Position numbers and translations under genes: made by a program. Under the pieces are notes generated by a model. That model was given only the letters and a program-made list of their open reading frames with translations. It was not told the DNA's origin and made no database searches. A stretch of 64,000 nt of DNA from Uruburuella testudinis (GTDB lineage Bacteria > Pseudomonadota > Gammaproteobacteria > Burkholderiales > Neisseriaceae): assembly GCF_022870865.1 (NCBI RefSeq), contig NZ_CP091508.1:1674001-1738000 (forward strand), in the 5' to 3' direction. Shown here in pieces: positions 1 to 64,000 of the stretch. Every line of letters begins with the position of its first letter. Position 1 is the stretch's first letter.

Positions 1-150
1 GTTGTTGTTGACGATTTGCACTTTCTCGTTCACGCAGATGCCTGCGGCGTCGAGCAGGTCTTGGTCGACGGTAATGCTGCCGACGTAGTTCAAATCGGCT
101 TCGGTAACGGTGGCGCGGTGGATTTTGCCGCCGAGCATGGTGCGAAACAT
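1..150 (-). CDS. panD: Aspartate 1-decarboxylase (PanD), N-terminal part
   Basis: Only the first 50 codons lie in the window; the gene continues past the left edge. The product decarboxylates L-aspartate to beta-alanine for pantothenate and CoA synthesis in the cytoplasm. The start [20 protein letters not shown] is typical of the family, and the self-cleavage site that creates the pyruvoyl cofactor is visible as Y22-V-G24-S25. An inverted DUS pair separates it from cutA upstream, so it is probably transcribed on its own. Identification is secure although the C-terminus is not seen. Confidence 0.93.
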
Positions 151-209
151 GGTTTTCTTTCTTTTAATCAAATGGTTCAAAGCGTTATCAGTATGCAAAC
201 GGCTGTTTG

Positions 210-253
210 AGGCCGTCTGAATCATAGTGTGCATGATGCGTTTCAGACGGCCT
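210..253 (-). terminator. Inverted DUS pair behind cutA
   Basis: AGGCCGTCTGAA (210-221) and its complement (242-253) can form a 12-bp stem with a 20-nt loop just after the cutA stop. Inverted DUS pairs commonly act as terminators in Neisseria. It would separate cutA from panD. Confidence 0.65.
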
Positions 254-256
254 GTA

Positions 257-580
257 TTATAAACCCAAAGCGGCTTTTGCCCATCTTAAATATGGTGCAA
301 AACCTCTACTGACCGGCTGCATCAGAATCTGCGGGCATTCGTAGCTGTGCAGCTGTAAAATGGTTTTTTCGATGGCGCGGTAATGGCAGCGGGATGATTT
401 GACGGTAAGGCGGATTTCTTCATCGCAATGCAGTTCGCCCTGCCAAACATATTGGCTGGTAATGGTTTCGTATTGCACACAGGCAGCCAGCTTGTGCGCC
501 AACAGCGCCGCGCCGATACGCCGCGCTTCTTCGAGATTGGGCGCGGTGGTGGTCACGGTAACGGGTTTGTATTGCGGCAT
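257..580 (-). CDS. cutA: Divalent-cation tolerance protein CutA
   Basis: A 107-residue protein of the usual CutA1 length, forming a small cytoplasmic trimer with a ferredoxin-like fold. Family marks include the N-terminal strand followed by [20 protein letters not shown], the YVWQGEL segment and the late SYECPQI turn. CutA was linked to copper tolerance in E. coli, but its biochemical role is still unclear. It follows the HAD phosphatase gene by 11 bp with a single DUS in the gap, so it may be cotranscribed with hda and that gene. Confidence 0.9.
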
Positions 581-591
581 TTCAGACGGCC

Positions 592-1260
592 TTATTTGAA
601 ATTCAACACCGGCCAGCCTTTTTCGGCGGCTTCTTTGAGCAATGCTTCATCGGGATTCACGGCCACGGGGTCGGATACGATGCGCAACAGCGGCAAATCG
701 TTTTGGGAATCGCTGTAAAAATAGGTTTTGCCGTAACCAGCAATGGTTTCGCCGCGCGCTTCCAGCCATTGGTTAAGGCGGGTGATTTTGCCCTCTTTCA
801 GGCTCGGGGTGCCGATATGGCGGCCGGTGTAGCGGCCGTCGGCGCTGATTTCGAGCTGGGTGCCGATAATGTTTTCGATACCGAAAAGGCGGCAGATGGG
901 GGTGATGATAAATTCGTTGGTAGACGAAATCACCAGCAATTCATCGCCGGCATCACGGTGGCCTTGCACCAGCATTTTTGCCATCGGGCTGATGTGCGGC
1001 AGAATGAATTCTCGTGTGAATTCGCGATGCATTTCGGCCAATTCGTCCATGCTGAAACGGCTCAGCGGCGCCAAATGAAAAGCCAGAAATTCATCGATAT
1101 TGAGGCAGCCGTTGCAGTAGTCTTGATAGAATTTGTCGTTTTGGGTGCGGGTGTATTCTGCATCGACCACGCCTTTTTTGATCAGATATTGCGGCCAGGC
1201 GTGATCGGAATCGGTGTTGATCAGTGTGTTGTCGAGATCGAAAATGGCGAGGTTTTTCAT
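592..1260 (-). CDS. HAD-superfamily hydrolase, subclass IB (SerB-like)
   Basis: 222 residues with the HAD motif I DLDNTL (nucleophile Asp8, acid Asp10), motif II around VISSTN and motif III/IV near YSDSQNDLPLL, which is the phosphoserine-phosphatase-like arrangement. It is probably a phosphomonoesterase, but the substrate cannot be read from the sequence. The start codon overlaps the hda stop by 4 bp (ATGA), indicating translational coupling. The Hda-HAD pairing is conserved in Neisseria-like genomes as far as I recall. SerB itself is longer, so I do not use that symbol. Confidence 0.85.
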   Translation of the reverse strand: MKNLAIFDLDNTLINTDSDHAWPQYLIKKGVVDAEYTRTQNDKFYQDYCNGCLNIDEFLAFHLAPLSRFSMDELAEMHREFTREFILPHISPMAKMLVQGHRDAGDELLVISSTNEFIITPICRLFGIENIIGTQLEISADGRYTGRHIGTPSLKEGKITRLNQWLEARGETIAGYGKTYFYSDSQNDLPLLRIVSDPVAVNPDEALLKEAAEKGWPVLNFK

Positions 1261-1925
1261 TCGGTTTCCTGTTGTTTCAAAAGCTGGCGCAATAAAGGCA
1301 GCGTGATGCGTTTGCCCATCATCACGGCGTAGTTGTCGAGGGTGTCGAGCATCTGCATCAGGCTGTCCATATCGCGGCGCCAGTGGTTGAGCAGATAGGC
1401 AAAAATGTCGGCATCAATCGTGAGCTGACGTGCTGCGGCCATGCTCACCAGCGCATCGATTTTTTCTTGATCGCTCAGCGGTTTCACATCATAAATCAGG
1501 CAGTAGCCCATGCGGGTGCGCAAATCTTCGCGGATCACCAGCTGTTGCGGCGGCACATCGGCTGAGAGCAGCAGAAAGCCTTGGCCGCTGTTGCGAAACT
1601 GGTTAAACACGGCAAACAGCAGCGCTTGCTCGTCGTCGTTTAATTTATCAACCTGGTCGATGGCCAGATAATCGGCCTCAAAGGCTTTGTCGGTAAGCGG
1701 CGATTGGGCGGCATCGACATACACGGCCCGGTGCCCGGCTTGCAGCGCCTGCGCCACCCATGCCTGCAAAAGATGGCTTTTGCCCGAGCCTTCCTGCCCC
1801 CACACATAAATAAACTGGCCGTGCTGCTGTTGCAGCACGTGCAGCAGCTCGGCGTTGGCCGTGCCCAGAAATTTATCAAATCCGGGGTAGGCTTGGGCGG
1901 CAAAATCAAAAATAAGCTGGTTCAC
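1257..1925 (-). CDS. hda: DnaA regulatory inactivator Hda / DnaA-like AAA+ protein
   Basis: 222 residues resembling DnaA domain III without the DNA-binding domain IV. The Walker A motif is GQEGSGKSHLLQAW (about residues 43-56), and a Walker B-like segment YLAIDQVDKL follows. Hda family proteins act with the beta clamp to stimulate ATP hydrolysis by DnaA and limit re-initiation. Hda proteins usually carry a QL-type clamp-binding motif at the N-terminus; here MNQLIFDF is compatible. It leads a unit with the HAD phosphatase and cutA, and is divergent from dedA. Confidence 0.88.
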   Translation of the reverse strand: MNQLIFDFAAQAYPGFDKFLGTANAELLHVLQQQHGQFIYVWGQEGSGKSHLLQAWVAQALQAGHRAVYVDAAQSPLTDKAFEADYLAIDQVDKLNDDEQALLFAVFNQFRNSGQGFLLLSADVPPQQLVIREDLRTRMGYCLIYDVKPLSDQEKIDALVSMAAARQLTIDADIFAYLLNHWRRDMDSLMQMLDTLDNYAVMMGKRITLPLLRQLLKQQETE

Positions 1926-2060
1926 AGAAAAATCTTTCCGCAGGCATCAGGGCGGTTAATTGTACGTTGTTTTCACGCATGGCAGCAAGCCGCGCCGTTT
2001 ATTCTCTGCGGTTTGGCGCAAACGCGGTTTTCACTTAGAATAGCGAACTTCTGGCACATC

Positions 2061-2105
2061 AGGCCGTCTGAACCCTTGTTTTTTAAATTTATCTTCAGAC
2101 GGCAT
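2061..2105. other. Inverted DUS pair between hda and dedA
   Basis: AGGCCGTCTGAA at 2061-2072 and TTCAGACGGCAT at 2094-2105 flank an AT-rich 21-nt loop. The flanking genes diverge, so this pair lies in a promoter region rather than behind a gene. It may act in uptake only. Confidence 0.6.
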
Positions 2106-2149
2106 TGTTAAAATCGGATATTCCGGCCTTTATTCAAGAAAGATTATTT

Positions 2150-2794
2150 GTGATCAGCACCATTATTGATTTCATCATGCACATCGACCAGCATTTGAGC
2201 GTGCTTGCCGCCGATTACGGCATGTGGATTTACGCCATATTGTTTTTGATTATTTTTTGTGAAACCGGGTTGGTGGTCACCCCTTTCCTGCCCGGCGATT
2301 CGTTACTCTTTGCCGCCGGCGGTATTGCTGCGTTGGGCGAAATGAACATCCACCTGATGGTGGCGCTGCTGTTGGTTGCTGCCATTTTAGGCGATGCGGT
2401 CAACTTTGCCATCGGTAAATATTTCGGCGGCCGCTTGTTTGCCAACCCCGATTCCAAAATTTTCCGCCGCGCCTATCTGAAAAAAACCCACGCCTTTTAT
2501 GAAAAACACGGCGGTAAAACCATTATCATCGCCCGCTTCGTGCCGATTGTGCGCACGTTTGCCCCGTTTGTGGCCGGCATGGGCAATATGCACTACGGCC
2601 GCTTTATCCGCTACAATATTATCGGTGCGGTTTTATGGGTGGTGTTGTTTTCTTATGCCGGTTACTTCTTTGCCAACATACCGGTGGTCAAAAACAACCT
2701 GGCCTTGGTGCTGGCCGCCATCATCGTGATTTCGATTCTGCCCGCCGTGATTGAAATCATCCGCGCCCGCCGTGGTGCTGCTGAAAACCGATAA
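2150..2794 (+). CDS. DedA-family inner-membrane protein
   Basis: A polytopic membrane protein of the DedA/SNARE-associated family, which supports membrane homeostasis and lipid-carrier transport. It has the family marks [19 protein letters not shown] near residue 45, then [20 protein letters not shown] sequence near 135 with the key Arg, and a hydrophobic C-terminal helix pair. I chose the GTG at 2150 because AAGAAAG precedes it at a good distance. An upstream TTG at 2105 falls inside a DUS, and ATG 2177 is a third option. A strong hairpin follows the stop. Confidence 0.87.
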
Positions 2795-2802
2795 GTATTT
2801 TT

Positions 2803-2857
2803 CTTTCACCACACACAGGCCGCCTGAAAGTTTTCAGACGACCTGTGTGTGGTGAAA
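2803..2857 (+). terminator. Long hairpin with degenerate DUS behind dedA
   Basis: CTTTCACCACACACAGG pairs with CCTGTGTGTGGTGAAAG around two imperfect DUS (GCCGCCTGAA and TTCAGACGACC). The stem exceeds 20 bp with a tight loop, which makes it a convincing terminator built on decayed DUS. Confidence 0.75.
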
Positions 2858-2901
2858 GCAATGATTATAAACGGCTCCAAGCCAATCGGCCGGCATCCCC
2901 T

Positions 2902-3064
2902 TAGGGTGTTCTGATGGTCGTTTATGAGCGGATTTGCGCTCCTGAAAATGCAGATACCAGGCAAAAATGCAGCAAGATTGGACATCTTACGAGGCATTTT
3001 TAATGTAGAAAATATGCTGTTAGCGCAAAAAATTTGATGATATATAACACGTCAGGATATCCTA
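2902..3064. mobile_element. Family A MITE, full-length copy
   Basis: A 163-bp unit bounded by TAGGGTGTTCTGA and TCAGGATATCCTA. Its interior shares the family core (CTGAAAATGCAGAT, CAGGCAAAAA, GCAGCAAGATT, CTTACGAGGC). There is no coding capacity. It lies between dedA and the acyltransferase. Confidence 0.8.
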
Positions 3065-3076
3065 ACCACAACACAA

Positions 3077-3122
3077 TATATCAAGGCCGTCTGAAAATAT
3101 GCTTTCAGACGGCCTTGATTAT
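3077..3122. terminator. Inverted DUS hairpin
   Basis: A stem formed by ATATATCAAGGCCGTCTGAA and its near-perfect complement with an 8-nt loop. It lies between convergent dedA (+) and the acyltransferase (-) and could terminate both. Confidence 0.75.
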
Positions 3123-3166
3123 ATTGCCTAAAAGAGCCTGATGCGTCTTTTAAGCCCCTAAATCAT

Positions 3167-3679
3167 TCAATCCAGCAAGTTTTTCTTAACCACTGCCGGG
3201 TTGCCTGCCGCAACGCTATAAGGTGGAATATCTCTGGTGACAACCGCAGCGGCACCGATGGTGCAACCTTCACCGATGGTTACGCCGCCCATAATAATCG
3301 CACGGCGACCCAGCCAGACATTATCACCGATAACGATGGGCTTCACTTCGGTATAACCATCGTATTGCTTGGTAACGGGATCGAATTTATGTTGTGTGCT
3401 GTAAAACAAGCACTCCGGCCCCATAAAAACATTTTTTCCGAGGGTTAAGCCTTTGGCGATTTCACACCTTACACCGATGCTCGAATTGTCTCCCACCACC
3501 GTGTCGGGAAGCACATAGCCGCCTTGCTCGATATTCACATTTTTACCGATATTGTCGGAAATCCGTTTGGCCAGAAAATACCTGATTTTTTTAGCAATTC
3601 CGCCAAACGGTTTTTCGTAGGAAGGCGGTAAAATAGCGCCGATAACACGCAACAGCCGTACATAAATTTTCTTTTTCAC
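3167..3679 (-). CDS. Left-handed beta-helix acyltransferase (LacA/WbbJ type)
   Basis: 170 residues with hexapeptide repeats from about residue 45 onward (for example NVNIEQGGYVLPDTVVG and IVIGDNVWLGRRAIIMGGV), ending in the TIGEGCTIGAAAVVTRDIPPYSVAAGNPA motif typical of acetyltransferases of the maltose/galactoside/colanic-acid class. It is probably trimeric and acetyl-CoA dependent, acting on a sugar of a surface glycan; the acceptor is unknown. The basic N-terminal 40 residues suggest membrane association. It stands alone, with no glycan cluster beside it, and is flanked by family A and family C repeats. Confidence 0.82.
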   Translation of the reverse strand: MKKKIYVRLLRVIGAILPPSYEKPFGGIAKKIRYFLAKRISDNIGKNVNIEQGGYVLPDTVVGDNSSIGVRCEIAKGLTLGKNVFMGPECLFYSTQHKFDPVTKQYDGYTEVKPIVIGDNVWLGRRAIIMGGVTIGEGCTIGAAAVVTRDIPPYSVAAGNPAVVKKNLLD

Positions 3680-3714
3680 GATTACTCAACTCCCAATTGA
3701 TGTTGTCATCAAAT

Positions 3715-3790
3715 TATAGTGAAATGAAAAAGGAGTGATACAAAGCAGCAAGCCGCAGCAACACCGTAGCACTTTTTCTTCATTTCACGG
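3715..3790. repeat. Family C short inverted-repeat element
   Basis: About 76 bp bounded by TATAGTGAAATGAA and CTTCATTTCACGG. The interior (GTGATACAA...GCAGCAACACCG.AGCA) matches the reverse complement of a second copy at 37034-37101. It lies between the gyrA end and the acyltransferase start. Confidence 0.65.
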
Positions 3791-3824
3791 TAAATCAAAT
3801 CAAGTAAACGCTTTCCCTATTATC

Positions 3825-6584
3825 TTACTCTGAAGCAGGTGCTTGATCATCAGGATGGTCAGACAGATTTTCTAAAGTTTCGTTCTCTGCTTCTTCCGGC
3901 TCTGCGACACGCTCCAGGCTGACCAAAGTTTCGCCTTCATCGAGGTTAATCAGCTTCACACCTGCCGCTGCACGGCCGGTTTCGCGGATTTGATCGACTT
4001 TGGTGCGAATCAATACGCCGCCGCTGGTAATCAGCATCAAATCATCGCTCTCGGCCACCAGCGTTGCGGCCACCAAATCGCCGTTGCGCTTGCCGGTGTT
4101 GATAGCGATATTGCCCTGGCCGCCTTTGCCTTTGCGGCTGTAGTCGGCAATCGGGGTGCGCTTGCCGTAGCCGTTGGCCGTGGCGGTGAGCACTTGCAGT
4201 TCTTCTTGCGCCTCGCACTCGGGCGCGAAAGTAATCAGGCTGACGATACGGCCGTCGGCAGGCAGACGCATACCGCGCAAACCGCCGCTGCCGCGACCGG
4301 ATGGGCGTACACCTTTGTTGGCTTTGGGCGCGCTGCTTTCGCCGTTGTCGGCTTCATCGCTGCTTTCGGCTTCAATGATGTCGCCGTCTTCTTCGCTCTC
4401 GTCAGCATCGCTGCTGCCTTCCCAATATTCGTTGAATCGGATGGCTTTACCGAGGTTGGAAAACAGCATAATGTCGTGACAGCCGCCGGTTTTGGCTACG
4501 CCTACCAGTGAATCGCCCTCTTTCAGCGCAATGGCTTTAATGCCTTGCGCACGCACGTTTTTAAAGGCGCACAATTGCACTTTTTTCACCATGCCTTGCG
4601 CAGTAGCGAAGAATACGTATTCGTCTTCGGGGAAATCGCGCACAGCCAGAATGGCGCTCACTTTTTCGCCCTCATCGAGTTGGATGACATTGTTAATCGG
4701 TCGGCCGCGACTGTTGCGCCCGCCTTCAGGCAGTTTGTATACTTTAATCCAATGGCACTTGCCTAAATTGGTGAAACACATCAGATAATCGTGGGTGTTG
4801 GCCACAAACAGGGTTTCGATAAAGTCTTCGTCTTTAGTGGCGGCAGCCTGCTTGCCGCGTCCGCCGCGGCGCTGTGCCTGATAATCGCTGGTCGGTTGGG
4901 TTTTGATGTAGCCGCTGTGGGTAAGCGTGACTACCATTTCGCGTGGCGGAATCAGGTCTTCATCGGCAATGTCGCCACCGAAGGGGTTGATTTCGCTGCG
5001 GCGCTCATCACCGAATTGGCTTTTGATTTCTTCCAATTCGTCGTTGATGATTTGGGTGATGCGCTCCGGCTTGGCCAAAATATCCAGAAAATCAATAATC
5101 TGCGCCATAATGTTTTTATAATCACCGATAATGCCGTCTTGATCGAGGCCGGTAAGGTTGCGCAGGCTCATGCGCAAAATAGCATCGGCCTGTATGTCGC
5201 TCAGATAATAACCTTCGCCCTGCAAACCCAGATTTTCCGGCAGCCCTTCGGGGCGTGCCATGCTCAAGTCCAAATCGCTGCGGCTGAGCATGTCTTCCAC
5301 CAAACCGGAACGCCAGGCGCGTGCCAACAGGCGTTCTTTGGCTTCGGGTGCATCGGCTGAAGTTTTAATCAGCTCGATCATTTCGTCGATGTTAGACAAG
5401 GCCACTGCTTTACCTTCGGCGATATGGCCTTCGTGGCGGGCTTTTTTCAAGCGGAATAAGGTGCGGCGGGTAACCACTTCGCGGCGGTGGCGCAAAAATT
5501 CGCTCAAAATCTGCTTGAGATTGAGCAGGCGCGGCTGTCCGTCGACCAGCGCCACCATATTGATGCCGAAGCTGTCTTGCAATTGGGTGAGCTTATAAAG
5601 CTGGTTCAACACCACTTCGGCGTTTTCGTTGCGTTTGAGCTCGATAACCACGCGCATGCCCGATTTATCAGACTCATCGCGCAGATCGGAAACGCCTTCC
5701 AACACCTTATCGCGCACCAATTCGCCGATTTTCTCTACCAATTTGGCTTTGTTTACCTGATACGGAATTTCATCAATGATGATGGCTTCGCGTTCGCCGT
5801 GTTTGCCGATGGGCTCGATATGGGTTTTACCGCGCATCACCACGCGGCCGCGGCCGGTTTTATAGCCTTCGCGCACACCGCTCAAGCCGTAAATGGTGGC
5901 GCCGGTGGGGAAATCGGGCGCCGGCATCAATTGAATCAATTCTTCGATGCTCATGTCACCGTTGTGCAAAAGCGCCACGCAGGCGTTGATGGTTTCGGTG
6001 AGGTTGTGCGGCGGGATATTGGTGGCCATGCCCACGGCAATACCGGATGAACCGTTGACCAGCAAGGCCGGAAAACGGGTGGGCAAAACCAGCGGCTCAT
6101 GTTCGCTGCCGTCGTAGTTGGGGCCGAAATTCACGGTTTCTTCTTCGATATCGGCCAGCATTTCATGGGCGATTTTAGCCATGCGGATTTCGGTATAACG
6201 CATCGCCGCGGCGCCGTCGCCGTCAACCGAGCCGAAATTGCCCTGACCGTCGACCAGCATATAGCGCAATGAAAAATCCTGTGCCATGCGCACAATGGTG
6301 TCATACACTGCACTGTCGCCATGGGGGTGGTATTTACCGATTACGTCGCCGACAATACGGGCAGATTTTTTATAGGCGCTGTTCCAGTTGTTTTTCAGCT
6401 CGTGCATGGCGTAAAGCACGCGGCGGTGCACCGGTTTCAAACCATCGCGCACATCCGGCAGCGCCCGCCCCACAATCACGCTCATGGCGTAATCGAGGTA
6501 GCTGCGGCGCATTTCGTCTTCAAGGCTGATGGGGATGGTTTCTTTGGCAAAGTGATGGTCGTTGCGGATGGTTGCGTCGGTCAT
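3825..6584 (-). CDS. gyrA: DNA gyrase subunit A
   Basis: 919 residues, the type II topoisomerase subunit that breaks and reseals DNA and introduces negative supercoils with GyrB. The catalytic tyrosine is Y130 in [10 protein letters not shown]. The quinolone-determining region reads [12 protein letters not shown] with S91 and D95, the same numbering as in N. gonorrhoeae, and both positions carry the susceptible-type residues. The C-terminal beta-pinwheel contains the GyrA box QRRGGRGK. An acidic, low-complexity insert ([14 protein letters not shown]) interrupts the C-terminal domain, and the tail is also acidic. It is transcribed alone, with a long AT-rich region upstream. Confidence 0.98.
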
Positions 6585-7148
6585 GATGGTTTGGCAATTC
6601 TAAAGAGAAAAATTCACACACGATTCTAACACAAAACCGCTCTTCTTTGGCTTTGTGCTTCTAGGGTGTCCTGACCATGTGATTTATGAACACATACTAC
6701 CCGATTGGGAAAGCATTTACCGCATATCCGTTTAAATGATGATAAGTATCTTTTGTATTTCGAGGCCATCTGAAATTTTGCAGTCGGGCAAGCATAATTT
6801 TTAAAATTCCAAAAGCATGAAATCGCATACAGCAATGCTTGCAGGGCTTACCCACAAAACCTGTGGATAACTTTGTGGACAGTATGTGAACTGATGCGGT
6901 TTTTCCTATAAAATCAGGCTTTCCAACATGATTGCACAAAAATTAAGCCGACAAATAAAATCTTTATATTTCATAAAGTTAAATAATAAAAGAAGTTGTC
7001 AAGATTCTTTTGCTTTATTTTTATGACAGCCACAATGTTTATTTTTCCCAATGTGGATAAACATAAAATTTATGTACACAAGCGCTTGACAAAACGCCAA
7101 ATCAGCGTAAAACCTTGCCCCACAATGATTTAAGGCCGTCTGAAAAAA
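6585..7148. other. Intergenic region gyrA-earP with DnaA-box-like sites
   Basis: A 564-bp non-coding gap holding the divergent gyrA and earP promoters. A solitary family A left end (TAGGGTGTCCTGA) lies at 6662-6674. Two exact TGTGGATAA sequences (complement of the DnaA box TTATCCACA) lie at 6862-6870 and 7052-7060. A one-mismatch TTACCCACA is at 6848-6856 and a two-mismatch site at 6874-6882. The stretch between about 6935 and 7080 is very AT-rich. It may be a DnaA-regulated promoter or an initiation region. Confidence 0.5.
7086..7113 (+). promoter_or_regulatory. Candidate sigma70 promoter of earP-efp
   Basis: TTGACA at 7086-7091 is followed after 16 nt by TAAAAC at 7108-7113. The -35 is perfect and the -10 is weak. 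A DUS lies between it and the earP start. Confidence 0.35.
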
Positions 7149-8309
7149 ATGAAGCCGTTTGAAAACCCTTCTCAATTTACCTGCTGGCTGTTTTGCAATG
7201 TCATCGACAATTACGGCGACATCGGCGTATCGTGGCGCCTGGCCCGCGCCCTGCACAATGAGTTGGGCTGGCGGGTGTGCTTGTGGGTAGATGATGAAAC
7301 CGCCTTGAGCGCACTGTGCCCCGGCTTGCCGCCCCTGCCCTGCACTTTCCACAATATTGCCATACAGCGCTGGCAGGCAGGTGTATATGCCGAAGGCGCG
7401 TCTGCAGCCCCACCACCGCAAATCGTTATCGAAACCTTTGCCTGCAATTTAGCGCCGAATGTGCTCGACATTATGCTGAAAACCCGGCCTTTATGGTTGA
7501 ATTGGGAATATCTCAGCGCCGAAGCCAGCAACGAACGTCTGCACGCACTGCCTTCACTGCAAAGCAACGGCTTGCAGAAATATTTCTGGTTTATGGGTTT
7601 CAGTGAAAACAGCGGCGGCCTCTTGCGCGAATATGATTATGCCCGAAGCAGCACGCCCGATAATGCCTTGAGAAAGCAATGGCTGCTGCCTGAGAAAACC
7701 GCCCCCGAATGGCTGCTGTTCGGCTACCACAGCCCGATATGGACCGAATGGCTGCGCATGTGGCAACAGGCCGGTAAGCCTATTTGCCTGCTGTTGGCAG
7801 GCAAACAGATTATTGAGAGCCTCAAAGCCGATGCTGCTATTCCCCAAAACGCGTTGATGCACCACGGCGATGTGTTTCAGACGGCATGTGTTACTTTAGT
7901 CAACATGCCTTTTGTGCCCCAAAGCGATTTCGACCGCCTGCTGCACCTGGCCGACGGGCTGATTATCCGCGGCGAAGACAGCTTCGTGCGCGCCCAATAT
8001 GCAGCCAAACCTTTTTTCTGGCACATTTATCCGCAAGACGAGATGGCGCATTTTGACAAACTGCATGCCTTTTGGCAGCGCGTCTACCCCACCTTTCCCG
8101 AGGCTGTGCAAAGTGCCCACCAAGCCCTCTCCGACGAACTGAACGGCGGCCCCGCCCTGACCGCTGCGGCGCGGCTTGCTGCTTGGAAGGTGCTGCAAAC
8201 ACACTGGCACGCGTGGCAAAAAAGCAGCACCGATTGGCAGCAAAACCTGTTTGCCCAAACTTCCGCTACCGAAAAACTAGCCAAATTTATACAAGGTAAG
8301 TTAGAATAG
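7149..8309 (+). CDS. earP: EF-P arginine rhamnosyltransferase EarP
   Basis: 386 residues. EarP transfers rhamnose from dTDP-L-rhamnose to an arginine of elongation factor P, which activates it for translation of polyproline stretches. The N-terminal FCNVIDNYGDIGVSWRLARAL carries the conserved Asp residues of the active site, and the C-terminal RGEDSFVRAQYAAKPFFWHIYPQ is the nucleotide-sugar binding signature. The target gene efp lies 40 bp downstream on the same strand, the classical context. It starts at ATG 7149 just behind a DUS. Confidence 0.95.
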   Translation: MKPFENPSQFTCWLFCNVIDNYGDIGVSWRLARALHNELGWRVCLWVDDETALSALCPGLPPLPCTFHNIAIQRWQAGVYAEGASAAPPPQIVIETFACNLAPNVLDIMLKTRPLWLNWEYLSAEASNERLHALPSLQSNGLQKYFWFMGFSENSGGLLREYDYARSSTPDNALRKQWLLPEKTAPEWLLFGYHSPIWTEWLRMWQQAGKPICLLLAGKQIIESLKADAAIPQNALMHHGDVFQTACVTLVNMPFVPQSDFDRLLHLADGLIIRGEDSFVRAQYAAKPFFWHIYPQDEMAHFDKLHAFWQRVYPTFPEAVQSAHQALSDELNGGPALTAAARLAAWKVLQTHWHAWQKSSTDWQQNLFAQTSATEKLAKFIQGKLE

Positions 8310-8349
8310 CGCGTTTATTTTTACGATTACCGATTGATTGGAAAACACA

Positions 8350-8910
8350 ATGAAAACCGCACAAGAATTGCGCTCAGGCAACGTATTTATGGTGGGCAAC
8401 GACCCGATGGTGGTACAAAAAACCGAATACATCAAAGGCGGCCGCAGCTCGGCCAAAGTGAGCATGAAGCTGAAAAACCTGCTCACCGGCGCCGCTACCG
8501 AAACCATCTATAAAGCCGACGACAAATTCGATGTCGTGGTGCTGGCCCGCAAAAACTGCACCTACAGCTACTTTGCCGACCCGATGTATGTATTTATGGA
8601 TGAAGAGTTCAACCAATATGAAATCGAAGCCGAAAACATCGGCGACAACCTGAAATTTATCGTAGACGGCATGGAAGACGTGTGCGAAGTAACCTTCTAC
8701 GAAGGTAACCCCATTTCCGTAGAGCTGCCCACCATCATCGTGCGCGAAGTGGAATACACCGAGCCGGCTGTTAAAGGCGACACTTCAGGCAAAGTGATGA
8801 AAACCGCACGCCTGATCGGTGGCACCGAAATCCAAGTGATGTCTTATGTGGAAAACGGCGACAAAATCGAAATCGATACCCGCACCGGCGAATTCCGCAA
8901 ACGCGCTTAA
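8350..8910 (+). CDS. efp: Translation elongation factor P
   Basis: 186 residues from ATG 8350, with three beta-barrel domains. EF-P binds between the P and E sites and relieves ribosome stalling at proline runs. The loop residue is Arg32 (KGGRSSAK), matching the EarP rhamnosylation type rather than the lysine type modified by EpmA. A TTG at 8338 in the same frame would add MENT but lacks support; family proteins begin MKTAQELR. An inverted DUS terminator follows. The earP-efp pair is self-contained. Confidence 0.97.
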
Positions 8911-8931
8911 CTGTTAAACAAATAATCTTAT

Positions 8932-8965
8932 ATGCCGTCTGAAAATGTTCAGACGGCATTTTTAT
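8932..8965 (+). terminator. Inverted DUS terminator of efp
   Basis: ATGCCGTCTGAA and TTCAGACGGCAT with a 4-nt loop, followed by TTTTTAT. This copy carries the AT-type DUS rather than the AG type. Confidence 0.85.
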
Positions 8966-9018
8966 ATTCGCTATAACAAAATAATAAAATGGCATTATTT
9001 TTGATGCCGAACCCCCTC

Positions 9019-9162
9019 TAGGGTGTCCTGGCAATTCAAAATTACTCAGATTTTTTGCGCTAAAAGCACATCTGCTGCGTTAAAAAGCCTCGCAAGATGC
9101 CTAATCTTGCTGCGTTTTTAGGAGTAAAAAGCACCCGCCAATCGAGTGGTCAGAACATCCTA
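9019..9162. mobile_element. Family A MITE, 144-bp copy
   Basis: Bounded by TAGGGTGTCCTGG and TCAGAACATCCTA, with the core GCACATCTGCTGCGTTAAAA, CTCGCAAGATG and ATCTTGCTGCG inside. It is non-coding and lies in the efp-fadD gap. The remaining 134 bp up to fadD hold its promoter and nothing else that I recognise. Confidence 0.8.
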
Positions 9163-9296
9163 AAGCACTTGCTCGAAATAATTTCTGCGATTATGCTTGA
9201 TTTACGTTATATTCTGTAATAACTGCGTTATTTTTACCCCGCAGTTACCGCAATGAGCAGTACCTCACAATAAATAAAACCATCAGGAGAAACAGT

Positions 9297-10973
9297 ATGG
9301 AGAAAATCTGGTTACAAAGCTATCAGGAAGGTGTCAGCGCAGAAGTTGATGTCCGCCAGTTTAGCTCAATTGTCGATGTATTCCGACAAAGCACCGAACG
9401 CTATGCTGATCGCACTGCGTTTATCAATATGGATAAAACCATGAGCTTCGGCGAGTTGGCCGAAGCGGCCGGTCGGTTTTCATCATTTTTACAGCATCAT
9501 CTCAAACTCAAACGCGGTGACCGCGTGGCCATTATGATGCCCAACCTGCTGCAATATCCGGTTGCATTATTCGGCGCCCTGCAAGCCGGTATGGTTGTTG
9601 TGAATGTTAATCCGCTTTATACCCCGCGGGAATTGGAACATCAGCTCAAAGACAGCGGCGCCACCACCATTGTGGTGTTGGAAAACTTTGCCGACACACT
9701 CGAAATGGTGCTGCCGCGTACACAAATCCAAAACGTGGTCATCACCGCTATCGGCGATTTGCTGGGCGGTTTCAAAGGCTGGATAACCAATTTTGTGGTG
9801 CGGAAAATCAAAAAAATGGTGCCGAAATATGAATTGCCCGGCGCCATCCCCTTCAAACAAGCCTTGGCCATCGGCCGGGAAAAACCGTTTGAGCCGGTAG
9901 AAATTACGCTGGAAGACACTGCCTTTCTGCAATACACCGGCGGCACCACCGGCGTGGCCAAAGGTGCCGAGCTGACCCATGCCAACATTTGCGCCAATGT
10001 GGTGCAGGCCAAAGAATGGATCAGGCAGGATCTCAGCCGCGACGGCGAAGTCGCAGTGAATGCCCTGCCGCTCTACCACATTTTTGCGCTTACCGTTAAT
10101 CTGATGATTTTTATGGAATTGGGGGCCACCAACCTGCTGATTACCAACCCGCGCGACCAAGCCGCCCTGATTAAAGACATGCAAAAACACCAAGCCACCG
10201 TGTTTATCGGTGTGAACACTTTATTTAATGCACTGATCAACCAAGATGCATTTAAAGCCATGGATTTTTCGCGCTGGAAGCTTTCGCTCGGCGGCGGTAT
10301 GGCTGTACAAAAAGCCGTGGCCGACAAATGGCAAAGCATTACCGGCATTCCCATCATCGAAGCCTACGGTCTTACCGAAACCAGCCCCGGCGTTGCCATC
10401 AATCCGCTCAACATCAAAGCCTATACCGGCAGTATCGGTTTGCCGATTTCCAACACTGATATTGAAATCCGCGACGAACAAGGCCGCCCGGTTGCGACAG
10501 GCGAGCCCGGCGAACTGTGGGTCAAAGGCCCGCAAGTGATGAAAGGCTATTGGAAACGCCCAGAAGAAACCGAAAAAGTGCTCGACAGCAAAGGTTTTCT
10601 GGCCACCGGCGATATTGCCGTTGTGGATGAAAAAGGCTGGATCAAACTGGTTGACCGCAAAAAAGACATGATTGTCGTATCAGGCTTCAACGTGTATCCG
10701 AATGAAGTGGAAGATGTGATCGCCCAACACCCGAAAGTGTTGGAAGTGGCCTGTATCGGCGTTGATCATGAAAAAACCGGCGAAGCACTGAAGCTTTTTG
10801 TGGTGAAAAAAGAAGCATCACTTACCGAACAAGAGCTGATTGACTACGCCCGTGGCGAGCTGACTGCTTATAAAGTGCCGAAACTGATTGAGTTTCGCGA
10901 TGAATTGCCCAAATCAAACGTGGGTAAAATCTTGCGCCGCGAACTTCGCCAGGAAGAAACCAAAAAAGCATAG
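9297..10973 (+). CDS. fadD: Long-chain fatty-acid-CoA ligase
   Basis: 558 residues of the ANL adenylate-forming superfamily. It activates fatty acids to acyl-CoA through an acyl-AMP intermediate at the inner membrane. The P-loop-like motif YTGGTTGVAKGAELTH lies near residue 210, EAYGLTETSP near 360, and the hinge/A8 motif GWIKLVDRKKDMIVVSGFNVYPNEVE near 450, with the catalytic Lys in SNVGKILRRELR near the end. It starts at ATG 9297 behind AGGAGAAAC. Length and motifs match FadD of gammaproteobacteria. It is monocistronic with a DUS terminator. Confidence 0.94.
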   Translation: MEKIWLQSYQEGVSAEVDVRQFSSIVDVFRQSTERYADRTAFINMDKTMSFGELAEAAGRFSSFLQHHLKLKRGDRVAIMMPNLLQYPVALFGALQAGMVVVNVNPLYTPRELEHQLKDSGATTIVVLENFADTLEMVLPRTQIQNVVITAIGDLLGGFKGWITNFVVRKIKKMVPKYELPGAIPFKQALAIGREKPFEPVEITLEDTAFLQYTGGTTGVAKGAELTHANICANVVQAKEWIRQDLSRDGEVAVNALPLYHIFALTVNLMIFMELGATNLLITNPRDQAALIKDMQKHQATVFIGVNTLFNALINQDAFKAMDFSRWKLSLGGGMAVQKAVADKWQSITGIPIIEAYGLTETSPGVAINPLNIKAYTGSIGLPISNTDIEIRDEQGRPVATGEPGELWVKGPQVMKGYWKRPEETEKVLDSKGFLATGDIAVVDEKGWIKLVDRKKDMIVVSGFNVYPNEVEDVIAQHPKVLEVACIGVDHEKTGEALKLFVVKKEASLTEQELIDYARGELTAYKVPKLIEFRDELPKSNVGKILRRELRQEETKKA

Positions 10974-11001
10974 CCGTCTATTTTAATACAGGCAACAACA
11001 A

Positions 11002-11032
11002 AGGCCGTCTGAATCATATTTTCAGACGGCCT
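11002..11032 (+). terminator. Inverted DUS terminator of fadD
   Basis: AGGCCGTCTGAA and TTCAGACGGCCT with a short ATCATATT loop, about 30 bp after the stop. Confidence 0.8.
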
Positions 11033-11116
11033 CATCACATAGAAATCATGAGCCGGCTGGGCTTGCCGATATCTATACTCTCCATTCATACTGTGGCAGC
11101 ATACTACAAGCGGCTC

Positions 11117-11235
11117 TACCCATTCACAAAAATAAGCTAACGGCATGGGCTCGTCTTCCCATACGTGTGTGCGGTCTTCTGCACACCACCTTGCCAGCTG
11201 ACTTTTATGAATGGGTATTAGCTTATTTTTGTGAA
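11117..11235. repeat. Family B inverted-repeat element with an extra half
   Basis: TACCCATTCACAAAAATAAG (11117) and CTTTTATGAATGGGTA (ending 11217) bound a 101-bp unit. An additional inverted end TTAGCTTATTTTTGTGAA abuts it up to 11235, next to the recR stop. It is non-coding. Confidence 0.65.
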
Positions 11236-11240
11236 GAATA

Positions 11241-11846
11241 TCACTCTTTCAACAATCGCCGCTCATACACCGCTTGTGCCAGCGTGCCCGCATCCACATA
11301 TTCCAGCTCGCCGCCCAAAGGCATACCGCGCGCCAGACGGCTTACTTTATAAGGCAGATTTTTAAATAATTCAGACAACACATAAGCGGTCGCATCGCCC
11401 TCAGCGGTAAAATTGGTGGCGATGATGATTTCTTCGACTGCGCTGTTTTGCAGCCGGCTTACCAATTTTTCCAGCGCAATATGATTCAAATCCATGCCCT
11501 GAGCCGGGCTGACTTGCCCCATCAACACAAAATAAAGCCCGTCATGACAATGAGCCGCTTCCATGCTGGCCACATCGGCCGGCATATGCACAATCATCAA
11601 GCGGCGGCTGTCACGGCCGGTGTCGGCACAGATTTCACACTGTTCGTTTTCGCAAAAAGTATTGCAGCCGCTGCAATGATGCACCAAGTTTAGGGCATTT
11701 TGCAAAGCCCCCGCCAATTCGGCCGCACCTTCCCGGTTGTGCTGCAACAGTTGGTAAGCCATACGTTGCGCCGATTTGGGGCCGACATTGGGCAATACTT
11801 TTAAAGCATTGATTAAACGGGTAAACGCATCGGGTGTTTTAGACAT
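11241..11846 (-). CDS. recR: Recombination mediator RecR
   Basis: 201 residues. RecR acts with RecO (and RecF) to load RecA at gaps. It has the N-terminal helix-hairpin-helix (LPNVGPKSAQRMAYQLL), a four-Cys zinc finger (CSGCNTFCENEQCEIC, about residues 58-73) and a Toprim domain ending in RLARGMPLGGELEYVDAGTL. It lies downstream of ybaB and dnaX in the widespread dnaX-ybaB-recR order, but with a 503-bp gap to ybaB filled with repeats. A single DUS precedes it. It is therefore likely expressed from its own promoter. Confidence 0.96.
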   Translation of the reverse strand: MSKTPDAFTRLINALKVLPNVGPKSAQRMAYQLLQHNREGAAELAGALQNALNLVHHCSGCNTFCENEQCEICADTGRDSRRLMIVHMPADVASMEAAHCHDGLYFVLMGQVSPAQGMDLNHIALEKLVSRLQNSAVEEIIIATNFTAEGDATAYVLSELFKNLPYKVSRLARGMPLGGELEYVDAGTLAQAVYERRLLKE

Positions 11847-11867
11847 AAGCTTTCAGACGGCCTGAGA

Positions 11868-12019
11868 CCGATTCACAAAAGTAAGCTGGCAAGACAGCGA
11901 GTAGAAGACAGTACAAATAATATGAAACCGATTGGCTTGGTGCTTCCGTGCCTTAGCGAGACCTTTTCTCTTCGAACTTAGGCGAGCCATCACCATTAGT
12001 TCATTTTGGTAAACAGGCA
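11868..12019. repeat. Family B element, about 152 bp
   Basis: Begins CCGATTCACAAAAGTAAGCT and ends GGTAAACAGGCA. It shares GGCTTGGTGCTTC.GTGCCTTAGCGA with the copy at 31539-31687 and keeps the uninterrupted CCTTAGCG sequence, which is where another copy carries a MITE. Confidence 0.6.
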
Positions 12020-12070
12020 TGAAACAATCAAACATGATAATTAAAGATAAAGCGTGAGTTTATGATTTGA

Positions 12071-12098
12071 ATGCCGTCTGAAAATATTCAAACGGCAC
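12071..12098. terminator. Degenerate inverted DUS pair
   Basis: ATGCCGTCTGAA and TTCAAACGGCAC with a 4-nt loop in the ybaB-recR gap. It could terminate transcripts from ybaB. Confidence 0.5.
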
Positions 12099-12147
12099 CA
12101 ATCAGGTTCAGCCTGCTGTTGTTGGCCATTAGGTTTTTATGGCTGAA

Positions 12148-12313
12148 AATGCATTGCGGTACCCATTCGATTTACGGATGTATTTTGTTTCTGAAAACGC
12201 ATCAGCTGCGTTAAAAAGCCTCGCAAGATGTCCAACCTTACTACGTTTTTTCCTGGCACCTGCCTTTCCAGAAACAAAAAAACCTCCATAAATTGAATGG
12301 TCAGAATACCCTA
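12148..12313. mobile_element. Family A MITE with decayed left end
   Basis: The right end TCAGAATACCCTA (12301-12313) and the core (GCATCAGCTGCGTTAAAAAG, CTCGCAAGATG) are clear. The left end is not recognisable beyond CATTCGATTTACGG. It lies 37 bp from the ybaB stop. Confidence 0.65.
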
Positions 12314-12349
12314 GGCTTCTTAAAGCTGAGCCCTGTTGCAAACAACAAT

Positions 12350-12685
12350 TTACCGGAAAAAATCCCCCATGCCGGGCGGCAGGCCTTGCGTGAATGCGCC
12401 CATGGTTTTGCTGGTGGTTTCTTCGGCTTTGGCGCCGGCATCATTAATGGCCGCCAAAATCAAGTCTTCCAGCATTTCTTTATCATCGGCGGCTTCTTGA
12501 ATCAGCTCTTCGCTGATATCCAGTTTGCGCAAAACATGATTGCACGTCATGGTGACTTTCACCAAACCGTTGCCGGCCTCGCCGCTCACTTCGGTTTCGG
12601 TAAGCTTGGCCTGCGCTTTTTTCATATTTTCCTGCATTTGCTGGGCTTGCTTCATCAAGCCGCCCAATCCGGCTTTTCCAAACAT
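12350..12685 (-). CDS. YbaB/EbfC nucleoid-associated protein
   Basis: 111 residues, the usual length. It is a small dimeric DNA-binding protein with a Met/Gln-rich N-terminal helix (LMKQAQQMQENMKKAQAKL), a central beta-sheet and a C-terminal helix, matching the YbaB family. It binds DNA without strong sequence preference and is often cotranscribed between dnaX and recR. Here the order is kept but both neighbours are about 500 bp away. It starts at ATG 12685 behind AGGAGCAAAC. Confidence 0.93.
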   Translation of the reverse strand: MFGKAGLGGLMKQAQQMQENMKKAQAKLTETEVSGEAGNGLVKVTMTCNHVLRKLDISEELIQEAADDKEMLEDLILAAINDAGAKAEETTSKTMGAFTQGLPPGMGDFFR

Positions 12686-12715
12686 AGTTTGCTCCTATAA
12701 AAATCAAAAAAATCA

Positions 12716-12754
12716 GGCCGTCTGAAACATGGTTCTGCCGATTTCAGACGGCCT
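12716..12754 (-). terminator. Inverted DUS pair between dnaX and ybaB
   Basis: AGGCCGTCTGAA (12716-12727) and its complement (12743-12754) with a 15-nt loop. It would stop dnaX transcripts before ybaB and so uncouple the conserved operon. Confidence 0.6.
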
Positions 12755-12865
12755 TATCGGGGGGCGGTATGATTTCTGCCATACCGCAAACATAATAATT
12801 GAAGTTGCTGATTGCTGTTTAAAGGCAAAATATTTCCGTTGCCATCTATAATAGTCAGCACATCC

Positions 12866-12982
12866 TAGCTATCCTGACCATTCGATTTATGGTGATTTTT
12901 TGCCCCTAAAACTGCATTTGCTGCATTAAAAAGTCTGACAAGATGTCTATCTTGCTGCGTTTTTATCTGGCACCTGCATTGC
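12866..12982. mobile_element. Family A MITE, right end truncated
   Basis: The left end TAGCTATCCTGACCATTCG and core are present. The unit runs directly into the left end of the next copy at 12983, which replaces its own right end. This is evidence of nested or tandem insertion. Confidence 0.65.
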
Positions 12983-13188
12983 TAGGATGTCCTGATGTGT
13001 CATATATCATCATCTTTTTTGCGCTAAAAGCACATCTGCTGCGTTAAAAAGCCTTGCAAGATGCCCAATCTTGCTGCGTTTTTTGCCTGGCATCTGCACT
13101 TTTATCGCAAAAAATCTGAATAATTCGGAATGATCAGGACACCCTAGGAACAAAAATCTCCTCATAAACAACACATCAGGACACCCTA
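12983..13188. mobile_element. Composite family A MITE ending on the dnaX stop
   Basis: The left end TAGGATGTCCTGA is at 12983-12995. Two successive right ends TCAGGACACCCTA follow, at 13134-13146 and 13176-13188, preceded by different right-arm subtypes (ATCGCAAAAAATCTGAAT versus GGAACAAAAATCTCCTCAT). The final CTA is the complement of the dnaX stop TAG. Confidence 0.75.
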
Positions 13189-15243
13189 GTCTTCCTGTTC
13201 GGCCAACACTAAAGTATCCGGCAGCCATTCAGCCTCAAACAGCTGCAAGATATCTTGCGCCGCAGCATCGGCCTCAAGCAATGTTTGCGCATGGCGACGC
13301 CCCTCGCGTTGCAAGCGTTTGTAGCGCATATCGGGAGTTTCCCAGCCGGCATCATCACGCCAGGGCTCGGTTTGCAATTTCAAATTCAGGTCGTAAGCTT
13401 CAGCCAAGGTGTTTTGAATTTTGTCCAAACGCTCTTTATTGGTAGTCGCCCGTGCTTCTGCCGTCAGCGCCAACAGCATCAGGCCGGTATCGGCATGATA
13501 CGCCGTCCAGGCGGCGTGGCGGGTCAGCATTTGCGCGGCACCCAGCTTCGGCGCCAGCCGCTTGACAATAGCCGCCCAATTTTCCGGTAAAAATTCCGGC
13601 AAAGGCACAAATACCGGCTCATCTGCCGCCGTTTCGGCTTCTGCCGTATCCTCATCGTCTTCAACGTCTGCCACCAATTCGGCTACTGCGGCAGACAAAG
13701 GCGGTTCGCCATAATCAGCGTATCCGGTATCATCTTCCGGCTCGATATCCGGCGCAAAATACAATGCACCAGCCGGTATGCCGTCATGATTTTCAGCAAC
13801 CGTTTCAGAATCAGCATAAGTTTCATCTGCAATAGTCGGCACAGTCTCCGACTCCGGCAGTGAGGGTGCAGATGTCTGCTTTTCGGACACCGGCGCAACC
13901 TCAAGCGACGAAGCTGCCTCAACTGCCGGCGCAGCCTCCTCCCAAGGTGGGATTTCCGTCTCTGCCTGAACGGCTGCCGTTTTGCCCGCCGGCAATTCCT
14001 GAGGCACTGCGGCTGCCGGTTGTGTTTGCTGTGGTATTTCCACCGCAACAGCCGGCATATCAGGCAGAGTCAACGGCTTTTTTTCGGCAGATTCCGTATG
14101 CGCAGGATTATGCAGTTGCGTTCCCTCAACCACATCATCGATATCGTAGGGCTTGGCCGCCATCGGAGTAAACGCCAGCATCCGCAGCAAGGTCATCACA
14201 AAACCGGCATATTCGTCGGGCGCAAGGCTTAAATCTTGTTTGCCGTGAATGGCGCATTGGTAATAAAGCTGAATCTGCTCATCACTCAAATATTGCGACA
14301 GGCGCAGCAAGATTTCATATTCGGGGTCATCGCTGCCAATGGCTGTCGGCACGGTTTTCAATAAGGCCAAACGTTGCAGCAGCATAGCCAATTCGCTTAA
14401 TGCGCTATCGAAGCCGATGGCACGGGCGGCCATTTCCTGCGCTTTCTGCAACAGCGATTCGCCGTCTTGATTGACAATATACTGCAATAATTCATAAAGA
14501 TAGCGTTTATCAACAGCCCCAATCATTTGGCGGACATCTTGTTCGCCGACACTGCCCGAACCCATCGCAATGGCCTGATCAAGCAAACTTAACGCATCAC
14601 GCATCGATCCCATGGCCGCACGGCCGAGCAGCTGCAAGGCGGCAGGCTCGAAAGCAATTTTTTCTTCTGCCAGCACATAGGCCAAATGGTCGGCCACCTG
14701 CTGGCCGGTCATATTGCGCAACACAAATTGCAGGCAGCGGCTCAACACAGTAATCGGCACTTTGTGCGGATCGGTGGTGGCCAGAATGAATTTCACATGC
14801 TCGGGCGGCTCTTCCAGCGTTTTGAGCATGGCGTTGAACGCGCTTTTTGAAAGCATGTGCACTTCATCGATGATGTAGACTTTATATTTGCCCACCGTGG
14901 GTGCATATTGGGCGTTTTCCAACACTTCTCGGATATTGTCGATACCGGTATTGGATGCCGCATCGATTTCCAACAAATCAACATAACGGCCGGCATCGAT
15001 TTGAGTGCAGCTTTCACATACGCCGCACGGTTCGCCATGCTCCGTATGCTCGCAATTGAGGCTTTTGGCGAGAATGCGCGCAATGGTGGTTTTGCCCACG
15101 CCGCGGGTGCCGGTGAGCAGGTAAGCGTGATGCAGACGGCCTTTGTCGAGCGCGTTGCGCAGCGCTTTGACTACATGCTCCTGCCCCACCAAATCGGCAA
15201 AGGTTTTCGGCCGCCACTTACGGGCAAGCACTTGATAAGCCAT
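13186..15243 (-). CDS. dnaX: DNA polymerase III subunit tau (and gamma by frameshift)
   Basis: 685 residues, the clamp-loader ATPase and replisome organiser. Walker A is GTRGVGKTT (about 45-53), followed by a four-Cys zinc module (CEHTEHGEPCGVCESC), the IDEVHMLS Walker B and an SRC sensor segment. A long acidic Pro/Glu linker (about 390-560) leads to the tau C-terminal domain that binds polymerase and helicase. An A-AAA-AAG heptamer lies in frame at codons 387-389. The stop codon TAG is the terminal TAG of an adjacent MITE. mltB lies 12 bp upstream, so the two may be cotranscribed. Confidence 0.96.
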   Translation of the reverse strand: MAYQVLARKWRPKTFADLVGQEHVVKALRNALDKGRLHHAYLLTGTRGVGKTTIARILAKSLNCEHTEHGEPCGVCESCTQIDAGRYVDLLEIDAASNTGIDNIREVLENAQYAPTVGKYKVYIIDEVHMLSKSAFNAMLKTLEEPPEHVKFILATTDPHKVPITVLSRCLQFVLRNMTGQQVADHLAYVLAEEKIAFEPAALQLLGRAAMGSMRDALSLLDQAIAMGSGSVGEQDVRQMIGAVDKRYLYELLQYIVNQDGESLLQKAQEMAARAIGFDSALSELAMLLQRLALLKTVPTAIGSDDPEYEILLRLSQYLSDEQIQLYYQCAIHGKQDLSLAPDEYAGFVMTLLRMLAFTPMAAKPYDIDDVVEGTQLHNPAHTESAEKKPLTLPDMPAVAVEIPQQTQPAAAVPQELPAGKTAAVQAETEIPPWEEAAPAVEAASSLEVAPVSEKQTSAPSLPESETVPTIADETYADSETVAENHDGIPAGALYFAPDIEPEDDTGYADYGEPPLSAAVAELVADVEDDEDTAEAETAADEPVFVPLPEFLPENWAAIVKRLAPKLGAAQMLTRHAAWTAYHADTGLMLLALTAEARATTNKERLDKIQNTLAEAYDLNLKLQTEPWRDDAGWETPDMRYKRLQREGRRHAQTLLEADAAAQDILQLFEAEWLPDTLVLAEQED
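14077..14083 (-). promoter_or_regulatory. Predicted -1 frameshift heptamer in dnaX
   Basis: In the zero frame the codons are GAA AAA AAG (E387, K388, K389), giving A-AAA-AAG, the same heptamer used by E. coli dnaX. A -1 slip reads GCC GTT GAC TCT GCC TGA, ending after five codons. The product would be about 394 residues, just past the clamp-loader domains, which fits a gamma subunit. A possible stem (TTGCGGTGG / CCACAGCAA) lies about 29 nt downstream. Confidence 0.6.
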
Positions 15244-15255
15244 AATCTGCTCGCT

Positions 15256-16332
15256 TTACAGGCGGTAATTGCCGCTGACACCGTTGGCGATATCGCGCAC
15301 GGCAGTCACATACATACGGCTGTGGTTGTATTGCCAAACGGCATAAAAATTATTCAGACCGAGATAATACTCATACACCCCCGGGCTGGTTTCGAGGCGA
15401 TATAAGATGGCTTTTTCATCATCAGCTACCCCTTCCTGCGGTTGAACACCCAAACGTTTGAAATCGGCTACGGTGCGGGTGAGCGCGGTTTTTTCGTCGA
15501 TAATGCTTTGTAACTCCTGATTAATGGTGAGCGACACCGGCACCACCATCTTGCCGTTGGTTTTCCAACCGTGCGCTTTCATATAGTTGGCCACCGAAGC
15601 GGCCACATCGCCGACGTTGTTCCAAATATCATGGAAGCCGTCACCATCATAATCCACCGCGTATTTGCGAAAGCTTGACGGCATAAACTGCGGCATACCC
15701 ATGGCACCGGCATAGCTGCCTTTAAAGCTGAACACATCACGCTTTTCAGCTTTTGCCATCAACAGAAATTCATTCAATTCTTTTTGGAAAAATTCGGCAC
15801 GGCGCGGGTAATCGAATGCCAGCGTGCTCAGCGAATCGGCTACCCGGAAGCTGCCCATATTGGTGCCGTAATTGGTTTCAATGCCCACAATCGCGACAAT
15901 GATTTCAGCCGGCACACCGTAACTCTTCGCCACCGCATCAATCACCCCTTTGTTTTTCGCATAAAACTGCTTGCCCGCGCTGACGCGGCTGCCGCCGGCA
16001 TTAGCTTGGCGGAATTCATACCACGGCTTAGAAGTGCCGGGGCGGTTCATGATATTGATAATGTTGCCTTTGTATGCAACACCGCCGAAAAAGTTTTGCA
16101 GCTCGTTATACGAGAATCGGCCGCTTTTTACCTCATAATCGATAAAGCGCTGCACATTGGCATTGCCGTTAAAGCCACTGATAGCTACCGATTCGGCAGC
16201 ATCATCAAACACCGGCCGCTGGGCTTGCGGCACTACCGCGGTTTCGGGCGCGTTACTGCCCTCCGGTGGCTGCGGCGCACTACAGGCAGCCAAAATCAGC
16301 GCAGCAGTGAGCGGAACGGCAATTTTTTTCAT
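15256..16332 (-). CDS. mltB: Membrane-bound lytic murein transglycosylase B
   Basis: 358 residues. It cleaves the MurNAc-GlcNAc bond of peptidoglycan to leave 1,6-anhydroMurNAc, anchored in the outer membrane from the periplasmic side. A lipoprotein signal MKKIAVPLTAALILAACSAP has the lipobox LAAC (Cys16). The catalytic Glu is in IVGIETNYGTNMGSF, followed by the family motif GAMGMPQFMPSSFRKYAVDYDGDG. An Ala/Pro-rich linker follows the lipid anchor. It lies upstream of dnaX on the same strand and an inverted DUS lies before it. Confidence 0.94.
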   Translation of the reverse strand: MKKIAVPLTAALILAACSAPQPPEGSNAPETAVVPQAQRPVFDDAAESVAISGFNGNANVQRFIDYEVKSGRFSYNELQNFFGGVAYKGNIINIMNRPGTSKPWYEFRQANAGGSRVSAGKQFYAKNKGVIDAVAKSYGVPAEIIVAIVGIETNYGTNMGSFRVADSLSTLAFDYPRRAEFFQKELNEFLLMAKAEKRDVFSFKGSYAGAMGMPQFMPSSFRKYAVDYDGDGFHDIWNNVGDVAASVANYMKAHGWKTNGKMVVPVSLTINQELQSIIDEKTALTRTVADFKRLGVQPQEGVADDEKAILYRLETSPGVYEYYLGLNNFYAVWQYNHSRMYVTAVRDIANGVSGNYRL

Positions 16333-16389
16333 ATCGTTTAATCCAATGTGTGATAAGAAGTAGAAACAGAGCGCAGTTTATCAAATTTA

Positions 16390-16425
16390 CAGGCCGTCTG
16401 AAAGCATTGTTGTTTCAGACGGCCT
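16390..16425. terminator. Inverted DUS pair upstream of mltB
   Basis: AGGCCGTCTGAA and TTCAGACGGCCT with a 10-nt loop. It insulates mltB from the rpsF operon, which reads toward it. Confidence 0.65.
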
Positions 16426-16585
16426 GTTGGAGTTGTTTATCCTTCGCCGTATTGCAATATTAAAAACAAAGGCAGCAGATTAAAGTAATACCGGCCAATA
16501 CGGCAAATCAATACAGCTAACAGAAATCATGCAGCCGAGTTGTTTTACGTATGTTGGCACCGCTCGGATTCATCAACAAGCAAGC

Positions 16586-16618
16586 AAAGGCCGTCTGAAA
16601 TATTTTCAGACGGCCTTT
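16586..16618 (-). terminator. Terminator of the rpsF-priB-rpsR-rplI operon
   Basis: AAAGGCCGTCTGAA and its exact complement with a 5-nt loop, 17 bp after the rplI stop. The stem with flanking A and T runs suits termination in either direction. Confidence 0.85.
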
Positions 16619-16634
16619 ACTCACAACCGAAGAA

Positions 16635-17087
16635 TTACTCGACAGCAGGCACAACCGCTACGGTAATTTTAGCTACGGCATCAGTGTGCAGCGCCACTTC
16701 CACTTCGTACTCGCCGACAGCCTTGAAAGGGCCTTCCGGCAGGCGTACATTGGATTTGGCTGCTTCAATACCGGTGGCGCGGATGGCTTCGGCGATATCA
16801 GCGTTGGTTACAGAGCCGAACAGGCGGCCGTCAACACCGGCTTTTTGCGCTACGGTGATGGTTTGGCCGTCCAGTTTTTCTTGGCGGGCTTGCGCATCGG
16901 CCAAAATTTCAGCCTGTTTGGCTTCCAGGTCGGCGCGGCGTGCTTCGAATTCTTTCATGTTGGCTTCGGTTGCACGTTTGGCTTTACCGCTGGGAATCAA
17001 AAAGTTGCGGGCATAACCGTTTTTCACGGTTACTACGTCACCCAGATTACCCAGGCCGCCGATTTTTTCTAACAGAATGATTTGCAT
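16635..17087 (-). CDS. rplI: 50S ribosomal protein L9
   Basis: 150 residues from ATG 17087, preceded by GGAGAAAAGTAAC. The upstream in-frame start at 17105 would add six residues inside the Shine-Dalgarno region and is rejected. The signature [26 protein letters not shown] is at the N-terminus. A long connecting helix ([20 protein letters not shown]) follows, then the C-terminal rRNA-binding domain with [16 protein letters not shown]. It is the last gene of the rpsF operon. L9 binds 23S rRNA and helps maintain the reading frame. Confidence 0.97.
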
Positions 17088-17105
17088 GTTACTTTTCTCC
17101 GTCAA

Positions 17106-17336
17106 TTATTTATGTTGGTCGGTGTAGGGCAACAGCGCCAGGAAACGGGCGCGTTTAACCGCAACAGACAGTTGACGTTGATAACCTGCTTTGGTACCGG
17201 TGATGCGGGCAGGAATGATTTTGCCGTTTTCAGCGATAAAGTCTTTCAACAGGTCTACTTGTTTGTAATCCACTTCTTGGATTTTTTCAGCCGTGAAACG
17301 GCAGAATTTTCTACGTTTGAATGATTGACGAGCCAT
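17106..17336 (-). CDS. rpsR: 30S ribosomal protein S18
   Basis: 76 residues, normal length, with the family core [40 protein letters not shown] and a basic C-terminus. It pairs with S6 on the platform of the small subunit. It sits 6 bp after priB and 18 bp before rplI. The order rpsF-priB-rpsR-rplI is strongly conserved among proteobacteria. Confidence 0.98.
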
Positions 17337-17342
17337 TGTCGT

Positions 17343-17639
17343 TTAACCTTTATATTCTTGAATGTTTTGTATCCGCAGTATCGGCCGTGGAAAGCGTTTG
17401 CTTCTTTGTGCAAGAAAACCGCTCACTTCCACCATTATATTTTTCCGATGCTGCCACTGCACAGCTTCCTCACCGATAATCTTGGCCGGCATTTCAAACT
17501 TAACCAAGCATTGCTGGCCGTTTTCCTGCTGCCAGGATTCATGTTTCAACACCACATCAAGCACGGGAATACCGGCGGGGGTGTAGCGCAGGCTGCCGAT
17601 TTCGGCAATTTGCGCAGCAAGGGTAAGAAGATTTTCCAA
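17343..17639 (-). CDS. priB: Primosomal replication protein N (PriB)
   Basis: 98 residues with a single OB fold related to SSB ([19 protein letters not shown] and the GFLAQRSKR segment). PriB stabilises PriA on stalled forks and helps reload DnaB. It is identified both by sequence and by its invariable position between rpsF and rpsR. It begins 3 bp after the rpsF stop. Confidence 0.95.
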
Positions 17640-17642
17640 TCT

Positions 17643-18029
17643 TTAAGCTTCGGCAGTTTCTTCTTTAGCTTCTTCAGCCGCGCCGCTGTTGCTCAGCAGG
17701 CTTTTCGATTTCTCGTCTTTCATCATCGGAGAAGCTTCGGTAACGGCATGTTTGGTTTTGATGGTCAGGTGGCGCAATACCGCATCGTTGAAGCGGAAAG
17801 CGGTTTCGATTTCTTCAACCACTTCCGGCGTTGCTTCGATGTTCATCAAAACATAATGTGCTTTGTGGATTTTATTGATCGGGTAAGCCAGTTGGCGGCG
17901 GCCCCAGTCTTCCAAACGGTGGATGGTACCGTTGGCTTCGGTAATCATGGTTTTGTAGCGTTCAACCATTGCGGGCACTTGCTCGCTTTGATCAGGGTGA
18001 ACGATAAACACGATCTCATAATGACGCAT
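17643..18029 (-). CDS. rpsF: 30S ribosomal protein S6
   Basis: 128 residues with the conserved start [25 protein letters not shown] and the motif [24 protein letters not shown]. The C-terminus is acidic ([10 protein letters not shown]), as in other S6 proteins that can be glutamylated, although no RimK gene is visible here. It is the first gene of the ribosomal operon, with AAGGAGATAAC before the ATG. S6-S18 autoregulation through an mRNA leader is known in other bacteria; I could not confirm a leader structure here. Confidence 0.97.
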
Positions 18030-18207
18030 GTTATCTCCTTACGGTTTAAAAAACAGCCTTTTGCCATGCGAAAAGCAAAAGGCAAGGTTGCAAAACGGGA
18101 AATTATAAACGCTTTCTGCTTGCAGTGCAAGCATTGGCTGCTCCTGCCTGCCATCCGCCCTATTTATCCAAAAAATCATCATTTCATCACGCACAAATAA
18201 TCAAGCA

Positions 18208-18263
18208 GCCGTCTGAAAAATACCGGCAAGGCTTTTGATGCTTGAAGGTATTTTTCAGACGGC
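18208..18263. terminator. Extended DUS hairpin behind lpdA
   Basis: GCCGTCTGAAAAATACC pairs with GGTATTTTTCAGACGGC, a 17-bp stem with a 22-nt loop. It lies between the lpdA stop and the rpsF promoter. Confidence 0.75.
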
Positions 18264-18333
18264 CTTTTACGATAACCGAAGCATAACCGTTATCTATTGG
18301 CTTAACAGCTTGTTACTGCTGCCGATGGAATCA

Positions 18334-18390
18334 TACCCATTCACAAAAGTAAGCTAACAAACGCCGTTAGGTTATTTTTGTGAATGGGTA
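18334..18390. repeat. Compact family B element (57 bp)
   Basis: TACCCATTCACAAAAGTAAG and its near-complement ending TTTTTGTGAATGGGTA form an almost complete palindrome around AAACGCC. It is the smallest intact family B copy in the window. It lies downstream of lpdA and could fold as a hairpin. Confidence 0.7.
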
Positions 18391-18470
18391 TAACCATGCC
18401 GCTGCTTGGTGATGAAAGCGCCGATAACTGCTTCATCGGCCGCTCTTTCAAGCCATACCGGCAAAAACGC

Positions 18471-20267
18471 TTATTTTTTCTTGCGTTGAGGCGGTAAGTC
18501 GGTGCAAGTGCCTAAAGCCACCTCTGCGGCCAAACCGATGGTTTCGCCTAACGTCGGATGCGGGTGGATGGTTTTGCCGATATCGGTGGCATCACAACCC
18601 ATTTCAATCGCCAGACAGATTTCGCCGATCATATCGCCGCCATTAGGGCCGACAATCCCACCGCCGATAATCCGGCCGCTTTCGGCATCAAAAATCAGCT
18701 TGGTAAAGCCTTGGTCGCAGCCGTTGGCAATAGCGCGGCCGGAAGCGGCCCATGGGAAGTTGGCTTTGGTGATTTTCACACCTTCTGCTTTGGCGGTGGT
18801 TTCGGTAACGCCCACCCAAGCCACTTCCGGCGCGGTGTAGGCCACACCCGGAATCACGCGGGCATCGAAATAAGCTTTGTGGCCGGCACAGTTTTCAGCG
18901 GCCACATGGCCTTCGTGTACGGCTTTGTGCGCCAGCATCGGTTGGCCGACAATATCGCCGATGGCGTAAATATGCGGCACATTGGTGCGCATCTGCTTGT
19001 CTACCTCGATAAAGCCGCGGTCAGTTACCGCCACACCGGCTTTTTCGGCATCAATCAGCTTGCCGTTGGGCGCGCGGCCTGCGGCCACTAAAACGGCATC
19101 GTAACGCAGCGGCTCTTTCGGTGCATTTTCACCTTCAAAAGTCACATAAATACCGTCTTCTTTGGCATCTACGGCTACGGTTTTGGTGTTGACCATAATG
19201 TTGTCGAAGCGGTATTCATTCAGCTTCTGCCACACTTTGACCAAATCACGGTCGGCGCCCTGCATCAGGCCGTCCATCATTTCCACCACATCCAGGCGGG
19301 TGCCCAGTGTGCTGTAAACCGTACCCATTTCCAAGCCGATGATACCGCCGCCGATAATCAGCATTTTACCCGGCACTTCTTTCAGCTCCAACGCGCCGCT
19401 GGAATCGATGATGCGCGGATCTTCAGGGATAAACGGCAAATTCATCACGCGGCTGCCCGCGGCGATAATGCAGTTTTTAAACGCAACGGTTTTCTTTTCG
19501 CCGGTTTCGACGGCTTGCTCGTATTGCGCACTGTCGGTCAGCGCCACTTCGATGTGATTGGGGCCGACAAACAAGCCGTTGCCCTGAATCACGTCTACTT
19601 TGCGCGCTTTGGCCATGCCGGCCAAACCACCGGTGAGTTTGCTGATGACTTTTTCTTTGTAGCCGCGCAGCATGTCGATATCTAACTCAGGCTCAGGATA
19701 TTTGATGCCGTTGGCGGCCAGGTGGCGCACTTCATCAATCACTGCCGCATTGTGCAGCAGCGCTTTTGAAGGAATACAGCCCACGTTCAAACACACACCG
19801 CCCAAAGTATTGTAGCGCTCGATAATCGCCACTTTCAGTCCTTCATCGGCTGCGGCAAAGGCAGCAGAATAGCCGCCGGGGCCGCCGCCCAACACCACCA
19901 CATCGTATTCGACATCGGCAGAACCGCTGAATGAGGCCGCCTGCGGCGCGGGTGTAGATTCCGCTTTGGCTGCCTCTGCTTCGGCAGCCGGCGCCGCTGC
20001 CGGTTGTTCTTCGGCTTTAACGCCGTCGGCTGCCGCTTCGATAACGGCAATGATGCCGCCTTCTGAAATTTTATCGCCTACTTTAACCTTTACTTCTTTC
20101 ACCACACCGGCAGCCTCGGCGGGCACATCCATGGTGGCTTTGTCGGTTTCCAAAGTAATCAGCGTGTCTTCAACGGCTACTGTGTCGCCCGCTTTGATTT
20201 CCACGGCAATAATGTCCACATTTTCGTGGCCGCCGATATCGGGCACTTTCAGTTCGATCAAGCTCAT
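18471..20267 (-). CDS. lpdA: Dihydrolipoyl dehydrogenase with N-terminal lipoyl domain (E3, P64k type)
   Basis: 598 residues. Residues 1-80 are a lipoyl domain with acceptor Lys43 ([10 protein letters not shown]), then an Ala/Pro/Glu linker (about 85-110), then the flavoprotein: FAD motif VVLGGGPGGYSAAFAA, redox disulfide in GGVCLNVGCIPSKALLH, NAD site IIGGGIIGLEMG and the C-terminal HPHPTLGE motif with the catalytic His. It reoxidises dihydrolipoamide of the pyruvate dehydrogenase complex. A lipoyl-fused E3 is known as P64k in meningococcus. It is third in the aceE-aceF-lpdA unit. Confidence 0.96.
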   Translation of the reverse strand: MSLIELKVPDIGGHENVDIIAVEIKAGDTVAVEDTLITLETDKATMDVPAEAAGVVKEVKVKVGDKISEGGIIAVIEAAADGVKAEEQPAAAPAAEAEAAKAESTPAPQAASFSGSADVEYDVVVLGGGPGGYSAAFAAADEGLKVAIIERYNTLGGVCLNVGCIPSKALLHNAAVIDEVRHLAANGIKYPEPELDIDMLRGYKEKVISKLTGGLAGMAKARKVDVIQGNGLFVGPNHIEVALTDSAQYEQAVETGEKKTVAFKNCIIAAGSRVMNLPFIPEDPRIIDSSGALELKEVPGKMLIIGGGIIGLEMGTVYSTLGTRLDVVEMMDGLMQGADRDLVKVWQKLNEYRFDNIMVNTKTVAVDAKEDGIYVTFEGENAPKEPLRYDAVLVAAGRAPNGKLIDAEKAGVAVTDRGFIEVDKQMRTNVPHIYAIGDIVGQPMLAHKAVHEGHVAAENCAGHKAYFDARVIPGVAYTAPEVAWVGVTETTAKAEGVKITKANFPWAASGRAIANGCDQGFTKLIFDAESGRIIGGGIVGPNGGDMIGEICLAIEMGCDATDIGKTIHPHPTLGETIGLAAEVALGTCTDLPPQRKKK

Positions 20268-20316
20268 GTTTCACCTTTCGTAAAGCAGCCTGATGCTGCT
20301 TTTTTCCAATATTTCT

Positions 20317-20352
20317 TTCAGACGGCCTCAAACTCTATCGAGGCCGTCTGAA
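20317..20352. terminator. Inverted DUS pair between aceF and lpdA
   Basis: TTCAGACGGCCT then AGGCCGTCTGAA with a 12-nt loop. Inside an operon it may only attenuate, or serve in DNA uptake. A second short hairpin (GCAGC-CTGAT-GCTGC) lies at about 20285-20299. Confidence 0.5.
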
Positions 20353-20358
20353 ACAGCT

Positions 20359-22005
20359 TTACAATACTACGCGGCGGAAGTCTTTCAGCAGATTGGCCAG
20401 ATACACGGTAAAACGCATACCGGCAGCACCGTCAATCACGCGGTGGTCGAAAGACAGGCTCAGCGGGCACATCAGGCGCGGTTCGAATGCAGAGCCGTTC
20501 CATACCGGTTTCATCTGCGATTTGCACACGCCCAAAATAGCCACTTCGGGTGCGTTGACAATCGGGGTGAAACCGGTGCCGCCGATGCCGCCCAAGCTGG
20601 AAATGGTAAAGCATGCGCCTTGCATTTCCTGCGGTTTGAGCTTGCCTTCGCGGGCTTTTTTCGACAATTCGCCCAATTCGATGCTGATTTCTTTGAGACC
20701 TTTTTTGTCGGCGTCTTTAATCACCGGCACGACCAGGCCGTTGGGGGTATCGGCGGCAAAACCGATGTTGTAGTATTTCTTCAGAATCAGGTTGTCGCCG
20801 TCAAGTGAAGAATTGAATTCGGGAAATGCTTTCAGCGCGGTTACTGAAGCTTTGATGATGAAAGCCAGCGGCGAGAGCTTCACGCCTTCACGCTCCCATT
20901 CTTTGTTGAGCTGTTTGCGGAAATTTTCCAGCTCGGTCATGTCGGCATCTTCGTTAACGGTAACGTGCGGAATCACTACCCAGTTGCGCGACAGATTTTG
21001 GCCGGAAATTTTCTTGATGCGCGACAACTCTTTGGTTTCGATTTCGCCGAATTTGCTGAAATCGATTTTCGGCCACGGCAGTAAATCCAAGCCGCCGCCC
21101 AAAGAAGCACCGGTAGCGGCCGCCGGCGCGCCTTTGCCTGCACCGCCCTGCATGGCGGCTTTCACAAAGGCTTTAATGTCGTCGCCCATGATGCGGCCTT
21201 TCAAACCGCTGCCTGTTACCAAGCCCAAATCCACGCCCAGTTCACGTGCCAGTTTGCGTGCAGAGGGGCCGGCATGGGCTTTGGCAAATGCGGCTTCATT
21301 CACCGGGGTGTTGCCGAATGCGGCTTTAGGCGCGGATGCAGCAGGTGCCGGTGCGGCGGCGGGTGCCGCAGGTGCTGCTTTCGGGGCTTCGGCAGCAGGT
21401 GCCGCAGCCGGAGCAGCGGCTGCACCTTCGGCTTCCACTTCGATAATCGCCGTGCCTTGCGACACTTTGTCGCCCACTTTGATGTAAACGGCTTTGACCA
21501 CACCGGCAGCGGTACTCGGCACGTCCATCGTGGCTTTGTCGGTTTCCAAAGTGATCAGGGTATCGTCTTCGGCAACGGTGTCGCCCACTTTGACTTCAAC
21601 CGCAATCACGTCTACATTGTCGTGGCCGCCGATATCGGGCACTTCTACTTTAACAGTTGCACCGGCGGCGGCAGGTGCGGCCGCTTGTGCCGGCGCCGGC
21701 TCGGTTGCGGGCGCAGATTCTTGTTTCGGCGTTTCTTGTACGGGTGCGGCTTCTGCGGCTGCACCTTCGGCTTCAACAGTCAGAATTACGCTGCCTTCCG
21801 ATACTTTGTCGCCCACTTTGATGTTGACGGCTTTTACCACGCCTGCCGCATCAGCAGGCACATCCATCGTGGCTTTGTCGGTTTCCAAGGTAATCAGGGT
21901 GTCGTCGATGGCGATGGTGTCGCCTGCTTTCACTTCAACGGCAATCACGTCTACATTATCGTGGCCGCCGATATCGGGTACTTTGATTTCTACGATTTGG
22001 CTCAT
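20359..22005 (-). CDS. aceF: Pyruvate dehydrogenase E2, dihydrolipoyl acetyltransferase
   Basis: 548 residues from ATG 22005 (preceded by AAAGGAAAGCACG; the longer frame lacks a ribosome site). Two lipoyl domains with acceptor Lys in [10 protein letters not shown] (Lys44, and about 116 residues later) are joined by Ala/Pro linkers. An E1/E3-binding domain follows ([25 protein letters not shown]), then the acetyltransferase core with the catalytic motif [12 protein letters not shown]. It transfers the acetyl group to CoA and forms the core of the complex. Inverted DUS pairs flank it. Confidence 0.96.
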
Positions 22006-22093
22006 CGTGCTTTCCTTTAACAGCCGCAACACAACGGGTGTTGCAGGCTGGTTGGTTTTGTTAAAACGAAACGATTAAACTTTGCAGACAGGA

Positions 22094-22127
22094 TTCAGAC
22101 GGCCTGACCGTTCAAAGGCCGTCTGAA
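22094..22127. terminator. Inverted DUS pair between aceE and aceF
   Basis: TTCAGACGGCCT and AGGCCGTCTGAA with a 10-nt loop, 8 bp after the aceE stop. It may partly terminate and lower aceF expression. Confidence 0.5.
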
Positions 22128-22134
22128 CGCTTTC

Positions 22135-24804
22135 TCAGCGCTTCCAGCTCGGTGCGGTATCGGTTTTGATACCGTATTTTTCAATCGCTTGTTGCACCAC
22201 TTCTTTGCCTACCTTGCCTTGTTCGGCCAACGCGCTCAAAGCGGCAACGGCAACATGGCGGCTGTCGACTTCAAAGAAGTCGCGCAGGTTGGCGCGTGAA
22301 TCGCTGCGGCCGAAGCCGTCGGTGCCCAACACATGGTAATCGTTGGGAATATAGGCGCGGATGCGGTCGGCAAAGCTGCGGATATAGTCGGTAGAGGCAA
22401 TCACCGGGCCTTCGCGGCCTTGCAGTTGCTGGGTCACAAACGGCAGTTTTTTGTCTTCCAGCGGGTGCAGACGGTTGTAGCGCTCGGCCTCGATGGCATC
22501 ACGGTGCAACAGGTTGAACGAAGGCACAGACCAAATATCTGCTTCAACACCAAAGTCGTTTTTCAGCAGCTCGGCGCCTTTGATGATTTCGTTCAAAATC
22601 ACGCCCGAGCCCATCAGCTGCACTTTCTTATCGCCTTTACCGCCTTCTTTGAAGAGATACATGCCTTTGATGATTTCTTCTTCAATACCCGCACGTTGCG
22701 GCAGTGCCGGATGGGTGTAGTTTTCGTTCATCAACGTCAGGTAGTAGTACACATCTTCGTGTTCCACATACATACGGCGCAAACCGTCTTGCACAATCAC
22801 GGCCACTTCGTAAGAGAAGGTCGGGTCGTAAGAAATGCAGTTCGGAATCAAATCGGCCTGAATCTGGCTGTGGCCGTCTTCGTGTTGCAAACCTTCGCCG
22901 TTGAGCGTGGTACGGCCTGCGGTGCCGCCGAGCAAAAAGCCGCGGGCATGCATATCGCCGGCAGCCCAAGCCAAATCGCCTACGCGTTGGAAGCCGAACA
23001 TTGAGTAGTAAATGTAAAACGGAATCATGGCGAAATTGCTGTTGGCATAACTGGTGGCGGCGGCAATCCAATCGGCCATTGCGCCCGGCTCGTTAATACC
23101 TTCTTGCAGAATCTGTCCGTCAACCGATTCTTTATAGAACATCAGCTGGTCTTTATCCTGCGGGGTATATTGCTGGCCTTTAGGGTTCCAGATGCCGTAT
23201 TGGCGGAACATGCCTTCCATGCCGAAAGTGCGGCTTTCATCAGGCACGATGGGCACAATGCGCTTGCCGATCTGCTTGTCTTTCAGCAAGGTGCTCAAAA
23301 TGCGCACAAACGCCATGGTGGTGGAGAATTCGCGGTCGCCGCTGGATTGCAGCTGGGCATCGAAAGTTTCCAACGCCGGAATCGGCAGCGCTTCTTTATT
23401 CGGGTTACGTTGCGGCAAGTAGCCGCCCAGCGAATTGCGGCGCTCGCGCAGATATTTCATCTCTTCGCTGTCTTCCGGGAAGCGGTAGTAAGGCAGATCG
23501 CCGCTGTCGATTTGCTCGTCGGTTACCGGAATGCTGAAACGGGTGCGGAATTTTTTCAGTGATTCCTTATCCATTTTTTTGGCTTGGTGCGCCACGTTTT
23601 GGCCTTCGCCGGAAGCACCCATGCCGTAACCTTTAATGGTTTTGGCCAAAATCACGGTCGGACGGCCGTGGTTGTTGTTTACGGCTTCATAATAAGCGGC
23701 ATAAACTTTGTGTGGGTCGTGGCCGCCGCGGTTCAATGCCCAGATTTCATCGTCGGACATATTGGCAACCATGGCTTTCAGCTCGGGCGTGTTGAAGAAA
23801 TGCTCGCGAACATAAGCGCCGTCTTTAGATTTGTAGGTTTGGTAGTCGCCGTCCAAACATTCGTTCATGCGCTGTTTCAGTGCATTGTTGGTATCGGCGG
23901 CCAAAAGTGCATCCCAGCGGCTGCCCCAAATCACTTTCAAGACATTCCAGCCGGCACCGCGGAAGTTGCCTTCCAGCTCTTGAATGATTTTACCGTTGCC
24001 GCGCACCGGGCCGTCGAGGCGTTGCAGGTTGCAGTTAATCACAAAAATCAGGTTGTCGAGGCCTTCGCGGGCAGCCAGCGAAATCGCGCCTTGGCTTTCC
24101 GGCTCATCCATCTCGCCGTCACCGCAGAATACCCATACTTTACGGCCTTTGGTTTTGGTCAGGCCGCGTGATTCCAAATATTTTAGGAAGCGTGCCTGAT
24201 AAATCGCCATCAACGGGCCCAAGCCCATCGATACGGTGGGGAACTGCCAGAAATCAGGCATCAGGTGCGGGTGCGGGTAGGAAGACAAGCCTTCGCCTTC
24301 TACTTCCTGACGGAAATTGTCGAGCTGTTTTTCGTTCAGACGGCCTTCAACAAACGCGCGGGCATAAATGCCGGGCGCAGAGTGGCCTTGAATAAAGACC
24401 AAATCACCTTCTTCGCCTTCGCCTTTGGTGCGCCAAAAGTGGTTGAAACCAACATCGTATAACGTGGCGGCAGATTGGAAAGAAGCGATATGGCCACCCA
24501 GCTCCAAATCTTTTTTACCGGCACGCAATACCATGGCGGCGGCATTCCAGCGGATAATCGAGCGGATACGGTGTTCCAATTCCTGATTGCCCGGCGACTT
24601 TTGCTCTTTGCCGACCGGAATGGTGTTCAGATAAGCGGTAGTGGCATCAAAAGGCAGGTAAACACCGCGGCGGCGGGTGTATTTCACCAGGTTTTCCAGC
24701 AGAAAATGCGCACGTTCGGTGCCTTCAGTTTCCAGCACAGAGCTTAACGCATCCAACCATTCCTGGGTTTCAATCGGATCAACGTCATTAATTTGGGTGG
24801 ACAT
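22135..24804 (-). CDS. aceE: Pyruvate dehydrogenase E1 component (homodimeric type)
   Basis: 889 residues, thiamine-diphosphate dependent, decarboxylating pyruvate and acetylating the lipoyl group of E2. Visible features are the ThDP-binding GDGEMDEPES...NLIFVINCNLQRLDGPVRGNGKIIQELE region (about 230-280), the pyrimidine-domain part QEGINEPGAMADWIAAATSYANS and the HEDGHSQ loop. It is the single-chain form of proteobacteria, not the alpha/beta form. It is first in the operon. The upstream gap of 460 bp carries its promoter. Confidence 0.97.
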   Translation of the reverse strand: MSTQINDVDPIETQEWLDALSSVLETEGTERAHFLLENLVKYTRRRGVYLPFDATTAYLNTIPVGKEQKSPGNQELEHRIRSIIRWNAAAMVLRAGKKDLELGGHIASFQSAATLYDVGFNHFWRTKGEGEEGDLVFIQGHSAPGIYARAFVEGRLNEKQLDNFRQEVEGEGLSSYPHPHLMPDFWQFPTVSMGLGPLMAIYQARFLKYLESRGLTKTKGRKVWVFCGDGEMDEPESQGAISLAAREGLDNLIFVINCNLQRLDGPVRGNGKIIQELEGNFRGAGWNVLKVIWGSRWDALLAADTNNALKQRMNECLDGDYQTYKSKDGAYVREHFFNTPELKAMVANMSDDEIWALNRGGHDPHKVYAAYYEAVNNNHGRPTVILAKTIKGYGMGASGEGQNVAHQAKKMDKESLKKFRTRFSIPVTDEQIDSGDLPYYRFPEDSEEMKYLRERRNSLGGYLPQRNPNKEALPIPALETFDAQLQSSGDREFSTTMAFVRILSTLLKDKQIGKRIVPIVPDESRTFGMEGMFRQYGIWNPKGQQYTPQDKDQLMFYKESVDGQILQEGINEPGAMADWIAAATSYANSNFAMIPFYIYYSMFGFQRVGDLAWAAGDMHARGFLLGGTAGRTTLNGEGLQHEDGHSQIQADLIPNCISYDPTFSYEVAVIVQDGLRRMYVEHEDVYYYLTLMNENYTHPALPQRAGIEEEIIKGMYLFKEGGKGDKKVQLMGSGVILNEIIKGAELLKNDFGVEADIWSVPSFNLLHRDAIEAERYNRLHPLEDKKLPFVTQQLQGREGPVIASTDYIRSFADRIRAYIPNDYHVLGTDGFGRSDSRANLRDFFEVDSRHVAVAALSALAEQGKVGKEVVQQAIEKYGIKTDTAPSWKR

Positions 24805-25265
24805 AATTATCCCTTCTGTTGAGTGTTATGAAACAGGGCTTGAACAAGCCCTACTCGCTTTCGTTTTCGAACCTAATTTGCACATTAACGAACATCGCAG
24901 CTGCCGGCTGAGCTTTAAGCAGGCATAAACATATAAAATTCAATCATTTAATTTCATTTCACACATTAACACGGCGGAATGATGGCGTTATATGCAATTT
25001 TCCTTTGAAATCCTATCAGTAAATAAGCAAGCTGGCAAACGGGTAAATGATGTCGAAATTTTTAAAAATGCAGTTGAATTTTGTGCCGCTGCCTATTTAC
25101 ATTCTCTTTCGAACATCAATCAGAAAAAAATGCCGGTTTTATTTTCTTTTAAGAACGAAAATTAACCGGAAACGAACTGCTTTACAGCGATACAACCGAT
25201 TTTCAAATAATCGGAATAACCGTTAAAACGCGTAAAACCTGCAACGGCAGCAACCGACTGTACGG
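24805..25265. other. aceE leader and promoter region
   Basis: A 461-bp gap between aceE and the smr stop with no credible gene. An 18-bp palindrome AGGGCTTGAACAAGCCCT lies at 24835-24852, only 30 bp before the aceE start, and could be an operator or an mRNA hairpin. The rest is AT-rich; I could not assign a promoter with confidence. Confidence 0.45.
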
Positions 25266-25871
25266 TCAGCGATTGTTGCGCTTAATCAGAATCCTAACCG
25301 CACCGTCATTGCCTTGATGCAGCTCGGCGTAAGCCAATACATCAGGATGCGCCATCAGCCAGCGGCGCACGGTATTTTTCAACACCGGCTTGTAGCCTGC
25401 CGAACCCAAACCGCTGCCGTGCACAATTTCGCCGCACACGCCGCGGCGGGCCACAAATAAGATAAACTCATTGAGCACTTGCTGCGCCTGCTCCTGCGTG
25501 TAGCCGTGCAAATCCACATCGGCCACCACCGGCCAATGGCCGCTTTGCAGGCGGCGGATGTCGTTTTGCCCCTGCCCGTTTTTGCTGAACGTGGCCGGCG
25601 GTTCGCCCCAACCGCCGTCGCCCACATAAAAATAATCATCCGCATCTGATGCGGCGGCTTCTTTTGCACGGGGTTTGATGGGCGATGAGTCTCTTGGCGG
25701 AGTATAACGGTTGGTGTTTTTCAAAGGTATGACATCGGCCATTTCTTTGGCAAAATCCACTTGTCCGGCGTTCTGTTTGCGCTTGGCATCTTCAGCCTCA
25801 GCACGCGCTTGCGCCGCCGCTTTCGCCTGCTTGCCTAAGTTTTTTAAAGTTGATTGGAAGTCGTTGCTCAT
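25266..25871 (-). CDS. Smr-domain protein
   Basis: 201 residues. The C-terminal half is a small MutS-related (Smr) domain with the conserved DLHGYTQEQAQQVLNEFI (about residue 118) and HGSGLGSAGYKPVLKNTVRRWL. The N-terminal part is charged and Ala-rich (KQAKAAAQARAEAEDAKRKQ), likely helical. Smr domains are nucleases acting on DNA or on collided-ribosome mRNA; the role of this one is not known. I chose the second of two adjacent ATG codons because of AGGATT spacing; the first is at 25874. Confidence 0.88.
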   Translation of the reverse strand: MSNDFQSTLKNLGKQAKAAAQARAEAEDAKRKQNAGQVDFAKEMADVIPLKNTNRYTPPRDSSPIKPRAKEAAASDADDYFYVGDGGWGEPPATFSKNGQGQNDIRRLQSGHWPVVADVDLHGYTQEQAQQVLNEFILFVARRGVCGEIVHGSGLGSAGYKPVLKNTVRRWLMAHPDVLAYAELHQGNDGAVRILIKRNNR

Positions 25872-25965
25872 CATGAATCCTGATATCTTTATCGCTTGTT
25901 TCAGACGGCCTTTCGGTTGAGGCGGTATTTTTCTTTATCACTAAACAATGATTTCATAAAGCCAA

Positions 25966-26688
25966 TCAATCGCGCACATCGGCCAGCCTCTGACTGCCGA
26001 ATTGCGGCTGGGCAATCATGGCGGCAAGCACGGTTGCCGTATCTTCGGCGCTGCTCAAACCGCCCGCTGTTTTCAAATCTTGAAAACGCTGCACCATCGG
26101 AAAAACACCGGCATCAGCCATGCGGATTTCTGCCTGCATCGGGGTGTCGACAACCCCCGGCGCGATGCTGGCAATCTGCACATGCCGATGCCCTTCGGCG
26201 GCGATGCAGCGCGCATGATGGTCGAGCGCGGCTTTGGTTGCGCCATACACGCTCCAACCCGGATAAGCGGTGCGTCCGGCGCCGCTGCTGATGTGTGCGA
26301 TTTTCAACATAGCGGCGGCAGGTTTCGCGGCGACGGCATGGTTGCTCAGCAACAGCGGTGCGGTAATGTTCAACGACACGGCTTGGCAGAGGGCGTCGGC
26401 ATCTTGCTGCCCCGCTACCGCATTGGGTGCAACCGTGCCGGCATTGTTAATCAACACGATTTCATCGGCATCGGACATAAAGTGCCGCATCATGCCGTCT
26501 GAAAGCCATTTTATCAACGCTTGGCTGTCGCTTAAATCAATAAGATGTTGTTGCAGTATTTCAGACGGCCTCAAATCTGTCGGCCGCCGCGACAAACCCA
26601 ACACTGCGCGGCCTTGCGCCAGATAATAAGCAGTCAAGGCTCGACCCAAGCCGCTGCTGTGGCCGCTGATGATGATTTTGCTGTTCAT
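25966..26688 (-). CDS. SDR-family NAD(P)-dependent oxidoreductase
   Basis: 240 residues, with a classical short-chain dehydrogenase fold. The cofactor motif is IISGHSSGLGRAL, NNAG appears as VLINNAGTVAP, and the catalytic set is Ser in SSGAGR plus YGATK. The substrate is unknown. Sepiapterin-reductase-like or YciK-like proteins look similar, and I cannot decide between them. It carries a DUS in its coding sequence (FQTAF/LRPSE region). It is preceded by the metW terminator hairpin and a MITE, so it is independent of metW. Confidence 0.85.
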   Translation of the reverse strand: MNSKIIISGHSSGLGRALTAYYLAQGRAVLGLSRRPTDLRPSEILQQHLIDLSDSQALIKWLSDGMMRHFMSDADEIVLINNAGTVAPNAVAGQQDADALCQAVSLNITAPLLLSNHAVAAKPAAAMLKIAHISSGAGRTAYPGWSVYGATKAALDHHARCIAAEGHRHVQIASIAPGVVDTPMQAEIRMADAGVFPMVQRFQDLKTAGGLSSAEDTATVLAAMIAQPQFGSQRLADVRD

Positions 26689-26717
26689 CAGAAAAACTCC
26701 TGCGTGTTGTTTGGTGA

Positions 26718-26753
26718 AAGGCCGTCTGAAACTCTATGCTTTCAGACGGCCTG
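26718..26753 (-). terminator. Inverted DUS hairpin between metW and the SDR gene
   Basis: AGGCCGTCTGAA (26719-26730) and its complement (26741-26752), with a 10-nt loop and flanking AAA. It terminates transcription leaving metW. Confidence 0.7.
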
Positions 26754-26758
26754 TTATC

Positions 26759-26886
26759 TAGGGTGTCCGGACAATTCGATTTATGGGTGTATTTTGCCCC
26801 TGAAAACGCATCTGCTGCGTTTTTGCCCGGCATCTGTACTTTTATCACAAAAAATCTGAATCATTCTGAATAATCAGAACACCCCA
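26759..26886. mobile_element. Family A MITE, 128-bp copy
   Basis: Bounded by TAGGGTGTCCGGA and TCAGAACACCCCA. The central half of the core is deleted (the GCATCTGCTGCGTTTTTGCCC junction). It ends 5 bp from the metW stop. Confidence 0.75.
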
Positions 26887-26891
26887 GCTGT

Positions 26892-27473
26892 TCAACCCAC
26901 CCGGTAAAACGCCAAGCTGCCCAATAAATTCGGCATGAGGTTAATCCGCTTGCTGCCGGTCATCACGGTGCGCTCGAGTATGTTGATGTGGTTTTTAGCG
27001 CACAAACGGTCGAAGTCTTGCAAGGTGCACCAATGGATATTAGGCGTGTTATACCATTGGTAAGGCATGCGCTCCGACACGGGCATGTGGCCGGAAAATG
27101 CAATTTGCAAACGGTTGCGCCAATAGCCGAAATTGGGGAACGACACAATCGCCTGTTTGGCCACGCGGGTCAGGTCTTGCAAAATGGTTTCGGTGTTTTG
27201 CATGGCCTGTATGGTTTGACTCAACACGATCACATCAAAGCTGTTGTCGTCAAACGCCTGCAAACCCTGCTCCAAATCGGCCTGAATCACATTGACGCCG
27301 CAGCTGATGGCGGCCACCACGCTGTCGGTGTCGATTTCCACCCCGTAGCCGCTGCATTGTTTGTGCGCCACTAAGGCCGATAAAAGTTCGCCGTCGCCGC
27401 AGCCCAAATCCAGCACCCGGCTGCCGGCGGGAATCCAGTCGTAAATCAGTTGTAAGTCGTCGCGCAATTTCAT
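26892..27473 (-). CDS. metW: Methionine biosynthesis protein MetW
   Basis: 193 residues with a class I methyltransferase-like fold ([14 protein letters not shown], the SAM-type glycine loop). MetW is required with MetX for homoserine acylation in several proteobacteria. The start codon overlaps the metX stop by 4 bp, so translation is coupled. The pair fits the metX-metW context known across proteobacteria. Confidence 0.94.
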
Positions 27474-28609
27474 GCCTGCAATTCCTTGTAAACATTATTC
27501 ATATAAGCACGAACGGCGCGGGTATACGGCTCGTCTTCCATTAAAAAAGCATCGTGGCCGTGGTTGGATTCTACTTCGATATACTGCACCGGCTTGTGTG
27601 CCGCCACCAGCGCTTTCACCAATTCATGCGAACGCTCGGGGGCGAAGCGCCAATCGCTGCTGAAACTGGCCACAAAAAATTTGGCCTGTGTGCGGCTTAA
27701 GGCCGTCTGAAGGTTGTGGCCGTATTCGGCGGCGGGGTCGAAATAATCCAGCGCCTTGGTCATCAGCAGATAAGTGTTGGCATCAAAACGTTCGGAAAAT
27801 TTATCTCCCTGATAACGCAGATAAGATTCCACTTCAAATTCAATGCCGTAGCCGTATTGATAACCCTCGCCGCGCAATGCCCGACCGAATTTTTTACCCA
27901 GCCCTTCTTCAGCAAGATAAGTAATGTGCCCCATCATGCGGGCGATGCGCAAACCCCGCCGCGGCACGGTGTTGAAACGGACATAATGGCCGCCGTGAAA
28001 ATCAGGGTCGGTTAGAATCGCCTGGCGGGCGACATCGTTAAAGGCGATATTTTGCGTGGAAAGCTTGGGCGAGGAAGCAATAACCAAAGCATGGCGCACC
28101 CGCTCCGGCAAATCGATGGCCCATTGCAAAGCCTGCATGCCGCCAAGGCTGCCGCCCGCCACTGCCGCCCATTGCGCAATGCCGAAATAATCGGCCAGCA
28201 TGGCTTGCGAATGCACCCAGTCTTTTACCGTAACCATCGGAAAATCTGCACCATAATTTTCGCCGGAAGCGGGATTGGCCGACAAAGGCCCGGTGCTGCC
28301 GTGACAACCGCCGAGATTGTTTAAGCCGACCACAAAAAACTTTTCCGTATCAATCGGTTTGCCCGCACCGACCATGTTGTTCCACCAACCGGGATATTTG
28401 TCTTCATGCGTATGGCGGCCGGCCACATGATGGTTGCCCGAAAGCGCGTGGCAGATTAAAACGGCATTGCTTTTGTCGGCATTGAGTGTGCCGTAAGTTT
28501 CAACCATCAAATCAAAGCGCGGCAACACTTGCCCGTTTTGCAGCACCAGCGGCACTTCAAATGGGATTTTTTGCGGAATCACAAACTCTTCGGCGGTATG
28601 GATGGTCAT
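27470..28609 (-). CDS. metX: Homoserine O-acyltransferase MetX
   Basis: 379 residues from ATG 28609; the longer frame adds 26 residues without family similarity. An alpha/beta hydrolase, it acylates homoserine for methionine synthesis. The nucleophile elbow is [12 protein letters not shown]. The C-terminal catalytic Asp lies in the [10 protein letters not shown] region and the His in [14 protein letters not shown]. MetX proteins may use acetyl- or succinyl-CoA, which the sequence alone does not settle. hom lies 0.8 kb away, so the homoserine and methionine steps are close together. Confidence 0.94.
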
Positions 28610-28735
28610 TTCAATCAGGCAGACGGTGCGGAAAACCGTTATTATAACGGCTTGGGGCTGATTTGTGCATGGCACTTGCCGCCACACGCTGATGCAGAGG
28701 CAGTTGTTTTTTCAGACGGCCTTAGGGAAATCAAA

Positions 28736-28915
28736 ATGATAGGCCGTATATTAAGAATATTCTTTTTTGTTGCACTGATTGCATTGATTATCCACCGCCT
28801 GTTTAACCGCCGGCAGAAACGGGCGCTGCATGAAATCGTGCAAATCAGCGCCTGGGTGTTTTTGGCCGCAGCCGTGCTGGCGTTGGCTTGGTATGTGTGG
28901 ATGGCATATGCCTGA
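28736..28915 (+). CDS. Small two-helix membrane protein (MIGRI type)
   Basis: 59 residues starting MIGRILRIFFFVALIALIIH. Two membrane segments (about 7-20 and 38-56) flank a short basic loop (RLFNRRQKRALHE). I recall a Neisseria family of small proteins named after the N-terminal MIGRI sequence, and this matches it; its function is unknown. A DUS lies just upstream (28711-28722). The reading frame is open further upstream, but this ATG gives the conserved start. An inverted DUS terminator follows. Confidence 0.75.
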   Translation: MIGRILRIFFFVALIALIIHRLFNRRQKRALHEIVQISAWVFLAAAVLALAWYVWMAYA

Positions 28916-28939
28916 TATATCAAACCAATACAATCATCA

Positions 28940-28977
28940 AAAGGCCGTCTGAAATAAAAATGCTTTCAGACGGCCTT
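28940..28977. terminator. Bidirectional inverted DUS terminator
   Basis: AAAGGCCGTCTGAA and TTTCAGACGGCCTTA with a 9-nt loop, placed between two convergent genes. It is suited to stop both transcripts. Confidence 0.8.
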
Positions 28978-29002
28978 AATCACGATAACGGCTTCATGCG
29001 GA

Positions 29003-29437
29003 TTACGGTGCTTTAAGTGCTGCCATACATTGTTTGTCGCGCGCTTCAAACCGGGCGGCACCACCGAGCAAATCCAACTGCGCTTGGGCGCTGATTTTGC
29101 TGAACGACTGTATCTGCTTTTCAGTCAGCTTTTCCAGCGGTTCATCCCACATGCAGGTGCAGTAATCATCAATCACACCGGCCGATTGCCCTTCCAGCCC
29201 GGCCGTTTTCAAATCGGCCTGCCACTTTTCGGAAAACGGCACATTTTTGATGCAGGATTCAATAATCGCCTGCTTGGCTTTGGGTTTGGAAAGCGCACAT
29301 TGCGACAAAAAGAAAAAACCGGCAAACAGCGACATCACCACCCAAAACCAAATGCGGATGGTGCGGATTTTTGCCTTGGTTTTGCGCCGCTGCGCCTCGG
29401 CCTCGGGGCTGAGCCCGGGTTTATCGGCTTCAGGCAT
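29003..29437 (-). CDS. Conserved membrane-anchored protein of unknown function
   Basis: 144 residues. A charged N-terminus (PEAEAQRRKTKAKIRT) precedes one membrane helix (about 30-48, WFWVVMSLFAGFFFLSQ). A soluble C-terminal part outside the cytoplasm has four Cys (ESC, DDYCTC, KQC), which may form disulfides. I do not recognise a characterised family. It overlaps the hom stop region by 8 bp, so it is probably translated with hom. Confidence 0.7.
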   Translation of the reverse strand: MPEADKPGLSPEAEAQRRKTKAKIRTIRIWFWVVMSLFAGFFFLSQCALSKPKAKQAIIESCIKNVPFSEKWQADLKTAGLEGQSAGVIDDYCTCMWDEPLEKLTEKQIQSFSKISAQAQLDLLGGAARFEARDKQCMAALKAP

Positions 29438-30740
29438 GCAGGCTCTCCATGCGGATCATCACCACCGGGCGCTCAACCGAATCAAGCGCTTCAATGGCTG
29501 CAATCGCCGCCTTGATGTTTTTCTCTACCGTGCTGTGGGTCAGAATCACGATTTCGGCGATGGTTTGCTTAATCACGCCTTTTTGAATCAGCGCTTCGAT
29601 CGATACCCCTTCGTCTGCCAGCAGGTTGGCAATCCGGCCGAGCACGCCGGGTTTGTCTTCCGCTTCAACGCGCAGATAATAGCTGCTGGTGATTTCGTCC
29701 ATCGCCAACATGCGTTGTGCCTTCACTTCGCCGGCCTGAAATGCCAGATGCGGCACGCGGTTGCCCGAATCGGCAGTAATCAGGCGGCTGATATCGATGA
29801 TATCGGCCACCACCGCGCTGGCAGTCGGCAATGCGCCCGCCCCGGCACCATAATAAAGCGTTTCGCCGACCATATCGGCATCTACGCGCACGGCATTCAT
29901 CACTCCGTTAACATTTGCCAGCAGGCGGCATTCGGGAATCAAGGTGGGATGCACGCGCAATTCGATGCCTTGTTCGCTTTTGCGGGTGATGCCCAACAGC
30001 TTCACACGGTAGCCCAATTCTTCGGCATAGCGGATGTCGCGGCTGTCGAGCTTGCTGATGCCTTCCAGATAGCAGGCGTTGAAATTGACCGGCGTACCGA
30101 AAGCCAACGCGCTCATAATGGTGATTTTGTGGCCGGCATCGTGGCCTTCGATATCAAATGTCGGGTCGGCCTCGGCATAACCCAATTCCTGCGCCTGTTT
30201 CAGCACATCGGCAAATGCGCTGCCTTTTTCACGCATTTCGGTCAGAATAAAATTGCTGGTGCCGTTAATGATGCCGGCAATCGAGCGGATATTGTTGGCC
30301 GCCAAACCTTCGCGCAAAGCCTTGATAATCGGAATACCGCCCGCCACCGCCGCTTCAAACTGCACCATCACGTTTTTCTGCTCGGCCAATGAAAAAATCT
30401 CATTGCCGTATTCGGCCAACAGCTTTTTATTGGCAGTTACCACATGCTTGCCGTTTTCAATCGCTTCGAGCACCAAATCTTTGGCAATTTCGGTGCCGCC
30501 AAACAGCTCTACCACAATGTCTACCTCGGGATGCCGCACCACGGCAAACGGGTCATCGGTAATCAATGTCGATTCGGCACAAGCGGCGCGGGCCTTTCCG
30601 GCATCACGGGTAGACACCATAAACACATTCACATCGCGGCCCAAGCGGCGGCTGATTTCCGCCGCATTATTGCGTAAAACTCCGACGGCACCGCTGCCGA
30701 CGGTTCCCAAACCTAAAATGCCGATATTGACAGGCTTCAT
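29430..30740 (-). CDS. hom: Homoserine dehydrogenase
   Basis: 436 residues. It reduces aspartate semialdehyde to homoserine, the branch point to threonine and methionine. The NAD(P) motif is GILGLGTVGSGAV. The family signature AGGIPIIKALREGLAANNIRSIAGIINGTSNFIL lies near residue 140. A C-terminal ACT domain (YYLRVEAEDKPGVLGRIANLL) suggests threonine feedback. It is monofunctional, with no aspartokinase part. metX and metW, which use its product, are about 0.8 kb downstream on the same strand. Confidence 0.97.
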   Translation of the reverse strand: MKPVNIGILGLGTVGSGAVGVLRNNAAEISRRLGRDVNVFMVSTRDAGKARAACAESTLITDDPFAVVRHPEVDIVVELFGGTEIAKDLVLEAIENGKHVVTANKKLLAEYGNEIFSLAEQKNVMVQFEAAVAGGIPIIKALREGLAANNIRSIAGIINGTSNFILTEMREKGSAFADVLKQAQELGYAEADPTFDIEGHDAGHKITIMSALAFGTPVNFNACYLEGISKLDSRDIRYAEELGYRVKLLGITRKSEQGIELRVHPTLIPECRLLANVNGVMNAVRVDADMVGETLYYGAGAGALPTASAVVADIIDISRLITADSGNRVPHLAFQAGEVKAQRMLAMDEITSSYYLRVEAEDKPGVLGRIANLLADEGVSIEALIQKGVIKQTIAEIVILTHSTVEKNIKAAIAAIEALDSVERPVVMIRMESLHA

Positions 30741-30855
30741 CGTGTCTCCTTAAGCCACAGTGTGTTAGTATAAGCGCGCGGGCTTGCTCTGAATAAAGGG
30801 CTTAATGCTACCCGAATTCGCCTGATTTTGCACCTGAATTTTATGGAAACACGCC

Positions 30856-31227
30856 ATGCAGATTGAAGAAAGCCACAACGCCAAAACCCTCACACTCGAA
30901 GGCTACACCCCGGGCCGTATCGAAATCAGCGGCACCGTTCACACCGAGGCCGTGATATTGCAGTCCGACAGCGTTTGCCCTGCCGGCATCAACACCCCCG
31001 CAGAGCTGACCGAGCAACACTTGCTGACCGCCGCAGAAAGCAGCACGCCGCCAGAAGTAATACTGGTCGGCACCGGTGAAAAACAAATCTTTCTACACCC
31101 CAAAATGGCCGCTGCCCTGGCCGCCAAAGACATCGGCTTGGAAAGCATGACCACCGCCGCCGCCTGCCGCACTTATGTGATTTTGCAAAGCGAAGGCCGC
31201 CGCGTGTGGGCATGGTTGTGGCCATAA
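30856..31227 (+). CDS. Mth938-like domain protein
   Basis: 123 residues resembling the Mth938/Xcc1710-like family (formerly DUF498): MQIEESHNAKTLTLEGYTPG, then PEVILVGTGEKQIFLHPKM and GLESMTTAAACRTYVILQSEGRRV. These proteins have an unusual alpha/beta fold; human NDUFAF3 belongs to the family, but the bacterial role is unknown. It is divergent from hom. Confidence 0.85.
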   Translation: MQIEESHNAKTLTLEGYTPGRIEISGTVHTEAVILQSDSVCPAGINTPAELTEQHLLTAAESSTPPEVILVGTGEKQIFLHPKMAAALAAKDIGLESMTTAAACRTYVILQSEGRRVWAWLWP

Positions 31228-31350
31228 GCAGTTTTTGCGGCGTTTCATCAAGGTGTCACATACAACGGCCATACTGGCGGCATAGTCAAAGCGTTGCCAT
31301 GCAGTAACGCGGCGCAGGCCACAACCCAGCTTTCCCCAAGGAGCTACACC

Positions 31351-31461
31351 ATGCAACACCGCAGACGACAAAGCGTTTTCCAAGCCGCCAAACGTGCGTT
31401 TAACGCCCACAGCAAGCCCTCTGCCCCGACAACCGCTTCCATGCCGGTATCAGGCCGCTGA
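31351..31461 (+). CDS. Possible small basic protein (36 residues)
   Basis: ATG at 31351 preceded by AAGGAGCTACACC, a near-ideal ribosome site. It reads MQHRRRQSVFQAAKRAFNAH and ends in a Ser/Pro/Thr-rich tail. It is followed directly by a terminator-like hairpin with a T run. The strong Shine-Dalgarno sequence, terminator and lack of other content in this gap support a real transcript; I recognise no family. The 123 bp upstream up to the Mth938-like gene show nothing else. Confidence 0.5.
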   Translation: MQHRRRQSVFQAAKRAFNAHSKPSAPTTASMPVSGR

Positions 31462-31479
31462 GCCGAATTCGTAACGCTC

Positions 31480-31512
31480 AACGCATATCTCAAATGTGCG
31501 TTTTTTTATTTT
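31480..31512 (+). terminator. Intrinsic terminator behind the small basic ORF
   Basis: ACGCATAT pairs with ATGTGCGT (one G-T pair) and is followed by TTTTTTATTTT. It is not DUS-based. Confidence 0.7.
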
Positions 31513-31538
31513 AGACTGTGATTGCAGATTGTTTTCAT

Positions 31539-31687
31539 CCCCATTCATAAAAGTCAGCTAAACAGGCGGCGGGTTGACAGTGCACACATATGGAGCTGGT
31601 TAACTTGGTGCTTCAGCGCCTTAGCGAAACCGGCCTTCTTTGAACGCAGGCAAGCCAATAAAGTTAGGTTATTTTTGTGAATGGGTA
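31539..31687. repeat. Family B element, 149 bp, uninterrupted
   Basis: CCCCATTCATAAAAGTCAGC and TTATTTTTGTGAATGGGTA bound it. In reverse complement it matches the copy at 33487-33760 almost base for base, but here the CCTTAGCG sequence (TA at 31622-31623) is intact. It therefore serves as an empty-site reference for the MITE insertion. Confidence 0.75.
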
Positions 31688-31758
31688 TCGACGGCCTTAT
31701 GATGTTTGAACTGCCCCCCAAATCTTGGACATTTTCAAACTGCTGAATCAATCACGCT

Positions 31759-32634
31759 TCAAGCGGCGGTTGCAAACTGAGTTCTGTATGCCACAGGGCT
31801 CAGTTTTTTCAAATTCAAACTCAATCGCTCATAGTTGTAGTAGCGGATATAGTCATGTATTTCCGCCTCCAATTCCTCTATCGAAGCAAAAGTCCGGTTG
31901 TAGAAACATTCCGTCTTCAATATTGCGAAAAAACTCTCCATCGGCGCATTATCCCAACAATTGCCTTTACGCGACATGCTTTGGGTAATGCCTGCCTCTG
32001 CCAATTGCTCGCGATACGCATGGCAGCGATACAATACGCCCTGGTCGGAGTGCAGCATCGGTTTGCGTGCGCCCAGTTGCGCCACTGCCTGTGACAGCAT
32101 GGTCGTTACCATTTCGCTGTTCGGGCGGCGCGACAGGTGATAGCTGCGGATTTCGCGGTTATACAAATCGAGTATCGGCGACAGATACAGCTTTTGACCG
32201 TCGCATTTGAATTCGGTGACATCGGTCAGCCATTTCTCGTCGGGTGTGTTGGCGCTAAAGTTGCGCTTCAACAGATTCTCGGATGTTTCGCCCATCGCCG
32301 GCGGGTGGTATTTTCGCTTGGCTCTGACGATGGCTTTCAAATTCATTTTTTTCATCAGCCGCGCTGCTTTCTTGGTGTTCCATGACAGTGCGGTGGCAAT
32401 GCGCCTTTGTCCGTAACAGCCTTTGTGCTGCTGGTAAACGGCGTATACTGCTTCCATATCTGCCTGATCTTTGTCGGGCTTTTGGTTGCTTTTTCTGCTG
32501 AAGTAGAAGCTGCTGTGTGACAGTTCGGCAGATTCGCAAAGATATTTTAGCGGGTGTTCTGTTTTTAATGCTTCGATGATGCGGGCTTTTTCTCGGTTGG
32601 GTTTGCGCGCTTCATCAGCGCATCGAGCTTTTTT
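31759..32634 (-). CDS. IS3-family transposase OrfB (DDE integrase)
   Basis: The catalytic part, read by -1 frameshift from orfA; the frame itself is open back to 32802. DDE residues are seen in WLTDVTEFKCDG, MLHSDQGVLYRC and NAPMESFFAILKTE, with the HTH_21-like region EHPLKYLCESAELSHSSFYF before them. The C-terminal RYYNYERLSLNLKKLSPVAYR is typical. It has no independent start codon of quality, so the usual product would be the OrfAB fusion of about 390 residues. Confidence 0.88.
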   Translation of the reverse strand, partial: KKARCADEARKPNREKARIIEALKTEHPLKYLCESAELSHSSFYFSRKSNQKPDKDQADMEAVYAVYQQHKGCYGQRRIATALSWNTKKAARLMKKMNLKAIVRAKRKYHPPAMGETSENLLKRNFSANTPDEKWLTDVTEFKCDGQKLYLSPILDLYNREIRSYHLSRRPNSEMVTTMLSQAVAQLGARKPMLHSDQGVLYRCHAYREQLAEAGITQSMSRKGNCWDNAPMESFFAILKTECFYNRTFASIEELEAEIHDYIRYYNYERLSLNLKKLSPVAYRTQFATAA

Positions 32635-32915
32635 AGATAGGCGTTCTCCGCTCTGAGGTAGGCGACTTCTTCTAATAGCTCTGCCTGTGTTTTTTCGGCA
32701 TCGGGCTTGTCGGTAATAAAGGGGTTTTTGCGTTGTTTGGACATGGTGCTTTGGGGGTGCTCCAGCGCGTGGATGCCTGCCCGCTCGTAGGCGGCAATCC
32801 ATCGGCGTAAGTGGGTTCGGGATATTTGAAGCTCGTCTGCGGTGCGTTGTTGGCTTCTGAGTGCATAATAACGCATCACGGCCTGATGTTTGAAGTGTAG
32901 GCTGTATTTGGACAT
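32565..32915 (-). CDS. IS3-family transposase OrfA (helix-turn-helix)
   Basis: 116 residues from ATG 32915. The helix-turn-helix (LRSQQRTADELQISRTHLRRWIAAY) is followed by a leucine-zipper-like coiled coil (AELLEEVAYLRAENAYLKKL). It binds the IS ends. The A-AAA-AAG heptamer that shifts ribosomes into orfB lies at 32628-32634 in the LKKL codons. Confidence 0.88.
   Translation of the reverse strand: MSKYSLHFKHQAVMRYYALRSQQRTADELQISRTHLRRWIAAYERAGIHALEHPQSTMSKQRKNPFITDKPDAEKTQAELLEEVAYLRAENAYLKKLDALMKRANPTEKKPASSKH
32628..32634 (-). promoter_or_regulatory. -1 frameshift heptamer of the IS
   Basis: Zero-frame CTA AAA AAG gives A-AAA-AAG. After slipping, reading continues AAA GCT CGA in the orfB frame. 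This is the standard IS3 arrangement. Confidence 0.85.
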
Positions 32916-33095
32916 AAGAAAACTGTACCTTTCATGGGTTGGTGGGGGTGTCCAACTTTTGGGGTACAGTTCAGTTTTCAGACGGCCTGTAAAGAAATAA
33001 TCAAAAATAAAACAATACCTTTCTAAAAAAAGCATGCCGATACAGCAAAAAAACTTGCCAACCGCCGCCAAGACGGGCATAATGCGCACTTCTTC

Positions 33096-33171
33096 GCCGG
33101 TATAGCTCAGTTGGTAGAGCAGCTGACTTGTAATCAGAAGGTCCCGAGTTCGACTCTTGGTGCCGGCACCA
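33096..33171 (+). tRNA. tRNA-Thr (anticodon UGU)
   Basis: 76 nt with encoded CCA. The acceptor stem GCCGGTA pairs with TGCCGGC, the D-arm is GCTCAGTTGGTAGAGC, the anticodon loop is CTTGTAA, and the T-arm loop is TTCGACT. The base pair at the top of the anticodon stem is G-A rather than Watson-Crick. It lies 123 bp from the IS end and has its own terminator. Confidence 0.96.
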
Positions 33172-33178
33172 AATATAA

Positions 33179-33213
33179 AACAGCCCGATTTAATCAAATC
33201 GGGCTGTTTTTTA
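33179..33213 (+). terminator. Terminator of tRNA-Thr
   Basis: AACAGCCCGATTT pairs with AAATCGGGCTGTT and is followed by a T run. This is a classical intrinsic terminator without DUS. Confidence 0.92.
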
Positions 33214-33291
33214 TCGGTTGCCGATGCCCGGCATGCAGACGGATTGATCACCAACTTTCCTGACTACTTGATTTACGGTGTATTTTCCCCT

Positions 33292-33360
33292 TAGGGCGTC
33301 CTGATGTGTCGATTTATGGGTGTATTTTGCCCCTGTAAACCGACACATCAGGATACCCTA
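33292..33360. mobile_element. Minimal family A MITE (69 bp)
   Basis: TAGGGCGTCCTGATGTGTCG and CGACACATCAGGATACCCTA are nearly perfect inverted ends around a 29-bp rest of the core. A fragment of another left arm (CTGACTACTTGATTTACGG, 33260-33290) lies directly before it. Confidence 0.75.
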
Positions 33361-33440
33361 TTCCGCAAAATACCGGATCTTACTGCATTTTGTATTTTCT
33401 CATGGTTATGAAATGCTCAACAGACATCGGAAACACCCTA

Positions 33441-33486
33441 TTAAAAGGCCGTCTGAAAGTAAAAACACTTTCAGACGGCCTTTTAA
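33441..33486. terminator. Perfect 20-bp DUS hairpin
   Basis: TTAAAAGGCCGTCTGAAAGT and its exact complement around AAAAAC. No gene ends here on either strand, so it may be a relic terminator or purely a DUS site. Confidence 0.6.
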
Positions 33487-33760
33487 TACCCATTCACAAA
33501 AACAGCCTAACTTTATTGGCTTGCCTGCGTTCGAAGAAGGCCGGTTTCGCTAGGGTGTCCGGACAATTTGTTTATGAGGGGATTTTTGTTCCTGAAAATG
33601 CAGATGCCAGGCAAAAAACGCAGCAAGATTGAACATCTTGCGAGGCTTTTTAACGCAGCAGATGCGTTTTCAGGGGCAAAAATACACCCGTAAATCGAAT
33701 TGTCCGGACAGCCTAAGGCGCTGAAGCACCAAGTCAACCAGCTCCATATGCGTGTACCGC
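33487..33760. repeat. Family B element interrupted by a MITE
   Basis: TACCCATTCACAAAAACAGC starts it. Sequence matching the 31539-31687 copy resumes after the MITE with AGGCGCTGAAGCACCAAG and is lost near 33760, close to the LysR stop. The interruption is exactly at the TA of TTTCGCTAAGGCG. Confidence 0.75.
33551..33715. mobile_element. Family A MITE, full length, inside a family B repeat
   Basis: 165 bp bounded by TAGGGTGTCCGGA and TCCGGACAGCCTA, with the complete core. Comparison with two empty family B copies shows that a single TA became TA at both ends, i.e. a TA target duplication. Confidence 0.85.
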
Positions 33761-33814
33761 CTTCAACCTCAATATTGCCGGCAACTTCAGAAAGCCCCGG
33801 CAAGTGTGTTTCGG

Positions 33815-34705
33815 CTATTCGCGCAACACTTCAACCAATGCCTGCAACAAAGGCGAGCCTGAGCGCCGGTTGGGGTAGTAAAGGTAATAGCCGGGATAGG
33901 TAATCGCCCAATCGTCCAATACGGTTTTCAGACGGCCTGAAGACAGCTTTTCCGTAATCGAATCGCGCGGTGTCCACATCAAGCCGTGTCCGGCTGCGGC
34001 GGCATTTTGCAGCAAAAAACCACTGTTGGCGGTAAAACGGCCTTGTGGGCGGATTTTGACGGTTTTGCCGTCGTCGGGATTGGTAAATTCCCACGCTAAC
34101 AGGCCGCCGTGGGTGGGCAGACGCATTGCCAGGCATTGGTGGGCGCTTAAGTCGGCCGGGGTTTGCGGTGTGCCGTATTGCGCCAGATAAGCGGGGGCGG
34201 CAGCCACACACATCTGCATATCGGGCGACAGGCGCACGGCAATCATGTCTTTGGCTACATCGTCGCCCAAGCGGATGCCGGCATCGAAACGCTCGGCCAC
34301 GATATCGATAAAGCGGTTTTCTGCCACTAATTCCAGCGACACATCGGGGTAAACCTGCAAAAAGTGTTCAAATTTCGCCCACAACACCGATTCAAAAACA
34401 TGTATGCTGCCGTTTACCCGCAGGCTGCCGCGAAGATTTTCCTGTTCATTCAACACATTGCTGATTTCTTGATCGATGTTTTCAAACAAGGGCAGCAAAT
34501 GGCGATACAGCCGCTCACCCGCTTCGGTAGTGGAAATGCTGCGTGTGGTGCGGTGGAACAATTTCACTCCCAAGCGGCTTTCCAATGCCCGCATGCTGTG
34601 GCTCACTGCCGATTGCGATACGCCGGTTTGCGCAGCGGCTTTGGTAAAACTGCCGGTTTGCGCCACAGCGATAAAGGTGCGCAGATCGTTTAAATTTTCT
34701 GCCAT
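33815..34705 (-). CDS. LysR-family transcriptional regulator
   Basis: 296 residues. The N-terminal winged helix-turn-helix (FTKAAAQTGVSQSAVSHSMRALESRLGVKLFHRTTR) is followed by a periplasmic-binding-like effector domain. It matches the CrgA/DsdC-like subgroup in general form, but the effector is unknown. It is divergent from the NAD-binding gene at 34829 with a 123-bp gap, the usual layout for a regulator and its target. A DUS lies inside its coding sequence near 33930. Confidence 0.9.
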   Translation of the reverse strand: MAENLNDLRTFIAVAQTGSFTKAAAQTGVSQSAVSHSMRALESRLGVKLFHRTTRSISTTEAGERLYRHLLPLFENIDQEISNVLNEQENLRGSLRVNGSIHVFESVLWAKFEHFLQVYPDVSLELVAENRFIDIVAERFDAGIRLGDDVAKDMIAVRLSPDMQMCVAAAPAYLAQYGTPQTPADLSAHQCLAMRLPTHGGLLAWEFTNPDDGKTVKIRPQGRFTANSGFLLQNAAAAGHGLMWTPRDSITEKLSSGRLKTVLDDWAITYPGYYLYYPNRRSGSPLLQALVEVLRE

Positions 34706-34828
34706 GATGCCTGCCTTTGCCGATTCATGATTTCAATTCATGTCAGTATACATCTTTTACCCACTAATCAAGAATAATCCGCTTGTTTTATGATGCATGC
34801 TGATGTTTATCGAATGGGATGCAATGCC

Positions 34829-35413
34829 ATGACCAATATTTTGATTTTAGGTGCCGGCGGCAGCTTGGCCGCACAAGTGATTCCCGAATTATCGGCCGAT
34901 GAAAATCTTTTGCTGACGCTGTTTGTGCGCCGCCGCAACCGTGTCCGGGCTTTTGAAAACCACCCGCGCATACGCATCATAGAAGGCGATGTGCTGGATA
35001 TGCACGCGTTAACAAATGCCATGCGCGGGCAGGATATCGTTTATGCCGGTTTGGCGGGTGTGCTTGAAGCGATGGCACGCAATGTGGCCACGGCGATGGC
35101 CGACACCGGTGTGCGCCGCCTGATTTGGGTCAGCTCGATGGGCATTTATGGCGAAACCGGCGAAGACCACGGCGCCATACTCAAGCCCTACCGCCGCTCT
35201 GCCGCCATTATCGAAGCTTCCGGCCTGGATTACACCATTCTGCGCCCAGCATGGTTTACCAACGGCAGCGAAATTGATTATGCGCTCACACAAAAAGGCG
35301 AGGCATTCCGAGGCAGCAGCATTTCCCGCCGCAGCTTGGCTCACTTTATCGGCAAACTGGTCAGACAGCCCGAACACCATATCGGTGAAAGCTTGGGCTT
35401 GGCAAAATGCTGA
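34829..35413 (+). CDS. NAD(P)H-binding protein, atypical SDR (NmrA/YtfG-like)
   Basis: 194 residues from ATG 34829. The Rossmann start ILILGAGGSLAAQVIPEL is followed by RIIEGDVLDMHAL and RLIWVSSMGIYG, typical of extended or atypical SDRs that bind NAD(P)H. The function is not known; quinone- or flavin-reductase-like roles are possible. It is probably controlled by the divergent LysR gene. An in-frame ATG at 34790 would add 13 residues without a good ribosome site. A MITE begins 10 bp after the stop. Confidence 0.83.
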   Translation: MTNILILGAGGSLAAQVIPELSADENLLLTLFVRRRNRVRAFENHPRIRIIEGDVLDMHALTNAMRGQDIVYAGLAGVLEAMARNVATAMADTGVRRLIWVSSMGIYGETGEDHGAILKPYRRSAAIIEASGLDYTILRPAWFTNGSEIDYALTQKGEAFRGSSISRRSLAHFIGKLVRQPEHHIGESLGLAKC

Positions 35414-35422
35414 AATATGGCT

Positions 35423-35586
35423 TAGGGTGTCCTGATTTGTCATATATCATCATCTTTTTTGCGCTAAAAGCACATCTGCTGCGTTAAAAAGCCTCGCAAG
35501 ATGTCCAATCTTGCTGCGTTTTTTGCCTGGCATCTGCATTTTCAGGAACAAAAATCCCCTCATAAACGACACATCAGGACACCTTG
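35423..35586. mobile_element. Family A MITE, full length
   Basis: TAGGGTGTCCTGA at the left and TCAGGACACCTTG at the right, 164 bp. Its left arm (TTTGTCATATATCATCATC) is the subtype also seen at 12983. It separates the NAD-binding gene from the carrier gene. Confidence 0.78.
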
Positions 35587-35649
35587 GGCCGTCTGAAAAC
35601 CGCCGTGCTGTGCTTTCTGATGATGGTTATTTTTCAAACCGGGTAAACC

Positions 35650-36942
35650 ATGAATTTTTCTTCTCCTCTGCCGGCCGCCGAACGATGGCGCCACATCATG
35701 CGCTTTTGCCCCGGCGAAGGCCGTGTATTGGCTTGGTCTTTTGTTTACGTGTTTGTGCTGTTTGTGGCTTATTACGTGATGCGCCCGATACGCGATGAAT
35801 TGGGTGTAGCCGGCGGCATCGGCAATCTGCCGTGGCTGTTTACCGGCACCCTGCTGGCCATGCTGGCGGCAAACCCTTTGTTTTCGATGTTGGTCAAACG
35901 CTGGCCGCGCCGCAAATTCGTGACCGTGGCTTATCGTTTTTTCACGCTGAATCTGTTGCTGTTTGCAGCGGCGTTGGCGCTAACGGATGATGTGCAGCAG
36001 CAATGGGCCGGACGGGTGTTTTTTATCTGGTTGTCGGTATTCAACCTGTTTGTGGTATCGGTGTTTTGGTCGCTGATGGTGGATGTGTTCGACAGCGAGC
36101 AAAGCAAACGCCTGTTTGGTTTGCTCGCCGCCGGTGCCACGCTGGGCGGTTTGGCCGGCTCGGCTTTAACCGCCAATCTGATTGCGCCTTTAGGGCCGGT
36201 GGGGTTGCTGCTGCTGGCGGCTGTTTTGCTGGAAACGGCGGTTTTTGCGGCCAAAAAGCTGTTGCAACAGCATACCCGCACCGCACCGCAGGCAGAAGAA
36301 ATTATCGGCGGCAGTGTGTTTGCCGGCATAGCGCACACCTTCCGTTCGCCTTATCTGCTGGCCATTTCGGCATTTATTTTGCTGTATTCGATTACCTCGA
36401 CGCTGCTGTATTTCCAGCAGGCGGAAATTGCCGGCGCCTACTTCAGCGACCGTGCCGCCCGCACGGCGTTTTTCGCCCACATTGATTTATGGGTCAACGG
36501 CCTGACGCTGTTGTGCCAATTGTTCCTCACCGGCCGTATGGTGCGCCGCTTAGGGATGGTGGTTGTGTTGTGCGTGCTGCCGGCGCTGAGCACGGCCGGT
36601 TTTGCCATGTTGGCAGCGGCGCCTTCCATCGGCGTATTTGTGGCGGTGCAAGTGGCGCGGCGGGTGAGCAATTTTGCCTTTGCCCGCCCTGCCCGCGAAA
36701 TGCTGTTTACCCGCCTGCCCCGCGAAGACCGCTATAAAGCCAAAAATTTTATCGACACCGTGGTCTACCGCAGCGGCGATCAGGTGGGCAGCTGGGGCTA
36801 TGCAGGTCTGGGCGCGCTGGGCATGGCCATACCCGCCATTGCCCTACTGGCCGTGCCGGTGTGTGCGTTGTGGATGGGGCTGAGCGTGTGGTTGGGCAGG
36901 CAGCAAAACCGGCAGCCGTCTGAAACACCGCCGCATTCATGA
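35650..36942 (+). CDS. MFS/NTT-like membrane transporter
   Basis: 430 residues with about 12 membrane helices. The segment VAYYVMRPIRDELGVAGG near residue 35 is characteristic of the COG3202-type carriers related to ATP/ADP (NTP/NDP) translocases, and is also found in free-living proteobacteria, where the substrate is unknown. A conserved FWSLMVDVFDSEQSKRLFGLLAAGATLGGLAGS motif follows. The gene stands alone between a MITE and a family C repeat. Calling it an ATP/ADP exchanger would go beyond the evidence. Confidence 0.82.
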   Translation: MNFSSPLPAAERWRHIMRFCPGEGRVLAWSFVYVFVLFVAYYVMRPIRDELGVAGGIGNLPWLFTGTLLAMLAANPLFSMLVKRWPRRKFVTVAYRFFTLNLLLFAAALALTDDVQQQWAGRVFFIWLSVFNLFVVSVFWSLMVDVFDSEQSKRLFGLLAAGATLGGLAGSALTANLIAPLGPVGLLLLAAVLLETAVFAAKKLLQQHTRTAPQAEEIIGGSVFAGIAHTFRSPYLLAISAFILLYSITSTLLYFQQAEIAGAYFSDRAARTAFFAHIDLWVNGLTLLCQLFLTGRMVRRLGMVVVLCVLPALSTAGFAMLAAAPSIGVFVAVQVARRVSNFAFARPAREMLFTRLPREDRYKAKNFIDTVVYRSGDQVGSWGYAGLGALGMAIPAIALLAVPVCALWMGLSVWLGRQQNRQPSETPPHS

Positions 36943-37033
36943 ATACTGCTCATAACCAAATGCAGATTTACCCGGCTAATCAAGAGGCGGCAGCTTCTTT
37001 ATCATAGGATGAACCATTCGAAATTGATGAAAC

Positions 37034-37101
37034 ATAGTGAAATGAATAAAAATGCTGCGGTGTTGCGGCGCCTTGTATCACTGCTTTCTTCATTCCACTA
37101 T
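37034..37101. repeat. Family C short inverted-repeat element
   Basis: ATAGTGAAATGAA and TTCATTCCACTAT bound 68 bp. Its reverse complement matches the copy at 3715-3790 (GTGATACAA...GCAACACCG.AGCA). It is non-coding. Confidence 0.68.
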
Positions 37102-37169
37102 GGCTTTGCAATCAAGCAACCCGACAGGCCGTCTGAAACACGGCTACAGATTTATCAAAGGAGGCCATG

Positions 37170-37946
37170 ATGTCTTATACCCGTCGTAATACTTTGAAAA
37201 TGCTGGCCGGTATCGCCGCTTTAGGCGTGCTGCCCTCTTGCCATGCCGCCCCTGCCGACAATGGCCGCAACGCGGCTGCTGCCGCTACCCATGACGCGGC
37301 TGCTGCTGCGCCCGCAGCCGGCCGGCCGCTCAAAATCGGCATCATCGGTGCCGGCTGGCTGGGCGGCACAGTGGGGCGCATTTGGGTGAAAGCCGGGCAT
37401 GAAGTGATGTTTTCCGCCCGTAATCTGGATAAAGTGCGCCGCGATATTCAGGGCTTGGGCGCCCGTGCCCGCGTCGGCACCCCCAAAGAAGCGGCGGCAT
37501 TCGGCGATGTGTTGCTGTTTGCCGTACCTTATACTGCCATGGATCAGCTGGGCAAAGATTTGGCGCCCGAAATCCGCGGCAAAATCGTATTGGATGCCAC
37601 CAACACCAACGGCAGCGATCCGCGCGTACAGCAGGAAGCCGGCGGCAATGTGGCGGTAATGAGCAGTATTCTGCTGCCCGACACCCGCTTGGTGCGCGCT
37701 TTCAGTTGTGTTGATGCCACTCAGATTGAAGCTTCGTTTGAACGCGGCGGCCGCAACCCGCTGGCCGTGCCGATTGCCGGCGATGATGCCCAAGCGCTGG
37801 CCACTGCCGAACAATTGGTGCGCGATACTCATTGCGTGCCCGTTTCGGTGGGCGGTTTGGCCAATGCGGTGAAATTTCAACGCGGCTCGGCTGCATTCCG
37901 CAACCACACCAACGAAGCGGAAATGCGCCGGATTTTAGGCGTATAA
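37170..37946 (+). CDS. Exported NADP-binding protein, F420-oxidoreductase-like
   Basis: 258 residues. The N-terminus MSYTRRNTLKMLAGIAALGVLPSCHA has a twin-arginine motif and a possible lipid-anchor Cys, then an Ala-rich spacer. The body resembles the NADP-dependent F420 reductase fold: IGIIGAGWLGGTVGRIWVKAGHEVMFSARN, LFAVPY and VLDATN. Neisseria is not known to make F420, so it likely uses another partner. A cofactor-binding enzyme exported folded fits the Tat route. AAAGGAGG lies just before; the adjacent ATG 37167 is too close to it. Confidence 0.85.
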   Translation: MSYTRRNTLKMLAGIAALGVLPSCHAAPADNGRNAAAAATHDAAAAAPAAGRPLKIGIIGAGWLGGTVGRIWVKAGHEVMFSARNLDKVRRDIQGLGARARVGTPKEAAAFGDVLLFAVPYTAMDQLGKDLAPEIRGKIVLDATNTNGSDPRVQQEAGGNVAVMSSILLPDTRLVRAFSCVDATQIEASFERGGRNPLAVPIAGDDAQALATAEQLVRDTHCVPVSVGGLANAVKFQRGSAAFRNHTNEAEMRRILGV

Positions 37947-37952
37947 AGTTTG

Positions 37953-37982
37953 AGGCCGTCTGAAAACGGCTTCAGACGGCCT
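37953..37982 (+). terminator. Inverted DUS terminator
   Basis: AGGCCGTCTGAA and TTCAGACGGCCT with a 6-nt loop, directly after the F420-like gene. Confidence 0.8.
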
Positions 37983-38097
37983 CTGTAAAACAATTGACAA
38001 ACAAATGCTGCACAACAGCTTTACAAGGCTCCGACAAGCTCCGCCGCTCGGATTTAACGGTTTAGCAATCGCCCTATCATCAGACAAGGAAGAAAAC

Positions 38098-38970
38098 ATG
38101 AAACTGCCCCTTCTTTTTTCAGGCGGCCTGTTGGCGCTGCTTTCTGCCTGTTCGCAAGCCGAAAACATCACGCCTGCCGCTCCGATGCCGTCTGAAACAC
38201 CGCCGCAGACAGCCGCCGCACCCGCCTCGGTATACACCAACAGCATCGGCATGAAATTTGTGGCGGTGCCGGCCGGCAGCTTTCTGATGGGCTCGGCAGC
38301 AGCCGATTCGGCAGCTTTTGATGTTGAAAAACCACAACACCGCGTTACCCTCAGCCAACCGTTTTACATCGGGCAGTATGAAGTTACCCAAGCCGACTGG
38401 GAGCGGGTGATGGGAGAAGGCCCGTTTGCCCGCAGCCGCTCCAACCCCTATTACAGCCTGCCCGGCATGGCCGCACGAATTACCAGGCCCAACCACCCGG
38501 CCACCGTTTCATGGCAGGATGCGCAAGAATTTATCGCCAAACTCAATGCCTTGGAGCAAACCACCCGCTACCGTCTGCCTACCGAAGCCGAATGGGAATA
38601 CGCCGCCCGCGCAGGCACGCAAAGCGCGTATTCTTTCGGCAACAATGAAGCCGATTTGGGGCGCTATGCCTGGTTTGGCGAAAACTTTACCGGCGGCGGC
38701 TCCCATCCGGTCGGCCAAAAGCTGCCCAACGCCTGGGGCCTGTATGACATGCACGGCAATGCTTGGGAATGGGTGAACGACTGGTTCACGCCCTACACCG
38801 CCGCCGCACAAACCGATCCGCAAGGCGCCGCTTCCGGCAGCGATAAAACCGTTCGCGGCGGCAGCTGGCACCGCACCGCCACCAGTTGGCGCGTGGCCTT
38901 CCGCAAACCTTATCCGATTGATTACCGCGGCATCAGCGTCGGCTTCCGATTGGCGATGGATGCACCATGA
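38098..38970 (+). CDS. SUMF1/formylglycine-generating-enzyme-like lipoprotein
   Basis: 290 residues from ATG 38098 (GGAAGAAAAC before it). Signal MKLPLLFSGGLLALLSACSQ has the lipobox LSAC (Cys18). The SUMF1 domain (about 50-290) shows SFLMGS, YEVTQADWERVM, TRYRLPTEAEWEYAARAG, GLYDMHGNAWEWVNDW and RGGSW...GFRLAM. The catalytic Cys pair of true formylglycine enzymes is absent from the RGGSWHRTATSWRVAFRK segment, so it is likely a PvdO-like or binding homologue. A DUS encodes the MPSETPP linker after the lipid anchor. Confidence 0.88.
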   Translation: MKLPLLFSGGLLALLSACSQAENITPAAPMPSETPPQTAAAPASVYTNSIGMKFVAVPAGSFLMGSAAADSAAFDVEKPQHRVTLSQPFYIGQYEVTQADWERVMGEGPFARSRSNPYYSLPGMAARITRPNHPATVSWQDAQEFIAKLNALEQTTRYRLPTEAEWEYAARAGTQSAYSFGNNEADLGRYAWFGENFTGGGSHPVGQKLPNAWGLYDMHGNAWEWVNDWFTPYTAAAQTDPQGAASGSDKTVRGGSWHRTATSWRVAFRKPYPIDYRGISVGFRLAMDAP

Positions 38971-38980
38971 GGCCGTCTGA

Positions 38981-39055
38981 TACTCATTCAAAAAAGCAAG
39001 CAAGGCGGCGAACCGAAAACAATACGCGCCGTCAGGTTATTTTGGTAAATAGGCA
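38981..39055. repeat. Diverged family B element
   Basis: TACTCATTCAAAAAAGCAAG and GGTTATTTTGGTAAATAGGCA are degenerate family B ends enclosing a short GC-rich centre. Confidence 0.5.
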
Positions 39056-39088
39056 TGAAAACAAGGCCGTCTGAAAGCAGGCAACATC

Positions 39089-39691
39089 ATGAAACGTTTA
39101 TACCCATTATTATTTGCAGGCATCATGCTGTCTGCGCCGCCATTCAGCAGCGCCCAACCGCCGAGGCCGTCTGAAAACCACAAGCCTTTGGTTGTCTACC
39201 TCAGCCGCACCCAAAACACCGCCGCCCTCGCCCGCATCATCCAACAGCAGACCGGCGCCGATTTGGCCGTGTTGGAAACACAAACGCCCTACCCGCAAAA
39301 CTACCGCGCGGCCGTGGCGCAGGTTGCGCGTGAAAACGAGCACGGCTATCTGCCGCCGCTCAAACCGCTGCCGCATCAGCCCGCGCACTATCAAACCGTT
39401 TACCTCGGCTTTCCCGTGTGGGATATGCAGCTGCCGCCGCCGGTTAAAAGCTGGCTCGCACAAACTGATTTACGCGGCAAAACCGTGCACCCCTTCGCCA
39501 CTCATGCCGGTTACGGCGCAGGCAGCAGCTTTGCAGATGTCAAACGCCTGTGCCGGGGCTGCACCGTTTCAGACGGCCTGAGCATGCAAGGCGGCCGGGA
39601 GCGCGACGGTATTTTGTTGGTCATACAAGGCCGCAAAGCCGCCGATGCCGGGCAACAAATCAGCAACTGGTTGAAGCAGTTGCAAAAATAA
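39089..39691 (+). CDS. Exported flavodoxin-like protein
   Basis: 200 residues. A Sec signal peptide MKRLYPLLFAGIMLSAPPFS ends about SSA-Q (residue 22), then a DUS-encoded RPSEN linker and a flavodoxin domain: VVYLSRTQNTAALARIIQQQTG (phosphate loop, STRT-like), TVYLGFPVWDMQLPPPVKSWL and THAGYGAGSSFADVK. FMN redox proteins are normally cytoplasmic, so export is unusual. A partner may be the neighbouring exported NADP-binding protein, but this is inference. It has a second DUS inside the gene (VSDGL). Confidence 0.85.
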   Translation: MKRLYPLLFAGIMLSAPPFSSAQPPRPSENHKPLVVYLSRTQNTAALARIIQQQTGADLAVLETQTPYPQNYRAAVAQVARENEHGYLPPLKPLPHQPAHYQTVYLGFPVWDMQLPPPVKSWLAQTDLRGKTVHPFATHAGYGAGSSFADVKRLCRGCTVSDGLSMQGGRERDGILLVIQGRKAADAGQQISNWLKQLQK

Positions 39692-39768
39692 TCAATCACA
39701 CTATCAAACCGATGCTGCCGACATAACCGTACAGGCGGCGGGTTGTCATAAAGAAAGAAGGTTATCCC

Positions 39769-40599
39769 ATGAAACAAGTCACTGTTGTTATCGGTTCGGG
39801 CGCCATCGCCCAAGCCATCGCCCGCCGCGTGAGCACAGGCAAACATATTTTACTGGCCGACATCCAGCCCGAGCATGCCGAAAGTGCCGCCAAAATCCTG
39901 CGCGAAGCCGGTTTTGAAGCGAGCACCGCCACGGTGGATGTGGCCGGGCGCGCTTCCGTGCAGGCTTTGGCCGAACGCGCCGCCGCGCTGGGCGACATCA
40001 CCGGCGTGATCCACACCGCCGGGCTGTCTCCCTCGCAAGCCGCACCGCAAGATATTCTTAAGGTCGATTTATACGGCACCGCCGTGGTGTTCGACGAATT
40101 CGGCAAAGTGATTGCCGCCGGCGGCTCGGGCGTGGTCATCGGTTCGCAATCCGGCCACCGCCTGGCAGTAGACGAGCTTACCCAAGCGCAAGCCGATGCC
40201 TTGGCTACCCTGCCCGCCGAAGATTTGTGTTCGCTGCCGTTTGTGCAGCAAATCGACAACAGCCTGCGCGCCTACCAAATCGCCAAACGCGGCAATGCCT
40301 TACGCGTGCAATACGAAGCCGTACGCTGGGGCAGGCGCGGCGCACGCATCAACTGCATCAGCGCCGGCATCGTGTTTACCCCGCTGGCTTACGATGAATT
40401 GAACAGCCCCGAGCGCGGCGCCTTTTACCGCAATATGCTGGCAAAATCCCCCGTAGGCCGCGGTGGCACGCCCGATGAAATCGGTGCGCTGGCTGCGCTG
40501 TTGTTCGGCCCCGAAGGCGGCTACATCAGCGGCAGCGACATCCTCATCGACGGCGGCGCCACGGCATCGTATCACTACGGCGAGCTGAAACCGCAATAA
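39769..40599 (+). CDS. SDR-family oxidoreductase
   Basis: 276 residues, classical SDR. The nucleotide-binding start is VVIGSGAIAQAIARRV, VIHTAGLSP is in the NNAG position, and the catalytic Tyr-Lys is YQIAKRGNALRVQ. RINCISAGIVFTPL is followed by GGYISGSDILIDGGATA at the C-terminus, typical of 3-oxoacyl or sugar/steroid-type reductases. The substrate is unknown. No signal peptide. It is preceded by a GAAGG ribosome site at ATG 39769. Confidence 0.86.
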   Translation: MKQVTVVIGSGAIAQAIARRVSTGKHILLADIQPEHAESAAKILREAGFEASTATVDVAGRASVQALAERAAALGDITGVIHTAGLSPSQAAPQDILKVDLYGTAVVFDEFGKVIAAGGSGVVIGSQSGHRLAVDELTQAQADALATLPAEDLCSLPFVQQIDNSLRAYQIAKRGNALRVQYEAVRWGRRGARINCISAGIVFTPLAYDELNSPERGAFYRNMLAKSPVGRGGTPDEIGALAALLFGPEGGYISGSDILIDGGATASYHYGELKPQ

Positions 40600-40647
40600 A
40601 TCCATCTGCGGATAATCAGACGGCTTGAAACGGAAAACCAATAGTTG

Positions 40648-40707
40648 AGGCCGTCTGAAAAGTTTACTAATCAAATCATATTCCTGCAATTTGATTTCAG
40701 ACGGCCT
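40648..40707. terminator. Widely spaced inverted DUS pair
   Basis: AGGCCGTCTGAA (40648-40659) and TTCAGACGGCCT (40696-40707). TAATCAAAT...ATTTGATT lengthens the inner stem. It follows the SDR gene. Confidence 0.6.
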
Positions 40708-40822
40708 GATACCGGTATACAGGTTCAAAATAAGTACAGCGAAACCCATTTTATGCAGCAATCGCCGTTTGATTCGCCCCTTTGGCTGATTTGATTGAAT
40801 GCTATTGATTTAAGGAAGCACG

Positions 40823-41365
40823 ATGAAAATATTGTTCAAACCTGTTCTGATAGCGCTGTCTCTGGCATCCACCGCCATGCCCGCCGCAGCCGAAACCGCA
40901 CCGCAGCTGGCTTTTGCACACGCAGAAACAGCCGAACAACTGATCGAACGTCAGGCCATTCAAGATTTGGTCGATACGTTTTCCAATCTGGCTGATGAAA
41001 AACGGGTAGACGAACAGATGCCGCTGTTTACCGAAAACGCTCAAGTCACCACTTACACCGGCGGGCGGCTGTCGTCCGACTTGCACGGCCGCACCGAAAT
41101 CGGCAATGCCTTCCGCCGGTTTTTGTCGGCCTTCCACACTGTTTATCACTTGAACGGCCAACTCACCGTCCGCTTTACCGGCAAAAACAGCGCCGAAGGC
41201 ATCACTTATTGTGCGGTCAAATTGGTGGGAGAACAGGCGGGCAGACAAGTGTTGCACGAACACAGCGTACGCTATCAGGACACCTATCTGAAAAAAGACG
41301 GCAAATGGCTGATTGCCAAACGGGTTTCCCATTTTATGATCAGCGAAACCCGCCCTCTTGATTGA
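40823..41365 (+). CDS. Exported NTF2/SnoaL-like protein
   Basis: 180 residues with a signal peptide MKILFKPVLIALSLASTAMP cleaved near AAA-E (residue 24). The mature part is a SnoaL-type cone fold: IERQAIQDLVDTFSNLADEKRVDEQMPLFTENAQVTTYTGG, then VYHLNGQLTVRF and HSVRYQDTYLKKDGKWLIAKRVSHF. Such folds serve as isomerases, dehydratases or binding proteins; the role is unknown. It belongs to a run of exported proteins from 37 kb on. Confidence 0.82.
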   Translation: MKILFKPVLIALSLASTAMPAAAETAPQLAFAHAETAEQLIERQAIQDLVDTFSNLADEKRVDEQMPLFTENAQVTTYTGGRLSSDLHGRTEIGNAFRRFLSAFHTVYHLNGQLTVRFTGKNSAEGITYCAVKLVGEQAGRQVLHEHSVRYQDTYLKKDGKWLIAKRVSHFMISETRPLD

Positions 41366-41434
41366 TCTGCCGCCTGATGTTTATGCGACCTTCCGCCCGC
41401 CGACCGGCTGTTTGCATGAATATCAAACCGTATC

Positions 41435-41473
41435 AGGCCGTCTGAAAAACCAAATGGTGCTTTCAGACGGCCT
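41435..41473 (+). terminator. Inverted DUS terminator
   Basis: AGGCCGTCTGAA and TTCAGACGGCCT with a 15-nt loop whose bases can extend the stem (AAACCA / TGGTGCTTT). Confidence 0.7.
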
Positions 41474-41583
41474 GATGTTTCTTTATTAATGAATTATCTT
41501 CATAAGTATATATCGCCTAAATAGATTAATACCAAAAGATTTTAAAGGTAAAATCACCGATATATTTTTGATGAATAATTTAT

Positions 41584-42771
41584 ATGAAAACAACTGCCGC
41601 ACCCGACACGCTTTCTCTGATTCTGATTTTAGGCGCGCTGATGGCCTTTACCTCGCTGTCTACCGATATTTACCTGCCCGCCATGCCGCAGATGTCGGCG
41701 GATTTGCACGGCAATGCAGAATTGACGGTAACGGGCTTTCTCATCGGCTTTGCCGTTGCCCAATTATTTTGGGGGCCGGTGAGCGACCGTATCGGGCGTA
41801 AAAAGCCGTTGTTTGCCGGCATGGTGCTGTTTGCGGCAGGCTCGGTGGGCTGCGCATTATCCGACTCTATCGGCGAAATTGTGTTTTGGCGGGTGTTTCA
41901 AGCCGTGGGCGCCTGCACTGCACCAATGTTGGCGCGGGCGGTGATTCGCGATTTATATGGGCAGGCTCAAGCTGCGCAAATGCTCTCTACGCTAACGGTG
42001 GTGATGGCTGCCGCGCCGATTATCGGGCCGCTGCTCGGCGGGCAAATCATCCGCTTAACATCATGGCATGCGATTTTCTGGCTGCTGGCGCTCATCGGCG
42101 CGGCCATGCTGCCGGCGCTGCTGAAGTTGCCGGAAACCCATCCCGCCGCCAAACGCCGCCGTGAACCTTTATGGCATGCTTTCAGCCACTACGGCGAATT
42201 GTTGGCGAATAAAATATTTATGCGTTATGTGGCCTGCGTGGCGCTGTTTTATACCGCCGCTTATGCATTTATCGTCGGCTCGCCTTTTGTTTATATTGAT
42301 TATTTCGGCATTGATGCGCAACACTACGGCTGGCTGTTTGCCTTGAATATTCTCGGTGTGATGGCGCTGAGCGTGATAAACCGCCGCTTGGTCAACCGTT
42401 TCAGCCTCGATCAGCTGCTGCGCGTTGCCACGACTGTGGCGGCTTTGGCCGGTTTTATCACGGCGCTTTGCGCTTACAGCGGCTTCGGCGGCATTTACGG
42501 CATCGTGCTGCCTGTGTTTGTTTTTTTCGCTACCAACGGCATTATCGCCGCCTGCGCCACCGCTGCCGCATTAAACGGTGTGCCGCATATTGCCGGCGCC
42601 GCCTCGGCTTTAATCGGTTCGCTCCAATACGGCAGCGGCATCGTTTCCTCACTGCTTCTGGCCGCCTTTGCCGACGGCACACCGCAGACGATGGCGCTGA
42701 TTATCGCCGTGTTTGCAGTCGGCAGCATGATAGCGGCACAGCTGCGGCTGCGGCCGTCTGCATCGATTTAA
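41584..42771 (+). CDS. Bcr/CflA-type multidrug efflux MFS transporter
   Basis: 395 residues, 12 helices. The N-terminal LMAFTSLSTDIYLPAMPQMSADL is the Bcr/CflA signature, followed by the MFS motif A GPVSDRIGRKKPL and motif C-like APIIGPLLGGQI. It likely exports bicyclomycin- or chloramphenicol-like drugs or a metabolite by proton antiport in the inner membrane. It converges on putA, with a DUS hairpin between. Confidence 0.87.
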   Translation: MKTTAAPDTLSLILILGALMAFTSLSTDIYLPAMPQMSADLHGNAELTVTGFLIGFAVAQLFWGPVSDRIGRKKPLFAGMVLFAAGSVGCALSDSIGEIVFWRVFQAVGACTAPMLARAVIRDLYGQAQAAQMLSTLTVVMAAAPIIGPLLGGQIIRLTSWHAIFWLLALIGAAMLPALLKLPETHPAAKRRREPLWHAFSHYGELLANKIFMRYVACVALFYTAAYAFIVGSPFVYIDYFGIDAQHYGWLFALNILGVMALSVINRRLVNRFSLDQLLRVATTVAALAGFITALCAYSGFGGIYGIVLPVFVFFATNGIIAACATAAALNGVPHIAGAASALIGSLQYGSGIVSSLLLAAFADGTPQTMALIIAVFAVGSMIAAQLRLRPSASI

Positions 42772-42790
42772 ACATGCCGCCGCAAAGCAA

Positions 42791-42818
42791 AGGCCGTCTG
42801 AAAGGTTTCAGACGGCCT
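42791..42818. terminator. Bidirectional DUS terminator
   Basis: AGGCCGTCTGAA, a GGTT-type 4-nt loop and TTCAGACGGCCT lie between the convergent efflux pump and putA. Confidence 0.85.
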
Positions 42819-42837
42819 CTCTGTTGCCTGTTAATGC

Positions 42838-45800
42838 CTATACTTCCGCCATCGCCATCAGGCTGGCATTGCCGCCGGCTGCGGTGGTGTTTACGCTCAG
42901 GCTGATTTCTTCAAACAACGGGAGCACATCCACACCGGCTTGCGCATCAAACACTTTGACCAGCGCGCCGCCGGCTTCGGCCAGCTGCGCTTTGATTTCA
43001 AGCGGCAAGGGTTCGAGTGCGACAACATGGGCAAGCGGCTGCGGCGGTATGCTGCGGCTGACCGCCAGCCATTCGCCGGCGTGTTCCTGCCAGATGGCGA
43101 GCGGATGTTGCGACGATACCATGACACGGATGCCGGATGCCGCCAAGCGGATTAAGGCAGCAAAAGCGGTTTCCAAATCACCGCCATACAGCCACACGCT
43201 GTACGGTGCATGCCAGCTCAAGCTGTTGCGCTCGCCGGTGGGGCCGGGCAGCAGCGCTTCGGCCCGGCGCAGGGTATGCACGCGGCTCTCGCCCATCACG
43301 GCGCTCAGGCGCACTCTGGCGGCGTGGTCAAACCCCATTTGCTGCATCAGGCCGGCCATCATGTGCAGCGCCTGTTCGTCAGCTTCGCCGTTGCGGGTGA
43401 GCGCGGGCATCTGCCATGCGGCGGCGCGGCTGAGGCGTTGCAGATAAAAGGGGCCGCCCGCTTTGGGGCCGGTGCCGCTGAGACCGTGGCCGCCGAAAGG
43501 CTGCACCCCCACCACCGCGCCGACGATATTGCGGTTAACATACACATTACCCGCTTCAATACGGCGGCAGATATGCGCCACCGTGCCGTCGATACGGCTG
43601 TGGATGCCGTGGGTCAGCGCGAATTGCTTGGCGTTGATTTGGTCGATTAAAGCATCCAGCTCGCCGGCGCGGTAACGCACCACATGCAGCACCGGGCCGA
43701 ATACTTCGCGTTGCAGCTCGTTGAGGTTGTTTAATTCAAACAACACCGGTGCCACAAACGTGGCGTTTTCCGCGTCTTGCGGCAAGGCAATCTGATGAAA
43801 CGATTGGGCGGCGGCTTTCATTTTTTCGATATGCGCCAACAGGTTTTGCTGCGCTTCGGCATCGATAACGGGGCCGACGTCGGTGTTGAATTGCGCCGGA
43901 TTGCCCACCCGCAATTCGTTCATCGCGCCTTTAATCATCGCCAGCATATGTTCGGCCACGTCTTCCTGCACACACAGCACGCGTAAGGCGGAGCAGCGTT
44001 GGCCGGCGCTGTCGAAAGCGGAATTGAGCACATCGGCGCACACTTGCTCGGCCAAAGCGGTGCTGTCGACAATCATAGCGTTCATGCCGCCGGTTTCGGC
44101 AATCAGCACGGGATGGTCGTTGCGGCGGCTCAAATTGCGGTTAATCAGCCCGGCCACTTCGGTGGAGCCGGTGAAAATCACGCCGTTGATGCGGGTATCC
44201 TGCGTTAACGCCGCACCCACATCGCCGGCACCCGACAACAGTTGCAACACGTTTTTCGGCACACCGGCTTCATGCATCAGCTGCACGGCATAATGGGCAA
44301 TCAGCGTGGTTTGCTCGGCCGGTTTGGCCAGCACCACATTGCCGGCGGCCAATGCGGCCGCCACTTCGCCGGTGAAAATCGCCAACGGGAAATTCCACGG
44401 GCTGATGGCCGCCACCGTGCCTATCGGTGCACGGTCGGCGCAGGTGGTTTCGGCTTCATCGGCATAATAGCGGCAGAAATCCACGGCTTCGCGCACTTCG
44501 GCAATGGCATTTTGCAGTGTTTTGCCTGCTTCGCGCACAGCCAACATCATCAGTACGGGCATCGCTGCTTCAAATTTGTCGGCGATACGGCGCAAAATTT
44601 CGGCACGCTCAAAAGGCGTTACCGCCGCCCATGCGCCCTCCACCGTTTTAGCTGCCGATACGGCCTCAGGCACGGCATCGGCTTTGATAAAGGCGGCTGT
44701 GCCGACAATATCGCTGAAATCGGCGGGATTGCGCACCTCATGCGCGGCGGCGGCATCGGCTTCCACCGCTGTCAGCGGCGCGGCGGCATAGCTTTGCCGG
44801 GCGGCCTCATTCATCTCGGCTTGCAGCTGCTGCAAAACAAATTCATTGCTCAAATCCAAGCCTTGTGAATTCAGACGGCCTTTACCATACAAATGGCGCG
44901 GCAGCGGCAAAGCGGCATGCATTTTGCCGCCGGCGGCCTGCGCCGCTTCCAACGGGCATTTGATTAAATCGTCGATGCTCACATTTTCATCGACAATCTG
45001 GTTGACAAACGAGGAGTTGGCGCCGTTTTCCAACAGCCGGCGCACCAAATACGCCAGCAGCGTTTCATGTGTGCCCACCGGCGCATAGATGCGGCAGCGG
45101 CGGCCGAGGTTTTGCTCACCCACCACTTGGTCGTAAAGCGTTTCGCCCATGCCGTGCAGGCATTGGTGCTCGAAATCTTTGCCCAAACCCATTTGGTAAA
45201 TCGCTGCCAATGTATAGGCATTGTGGGTGGCAAATTGCGGAAACACCGCATCTTGCGCAGCCAAAAGTTTGCGCGCGCAGGCCAGATACGACACATCGGT
45301 GTGCACTTTGCGGGTGTAGACCGGATAGCCGTCAAGGCCGTCTACCTGCGCCCATTTGATTTCGCTGTCCCAATAGGCGCCTTTCACCAGGCGGATCATC
45401 AGCTTCTGATTGCTGCGGCGCGCCAGGTCGATTAAATAATCAATCACAAACGGGCAGCGCTTCTGATACGCCTGCACCACAAAACCGATGCCGTTGAAGC
45501 CGGCCAAATCGGGATCAGACACCAACGCTTCCATCAAATCGAGCGACAATTCAAGCCGGTTGGCTTCTTCGGCATCGATGTTCAAACCGATATCGTATTG
45601 TTTTGCCAGCAAAAACAATGCTTTCAGGCGCGGCAGCAGCTCGCTCATCACACGCTCGTGCTGGGCGCGGAAGTAGCGTGGGTGGATGGCCGACAGTTTG
45701 ACCGAAATGCCGTTACCCTCATACACGCCCGCACCGGCGGCATCTTTGCCGATGGCATGAATGGCATTGACATAATCTTGATAATAGCGCTCGGCATCGG

Positions 45801-46437
45801 CTTCAGTCATGGCCGCTTCGCCCAGCATGTCGAACGAAAAGCGGTAGCCCATTTTTTCACGCTCTTTGCCGTTTTTCAGCGCTTCTTCAATGGTCTGGCC
45901 GGTCACAAACTGCTTGCCCAACAAGCGCATGGCGTAATCCACACCTTTGCGAATCAGCGGCTCGCCGCCCTTGCTGACCACGCGGGTCAGCGCCGAGCCC
46001 AGATTTTGCTGCTTGCTGCCAGGCGAAGTGAGTTTGCCGGTAATCAGCAGCCCCCAAGCGGCGGCATTCACAAATAAAGACGGGCTGTTGTTCAGATGGC
46101 TTTTCCAATCGCCGCCGGATAATTTATCTTGAATCAGCTTGTTGCGCGTTGCCACATCGGGAATGCGCAGCAGCGCTTCGGCCAAACACATCAGCGCCAC
46201 ACCCTCTTCGCTGGATAGGGAAAACTCATGCATCAGCGCATCCACACCGCTGGCCTTGCTGCGGCTCGCGCGCACTTGGGTAACCAGGCGGCGGGCGAGT
46301 TTGCCGGCTTCGGCCTTCTCGGCCGCGCTCATCTCGGCCTGCAGCAGCATATCGGCCACCGCTTCCGCTTCATCACGGCGGTAGGCGGCGGTAATGGCAT
46401 TGCGCCATTCGGTTTGGGAATGGGAAAAGTCAAACAT
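42838..46437 (-). CDS. putA: Bifunctional proline dehydrogenase / P5C dehydrogenase
   Basis: 1199 residues. It oxidises proline to glutamate in two steps at the membrane. The FAD-dependent proline dehydrogenase barrel (about 190-470) includes YRFSFDMLGEAAMTEADA and the LVKGAYWDSEIK motif. The aldehyde dehydrogenase domain (about 570-1000) has the catalytic Cys in DSAGQRCSALRVL and ISPWNFPLAIFTGEVAAALAAGN. There is no N-terminal ribbon-helix-helix, so it is not a self-repressor like E. coli PutA. A MITE lies 32 bp upstream of the start. Confidence 0.96.
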   Translation of the reverse strand: MFDFSHSQTEWRNAITAAYRRDEAEAVADMLLQAEMSAAEKAEAGKLARRLVTQVRASRSKASGVDALMHEFSLSSEEGVALMCLAEALLRIPDVATRNKLIQDKLSGGDWKSHLNNSPSLFVNAAAWGLLITGKLTSPGSKQQNLGSALTRVVSKGGEPLIRKGVDYAMRLLGKQFVTGQTIEEALKNGKEREKMGYRFSFDMLGEAAMTEADAERYYQDYVNAIHAIGKDAAGAGVYEGNGISVKLSAIHPRYFRAQHERVMSELLPRLKALFLLAKQYDIGLNIDAEEANRLELSLDLMEALVSDPDLAGFNGIGFVVQAYQKRCPFVIDYLIDLARRSNQKLMIRLVKGAYWDSEIKWAQVDGLDGYPVYTRKVHTDVSYLACARKLLAAQDAVFPQFATHNAYTLAAIYQMGLGKDFEHQCLHGMGETLYDQVVGEQNLGRRCRIYAPVGTHETLLAYLVRRLLENGANSSFVNQIVDENVSIDDLIKCPLEAAQAAGGKMHAALPLPRHLYGKGRLNSQGLDLSNEFVLQQLQAEMNEAARQSYAAAPLTAVEADAAAAHEVRNPADFSDIVGTAAFIKADAVPEAVSAAKTVEGAWAAVTPFERAEILRRIADKFEAAMPVLMMLAVREAGKTLQNAIAEVREAVDFCRYYADEAETTCADRAPIGTVAAISPWNFPLAIFTGEVAAALAAGNVVLAKPAEQTTLIAHYAVQLMHEAGVPKNVLQLLSGAGDVGAALTQDTRINGVIFTGSTEVAGLINRNLSRRNDHPVLIAETGGMNAMIVDSTALAEQVCADVLNSAFDSAGQRCSALRVLCVQEDVAEHMLAMIKGAMNELRVGNPAQFNTDVGPVIDAEAQQNLLAHIEKMKAAAQSFHQIALPQDAENATFVAPVLFELNNLNELQREVFGPVLHVVRYRAGELDALIDQINAKQFALTHGIHSRIDGTVAHICRRIEAGNVYVNRNIVGAVVGVQPFGGHGLSGTGPKAGGPFYLQRLSRAAAWQMPALTRNGEADEQALHMMAGLMQQMGFDHAARVRLSAVMGESRVHTLRRAEALLPGPTGERNSLSWHAPYSVWLYGGDLETAFAALIRLAASGIRVMVSSQHPLAIWQEHAGEWLAVSRSIPPQPLAHVVALEPLPLEIKAQLAEAGGALVKVFDAQAGVDVLPLFEEISLSVNTTAAGGNASLMAMAEV

Positions 46438-46468
46438 ATTATCCTCTGCAATATTGATGAAGAGCCGC

Positions 46469-46626
46469 TTGGGTGTCCTGACGTCGTTTATGAGGTTTTT
46501 GGCGCCTGAAAATGCAGATACCGGGTAAAAAACGCAGCAAGGTTCAATATCTTGCGAGGCTTTTTAACGCAGCAGATGCGTTTTCAGGGGCAAAATACCC
46601 TTAAATCGAATGGTCAGGATAGCCTA
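46469..46626. mobile_element. Family A MITE in the putA upstream region
   Basis: TTGGGTGTCCTGA and TCAGGATAGCCTA bound 158 bp. It shares the GGCGCCTGAAAATGC variant with the inverted copy at 46936-47095. Confidence 0.8.
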
Positions 46627-46935
46627 GAGGGCAACCGCTGTTCACGAGCAGATTTCCGCGCCCGAAAATGCAGATGCCAAGCAACTCCGACAGTTTTTAT
46701 TGAATGCCGCCATATGTGTTTCAAACAGGCTTTTGCAGCACAACACTTTTGATGCCGTCTGAAAACAACATATATCGGCTTATATATTACACTTATTAAC
46801 ACAATAATAACATTATTACGTGTATCAGAATGGCGTATCAGCGCTTTGCAAACATTCAAAAAAGCAAACCGATAAGGCAATCAAGCATTCGGGCTGGGGT
46901 TTCAAACAGACATCAGGCCGTCTGAAAGCTCGGTT
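46627..46935. other. putA upstream segment between two inverted MITEs
   Basis: 309 bp without a gene. It has one AT-type DUS (ATGCCGTCTGAA, about 46754-46765), then an AT-rich stretch with TAATAAC/GTTATTA-type inverted sequence near 46800-46830 that may hold the original putA promoter, and an AG-DUS at its end (about 46915). A 30-bp remnant of a MITE arm (CAGATTTCCGCGCCCGAAAA) is seen near 46645. Confidence 0.45.
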
Positions 46936-47095
46936 TAGAGTTGTCCTGACCATTCGATTTAAGGGTATTTTGCCCCTGAAAACGCATCTGCTGCGTTAAA
47001 AAAACCTTGCAAGATATTGAACCTTGCTGCGTTTTTTACCCGGCATCTGCATTTTCAGGCGCCAAAAACCTCATAAACGACGTCAGGACACCCTA
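46936..47095. mobile_element. Family A MITE ending on the reductase stop codon
   Basis: TAGAGTTGTCCTGA at the left and TCAGGACACCCTA (47083-47095) at the right. It is the near-exact reverse complement of the 46469-46626 copy. Its terminal CTA is the complement of the TAG stop of the neighbouring minus-strand gene. Confidence 0.82.
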
Positions 47096-48022
47096 GCCCT
47101 GATAAACCAACACCGCAGCCGCCAAATCTTCCGAAGCGGCGCCCACAGCCTTATAAACCGTGATTTCATCGGCCGCCGTCCGCCCCGGGTGCCGGCCTTG
47201 GCACAAACCTTCCAAATCAGACAACACCTGCTCGCGGGCAAACTCCCCCGCTGCCATCGGCGACAATAAATCTCCGGCTTTATCCAGTGCCTCATCGGTA
47301 TCGACAAACACCGATGTGCCGGCAAACATCGCATCATCCGATTCGCGCATATCCGGTTTGAAACTGCCGATTAAGTCGATATGCGTGCCTTTTTGCACCC
47401 ATTCGCGCAACACCAGCGGCGCGGTGGAGAGCGTGGCGCAGCTCACGATATCGCTGTCGCGCACCGCCGCTTCCAAATCTGTTACCGCCTCGGCATCAAA
47501 GCCCTGCTGTTTCAAATCACCGGCCAGACGGTGTGCTTTATCCGCATCGATATTCCAAATACGCACTTTGCCGATATTCCGAACCGCCGCATAAGCAGGG
47601 GCGATTTCGCGCGCCACATTGCCCGCCCCCACAATCAGCAGATTGCGGGCATCTTCACGCGCCAAATATTTGGCGGCAAGCGCTGAAGCGGCGGCGGTGC
47701 GGCGACAGGTAATCTGATTGCCGTCCATCACCGCCACCGGCACACCGTTTTGCGCATCAAACAAGGTATAAGTTGAATGCAGCCCGGGCAGGCCGTGTCT
47801 TTTGCCGTTATCGGGATAAATGGTGACATGCTTGATGCCCATAAATTTATTTTTCTGCCAGGCCGGCATAATCAGCAGCGTTGCGGCCGCATCATCGCCG
47901 TCAACGGCATGAATATGGCGGCGCGGCACCACGCAGCCTGCAATAAAAATCTGCCGTATCGATTCAATTAAAGCCGGATAAGGCAGGCGCTCGCCGGTGG
48001 CCTGGTAATCAAAAATTTTCAT
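47093..48022 (-). CDS. Ornithine cyclodeaminase-family protein, likely delta1-pyrroline-2-carboxylate reductase
   Basis: 309 residues of the OCD/mu-crystallin family. The N-terminal substrate domain has GIKHVTIYPDNGKRHGLPGLHSTYTLFD and the Rossmann domain has LLIVGAGNVAREIAPAYAA. The segment DIVSCATLSTAPLVL...THIDLIGSFKPDMRESDD resembles the imine-reductase subgroup that makes L-proline from pyrroline-2-carboxylate, rather than true ornithine cyclodeaminase. The close putA would degrade the proline formed. Its stop TAG is contributed by a MITE end. Confidence 0.83.
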   Translation of the reverse strand: MKIFDYQATGERLPYPALIESIRQIFIAGCVVPRRHIHAVDGDDAAATLLIMPAWQKNKFMGIKHVTIYPDNGKRHGLPGLHSTYTLFDAQNGVPVAVMDGNQITCRRTAAASALAAKYLAREDARNLLIVGAGNVAREIAPAYAAVRNIGKVRIWNIDADKAHRLAGDLKQQGFDAEAVTDLEAAVRDSDIVSCATLSTAPLVLREWVQKGTHIDLIGSFKPDMRESDDAMFAGTSVFVDTDEALDKAGDLLSPMAAGEFAREQVLSDLEGLCQGRHPGRTAADEITVYKAVGAASEDLAAAVLVYQG

Positions 48023-48060
48023 CGTTTGCTCCTCTGTCGAAATCTGGTCTCCAAACCTGA

Positions 48061-48066
48061 ATTATA
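48061..48066 (-). promoter_or_regulatory. Candidate -10 box of the reductase gene
   Basis: TATAAT on the minus strand. The -35 position falls in the palindrome at 48080-48097 and lacks a good TTGACA match, which suits a regulated promoter. Confidence 0.45.
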
Positions 48067-48079
48067 CTATATGAAATAG

Positions 48080-48097
48080 ATTTTCCTATACGAAAAT
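48080..48097. promoter_or_regulatory. Palindromic operator ATTTTC-N6-GAAAAT
   Basis: ATTTTCCTATACGAAAAT lies between the reductase gene and the divergent XRE-cupin regulator. The same palindrome with the same spacing occurs upstream of the MHS transporter (50354-50371). It is likely the binding site of the XRE protein; this is inferred from position. Confidence 0.55.
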
Positions 48098-48180
48098 TCA
48101 TAATTAAATCTGCTTGTGATAAAATCAACCGCCCAAACACACCGCCTCCGCCCTGCTGCCGCACAGCGCGGCGCAAAACC

Positions 48181-48804
48181 ATGATGAATACAAACCATAG
48201 CGGCCCTGCCGCCGAAAACAACAGCCTTTTTTTAGCCGCCCAAGTGCATTATCTGCGCAAAAAAGCAGATTTGACCTTGCAGCAATTAAGCCAAAAAAGC
48301 GGCATTTCCGTTTCGACCCTGTCTAAAATCGAAAAAGGGCAGTTATCGCCCACCTACGAAAAAATCGTGGCGCTTGCCCGCGGCTTAAACGTGCCCATCG
48401 CTGCCCTTTTCCATGAAGAAAGCAACAACACCCCCAACGGCCGCCTGGCCGTTACCCGCGCCGGCACCGCCAGAATACACAGCACCCGGCAATACGATTA
48501 TCAGGCACTGTGCGCCGATTTGAGCAACAAGCGTTTTGTGCCGCTGCTGACCACCATCAAAGCCCGCAGTATCCGCGAATTCCCCGCACTGCTGCAACAC
48601 GAAGGCGAAGAGTTTATTTATGTTTTGGAAGGCCGGGTTACCGTACACACCGATTTCTACCAGCCCATCATCCTTGAAAGCGGCGATGCCTGCTATTTCG
48701 ACAGCACCATGGGGCATGCCTGCGTGGCCGGGGAAAACGATGCCCGGGTGTTGTGGGTGTCGTCTCACTTGGCGCAAAACCCGCCCGCCGCCGACGGCAA
48801 TTAA
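48181..48804 (+). CDS. XRE-family regulator with C-terminal cupin domain
   Basis: 207 residues. The helix-turn-helix (RKKADLTLQQLSQKSGISVSTLSKIEKGQLSPTYEKIVALARGLNV) is followed by a cupin (EFPALLQHEGEEFIYVLEGRVTVHTDFYQPIILESGDACYFDSTMGHACV) that would bind a small ligand. PuuR-like regulators of amine and amino-acid catabolism have this layout. It is divergent from the reductase gene and converges on the MHS transporter. Both neighbours carry the same palindrome in their promoters. Confidence 0.88.
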   Translation: MMNTNHSGPAAENNSLFLAAQVHYLRKKADLTLQQLSQKSGISVSTLSKIEKGQLSPTYEKIVALARGLNVPIAALFHEESNNTPNGRLAVTRAGTARIHSTRQYDYQALCADLSNKRFVPLLTTIKARSIREFPALLQHEGEEFIYVLEGRVTVHTDFYQPIILESGDACYFDSTMGHACVAGENDARVLWVSSHLAQNPPAADGN

Positions 48805-48872
48805 ACAACGGTATTTTTTAAACCGATTCAATGGCTTGGCAAATCACGGTAATAATTAAGCAACCGGATCTA

Positions 48873-48924
48873 TCCATCAAACAGAGGCCGTCTGAAACAT
48901 TTCAGACGGCCTCTGTTTGATGGA
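48873..48924. terminator. 24-bp perfect DUS hairpin between convergent genes
   Basis: TCCATCAAACAGAGGCCGTC continues into the DUS and pairs fully with the other arm around ACAT. It is a strong bidirectional terminator for the XRE gene and the MHS transporter. Confidence 0.9.
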
Positions 48925-49017
48925 AAACCCATCGACAACACATTCAATATCTTAACGAAAAACTCCCGCCATCCGCTGTTTTGAAACGTATGCCGGGAAT
49001 ATTGCCGCAGCAGCGGT

Positions 49018-50298
49018 TTATTCGTCCAACTGCAAGCCCGAGCGCTCGCGCACCGCAGCAATGGCCGCCAGCGACACCAGCCCGGTAAAGATGATATAGC
49101 AGGCAATCGGCACATAAGAATGATCAAAACGGGTCAGCAGAAACGTGGCCACCAAAGGCGCTGTGCCGCCGGCAATGGCCGCACCGATCTGATAGCCCAA
49201 CGTGATGCCGGTGTAGCGCACATTGCTTTTGAAAATCTCAGAAAACATTGTGCCCAACACCGCTGTGGTCGGCGCCCAAATCACACCCAAGCCGATAACC
49301 GTGGCCAAAATCAGCATGCCGAACGAGCGGGTTTGCAGCAACCAGAAATAAGGAAACGCATAAGCCATCATCATCAGCACCCCGCCGATATACACGGTTT
49401 TGCGGCCGATTTTATCGGAAAGCGCACCCATCACCGGAATCAACACCGTGGTCACAATCGTCGCCACCGTTACCGCATTCAGCGCCTGTGTGCGGCTGAA
49501 ATCCAGCTCTTTGGTGGCGTAATACACGATAAAAGTCGACATAATATAAAACGGCGCGGTTTCTACAAATTTCGCCCCCACCGCAATCAATACCTCGCGC
49601 TTGTGGTGTTTGAATGTTTCAAACAAAGGCACCGCCACCACATTGCCGCTTTGCTGGTTTTTCTTAAACGACGGCGTTTCATCAATGCCTTTACGTATCC
49701 ACAAACCGATAAACACCAAAACCGCGCTCAACACAAACGGCACCCGCCAGCCCCACGATAAAAACACATCATCCGGCAACATGCTCATCACCGTCAGCGC
49801 CAAGGTGGCCAACAGCATGCCGATGGTCACGCCCATTTGCGGCACGCTGCCGAAAAAGCCGCGCCGCTCTTTCGGCGCATATTCCACCGCCAACAGCATC
49901 GCACCGCCCCATTCGCCGCCGATGCCCAGACCTTGCACCAGCCGCAGCGCCACCATCAGAATCGGCGCAGCAATGCCGATGGCCTGATACGTGGGCAACA
50001 GGCCCATCAATACTGTGGCACCGCCCATCAGGCTTAAGGTGAGCACCAACGTTTTCTTGCGGCCGATTTTATCGCCGATATGGCTGAAAATAATGCCGCC
50101 GAAAGGCCGTATGAAAAAAGACAGGGCAAAAGAAGCGAATGCCAGCATGGTGCCCACAGCCGGATCTTCGGCAGGAAAAAACAATTGATTAAACACCAAT
50201 GCCGCCACCGTGCCGTAAAGAAAATAATCAAACCACTCGATCGAGCTGCCGATCAGGCTGGCCAGCAACACCCGCTTCGATACTTTATTTGTATTCAT
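49018..50298 (-). CDS. MHS-family metabolite:proton symporter
   Basis: 426 residues, 12 helices. SLIGSSIEWFDYFLYGTVAALVF at the start and GDKIGRKKTLVLTLSLMGGATVLMGLLPTY are typical of the metabolite:H+ symporter branch (ProP, ShiA, YhjE, KgtP). RLVQGLGIGGEWGGAMLLAVEYAP follows. The substrate is not certain; with putA and the imino-acid reductase nearby a proline- or hydroxyproline-like compound is plausible. The promoter has the XRE-type palindrome. Confidence 0.85.
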   Translation of the reverse strand: MNTNKVSKRVLLASLIGSSIEWFDYFLYGTVAALVFNQLFFPAEDPAVGTMLAFASFALSFFIRPFGGIIFSHIGDKIGRKKTLVLTLSLMGGATVLMGLLPTYQAIGIAAPILMVALRLVQGLGIGGEWGGAMLLAVEYAPKERRGFFGSVPQMGVTIGMLLATLALTVMSMLPDDVFLSWGWRVPFVLSAVLVFIGLWIRKGIDETPSFKKNQQSGNVVAVPLFETFKHHKREVLIAVGAKFVETAPFYIMSTFIVYYATKELDFSRTQALNAVTVATIVTTVLIPVMGALSDKIGRKTVYIGGVLMMMAYAFPYFWLLQTRSFGMLILATVIGLGVIWAPTTAVLGTMFSEIFKSNVRYTGITLGYQIGAAIAGGTAPLVATFLLTRFDHSYVPIACYIIFTGLVSLAAIAAVRERSGLQLDE

Positions 50299-50353
50299 TC
50301 TGCTTCCTCTATTGATTTTATTTAAAATGTGTAATTATTGTATAAGAGATTTA

Positions 50354-50371
50354 ATTTTCTTAAAAGAAAAT
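50354..50371. promoter_or_regulatory. Palindromic operator ATTTTC-N6-GAAAAT upstream of the MHS gene
   Basis: ATTTTCTTAAAAGAAAAT lies 56 bp before the transporter start, the same half-sites and spacing as at 48080-48097. Confidence 0.55.
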
Positions 50372-50573
50372 TATGAAGAATAAACTATAAATTCATGACT
50401 GATGCCGGATTATAGGCAACAAAAATTAAGTTATCCGGCAATGTTCGCTCGGTGTGGCAGCACCCTGTTCCTTTCCCGTTGCAACGGAAAATTAGGGCGG
50501 GGGCAACGCCGCGAAGCACTATAGTGATGCATCATCTTGGTTTGCTCTTTGTGATGCATTTATTTGTGTTTTA

Positions 50574-50640
50574 TACCCATTCATAAAAATAACCCAACCG
50601 CGTTGGCCTGTTTTGCCCGCTTAACTTTTGCGAATGGATA
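50574..50640. repeat. Family B element (67 bp)
   Basis: TACCCATTCATAAAAATAAC and TTAACTTTTGCGAATGGATA enclose CCAACCGCGTTGG, itself palindromic. It is a compact copy. Confidence 0.6.
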
Positions 50641-50779
50641 TGATGACCCTATTCGCTTTTAACGATGATTAAAACGGTTTTTCAGACGGCCGCAACAATA
50701 CCGCGTACAATAAACCCAGCCTATGGCTGCCGCCGGCAGCGTTCAGACGGCCTTTTTATCCTTCGCCCTGCATAAACAC

Positions 50780-52186
50780 ATGAATACACAAGCCCCTGCC
50801 TCCCCGCCCTCACGCTGGTTGCCGCTGCTGTTGGCCGTTGCCATTTTCATGCAGATGCTCGACACCACCATTTTAAATACCGCCCTGCCGAAAATGGCGG
50901 CCGATCTCAACGAGTCGCCGCTCAATATGCAATCGGCGGTGATTGCCTATGCGCTCACACTGGCGCTGCTGATTCCCCTGAGCGGCTATCTGGTCGACCG
51001 CTTCGGCACCAAAAAAGTATTTATCGCCTCGATGGCGCTGTTTATGCTCGGTTCGGCCATGTGCGCCGCAGCGCCGAATCTGCCGATGCTGATTGTGGCG
51101 CGGGTGGTGCAAGGCATCGGCGGCTCGATGCTGGTGCCGGTGCCGCGGCTGACACTCTTGCGGGTATACGATAAATCACAACTGCTCAACGCCATCAACT
51201 ATGCCGTCATGCCCGCCCTGCTCGGCCCGATACTGGGGCCGCTGGTAGGCGGTTATTTGGTCGACTATGCCAGCTGGCACTGGATCTTTCTGCTCAATCT
51301 GCCCATCGGTGCGCTCGGCATGTTTATGGCGCTGAAAATCATGCCCGATGTCAAAGGCGAAAAAAACCAGCTTGATTTAGTCGGCTTTGTGCTGTTTGCC
51401 GCAGGCGCCACCGCCCTGAGCCTGTCGGTAGAAATGGTCACCCATCCGGGCGCCGCTATATTTTCATTGCTGCTGGCGGCCGGCAGCGGTGCGGCGGCAT
51501 GGCTGTATTGGAAACACGCCGACCGCGATGATGCGCCCTTATATGCGCGCAATCTTTTTCAAGTGCGCACCTACCGGCTGGGCTTGGCCGGCAATTTGTT
51601 CAGCCGCCTGGGCATGAGCTCGGTACCCTTCCTGCTGCCGCTGCTGTTTCAGGTGGCCTTTGGTTTCAGCGCCAGCCTGTCGGGCTGGCTGATTGCGCCG
51701 ATTGCACTGGCTTCGCTGCTGACCAAGCCCGTGATTAAGCCCATCATCGCCCATTTCGGCTACCGCCGCGTGTTGGTTGCCAACACCCGCATACTGGGCA
51801 TCTTGATTATGTGTTTGGCTATTCCTTCTGCCGATACGCCCTTATGGCTGTGGATGATTCTGCTGCTCTTTATCGGCACCAGCAATTCATTGCAGTTTTC
51901 CGCCATGAACACGCTGACCATTGCCGATTTGCGCCCTTACCAAACCGGCAGCGGCAACAGCCTGATGGCCGTCAACCAGCAGCTGGCCATCAGCTTCGGC
52001 ATTGCCCTGGGCGCGCTGATTCTGAATTTTTTAAGCAAAAGCAGCATCGGCACCGCCAATCTGCACAGCGCCTTTCGCTACACGTTTATCTATATCGGCG
52101 CGGTCACCTTTATTTCCGGCTGGATTTTTACCGGACTGCACGGCAGTGACGGTGAAAATCTGGTGAAAAAACCACCGAAAACCTGA
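50780..52186 (+). CDS. DHA2-family (MdtD-like) MFS efflux transporter
   Basis: 468 residues from ATG 50780. Many membrane helices; the family mark FMQMLDTTILNTALPKMAADL is at the start, motif A is GYLVDRFGTKKVF, and ARVVQGIGGSMLVPVPRLTLLR follows. E. coli MdtD is close in form and may export citrate or iron-citrate; the substrate here is unknown. The longer frame back to 50723 runs through a DUS and has no ribosome site. ppk2 follows by about 40 bp. Confidence 0.86.
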   Translation: MNTQAPASPPSRWLPLLLAVAIFMQMLDTTILNTALPKMAADLNESPLNMQSAVIAYALTLALLIPLSGYLVDRFGTKKVFIASMALFMLGSAMCAAAPNLPMLIVARVVQGIGGSMLVPVPRLTLLRVYDKSQLLNAINYAVMPALLGPILGPLVGGYLVDYASWHWIFLLNLPIGALGMFMALKIMPDVKGEKNQLDLVGFVLFAAGATALSLSVEMVTHPGAAIFSLLLAAGSGAAAWLYWKHADRDDAPLYARNLFQVRTYRLGLAGNLFSRLGMSSVPFLLPLLFQVAFGFSASLSGWLIAPIALASLLTKPVIKPIIAHFGYRRVLVANTRILGILIMCLAIPSADTPLWLWMILLLFIGTSNSLQFSAMNTLTIADLRPYQTGSGNSLMAVNQQLAISFGIALGALILNFLSKSSIGTANLHSAFRYTFIYIGAVTFISGWIFTGLHGSDGENLVKKPPKT

Positions 52187-52224
52187 TACTTGATAAAACC
52201 TGATACTTGATAAGGAGCGCATTC

Positions 52225-53034
52225 ATGTCGTTTACCCGCAAATACCGTGCCGACAGCCAAGCTTTCGATTTGAGCCGCCACAACCCGGCCGACAAATCCG
52301 ACGTGCCCGACAGCAAAGCCGAACGCCGTGCCGCAACCGAAACCTTAAGCATCGAGCTTGACCGTCTGCAAGACATCCTCTACGGCCAAAACAAACACCG
52401 GCTGCTGATTATTCTGCAAGGCATGGATACCTCCGGCAAAGACGGCACCATCCGCGCCGTGTTCCGTGCCGCCGACCCGCTGGGCATGCGCGTGCAGGCA
52501 TTCAAAGCCCCAAGCGAAGACGAAAAAGCGCGCGATTATTTATGGCGTATCCATCAAGTGGTGCCGAAAAACGGCGAAATCGTGATTTTCAACCGCAGCC
52601 ATTATGAAGACGTATTGGTGCCGCAGGTGCGCGGCTGGATTGATGAAGCCGAATTTAAACGCCGCCTGCGCCACATCAACAATTTCGAACGCATGCTGGC
52701 CGAAACCGGCACCACCATTGTCAAAATCTACCTCAATATTTCCAAAGAAGCGCAGCGCGAAAGGCTGCAAGAGCGCATCGACCGCCCTGAGAAAAACTGG
52801 AAATTCAACCCCGGCGATATCGAAGACCGCAAACTTTGGGGCAGCTTTATGCAAACCTACCAAACCGTGATAGCCGCCACCGACAGCGACCACGCCCCCT
52901 GGTATATCGTGCCTGCCGATTCCAAATCATCGCGCAACGTGATTATCGTGAACATTCTGCTCGAACATTTGAAAAAACTCGATTTGGCCTATCCCGAAGC
53001 CGATACTTCCGGCTGGCCGGAAACGGTGGAATAA
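52225..53034 (+). CDS. Polyphosphate kinase 2 family protein
   Basis: 269 residues from ATG 52225 (TAAGGAGCGC before it). It transfers phosphate between polyphosphate and nucleotides. Walker A is GMDTSGKDGTIRAVF, Walker B region VIFNRSHYEDVLV, and the lid ERLQERIDRPEKNWKFNPGD; WYIVPADSKSSRNVIIVNIL is near the C-terminus. It looks most like the class III group that can phosphorylate AMP and ADP, but this assignment is tentative. A 15-bp tandem duplication lies between it and the transporter upstream. Confidence 0.9.
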   Translation: MSFTRKYRADSQAFDLSRHNPADKSDVPDSKAERRAATETLSIELDRLQDILYGQNKHRLLIILQGMDTSGKDGTIRAVFRAADPLGMRVQAFKAPSEDEKARDYLWRIHQVVPKNGEIVIFNRSHYEDVLVPQVRGWIDEAEFKRRLRHINNFERMLAETGTTIVKIYLNISKEAQRERLQERIDRPEKNWKFNPGDIEDRKLWGSFMQTYQTVIAATDSDHAPWYIVPADSKSSRNVIIVNILLEHLKKLDLAYPEADTSGWPETVE

Positions 53035-53147
53035 ACAAAAAATTTTCAGACGGCCTCTATACTCCAAACCCTTCAATCCGATGAAAACATAACAGCATAA
53101 CAGTATATAATCCGAAGGCCGTCTGAAACCCGCACGCCCGACAACAC

Positions 53148-54680
53148 ATGAACCGCATCCTCATCCGTCTGCTTCTGCCCGCCCTGCTTGCCGGCTGCCA
53201 AACCCTGCCCACGCTCGACAACCGCAGCGTGAGCCGCTATATCGACATCGCCTCCGCGCCCCGGCTCGAAGCCGCATTAAAACCGGCCGTACCCGACACA
53301 GCCGACACGCCCGCCGGCACATCGGGCATTTATCTGCTCGGTGATGCCCACGATGCCTTTGTCGCGCGCGCCACCTTGATCGAATCGGCCGACCACACCC
53401 TCGATTTGCAATACTATATCTGGCACAACGACGTATCCGGCAAACTGCTGTTCAACATGCTCTACCGCGCCGCCGACCGCGGCGTGCGCGTGCGCCTGCT
53501 GCTCGACGACAACAACACCAACGGGCTAGACAACGTATTGGCCGCGCTCGACAGCCATGCCAATATCGAAATCCGCCTGTTCAACCCCTTTATCACCCGC
53601 AAATGGCGCGCGCTGGGCTACCTCACCGACTTTCCCCGCCTCAACCGGCGCATGCACAACAAATCGCTCACCGCCGACAACAAAGCCACCATCATCGGCG
53701 GGCGCAACATCGGCGACGAATATTTCAACGTCAGCCAAGACACCGCCTTTGCCGATCTCGATATTCTCGCCACCGGCAGCGTAGTCAGCCAAGTATCACA
53801 AGATTTCGACCGCTACTGGGCCAGCCAGTCGGCCTACCCGCTGGCGCGCATCATCACAAAAGTCGATATTCAAACAGGCTTTAACCAGCTTGCCGGCAAC
53901 GACAGCAGCAAAGCCCACATCCTCGCCCGCTACCGCCGCGATCTGGAACAATCCGGCCTCTACCACGCCATCGAAACCAACCAAGTGCCGTGGACACAAG
54001 CACAAACCCAGCTCATCAGCGACGACCCCGCCAAAGGTCTTGACCGCAGCCGCGACAAACCCTCGATCGGCGAAAAACTGTCTGAAGCCTTAGGCATGCC
54101 CGAAAAAGAAATCTACCTGGTTTCCCCCTATTTCGTGCCCACCAAAGAAGGCAGCAAAGCCCTGGCCGAGCTGGTGCAGGAAGACATCGGCGTTACCGTG
54201 CTCACCAACTCCCTGCAAGCCACCGATGTGGCCGCCGTGCATTCGGGCTATGCCAAATACCGCAAGCCGCTGCTCAAAGCCGGCGTAGCCCTTTACGAGC
54301 TCAAGCCCAACCACGCCGTGCCCGCCAGCCGCGACCGCGGCCTCACCGGCAGCTCCTCCACCAGCCTGCACGCCAAAACCTTTATCGTCGACCAAGAGCG
54401 CGTGTTTATCGGCTCACTCAACCTCGACCCGCGCTCGGCACGCCTCAACACCGAAATGGGCGTAGTGATTAAAAGCCCCGAAATCGCCGCCGCCATGCAG
54501 CGCACACTTGCCGACACCACACCGCAATACGCCTATAAAGTTACCCTCAACCGCCGCGGCAAACTACAATGGCAAGACCCCGAAAGCGGCGAAACCCTCA
54601 AAAAAGAACCGGAAGCCGGCTTTTGGAAACGCCTGACCGTGAAAATATTATCCATATTGCCGATCGAAGGCTTGCTATAG
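53148..54680 (+). CDS. Phospholipase D-family lipoprotein (cardiolipin synthase C-like)
   Basis: 510 residues with a lipoprotein signal MNRILIRLLLPALLAGCQTL (lipobox LAGC, Cys17). Two HKD motifs are present: MHNKSLTADNKATIIGGRNI (about 165) and LHAKTFIVDQERVFIGSLNL (about 405). ClsC/YmdC-type proteins make cardiolipin from PG and PE; this one may act in the periplasm because of its lipid anchor. It is preceded by a DUS. Confidence 0.88.
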   Translation: MNRILIRLLLPALLAGCQTLPTLDNRSVSRYIDIASAPRLEAALKPAVPDTADTPAGTSGIYLLGDAHDAFVARATLIESADHTLDLQYYIWHNDVSGKLLFNMLYRAADRGVRVRLLLDDNNTNGLDNVLAALDSHANIEIRLFNPFITRKWRALGYLTDFPRLNRRMHNKSLTADNKATIIGGRNIGDEYFNVSQDTAFADLDILATGSVVSQVSQDFDRYWASQSAYPLARIITKVDIQTGFNQLAGNDSSKAHILARYRRDLEQSGLYHAIETNQVPWTQAQTQLISDDPAKGLDRSRDKPSIGEKLSEALGMPEKEIYLVSPYFVPTKEGSKALAELVQEDIGVTVLTNSLQATDVAAVHSGYAKYRKPLLKAGVALYELKPNHAVPASRDRGLTGSSSTSLHAKTFIVDQERVFIGSLNLDPRSARLNTEMGVVIKSPEIAAAMQRTLADTTPQYAYKVTLNRRGKLQWQDPESGETLKKEPEAGFWKRLTVKILSILPIEGLL

Positions 54681-54895
54681 CCCGGCCGTGCCATGGATTC
54701 TCAAATCCGACATTTTTCAAACGGCTGAAAACTTCACGGCAAACCCAAGCATTCTTTTCAGACGGCCTTTTTTCTTTTATATTTATATTCAAACCTTCAG
54801 ATTTTTTGTGATAAAGCACAGATGCCAAAAGCAAAAATCCCCTCGCCAACAGCACATCATGCCCCCAACCCGACAGCCGTCTGAAAGAAACCCGT

Positions 54896-55420
54896 ATGAA
54901 TAATCTGCTCAAAGCCGCCCTACTCGCCGCCCCCTTAAGCCTGCTCGCCGCCTGCGGCAGCAGCCACAAAAGCCAACCGAAAGCCTCATCGGCTCAAGCG
55001 CGTAAAATACAGCCCGTGCGCATCACCCATATCGACCGCGATCTCGGTGCGCAAGAATTGATGCTGCAAAGCATCAGCCTGATCGGCACGCCCTACAAAT
55101 ACGGCGGCAGCAACACCGCTACCGGTTTCGATTGCAGCGGCATGATTCAATATGTTTATCAAAACGCATTGGGCGTCAGCCTGCCCCGCACCGCCCGCGA
55201 CATGGCCGCCGCCTCACGGCCGATTGCCCAAAGCCGTCTGAAAACCGGCGATTTGGTGTTTTTCAACACCGGCGGCAGCAGCAAATATTCACACGTCGGG
55301 CTTTATATCGGCAACGGCGAATTCATCCACGCCCCTTCCAGCAACGGCACCATCCGCACCGAAAAACTCAGCAGCAGCTATTTTTCCAAACGCTTTGTCG
55401 GCGCGCATACTTTTTTCTGA
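54896..55420 (+). CDS. NlpC/P60 peptidoglycan peptidase lipoprotein
   Basis: 174 residues. Signal MNNLLKAALLAAPLSLLAAC has the lipobox LAAC (Cys20). The C40 domain (about 60-174) has the catalytic Cys in TGFDCSGMIQYVY and His in YSHVGLYIGNGEFIH. It is a Spr/MepS-like endopeptidase that would cut cross-links in the sacculus. A DUS lies in the coding sequence (QSRLKTGD). A MITE remnant follows the stop. Confidence 0.9.
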   Translation: MNNLLKAALLAAPLSLLAACGSSHKSQPKASSAQARKIQPVRITHIDRDLGAQELMLQSISLIGTPYKYGGSNTATGFDCSGMIQYVYQNALGVSLPRTARDMAAASRPIAQSRLKTGDLVFFNTGGSSKYSHVGLYIGNGEFIHAPSSNGTIRTEKLSSSYFSKRFVGAHTFF

Positions 55421-55429
55421 ACCCCAAAA

Positions 55430-55470
55430 GCGGCAAAATATACCCGTATCGAATTGTCAGAATGCCCTTA
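55430..55470. mobile_element. Right-end remnant of a family A MITE
   Basis: GCGGCAAAATATACCCGTAT, then ATCGAATTGTCAGAATGCCCTTA, matches the right arm of the copy at 33551-33715. No left end is present. Confidence 0.55.
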
Positions 55471-55568
55471 CACCTGCGGCAAACTTTGGGTAGAATGCAC
55501 ATCTGTGCAACACCAACCGCGCCTTCGCAGCAAACACGCAAAGGCCGTCTGAAAACTTAGGAGTTCTC

Positions 55569-56765
55569 ATGTCAAACAAACTGATTCTGGTATTAAACTG
55601 CGGCAGCTCTTCGCTCAAAGGCGCCGTTTTGGATAACGACAGCGGCGAAGTGCTGCTGAGCTGCCTGGCCGAAAAACTCAACCTGCCCGATGCCTTCATC
55701 ACCTTCAAAGCCAACGGCGAAAAACACACCACCTCGCTGGCCGAACACCCCGACCACACCGGCGCCGTCGAAGCCCTGATGGTCGAATTGCGCGCCCACG
55801 GCCTCGATTCCAAAATCGGCGCCATCGGCCACCGCGTGGTCAGCGGCGGCGAGCTTTACAGCGAATCGATTGTGGTAGACGATGATGTTATTGCCGGCAT
55901 TGAAAAATGCATTCCGCTGGCACCGCTGCACAACCCCGCCCACCTGCTGGGCTTGCGCGCCGCCATCGATATTTTCAAAGGCCTGCCCAACGTGGTTGTG
56001 TTCGACACCGCCTTTCACCAAACCATGCCCGAACACGCCTACACCTACGCCGTGCCGCACGAGCTCTACACCAAATACGGCCTGCGCCGCTACGGCGCAC
56101 ACGGCACCAGCTACCGCTTTGTGGCCGATGAAACCGCCCGCTTTTTGGGCGAAGACAAACAATCATTGCGCATGGTCATCGCCCATCTGGGCAACGGCGC
56201 CTCTATCGCCGCCGTATCCGAAGGCAAATGCCAAGACACCAGCATGGGCTTAACACCGCTCGAAGGCTTGGTAATGGGCACCCGCAGCGGCGACATCGAC
56301 CCGAGCGTGTTTTCATTTTTAGCGCAAAATGCCAATATGAACATCACCCAAATCACCGACATGCTCAACAAAAAATCCGGCCTGCTCGGCATTTCCGGCC
56401 TTTCCAACGACTGCCGCACCATTGAAGAAGAAGCCGGCAAAGGCCACAAAGGCGCACAACTGGCGCTGGAAATTTTCGCCTACCGCCTTGCCAAATACGT
56501 TGCCAGCATGAGCGTGGCTTCAGGCGGCATTGATGCCCTGGTGTTTACCGGCGGCATCGGCGAAAACTCCAACCTCATCCGCAGCAAAGTCATCGGCTAT
56601 CTGGGCTTCCTCGGTCTCACCGAAGATGCCAAAGCCAACGAAGATGCACGTTTCGGCAACGCCGGCGTGATTACCACCGCCGAGAGCAAAGTCAAAGCCG
56701 TGGTGATTCCCACCAACGAAGAATTGATGATCGCCCACGATACCGCCCGCCTGACCGGCCTGTAA
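55569..56765 (+). CDS. ackA: Acetate kinase
   Basis: 398 residues. It interconverts acetate plus ATP and acetyl phosphate plus ADP. The family signatures are LVLNCGSSSLKGAVL at the start, GHRVVSGGE (about 79), FDTAFHQTMPEHAYTYAVP with catalytic residues, HLGNGASIAAV and the C-terminal DALVFTGGIGENS. The start ATG 55569 has TAGGAGTTCTC before it. No pta gene is in the window. It is followed by a clean intrinsic terminator. Confidence 0.96.
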   Translation: MSNKLILVLNCGSSSLKGAVLDNDSGEVLLSCLAEKLNLPDAFITFKANGEKHTTSLAEHPDHTGAVEALMVELRAHGLDSKIGAIGHRVVSGGELYSESIVVDDDVIAGIEKCIPLAPLHNPAHLLGLRAAIDIFKGLPNVVVFDTAFHQTMPEHAYTYAVPHELYTKYGLRRYGAHGTSYRFVADETARFLGEDKQSLRMVIAHLGNGASIAAVSEGKCQDTSMGLTPLEGLVMGTRSGDIDPSVFSFLAQNANMNITQITDMLNKKSGLLGISGLSNDCRTIEEEAGKGHKGAQLALEIFAYRLAKYVASMSVASGGIDALVFTGGIGENSNLIRSKVIGYLGFLGLTEDAKANEDARFGNAGVITTAESKVKAVVIPTNEELMIAHDTARLTGL

Positions 56766-56783
56766 ACTGCGCCGGTTCACAAC

Positions 56784-56813
56784 AAAGCCCTGCTAGTCGG
56801 CAGGGCTTTTTTT
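56784..56813 (+). terminator. Intrinsic terminator of ackA
   Basis: AAAGCCCTGC pairs with GCAGGGCTTT around TAGTCG and is followed by a T run. It is not DUS-based. Confidence 0.9.
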
Positions 56814-56828
56814 ATCGGTGTGGCGCAA

Positions 56829-56860
56829 CACCGATTTACAAAAATAACCTAACAGCGTTG
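56829..56860. repeat. Half of a family B element
   Basis: ACCGATTTACAAAAATAACC then TAACAGCGTTGG corresponds to one arm only. Confidence 0.4.
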
Positions 56861-56880
56861 GTATTCTTCTGCACACACGC

Positions 56881-56915
56881 AAGGCCGTCTGAAAGTATTT
56901 TTTTCAGACGGCCTT
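56881..56915. terminator. Inverted DUS hairpin
   Basis: AAGGCCGTCTGAAAG and TTTCAGACGGCCTT with a T-rich loop, 115 bp behind ackA. No second gene ends here. Confidence 0.55.
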
Positions 56916-57097
56916 TACATACACAGGGCTTTCGCAAGCAGAACTTATGTATATATCATGCAAGCCGGATTCCCGAATCCGACATTTTTCAGACGGCCAA
57001 AATCATTTAGAATATTCAACCACTTGAGGAAACAGCATGCCATAACACCAACCGAATGGTGAATGCAGGTGCAGCCGTTTAAAATCATACATTCTTT

Positions 57098-57142
57098 CAA
57101 AGCAAAGGCCGTCTGAAATATTTTCAGACGGCCTTTGCTTTG
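57098..57142. terminator. Long DUS hairpin upstream of the aromatic-acid transporter gene
   Basis: CAAAGCAAAGGCCGTCTGAA and the full complement, 20 bp, around a 5-nt loop. It insulates the catabolic cluster from ackA. Confidence 0.7.
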
Positions 57143-57149
57143 CCCTGCC

Positions 57150-57161
57150 TAGGGCATCCTA
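57150..57161. mobile_element. Possible end-to-end family A footprint
   Basis: TAGGGCATCCTA reads as two MITE termini joined with no interior. It could be an extreme deletion derivative or chance. Confidence 0.3.
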
Positions 57162-57170
57162 GCTTCCTCC

Positions 57171-57185
57171 ATACCTTTTATGTAT
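57171..57185. promoter_or_regulatory. BenM/CatM-type box ATAC-N7-GTAT upstream of the transporter
   Basis: ATACCTTTTATGTAT, 95 bp before the transporter start. It matches the operator consensus of BenM and CatM (ATAC-N7-GTAT) exactly and is nearly identical to the box at 59542-59556. Confidence 0.7.
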
Positions 57186-57279
57186 GAAATACAACTCATT
57201 CGGTCTTAGACAATACCTTTGCGTGCATATATCGTGTATCGGGTATCAATACATAAGATAACAACAAAGGAGCAGCAGC

Positions 57280-58581
57280 ATGAACCGCATTCAAGTAGAC
57301 GAGGTTATCGATCGGGCGAAGGTTTCGCCGTTTCATTGGCGGATATTGTTTTGGTGTACGCTGATTATTGTTTTCGATGGCTATGATTTGGTGATTTATG
57401 GTGTGGTATTGCCGATTTTGATGCAGCAATGGCAGTTGGATCCGGTCACCGCGGGGGCATTGGGCAGCACGGCCTTGTTCGGCATGATGGTGGGGGCTAT
57501 GCTGTTGGGCACGTTGGCCGACCGCTTCGGGCGCAAGAAGATGATTGTGCTGTGTGTGATTCTGTTCAGCGGCTTTACCGCCCTCAATGGTTTGGCGCAA
57601 ACGCCGCTGCAATTCGGCATCATGCGCTTTATTGCCGGCTTGGGCATCGGCGGAGTGATGCCGAATGTGGTGGCGCTGATGAGCGAATATGCGCCCCGCC
57701 GCATCCGCAGCACGCTGGTGGCGGTGATGTTCAGCGGCTATGCCATCGGCGGCATGATGTCGGCTTCGCTGGGCATTTGGATTGTGCCGCAATTCGGCTG
57801 GCAGGTGATGTTTTATCTGGCGGTTATCCCGTTGTTGCTGCTGCCGGTGATTTGGTCGCAATTGCCTGATTCTGTAGCCTTTTTGGTGCAACAGGGCAAA
57901 ACCGATACCGCGCGCCGGGTGTTGCGCTCGCTCAGCGGCCAAGCGATTGCCGATGATGCGGTGTTAACAGTGCATCAGCCGCAAAAAACCGAGCAATCGT
58001 TGGGCGCTTTATTCAGCCACAACCGTGCGTTGAGTACTTTAATGTTTTTTCAGGCTTTTTTTATGTGCCTGCTGATGGTATACGGTTTGGGGTCGTGGCT
58101 GCCGAAGCTGATGAGCATGGCGGGCTACGGCTTCAGCTCCAGCCTGATGTTTCTGCTGTTTTTGAATATCGGCGGCATTATCGGCGCCATCGGCGGCGGT
58201 TGGCTTTCCGACCGTTTCCACCCGCGCCCGGTGTTGATGCTGTTTTTTACGCTGGCTGCGGTTTCGCTGGCGCTGCTCGGTTTTAAAAACCATGTGGCGG
58301 TATTGTATCTACTGGTCACGGTGGCCGGGGCAACCACCATCGGTTCGCAAATTCTGCTCTATGCTTATGTGGCGCAGTTTTACCCTACAGCCATCCGCTC
58401 GACTGCATTGGGCTGGTCTTCGGGCGTGGGGCGTATCGGCGCAATTTTGGGGCCGGTGTTGGGCGGCGCACTGTTGGCGATGCAGCTTTCCCATCAGATG
58501 AATTTTCTGGCCTTTGTGATTCCGGGTGCGCTGGCTGTTATCGCCATTATGCTGACGGCCGGACGTAAAGAGGCCGTCTGA
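57280..58581 (+). CDS. Aromatic acid:proton symporter (BenK/PcaK-like MFS)
   Basis: 433 residues, 12 helices. The loop LADRFGRKKMIVLC and the first helix with FDGYDLVIYGVVLPILMQQW (the DGxD motif of aromatic acid transporters) place it in the AAHS group. It probably imports benzoate or a related acid into the ben-cat pathway encoded next to it. Start ATG 57280 has AAAGGAGCAGCAGC before it. Its promoter region holds a BenM-type box. Confidence 0.88.
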   Translation: MNRIQVDEVIDRAKVSPFHWRILFWCTLIIVFDGYDLVIYGVVLPILMQQWQLDPVTAGALGSTALFGMMVGAMLLGTLADRFGRKKMIVLCVILFSGFTALNGLAQTPLQFGIMRFIAGLGIGGVMPNVVALMSEYAPRRIRSTLVAVMFSGYAIGGMMSASLGIWIVPQFGWQVMFYLAVIPLLLLPVIWSQLPDSVAFLVQQGKTDTARRVLRSLSGQAIADDAVLTVHQPQKTEQSLGALFSHNRALSTLMFFQAFFMCLLMVYGLGSWLPKLMSMAGYGFSSSLMFLLFLNIGGIIGAIGGGWLSDRFHPRPVLMLFFTLAAVSLALLGFKNHVAVLYLLVTVAGATTIGSQILLYAYVAQFYPTAIRSTALGWSSGVGRIGAILGPVLGGALLAMQLSHQMNFLAFVIPGALAVIAIMLTAGRKEAV

Positions 58582-58593
58582 TACCATTCACAA

Positions 58594-58617
58594 AAACAGC
58601 CTGCTTGCAGGCTGTTT
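58594..58617. terminator. Bidirectional terminator between the transporter and the LysR gene
   Basis: AAACAGCCTGC pairs with GCAGGCTGTTT around TT. It is joined to a partial family B end (TACCATTCACAAAAACAGCC). It lies between convergent stops. Confidence 0.8.
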
Positions 58618-58623
58618 GATTGT

Positions 58624-59538
58624 TCACACGTTCTCACGCGTATAAGCGATACCGGCCTTGTCATACAGCGAATAAATAATTTCCAATAATTTGTGCAGGT
58701 TTTCCGAATGGTCGTGCTGGCGCATGCTCATGATGATGGGCGATACGGCGTTGGGGTCATTCAGCGGCATAAAATGAATATCGTTGCGCAACATGCCGTA
58801 AAGGCTGTTGGGCACAATGCTGATGCCCTCGCCCGCTGCCACCAGCCCCAAGGCAATCTGCAATTCGCGCACTTCGATAATCCGCTCCGGCTTCAGCGAG
58901 CGGTCGGCAAAAATGCTCAATACTTGGTCGGCAAAGCTCGGGCGCGGTTTGTTGGGAAAAATAATCAGCGGTTCGTCAACCACATCGGCCAGATTCAGCG
59001 CTTCAACGCTGCCCGCAAGCCTGTGCCCCGGCGGCAGCGCCACCACCAGCTTTTCTGTGCGCAAAATAATGCGCCGCACCAGCGAATCTTCTATTCTCAA
59101 GCGGCCGAAACCCACATCGATCCGGCCCTCTTTCAACGCGCTGATTTGCTCGGTGGTGCTCATTTCATGCAGCGTAATCGGTATGTCGGGGTATTGCTGC
59201 CGCCAGCTGTAGATGATGCGCGGCAGCATGCCGTAGAGTGTCGATGCCACAAAACCGGCCACCAGATTCTGCTCAACGTGGCTGATGCGCTGCGTCATCG
59301 ATTTCAAATCCGCCGCTTTGGCCAGCAGCTGTTGGGCATGGCCGTAGAAAAACTGCCCGGCTTCGGTCAGCTTGAGCGGGCGAGAGCCGCGTTCAAACAA
59401 CTGCACCCCCAACTCTTCTTCCAACTGTTGGATTTGGCGGCTCAGCGGCGGCTGGGCGATAAATAATTTTTCGGCGGCGCGGGTAAAACTCTGCTGTTCG
59501 GCCACGGCCACAAAATAGCGCAGGTGTCGAAGCTCCAT
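58624..59538 (-). CDS. LysR-type regulator of the BenM/CatM group
   Basis: 304 residues. MELRHLRYFVAVAEQQSFTRAAEKLFIAQPPLSRQIQQLEEELGVQLFERGSRP is very close to Acinetobacter BenM/CatM, and AGFVASTLYGMLPRIIYSWRQ, KEGRIDVGFGRLRIED and ALGLVAAGEGISIVPNS follow the same pattern. These activators respond to cis,cis-muconate (BenM also to benzoate) and bind ATAC-N7-GTAT. The divergent catB and the transporter both have such a site. I cannot decide between the CatM and BenM roles. Confidence 0.9.
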   Translation of the reverse strand: MELRHLRYFVAVAEQQSFTRAAEKLFIAQPPLSRQIQQLEEELGVQLFERGSRPLKLTEAGQFFYGHAQQLLAKAADLKSMTQRISHVEQNLVAGFVASTLYGMLPRIIYSWRQQYPDIPITLHEMSTTEQISALKEGRIDVGFGRLRIEDSLVRRIILRTEKLVVALPPGHRLAGSVEALNLADVVDEPLIIFPNKPRPSFADQVLSIFADRSLKPERIIEVRELQIALGLVAAGEGISIVPNSLYGMLRNDIHFMPLNDPNAVSPIIMSMRQHDHSENLHKLLEIIYSLYDKAGIAYTRENV

Positions 59539-59541
59539 ATC

Positions 59542-59556
59542 ATACCTTTTAAGTAT
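59542..59556. promoter_or_regulatory. BenM/CatM-type box ATAC-N7-GTAT in the regulator-catB gap
   Basis: ATACCTTTTAAGTAT begins 4 bp before the regulator start codon and lies 82 bp before catB. It would allow autoregulation and activation of cat genes. TCGGTTTTAGACAA follows it, as TCGGTCTTAGACAA follows the box at 57171. Confidence 0.75.
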
Positions 59557-59637
59557 TAAATTGATACCAAATCGGTTTTAGACAAGCAATATGGCCTGTA
59601 GTAAGGTGTAATCACTAAATAAATATACCTAATAGCT

Positions 59638-60747
59638 ATGATTAAGTCTATCGAAACCTTGCTGCTGGAAGTGCCGACCATCCGGCCGCACAAACTTTCT
59701 GTTACCACCATGAACACGCAAACACTGGTGTTGGTGCACATCATGTTTTCAGACGGCCTCGAGAGCTGGGGCGAAGCCACCACCATCGGCGGCTTGAATT
59801 ATGCCGAAGAAAGCCCGGCCGCCATCAAAACCAATATAGACACCTACATCGCCCCGCTGCTGTTGCAGGCGCAGCCGCAAAATACCGCCCGGGCCATGCA
59901 GCTGCTGCACACCCACATCAAAGGCAACCGTTTTGCCAAAAGCGCCATCGAAACCGCCCTGCTCGATGCGCAGGCCAAACGCTTGGGCACACCTTTAAGC
60001 GAGCTGCTCGGCGGTGCGGTACACGATGCGCTGCCGGTAGCTTGGACGCTGGCCAGCGGCCAAACCGATCAAGACATCGCCGAGGCCGAACACATGATCG
60101 GCGCAGGCCGCCACCGCATTTTCAAGCTGAAAATCGGCCTCAACAGCGTAGCCGATGATGTGCGCCACGTGTTGGCCGTCAAACAAGCCCTCGGCAGCAG
60201 CATCAGCGTGCGCGTGGATGTGAATCAGGCCTGGACGGAGCTGGAAGCCATGCGCGGCATTGCCATGCTGGAAGACGGCGGCATCGATTTAATCGAACAA
60301 CCCGTGGCCGCCGGCAACCGCAATGCGCTCAAACGGCTGTGCGAGCATTTCAACGTAGCCATCATGGCCGATGAAGCGGTGTTGGGGCCGCAAAACGCCT
60401 TCGAGCTGGCCGCCGGGCATTATGCAGATGTGTTCGCCGTTAAAATCAATCAGGCCGGCGGTTTGCGCAATGCCGCGCTGGTGGGGCAAACCGCGGCGCT
60501 GGCCGGCATCGAGCTTTACGGCGGCACCATGCTCGAAGGCGCCGTCGGCACACTGGCCTCGGCACATGTGTTCAGCACTTACCCCGAGCTGGCCTTCGGC
60601 ACCGAGCTGTTCGGCCCGCTGCTGCTCACCGAAGACATCATGACCGAGCCGCTGCCTTACCGCGACTTTATGCTGCAACTGCCGAAAAAACCGGGGCTGG
60701 GCATTGAAGTAGACAAAGAAAAAGTCTACCGCCTGCGCACCGCCTAA
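59638..60747 (+). CDS. catB: Muconate cycloisomerase
   Basis: 369 residues of the enolase superfamily. It turns cis,cis-muconate into muconolactone. The catalytic Lys pair lies in HRIFKLKIGL (KxK, about residue 165), the metal ligands in VRVDVNQAW, LIEQPV and MADEAV, and the second Lys in FAVKINQAGG. Length matches CatB. A DUS lies inside its coding sequence (MFSDGLES, about residue 38). It is the first gene of catBCA. Confidence 0.95.
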   Translation: MIKSIETLLLEVPTIRPHKLSVTTMNTQTLVLVHIMFSDGLESWGEATTIGGLNYAEESPAAIKTNIDTYIAPLLLQAQPQNTARAMQLLHTHIKGNRFAKSAIETALLDAQAKRLGTPLSELLGGAVHDALPVAWTLASGQTDQDIAEAEHMIGAGRHRIFKLKIGLNSVADDVRHVLAVKQALGSSISVRVDVNQAWTELEAMRGIAMLEDGGIDLIEQPVAAGNRNALKRLCEHFNVAIMADEAVLGPQNAFELAAGHYADVFAVKINQAGGLRNAALVGQTAALAGIELYGGTMLEGAVGTLASAHVFSTYPELAFGTELFGPLLLTEDIMTEPLPYRDFMLQLPKKPGLGIEVDKEKVYRLRTA

Positions 60748-60782
60748 ACGGCGACAACACCCTCTACCAAGGAGCACACATC

Positions 60783-61073
60783 ATGTTATTCCACATCCGC
60801 ATGGACGTTCATCTGCCTGAAAACATGCCGTCTGAAACCGCAGCGCGCATCAAGGCCGAAGAAAAAGCCTATTTCCAAACCCTGCAACAGAGCGGCAAAT
60901 GGCGGCACATCTGGCGCATTGCCGGCCAGTATTCCAACATCAGCATTTTTGATGTGGCCGATAACGAAGAGCTGCACCGTATTTTATCTTCGCTGCCGTT
61001 GTTTCCCCATATGCAGATAGAAGTAACGGCATTGTGCCGCCATCCCTCATCGCTGCATGCCGATGACCGTTGA
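60783..61073 (+). CDS. catC: Muconolactone delta-isomerase
   Basis: 96 residues, the normal length. It isomerises muconolactone to 3-oxoadipate enol-lactone and forms decamers. MLFHIRMDVHLPENMPSETAARIKAEEKAY and GQYSNISIFDVADNEELHRILSSLPLFPHM are typical. A DUS encodes MPSETA. Start has AAGGAGCACACATC. It lies 36 bp after catB. Confidence 0.95.
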   Translation: MLFHIRMDVHLPENMPSETAARIKAEEKAYFQTLQQSGKWRHIWRIAGQYSNISIFDVADNEELHRILSSLPLFPHMQIEVTALCRHPSSLHADDR

Positions 61074-61200
61074 TTTTTCTTATCACTGATTTTTCTTTTC
61101 AGACGGCCTGAACCTGTTTCAAGCCATGAAAACCGTGCTGCATTGGTGCCGCACAAACTTTCTGCACCCTAAAAAAACCAACACACCAAGGAGAAATACC

Positions 61201-62121
61201 ATGAACCACCAGCAAATCGACCAATTGGTTAAAAGTTTTAATGTCGACACCGCCAAAGGCGAAGTCAACCCGCGCGTTCAGGCAGTTACCGTGCGGCTGG
61301 TGTCGGATTTGTTTAAAGCCATCGAAGATCTCGACCTCACGCCCCACGAAGTGTGGAAAGGCATGGAATTTTTGATTGATGCGGCCAAAGCCAACGAAAT
61401 CGGCCTGTTTGCCGCCGGCCTCGGTTTGGAGCGTTTTATCGACATTCGTGCCGATGAAGCCGAAGAAAAAGCCGGTTTGTCGGGCGGCACGCCGCGCACC
61501 ATCGAAGGCCCCTTATATGTTTACGGCGCGCCTGAGAGCGTGGGTTTTGCCCGCATGGACGACGGCGCCGAATCCGACCATGCCAAACCGATGATTCTCG
61601 AAGGCATGGTTTACGGTGCCGACGGCCAGCCGTTGCCGAATGCCAAAGTGGAAGTGTGGCACGCCAATACATTGGGCAACTATTCTTTTTTCGACAGCAC
61701 CCAGAGCGACTTCAACCACCGCCGCACCATCTTCACCGATGAAAACGGCCGCTACAAAGCCCAATCCATCGTACCCAACGGCTACGGCTGCCCGCCCCAA
61801 GGCTACACTCAGGCGCTGCTCGACCAGCTCGGCCGCCACGGCCGCCGCCCGGCGCATGTGCATTATTTTGTGACCGCCGACGGCCACCGCAAGCTCACGA
61901 CCCAAATCAACATCGACGGCGACGAATACCTGTGGGACGACTTTGCCTTTGCCAGCCGCGAAGGTTTGGTGCCGCCGCTGCAAGAAGTGAGCGACGAAGC
62001 CGCTATTGCCGAACAAGGGTTGGATAAAGCCTATGCCCACATCGTGTTCGACATTCACTTGCTGCCTGAAAGCGAGGGGGTGTTTGAAGCCGAAAACGAG
62101 CGCCGCCGCGCCTCAGCCTAA
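61201..62121 (+). CDS. catA: Catechol 1,2-dioxygenase
   Basis: 306 residues from ATG 61201 (AAGGAGAAATACC before it). An intradiol ring-cleaving, non-heme Fe(III) enzyme making cis,cis-muconate from catechol. The N-terminal helical dimer domain is followed by the catalytic domain: EGPLYVYGAPES (Tyr ligand region), then NGYGCPPQGYTQALLDQLGRHGRRPAHVHYFV with the Tyr and the two His ligands. An upstream ATG at 61126 in the same frame lacks family similarity. A single DUS lies upstream. Confidence 0.96.
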   Translation: MNHQQIDQLVKSFNVDTAKGEVNPRVQAVTVRLVSDLFKAIEDLDLTPHEVWKGMEFLIDAAKANEIGLFAAGLGLERFIDIRADEAEEKAGLSGGTPRTIEGPLYVYGAPESVGFARMDDGAESDHAKPMILEGMVYGADGQPLPNAKVEVWHANTLGNYSFFDSTQSDFNHRRTIFTDENGRYKAQSIVPNGYGCPPQGYTQALLDQLGRHGRRPAHVHYFVTADGHRKLTTQINIDGDEYLWDDFAFASREGLVPPLQEVSDEAAIAEQGLDKAYAHIVFDIHLLPESEGVFEAENERRRASA

Positions 62122-62123
62122 AC

Positions 62124-62160
62124 TTCAGACGGCCTTATCCGCCAACAGAGGCCGTCTGAA
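62124..62160. terminator. Inverted DUS pair between catA and benA
   Basis: TTCAGACGGCCT and AGGCCGTCTGAA with a 13-nt loop. It may reduce read-through from cat to ben. Confidence 0.5.
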
Positions 62161-62180
62161 AAACACTCAGGAGCACTGCC

Positions 62181-63545
62181 ATGATTCCGATTCATACCGA
62201 AAAAAAACGTCTCGATGATTTTCTGATTGAAGACCACGCAACCGGCGATTACCGCCTGCACCGCAGCGCCTTCACCGATGAAGAGCTGTTTGAGCTGGAG
62301 ATGAAACACATTTTCGAAGGCAACTGGATTTATCTGGCGCACGAAAGCCAGATTCCCAAGATCAACGATTACTACACCACCCACATCGGCCGTCAGCCGG
62401 TTGTGATTGCCCGCAACCGCCAAGGCGAATTAAACGCCTTTATCAACGCCTGCACCCACCGTGGCGCCCAGCTGTGCCGTTTCAAAAAAGGCAACAAAGC
62501 CACCTATACCTGCCCTTTTCACGGCTGGACGTTTAACAACAGCGGCAAACTTTTGAAAGTAAAAGACCCTGAAGACGCCGGCTACCCCGACTGCTTCAAC
62601 AAAGAAGGCTCGCACGACTTGAAAAAAGTAGCGCGCTTTGAAAACTACCGCGGCTTTTTGTTCGGCAGCATCAACCCCGATGTTGCCCCCTTGAGCGAAT
62701 TTTTAGGCGAAGCGGCCAAAATTATCGACATGATTGTCGACCAATCTGAAGACGGGCTGGAAGTATTGCGCGGCGCTTCAACTTACACCTTCAACGGCAA
62801 CTGGAAGCTGCAAGCCGAAAACGGCGCCGACGGCTACCATGTTTCCGCCGTGCATTGGAATTACGCCGCCACCACCCAGCACCGTAAAGAAGTAAATGCC
62901 GCCGACAATATCCGCGCCATGAGCGCCGGCAGCTGGGCCAAGCAGGGCGGCGGTTTCTACTCGTTTGAAAACGGCCACATGCTGTTGTGGACCAACTGGG
63001 CCAACCCCGAAGACCGCCCCAATTGGGACAGACGCGAAGAATTCGCCGAAAAATTCGGTCAGGCCACCGCCGATTGGATGGTGCAGCGCTCGCGCAACCT
63101 CTGCCTTTACCCGAATGTGTATCTGATGGATCAATTCGGCTCGCAAATCCGCCTGCTGCGCCCGCTGGCGGTCGATAAAACCGAAGTCACGATTTACTGC
63201 ATCGCACCCAAAAACGAATCGGCAGAAGCCCGCGCCCACCGTATCCGCCAATATGAAGATTTTTTCAACGTCAGCGGCATGGCCACGCCCGACGATTTGG
63301 AAGAATTCCGCTCCTGCCAAGAAGGCTACAACGGCATTGCGCTTGAGTGGAACGACATGTGCCGCGGTGCTGCCCACTGGATTGAAGGAGCCGACCAAGC
63401 CGCCGCCGATATCGGCCTCAAGCCGCTGCTCTCCGGCGTAAAAACCGAAGACGAAGGTTTGTATACCGTACAACACCGCTACTGGCTGCAAGAGATGAAA
63501 AAAGCCACCGCCGCGCAAACCGCACAAGAAGGAGACGGACAATGA
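62181..63545 (+). CDS. benA: Benzoate 1,2-dioxygenase large (alpha) subunit
   Basis: 454 residues of the Rieske ring-hydroxylating oxygenases. The [2Fe-2S] ligands are CTHRGAQLC and CPFHGWTF (about 90-120). The mononuclear iron site follows with [12 protein letters not shown]. It converts benzoate to the cis-diol with the benB subunit and the benC reductase. The start has CAGGAGCACTGCC. The stop overlaps benB by 4 bp. Toluate (xylX) enzymes are similar, but the cat context supports benzoate. Confidence 0.93.
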
Positions 63546-64000
63546 GCAGCCGCATCGAACAAGTAAGCCAGTTTCTCTACCGCGAAGCCCGTTATCTGGA
63601 TGATAAACAATGGAACGAATGGCTGGCCTGCTACCACCCCGAAGCTTCGTTTTGGATGCCGAGCTGGGACGACGACGGCACGCTGGTCAGCGATCCGCAA
63701 CGTGAAATCTCGCTGATCTACTACCCCGACCGCCAAGGGCTGGAAGACCGCGTGTTCCGTATCGAAACCGAGCGCTCCAGCGCCACCATTCCCGACACCC
63801 GTACTTCGCACAACATCAGCAATGTCGAGATTATGGCGCAAGAAGGCGACAAACTGACCGTGCGTTTCAACTGGCTCACCTTCAGTTTTCGCTATCACAC
63901 CACCAATACATATTACGGCTGCTCCGAATATGATTTGGATATGTCGGGCGCTGCGCCGCTGATTACGCGCAAATACGTGGTGTTGAAAAACGATTACATC
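63542..64000 (+). CDS. benB: Benzoate 1,2-dioxygenase small (beta) subunit, 5' part
   Basis: 153 codons are in the window and the gene continues past the edge. [46 protein letters not shown] is typical of the beta subunit with its NTF2-like fold. It pairs with BenA as an alpha3-beta3 enzyme. Translation is coupled to benA through ATGA. benC and benD are expected next. Confidence 0.93.

Follow-up and report, generated by a model that had tools for sequence, protein, structure and literature searches.

An abundant TA-targeting MITE family in the genome of Uruburuella testudinis and its putative partners among IS5-family elements

Background

Rickettsia palindromic elements are repeats that may occur in frame within protein genes, and IS1301 of Neisseria meningitidis is an IS5-family element with TA duplication. 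MITEs of the IS630 class combine TA duplication with a short palindrome. Also close are the Correia repeat enclosed elements (CREE) of Neisseria, MITEs of about 150 bp that form a hairpin; a 2009 account gives TA as their target and calls their mobilising mechanism undetermined (PMC2649163).

Family A, analyzed here, resembles each of these in part. It shares its approximate size, hairpin and TA target with CREE but lacks the TATAGTGGATTAA ends and the Correia core, none of 18 matches of a Correia profile falling on a family A copy, and in this respect the original prediction, which had set it apart from Correia elements, is borne out. With IS630 MITEs it has in common the TA duplication and the short palindrome, whereas its ends are unlike those of the IS630 elements mapped in this genome. 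Judged by description, it is like the Rickettsia elements in lying in frame in a protein gene (one clear case) and unlike them in being a MITE of the DDE type that targets TA and whose IS relatives can be identified. Among IS5-family elements of the transpos_IS5_3 type (IS5_3) it finds the same terminal repeats starting with GGG, TA on both sides and a CTAG-like target, although it encodes no transposase and only the terminal 13-16 bp are common to both. In our literature searches, with most subscription papers out of reach, nothing resembling a Neisseria MITE with GGGTGTCC ends was found.

In this work we have analyzed family A starting from a window of 64,000 nucleotides, in which GCCGTCTGAA, the Neisseria uptake word, is also present; the window is part of a genome (G000) consisting of a single contig of 2,949,123 bases (2.95 Mb). 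Family A proves to be a genuine and numerous MITE family that targets TA, new but of a known MITE sort, and its movement in trans is very probably due to a DDE transposase of the IS5 family (transpos_IS5_3).

Results

Filled and empty sites

It had been predicted that a family A unit interrupts a family B repeat at 33487-33760 and that two other B copies in the window retain the empty site, and direct reading agrees on both points (Table 1). The letters from 33551 to 33715 read TA, an element of 161 bp (GGGTGTCCGGACAATT...AATTGTCCGGACAGCC) and a second TA, with GGTTTCGC directly before the first TA and AGGCGCTGAAGCACC directly after the second. When the two B flanks were joined with one TA they aligned without a gap to the uninterrupted copies (94% over 109 bp and 77% over 70 bp), i.e. 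one TA was used and two were left. The termini proposed for this copy (GGGTGTCCTGA) have to be corrected to GGGTGTCCGGA and GGCTGTCCGGA.

Table 1. Family A and family B features in the window
Feature	Position	Strand	Remark
Family A copy, full length, diverged	2904..3061	+	
Family A copy, both ends, internal deletion, 140 bp, TA both sides	9021..9160	-	
Family B repeat, uninterrupted; empty site TA 11954-11955	11868..12019	-	
Family A copy, one end missing	12163..12311	-	
Family A copy, partial	12870..12987	-	
Family A copy, full length, TA both sides	12985..13144	-	
Family A copy, both ends, internal deletion, 124 bp	26761..26884	-	
Family B repeat, uninterrupted; empty site TA 31622-31623	31539..31687	-	
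Family A copy, partial, just upstream of interrupted B repeat	33294..33391	-	
Family B (Correia-like) repeat, left part through one TA	33487..33552	+	interrupted copy
Family A MITE copy interrupting family B, 161 bp	33553..33713	+	TA at 33551-33552 and 33714-33715
Family B repeat, right part, starting at second TA	33714..33760	+	interrupted copy
Family A copy, full length	35425..35583	-	
Family A copy, full length, diverged	46471..46623	+	
Family A copy, nearly full length	46941..47093	-	

Eleven joined flanks were checked in detail, and the empty site was clean only for the window copy (ungapped TA in 8 of 10 site-spanning alignments within the examined DNA of the same genome) and for locus L021 (single TA in 6 of 8 alignments). 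The flanks of L124 (1 of 7) and L041 (1 of 11) mostly disagree with a single-TA site, and those of L017, L018, L050, L069 (two), L112 and L114 gave no clean one. A site in an oxidoreductase gene (see below) was rejected as an orthologous empty site, a variable spacer being present there in relatives.

Copies, ends and target of family A

The word TAGGGTGTCC occurs 323 times in the genome (167 + 156) versus 4 times (3 + 1) for the reversed control, and the abundance of family A is therefore not due to chance. A profile built from 43 seed copies gave 132 non-redundant matches, 96 of them full length, in 295,310 bases (~295 kb) of this genome, most of which were chosen around TAGGGTGTCC sites, so that TA counts are partly affected by selection. 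The family has the features of a MITE: it is short (53 of the 75 clean copies measure 160 bp), multicopy, bounded by terminal inverted repeats and devoid of a transposase gene, and its folding gives an almost complete hairpin (z -10.9). A target duplication of fixed length (TA) is seen in the filled and empty pair and in 19 of the 22 full copies found by BLAST alone and not selected for TA. TA is likewise present at the unselected end of 58 of 67 copies chosen by their other end; in the window, three of the seven full-length copies are strictly TA/TA and the rest are diverged or offset by a base.

The target of the 75 clean copies is mainly CTAG (49) or CTAA (17), and that of the 19 TA/TA copies from BLAST is CTAG in 13, CTAA in five and TTAG in one; CTAG makes up 0.7% of all TAs in the window, some of these lying at the elements themselves. 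C precedes TA in 70 of the 75, where a 3-bp CTA duplication would be indistinguishable because the element ends in C, and the five copies with T or A at this position fit a TA duplication only. Among the clean copies, which had in part been selected by this word, 117 of 150 ends read GGGTGTCC, and so do 35 of 44 among the BLAST-only copies (0 of 44 GGGCTTCC); at position 9 of the left end 41 clean copies carry T, 32 carry G and two carry C. Five pairs of clean full copies stand in tandem and share one TA, which would follow if the CCC-TA-GGG junction in turn made a good target. Copies 98% identical to that of the window suggest that the amplification is recent.

Family B and the insertions of A into B

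Seven Correia elements, one each from seven of eight loci (the eighth giving no second end), were combined into a profile, which had 18 matches in the examined DNA of this genome (best E 4.9e-16), all at places also called family B, and none in one mononucleotide-shuffled set. The ends of family B are TACCCATTCACAAAA and not the classical 26-bp Correia repeat ends: four published Correia ends, with up to six substitutions, had no match in the examined DNA of this genome, and one exact 28-base Correia end form is absent from the whole genome. Family B is, to judge from these matches, a diverged Correia element with a Correia core and other ends, which the original prediction had not recognised.

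Family A lies inside family B at seven loci, with the junction base changed or adjacent bases lost or added at some of them; they come from DNA selected for A. The site and the orientation are the same in 7/7, and the A copies of L021 and L113 are reciprocally nearest, as would be expected from one old insertion that was afterwards multiplied as a composite by the (Correia-type) mobiliser of B. We regard this history as possible but rather doubtful, since the A copy of the window is nearest (98.1%) to copies outside B, its best composite relative ranking only 27th, the A copies form clearly different subtypes (82-96% identity), and an orientation bias is seen more widely (CTAA vs TTAG 17 to 4, p 0.007, some of the 17 being composites). 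With the window copy nearest to non-B copies and some composites nearest to each other, repeated insertion, composite spread and gene conversion may all contribute.

IS630 elements of the genome

TA duplication is typical of IS630, and on this ground family A had been attributed to an IS630/Tc1-mariner transposase acting from outside the window. The genome indeed carries nine DDE_3 (IS630) matches, three of them with an open frame of 359-362 aa, and none of the nine lies in the window. The element ends, definable for six of the nine, fall into two groups (TATAGTC/TATAATC... or TATAGATTCGG...) and share no terminal repeat with family A. TAGGGT[GA]TCC bounds none of the nine loci, its only occurrence in the scan being a MITE that abuts one of them. 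The TA duplication thus stands and the link to IS630 does not: the search at the nine loci returned no IS with the ends of family A, an IS5-family element has them instead (see below), and mobilisation of family A by an IS630/Tc1-mariner transposase is very improbable.

At L006 (genome near 933,342) the TA that flanks a family A MITE is directly adjoined by an IS630-family copy with TATAGATTCGG ends. The IS630 elements L001-L003 begin with TATAGTC/TATAATC, recalling in these letters alone TATAGT, the start of the classical Correia ends. The IS5-like group obtained in a PF01609 search (L010-L012) was rejected as a partner, its ends being AACGTGAGTTCGGG and not GGGTGTCC.

IS5_3 elements with ends like those of family A

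An element of 122 bp (L073:1982-2103) ends exactly in GGGTGTCC and GGACACCC. Its coding content resembled an IS5-type transposase tail and pointed to a broken, TA-flanked IS of 870 bp in the same genome (L013:1144-2013), to the 3' end of which it is 90.6% identical over 106 bp; by this alignment the short element is evidently an internal-deletion derivative of the broken IS. The ends of the latter are GGTTGTCC and GCGTGTCC, i.e. GGTTGTCCTAGCAATT and GCGTGTCCTGACAATT, and differ from GGGTGTCC by two bases and by one base. NF033580 (transpos_IS5_3, NCBIfam) has five matches in this genome, and among the matches listed two are above the cut-off, both with in-frame stops, with no intact gene.

An intact IS, 83% identical to the broken copy, is present in a relative, the MAG Neisseria sp. 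S5R_Sa_39 (G035; L078:1329-2199). It comprises 871 bp with perfect 26-bp inverted repeats and TA on both sides, encodes a product of 251 aa assigned to the IS5 family (NF033580, E 6.8e-75) and adjoins a family A MITE, one TA being common to both. A genus search with one open piece found relatives in 7 of 46 genomes, and the aligned distant homologues (51% protein identity) from Rheinheimera (three), Alishewanella (two) and Shewanella (one) are TA-flanked with GGGC ends in 6/6.

The terminal repeats common to family A and IS5_3 are exact in G035 and for the 122-bp derivative and near-matching for the broken IS, outside which ~13-16 bases the interiors are unrelated; the broken IS, the IS of G035 and the six distant homologues also have the TA flanks of family A, read from filled copies. 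An IS5-family element having both the TA flanks and the matching ends, a duplicated TA does not by itself identify IS630, and the attribution to IS630 is replaced, on good but indirect evidence, by an IS5-family partner. Two further candidates were rejected: an IS5 N-terminal fragment (L075), bounded by no TAGGGTGTCC-like end, and the long TAGGGTGTCC...GGACACCC spans (711, 1299 and 1524 bp), in which MITE ends enclose an ordinary gene or other DNA and no IS.

End letters across Neisseria genomes

In G035, 78 of the 100 listed TAGGGYDTCC sites (104 in all) read GGGCTTCC, the IS included, and the remainder read GGGTTTCC (11), GGGCATCC (10) and GGGCGTCC (1), with no GGGTGTCC. IS and MITE alike end in GGGCTTCC there, so their ends changed together between the two genomes, and nothing argues more strongly for recognition of the MITE by the IS5 transposase than this paired change (GGGTGTCC here, GGGCTTCC in G035). 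Twenty G035 elements, picked by patterns with TA at both ends and hence TA/TA in 20/20 by construction, have the target CTAG (12), CTAA (4), TTAG (3) or GTAC (1). In G016, which has IS5 relatives, the end pattern showed no excess over the control (13 vs 13), which speaks against the proposed partner.

The core of family A also occurs in other Neisseria with other ends, often TAGGG[AC]GTGT (L237-L256 in G007, G011, G012, G013 and G029). By genome, the core thus carries GGGTGTCC here, GGGCTTCC in S5R_Sa_39 and GGG[AC]GTGT in G011, G012 and G029. That a single core lineage was kept throughout Neisseria, with ends re-set again and again to follow whichever IS5 transposase was resident, is conceivable but on balance unlikely. 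The IS5_3 elements of G011 and G029 end in GGGTCTGTCGACATTC, mostly beside CTAG, and G011 is the weak point of such tracking, its resident ends having no clear match to the GGG[AC]GTGT... ends of the MITEs that share the core.

G035 also contains, at five sites (L154, L183, L186, L187 and L188), an element of 35 bp flanked by TAs and made up of hardly more than two inverted ends, of the type GGGCTTCCTGACA-9 bp-TGTCAGGAAGCCC; the spacing of sites implies a sixth (C99:15029-15067). These may rank with the smallest mobile DNA units or else be remnants left by deletion.

Coding frames and genes at family A copies

Among the 53 copies of exactly 160 bp one forward frame is fully open in 40 and one reverse frame in 23; shuffled copies are open in ~3% per frame, the real copies not being independent of one another. 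A gene of FAD-oxidoreductase type, presumably mnmC, contains a family A MITE in frame at L057:5447-5606 (genome 1,192,369-1,192,528) and is open for 400 codons before the MITE and at least 110 after it. Element and TA together measure 162 bp, a multiple of three, and a DAO match (E 1.2e-38) ends just before the MITE. At L021:303-1601 two family A ends stand 1299 bp apart around an open frame of 320 codons, a possible composite unit; we assume the frame to be homocysteine methyltransferase-like, of an ordinary metabolic type.

Discussion

The original prediction of mobilisation in trans is retained in its main part, as family A is a MITE that needs a transposase in trans, and changed in the partner, which is very probably of the IS5 type and not IS630. 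We propose that the terminal inverted repeat GGGTGTCC(T/G)GACAATT would serve an IS5_3 transposase as its recognition signal at either end of family A, that this enzyme would cut and join the strands, that the element would be joined into a TA, preferably within CTAG or CTAA, and that repair would leave TA on each side. Amplification would have taken place while an intact partner was present.

We give hardly any credence to the view of family A as a static palindrome (REP-like or a terminator) that owes its spread to recombination or natural transformation, for which the long hairpin, the close similarity of the copies and the DNA uptake of Neisseria could be quoted, because the single-TA empty site contradicts it, as do the TA at ends not used for selection, the tandem copies with a shared TA and the IS5-derived deletion element with the ends of family A.

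Conclusions

In family A we have an abundant MITE of Neisseria for which a partner transposase family can be identified. The inference of IS630 from a duplicated TA is corrected, as the IS5-family elements described here are TA-flanked too. That IS and MITE ends changed as a pair between two species offers a ready two-allele test of mobilisation in trans and, should the ends of the MITE core indeed have tracked resident transposases across Neisseria, MITE ends would be a fossil record of the coevolution of transposases and the ends they recognise.
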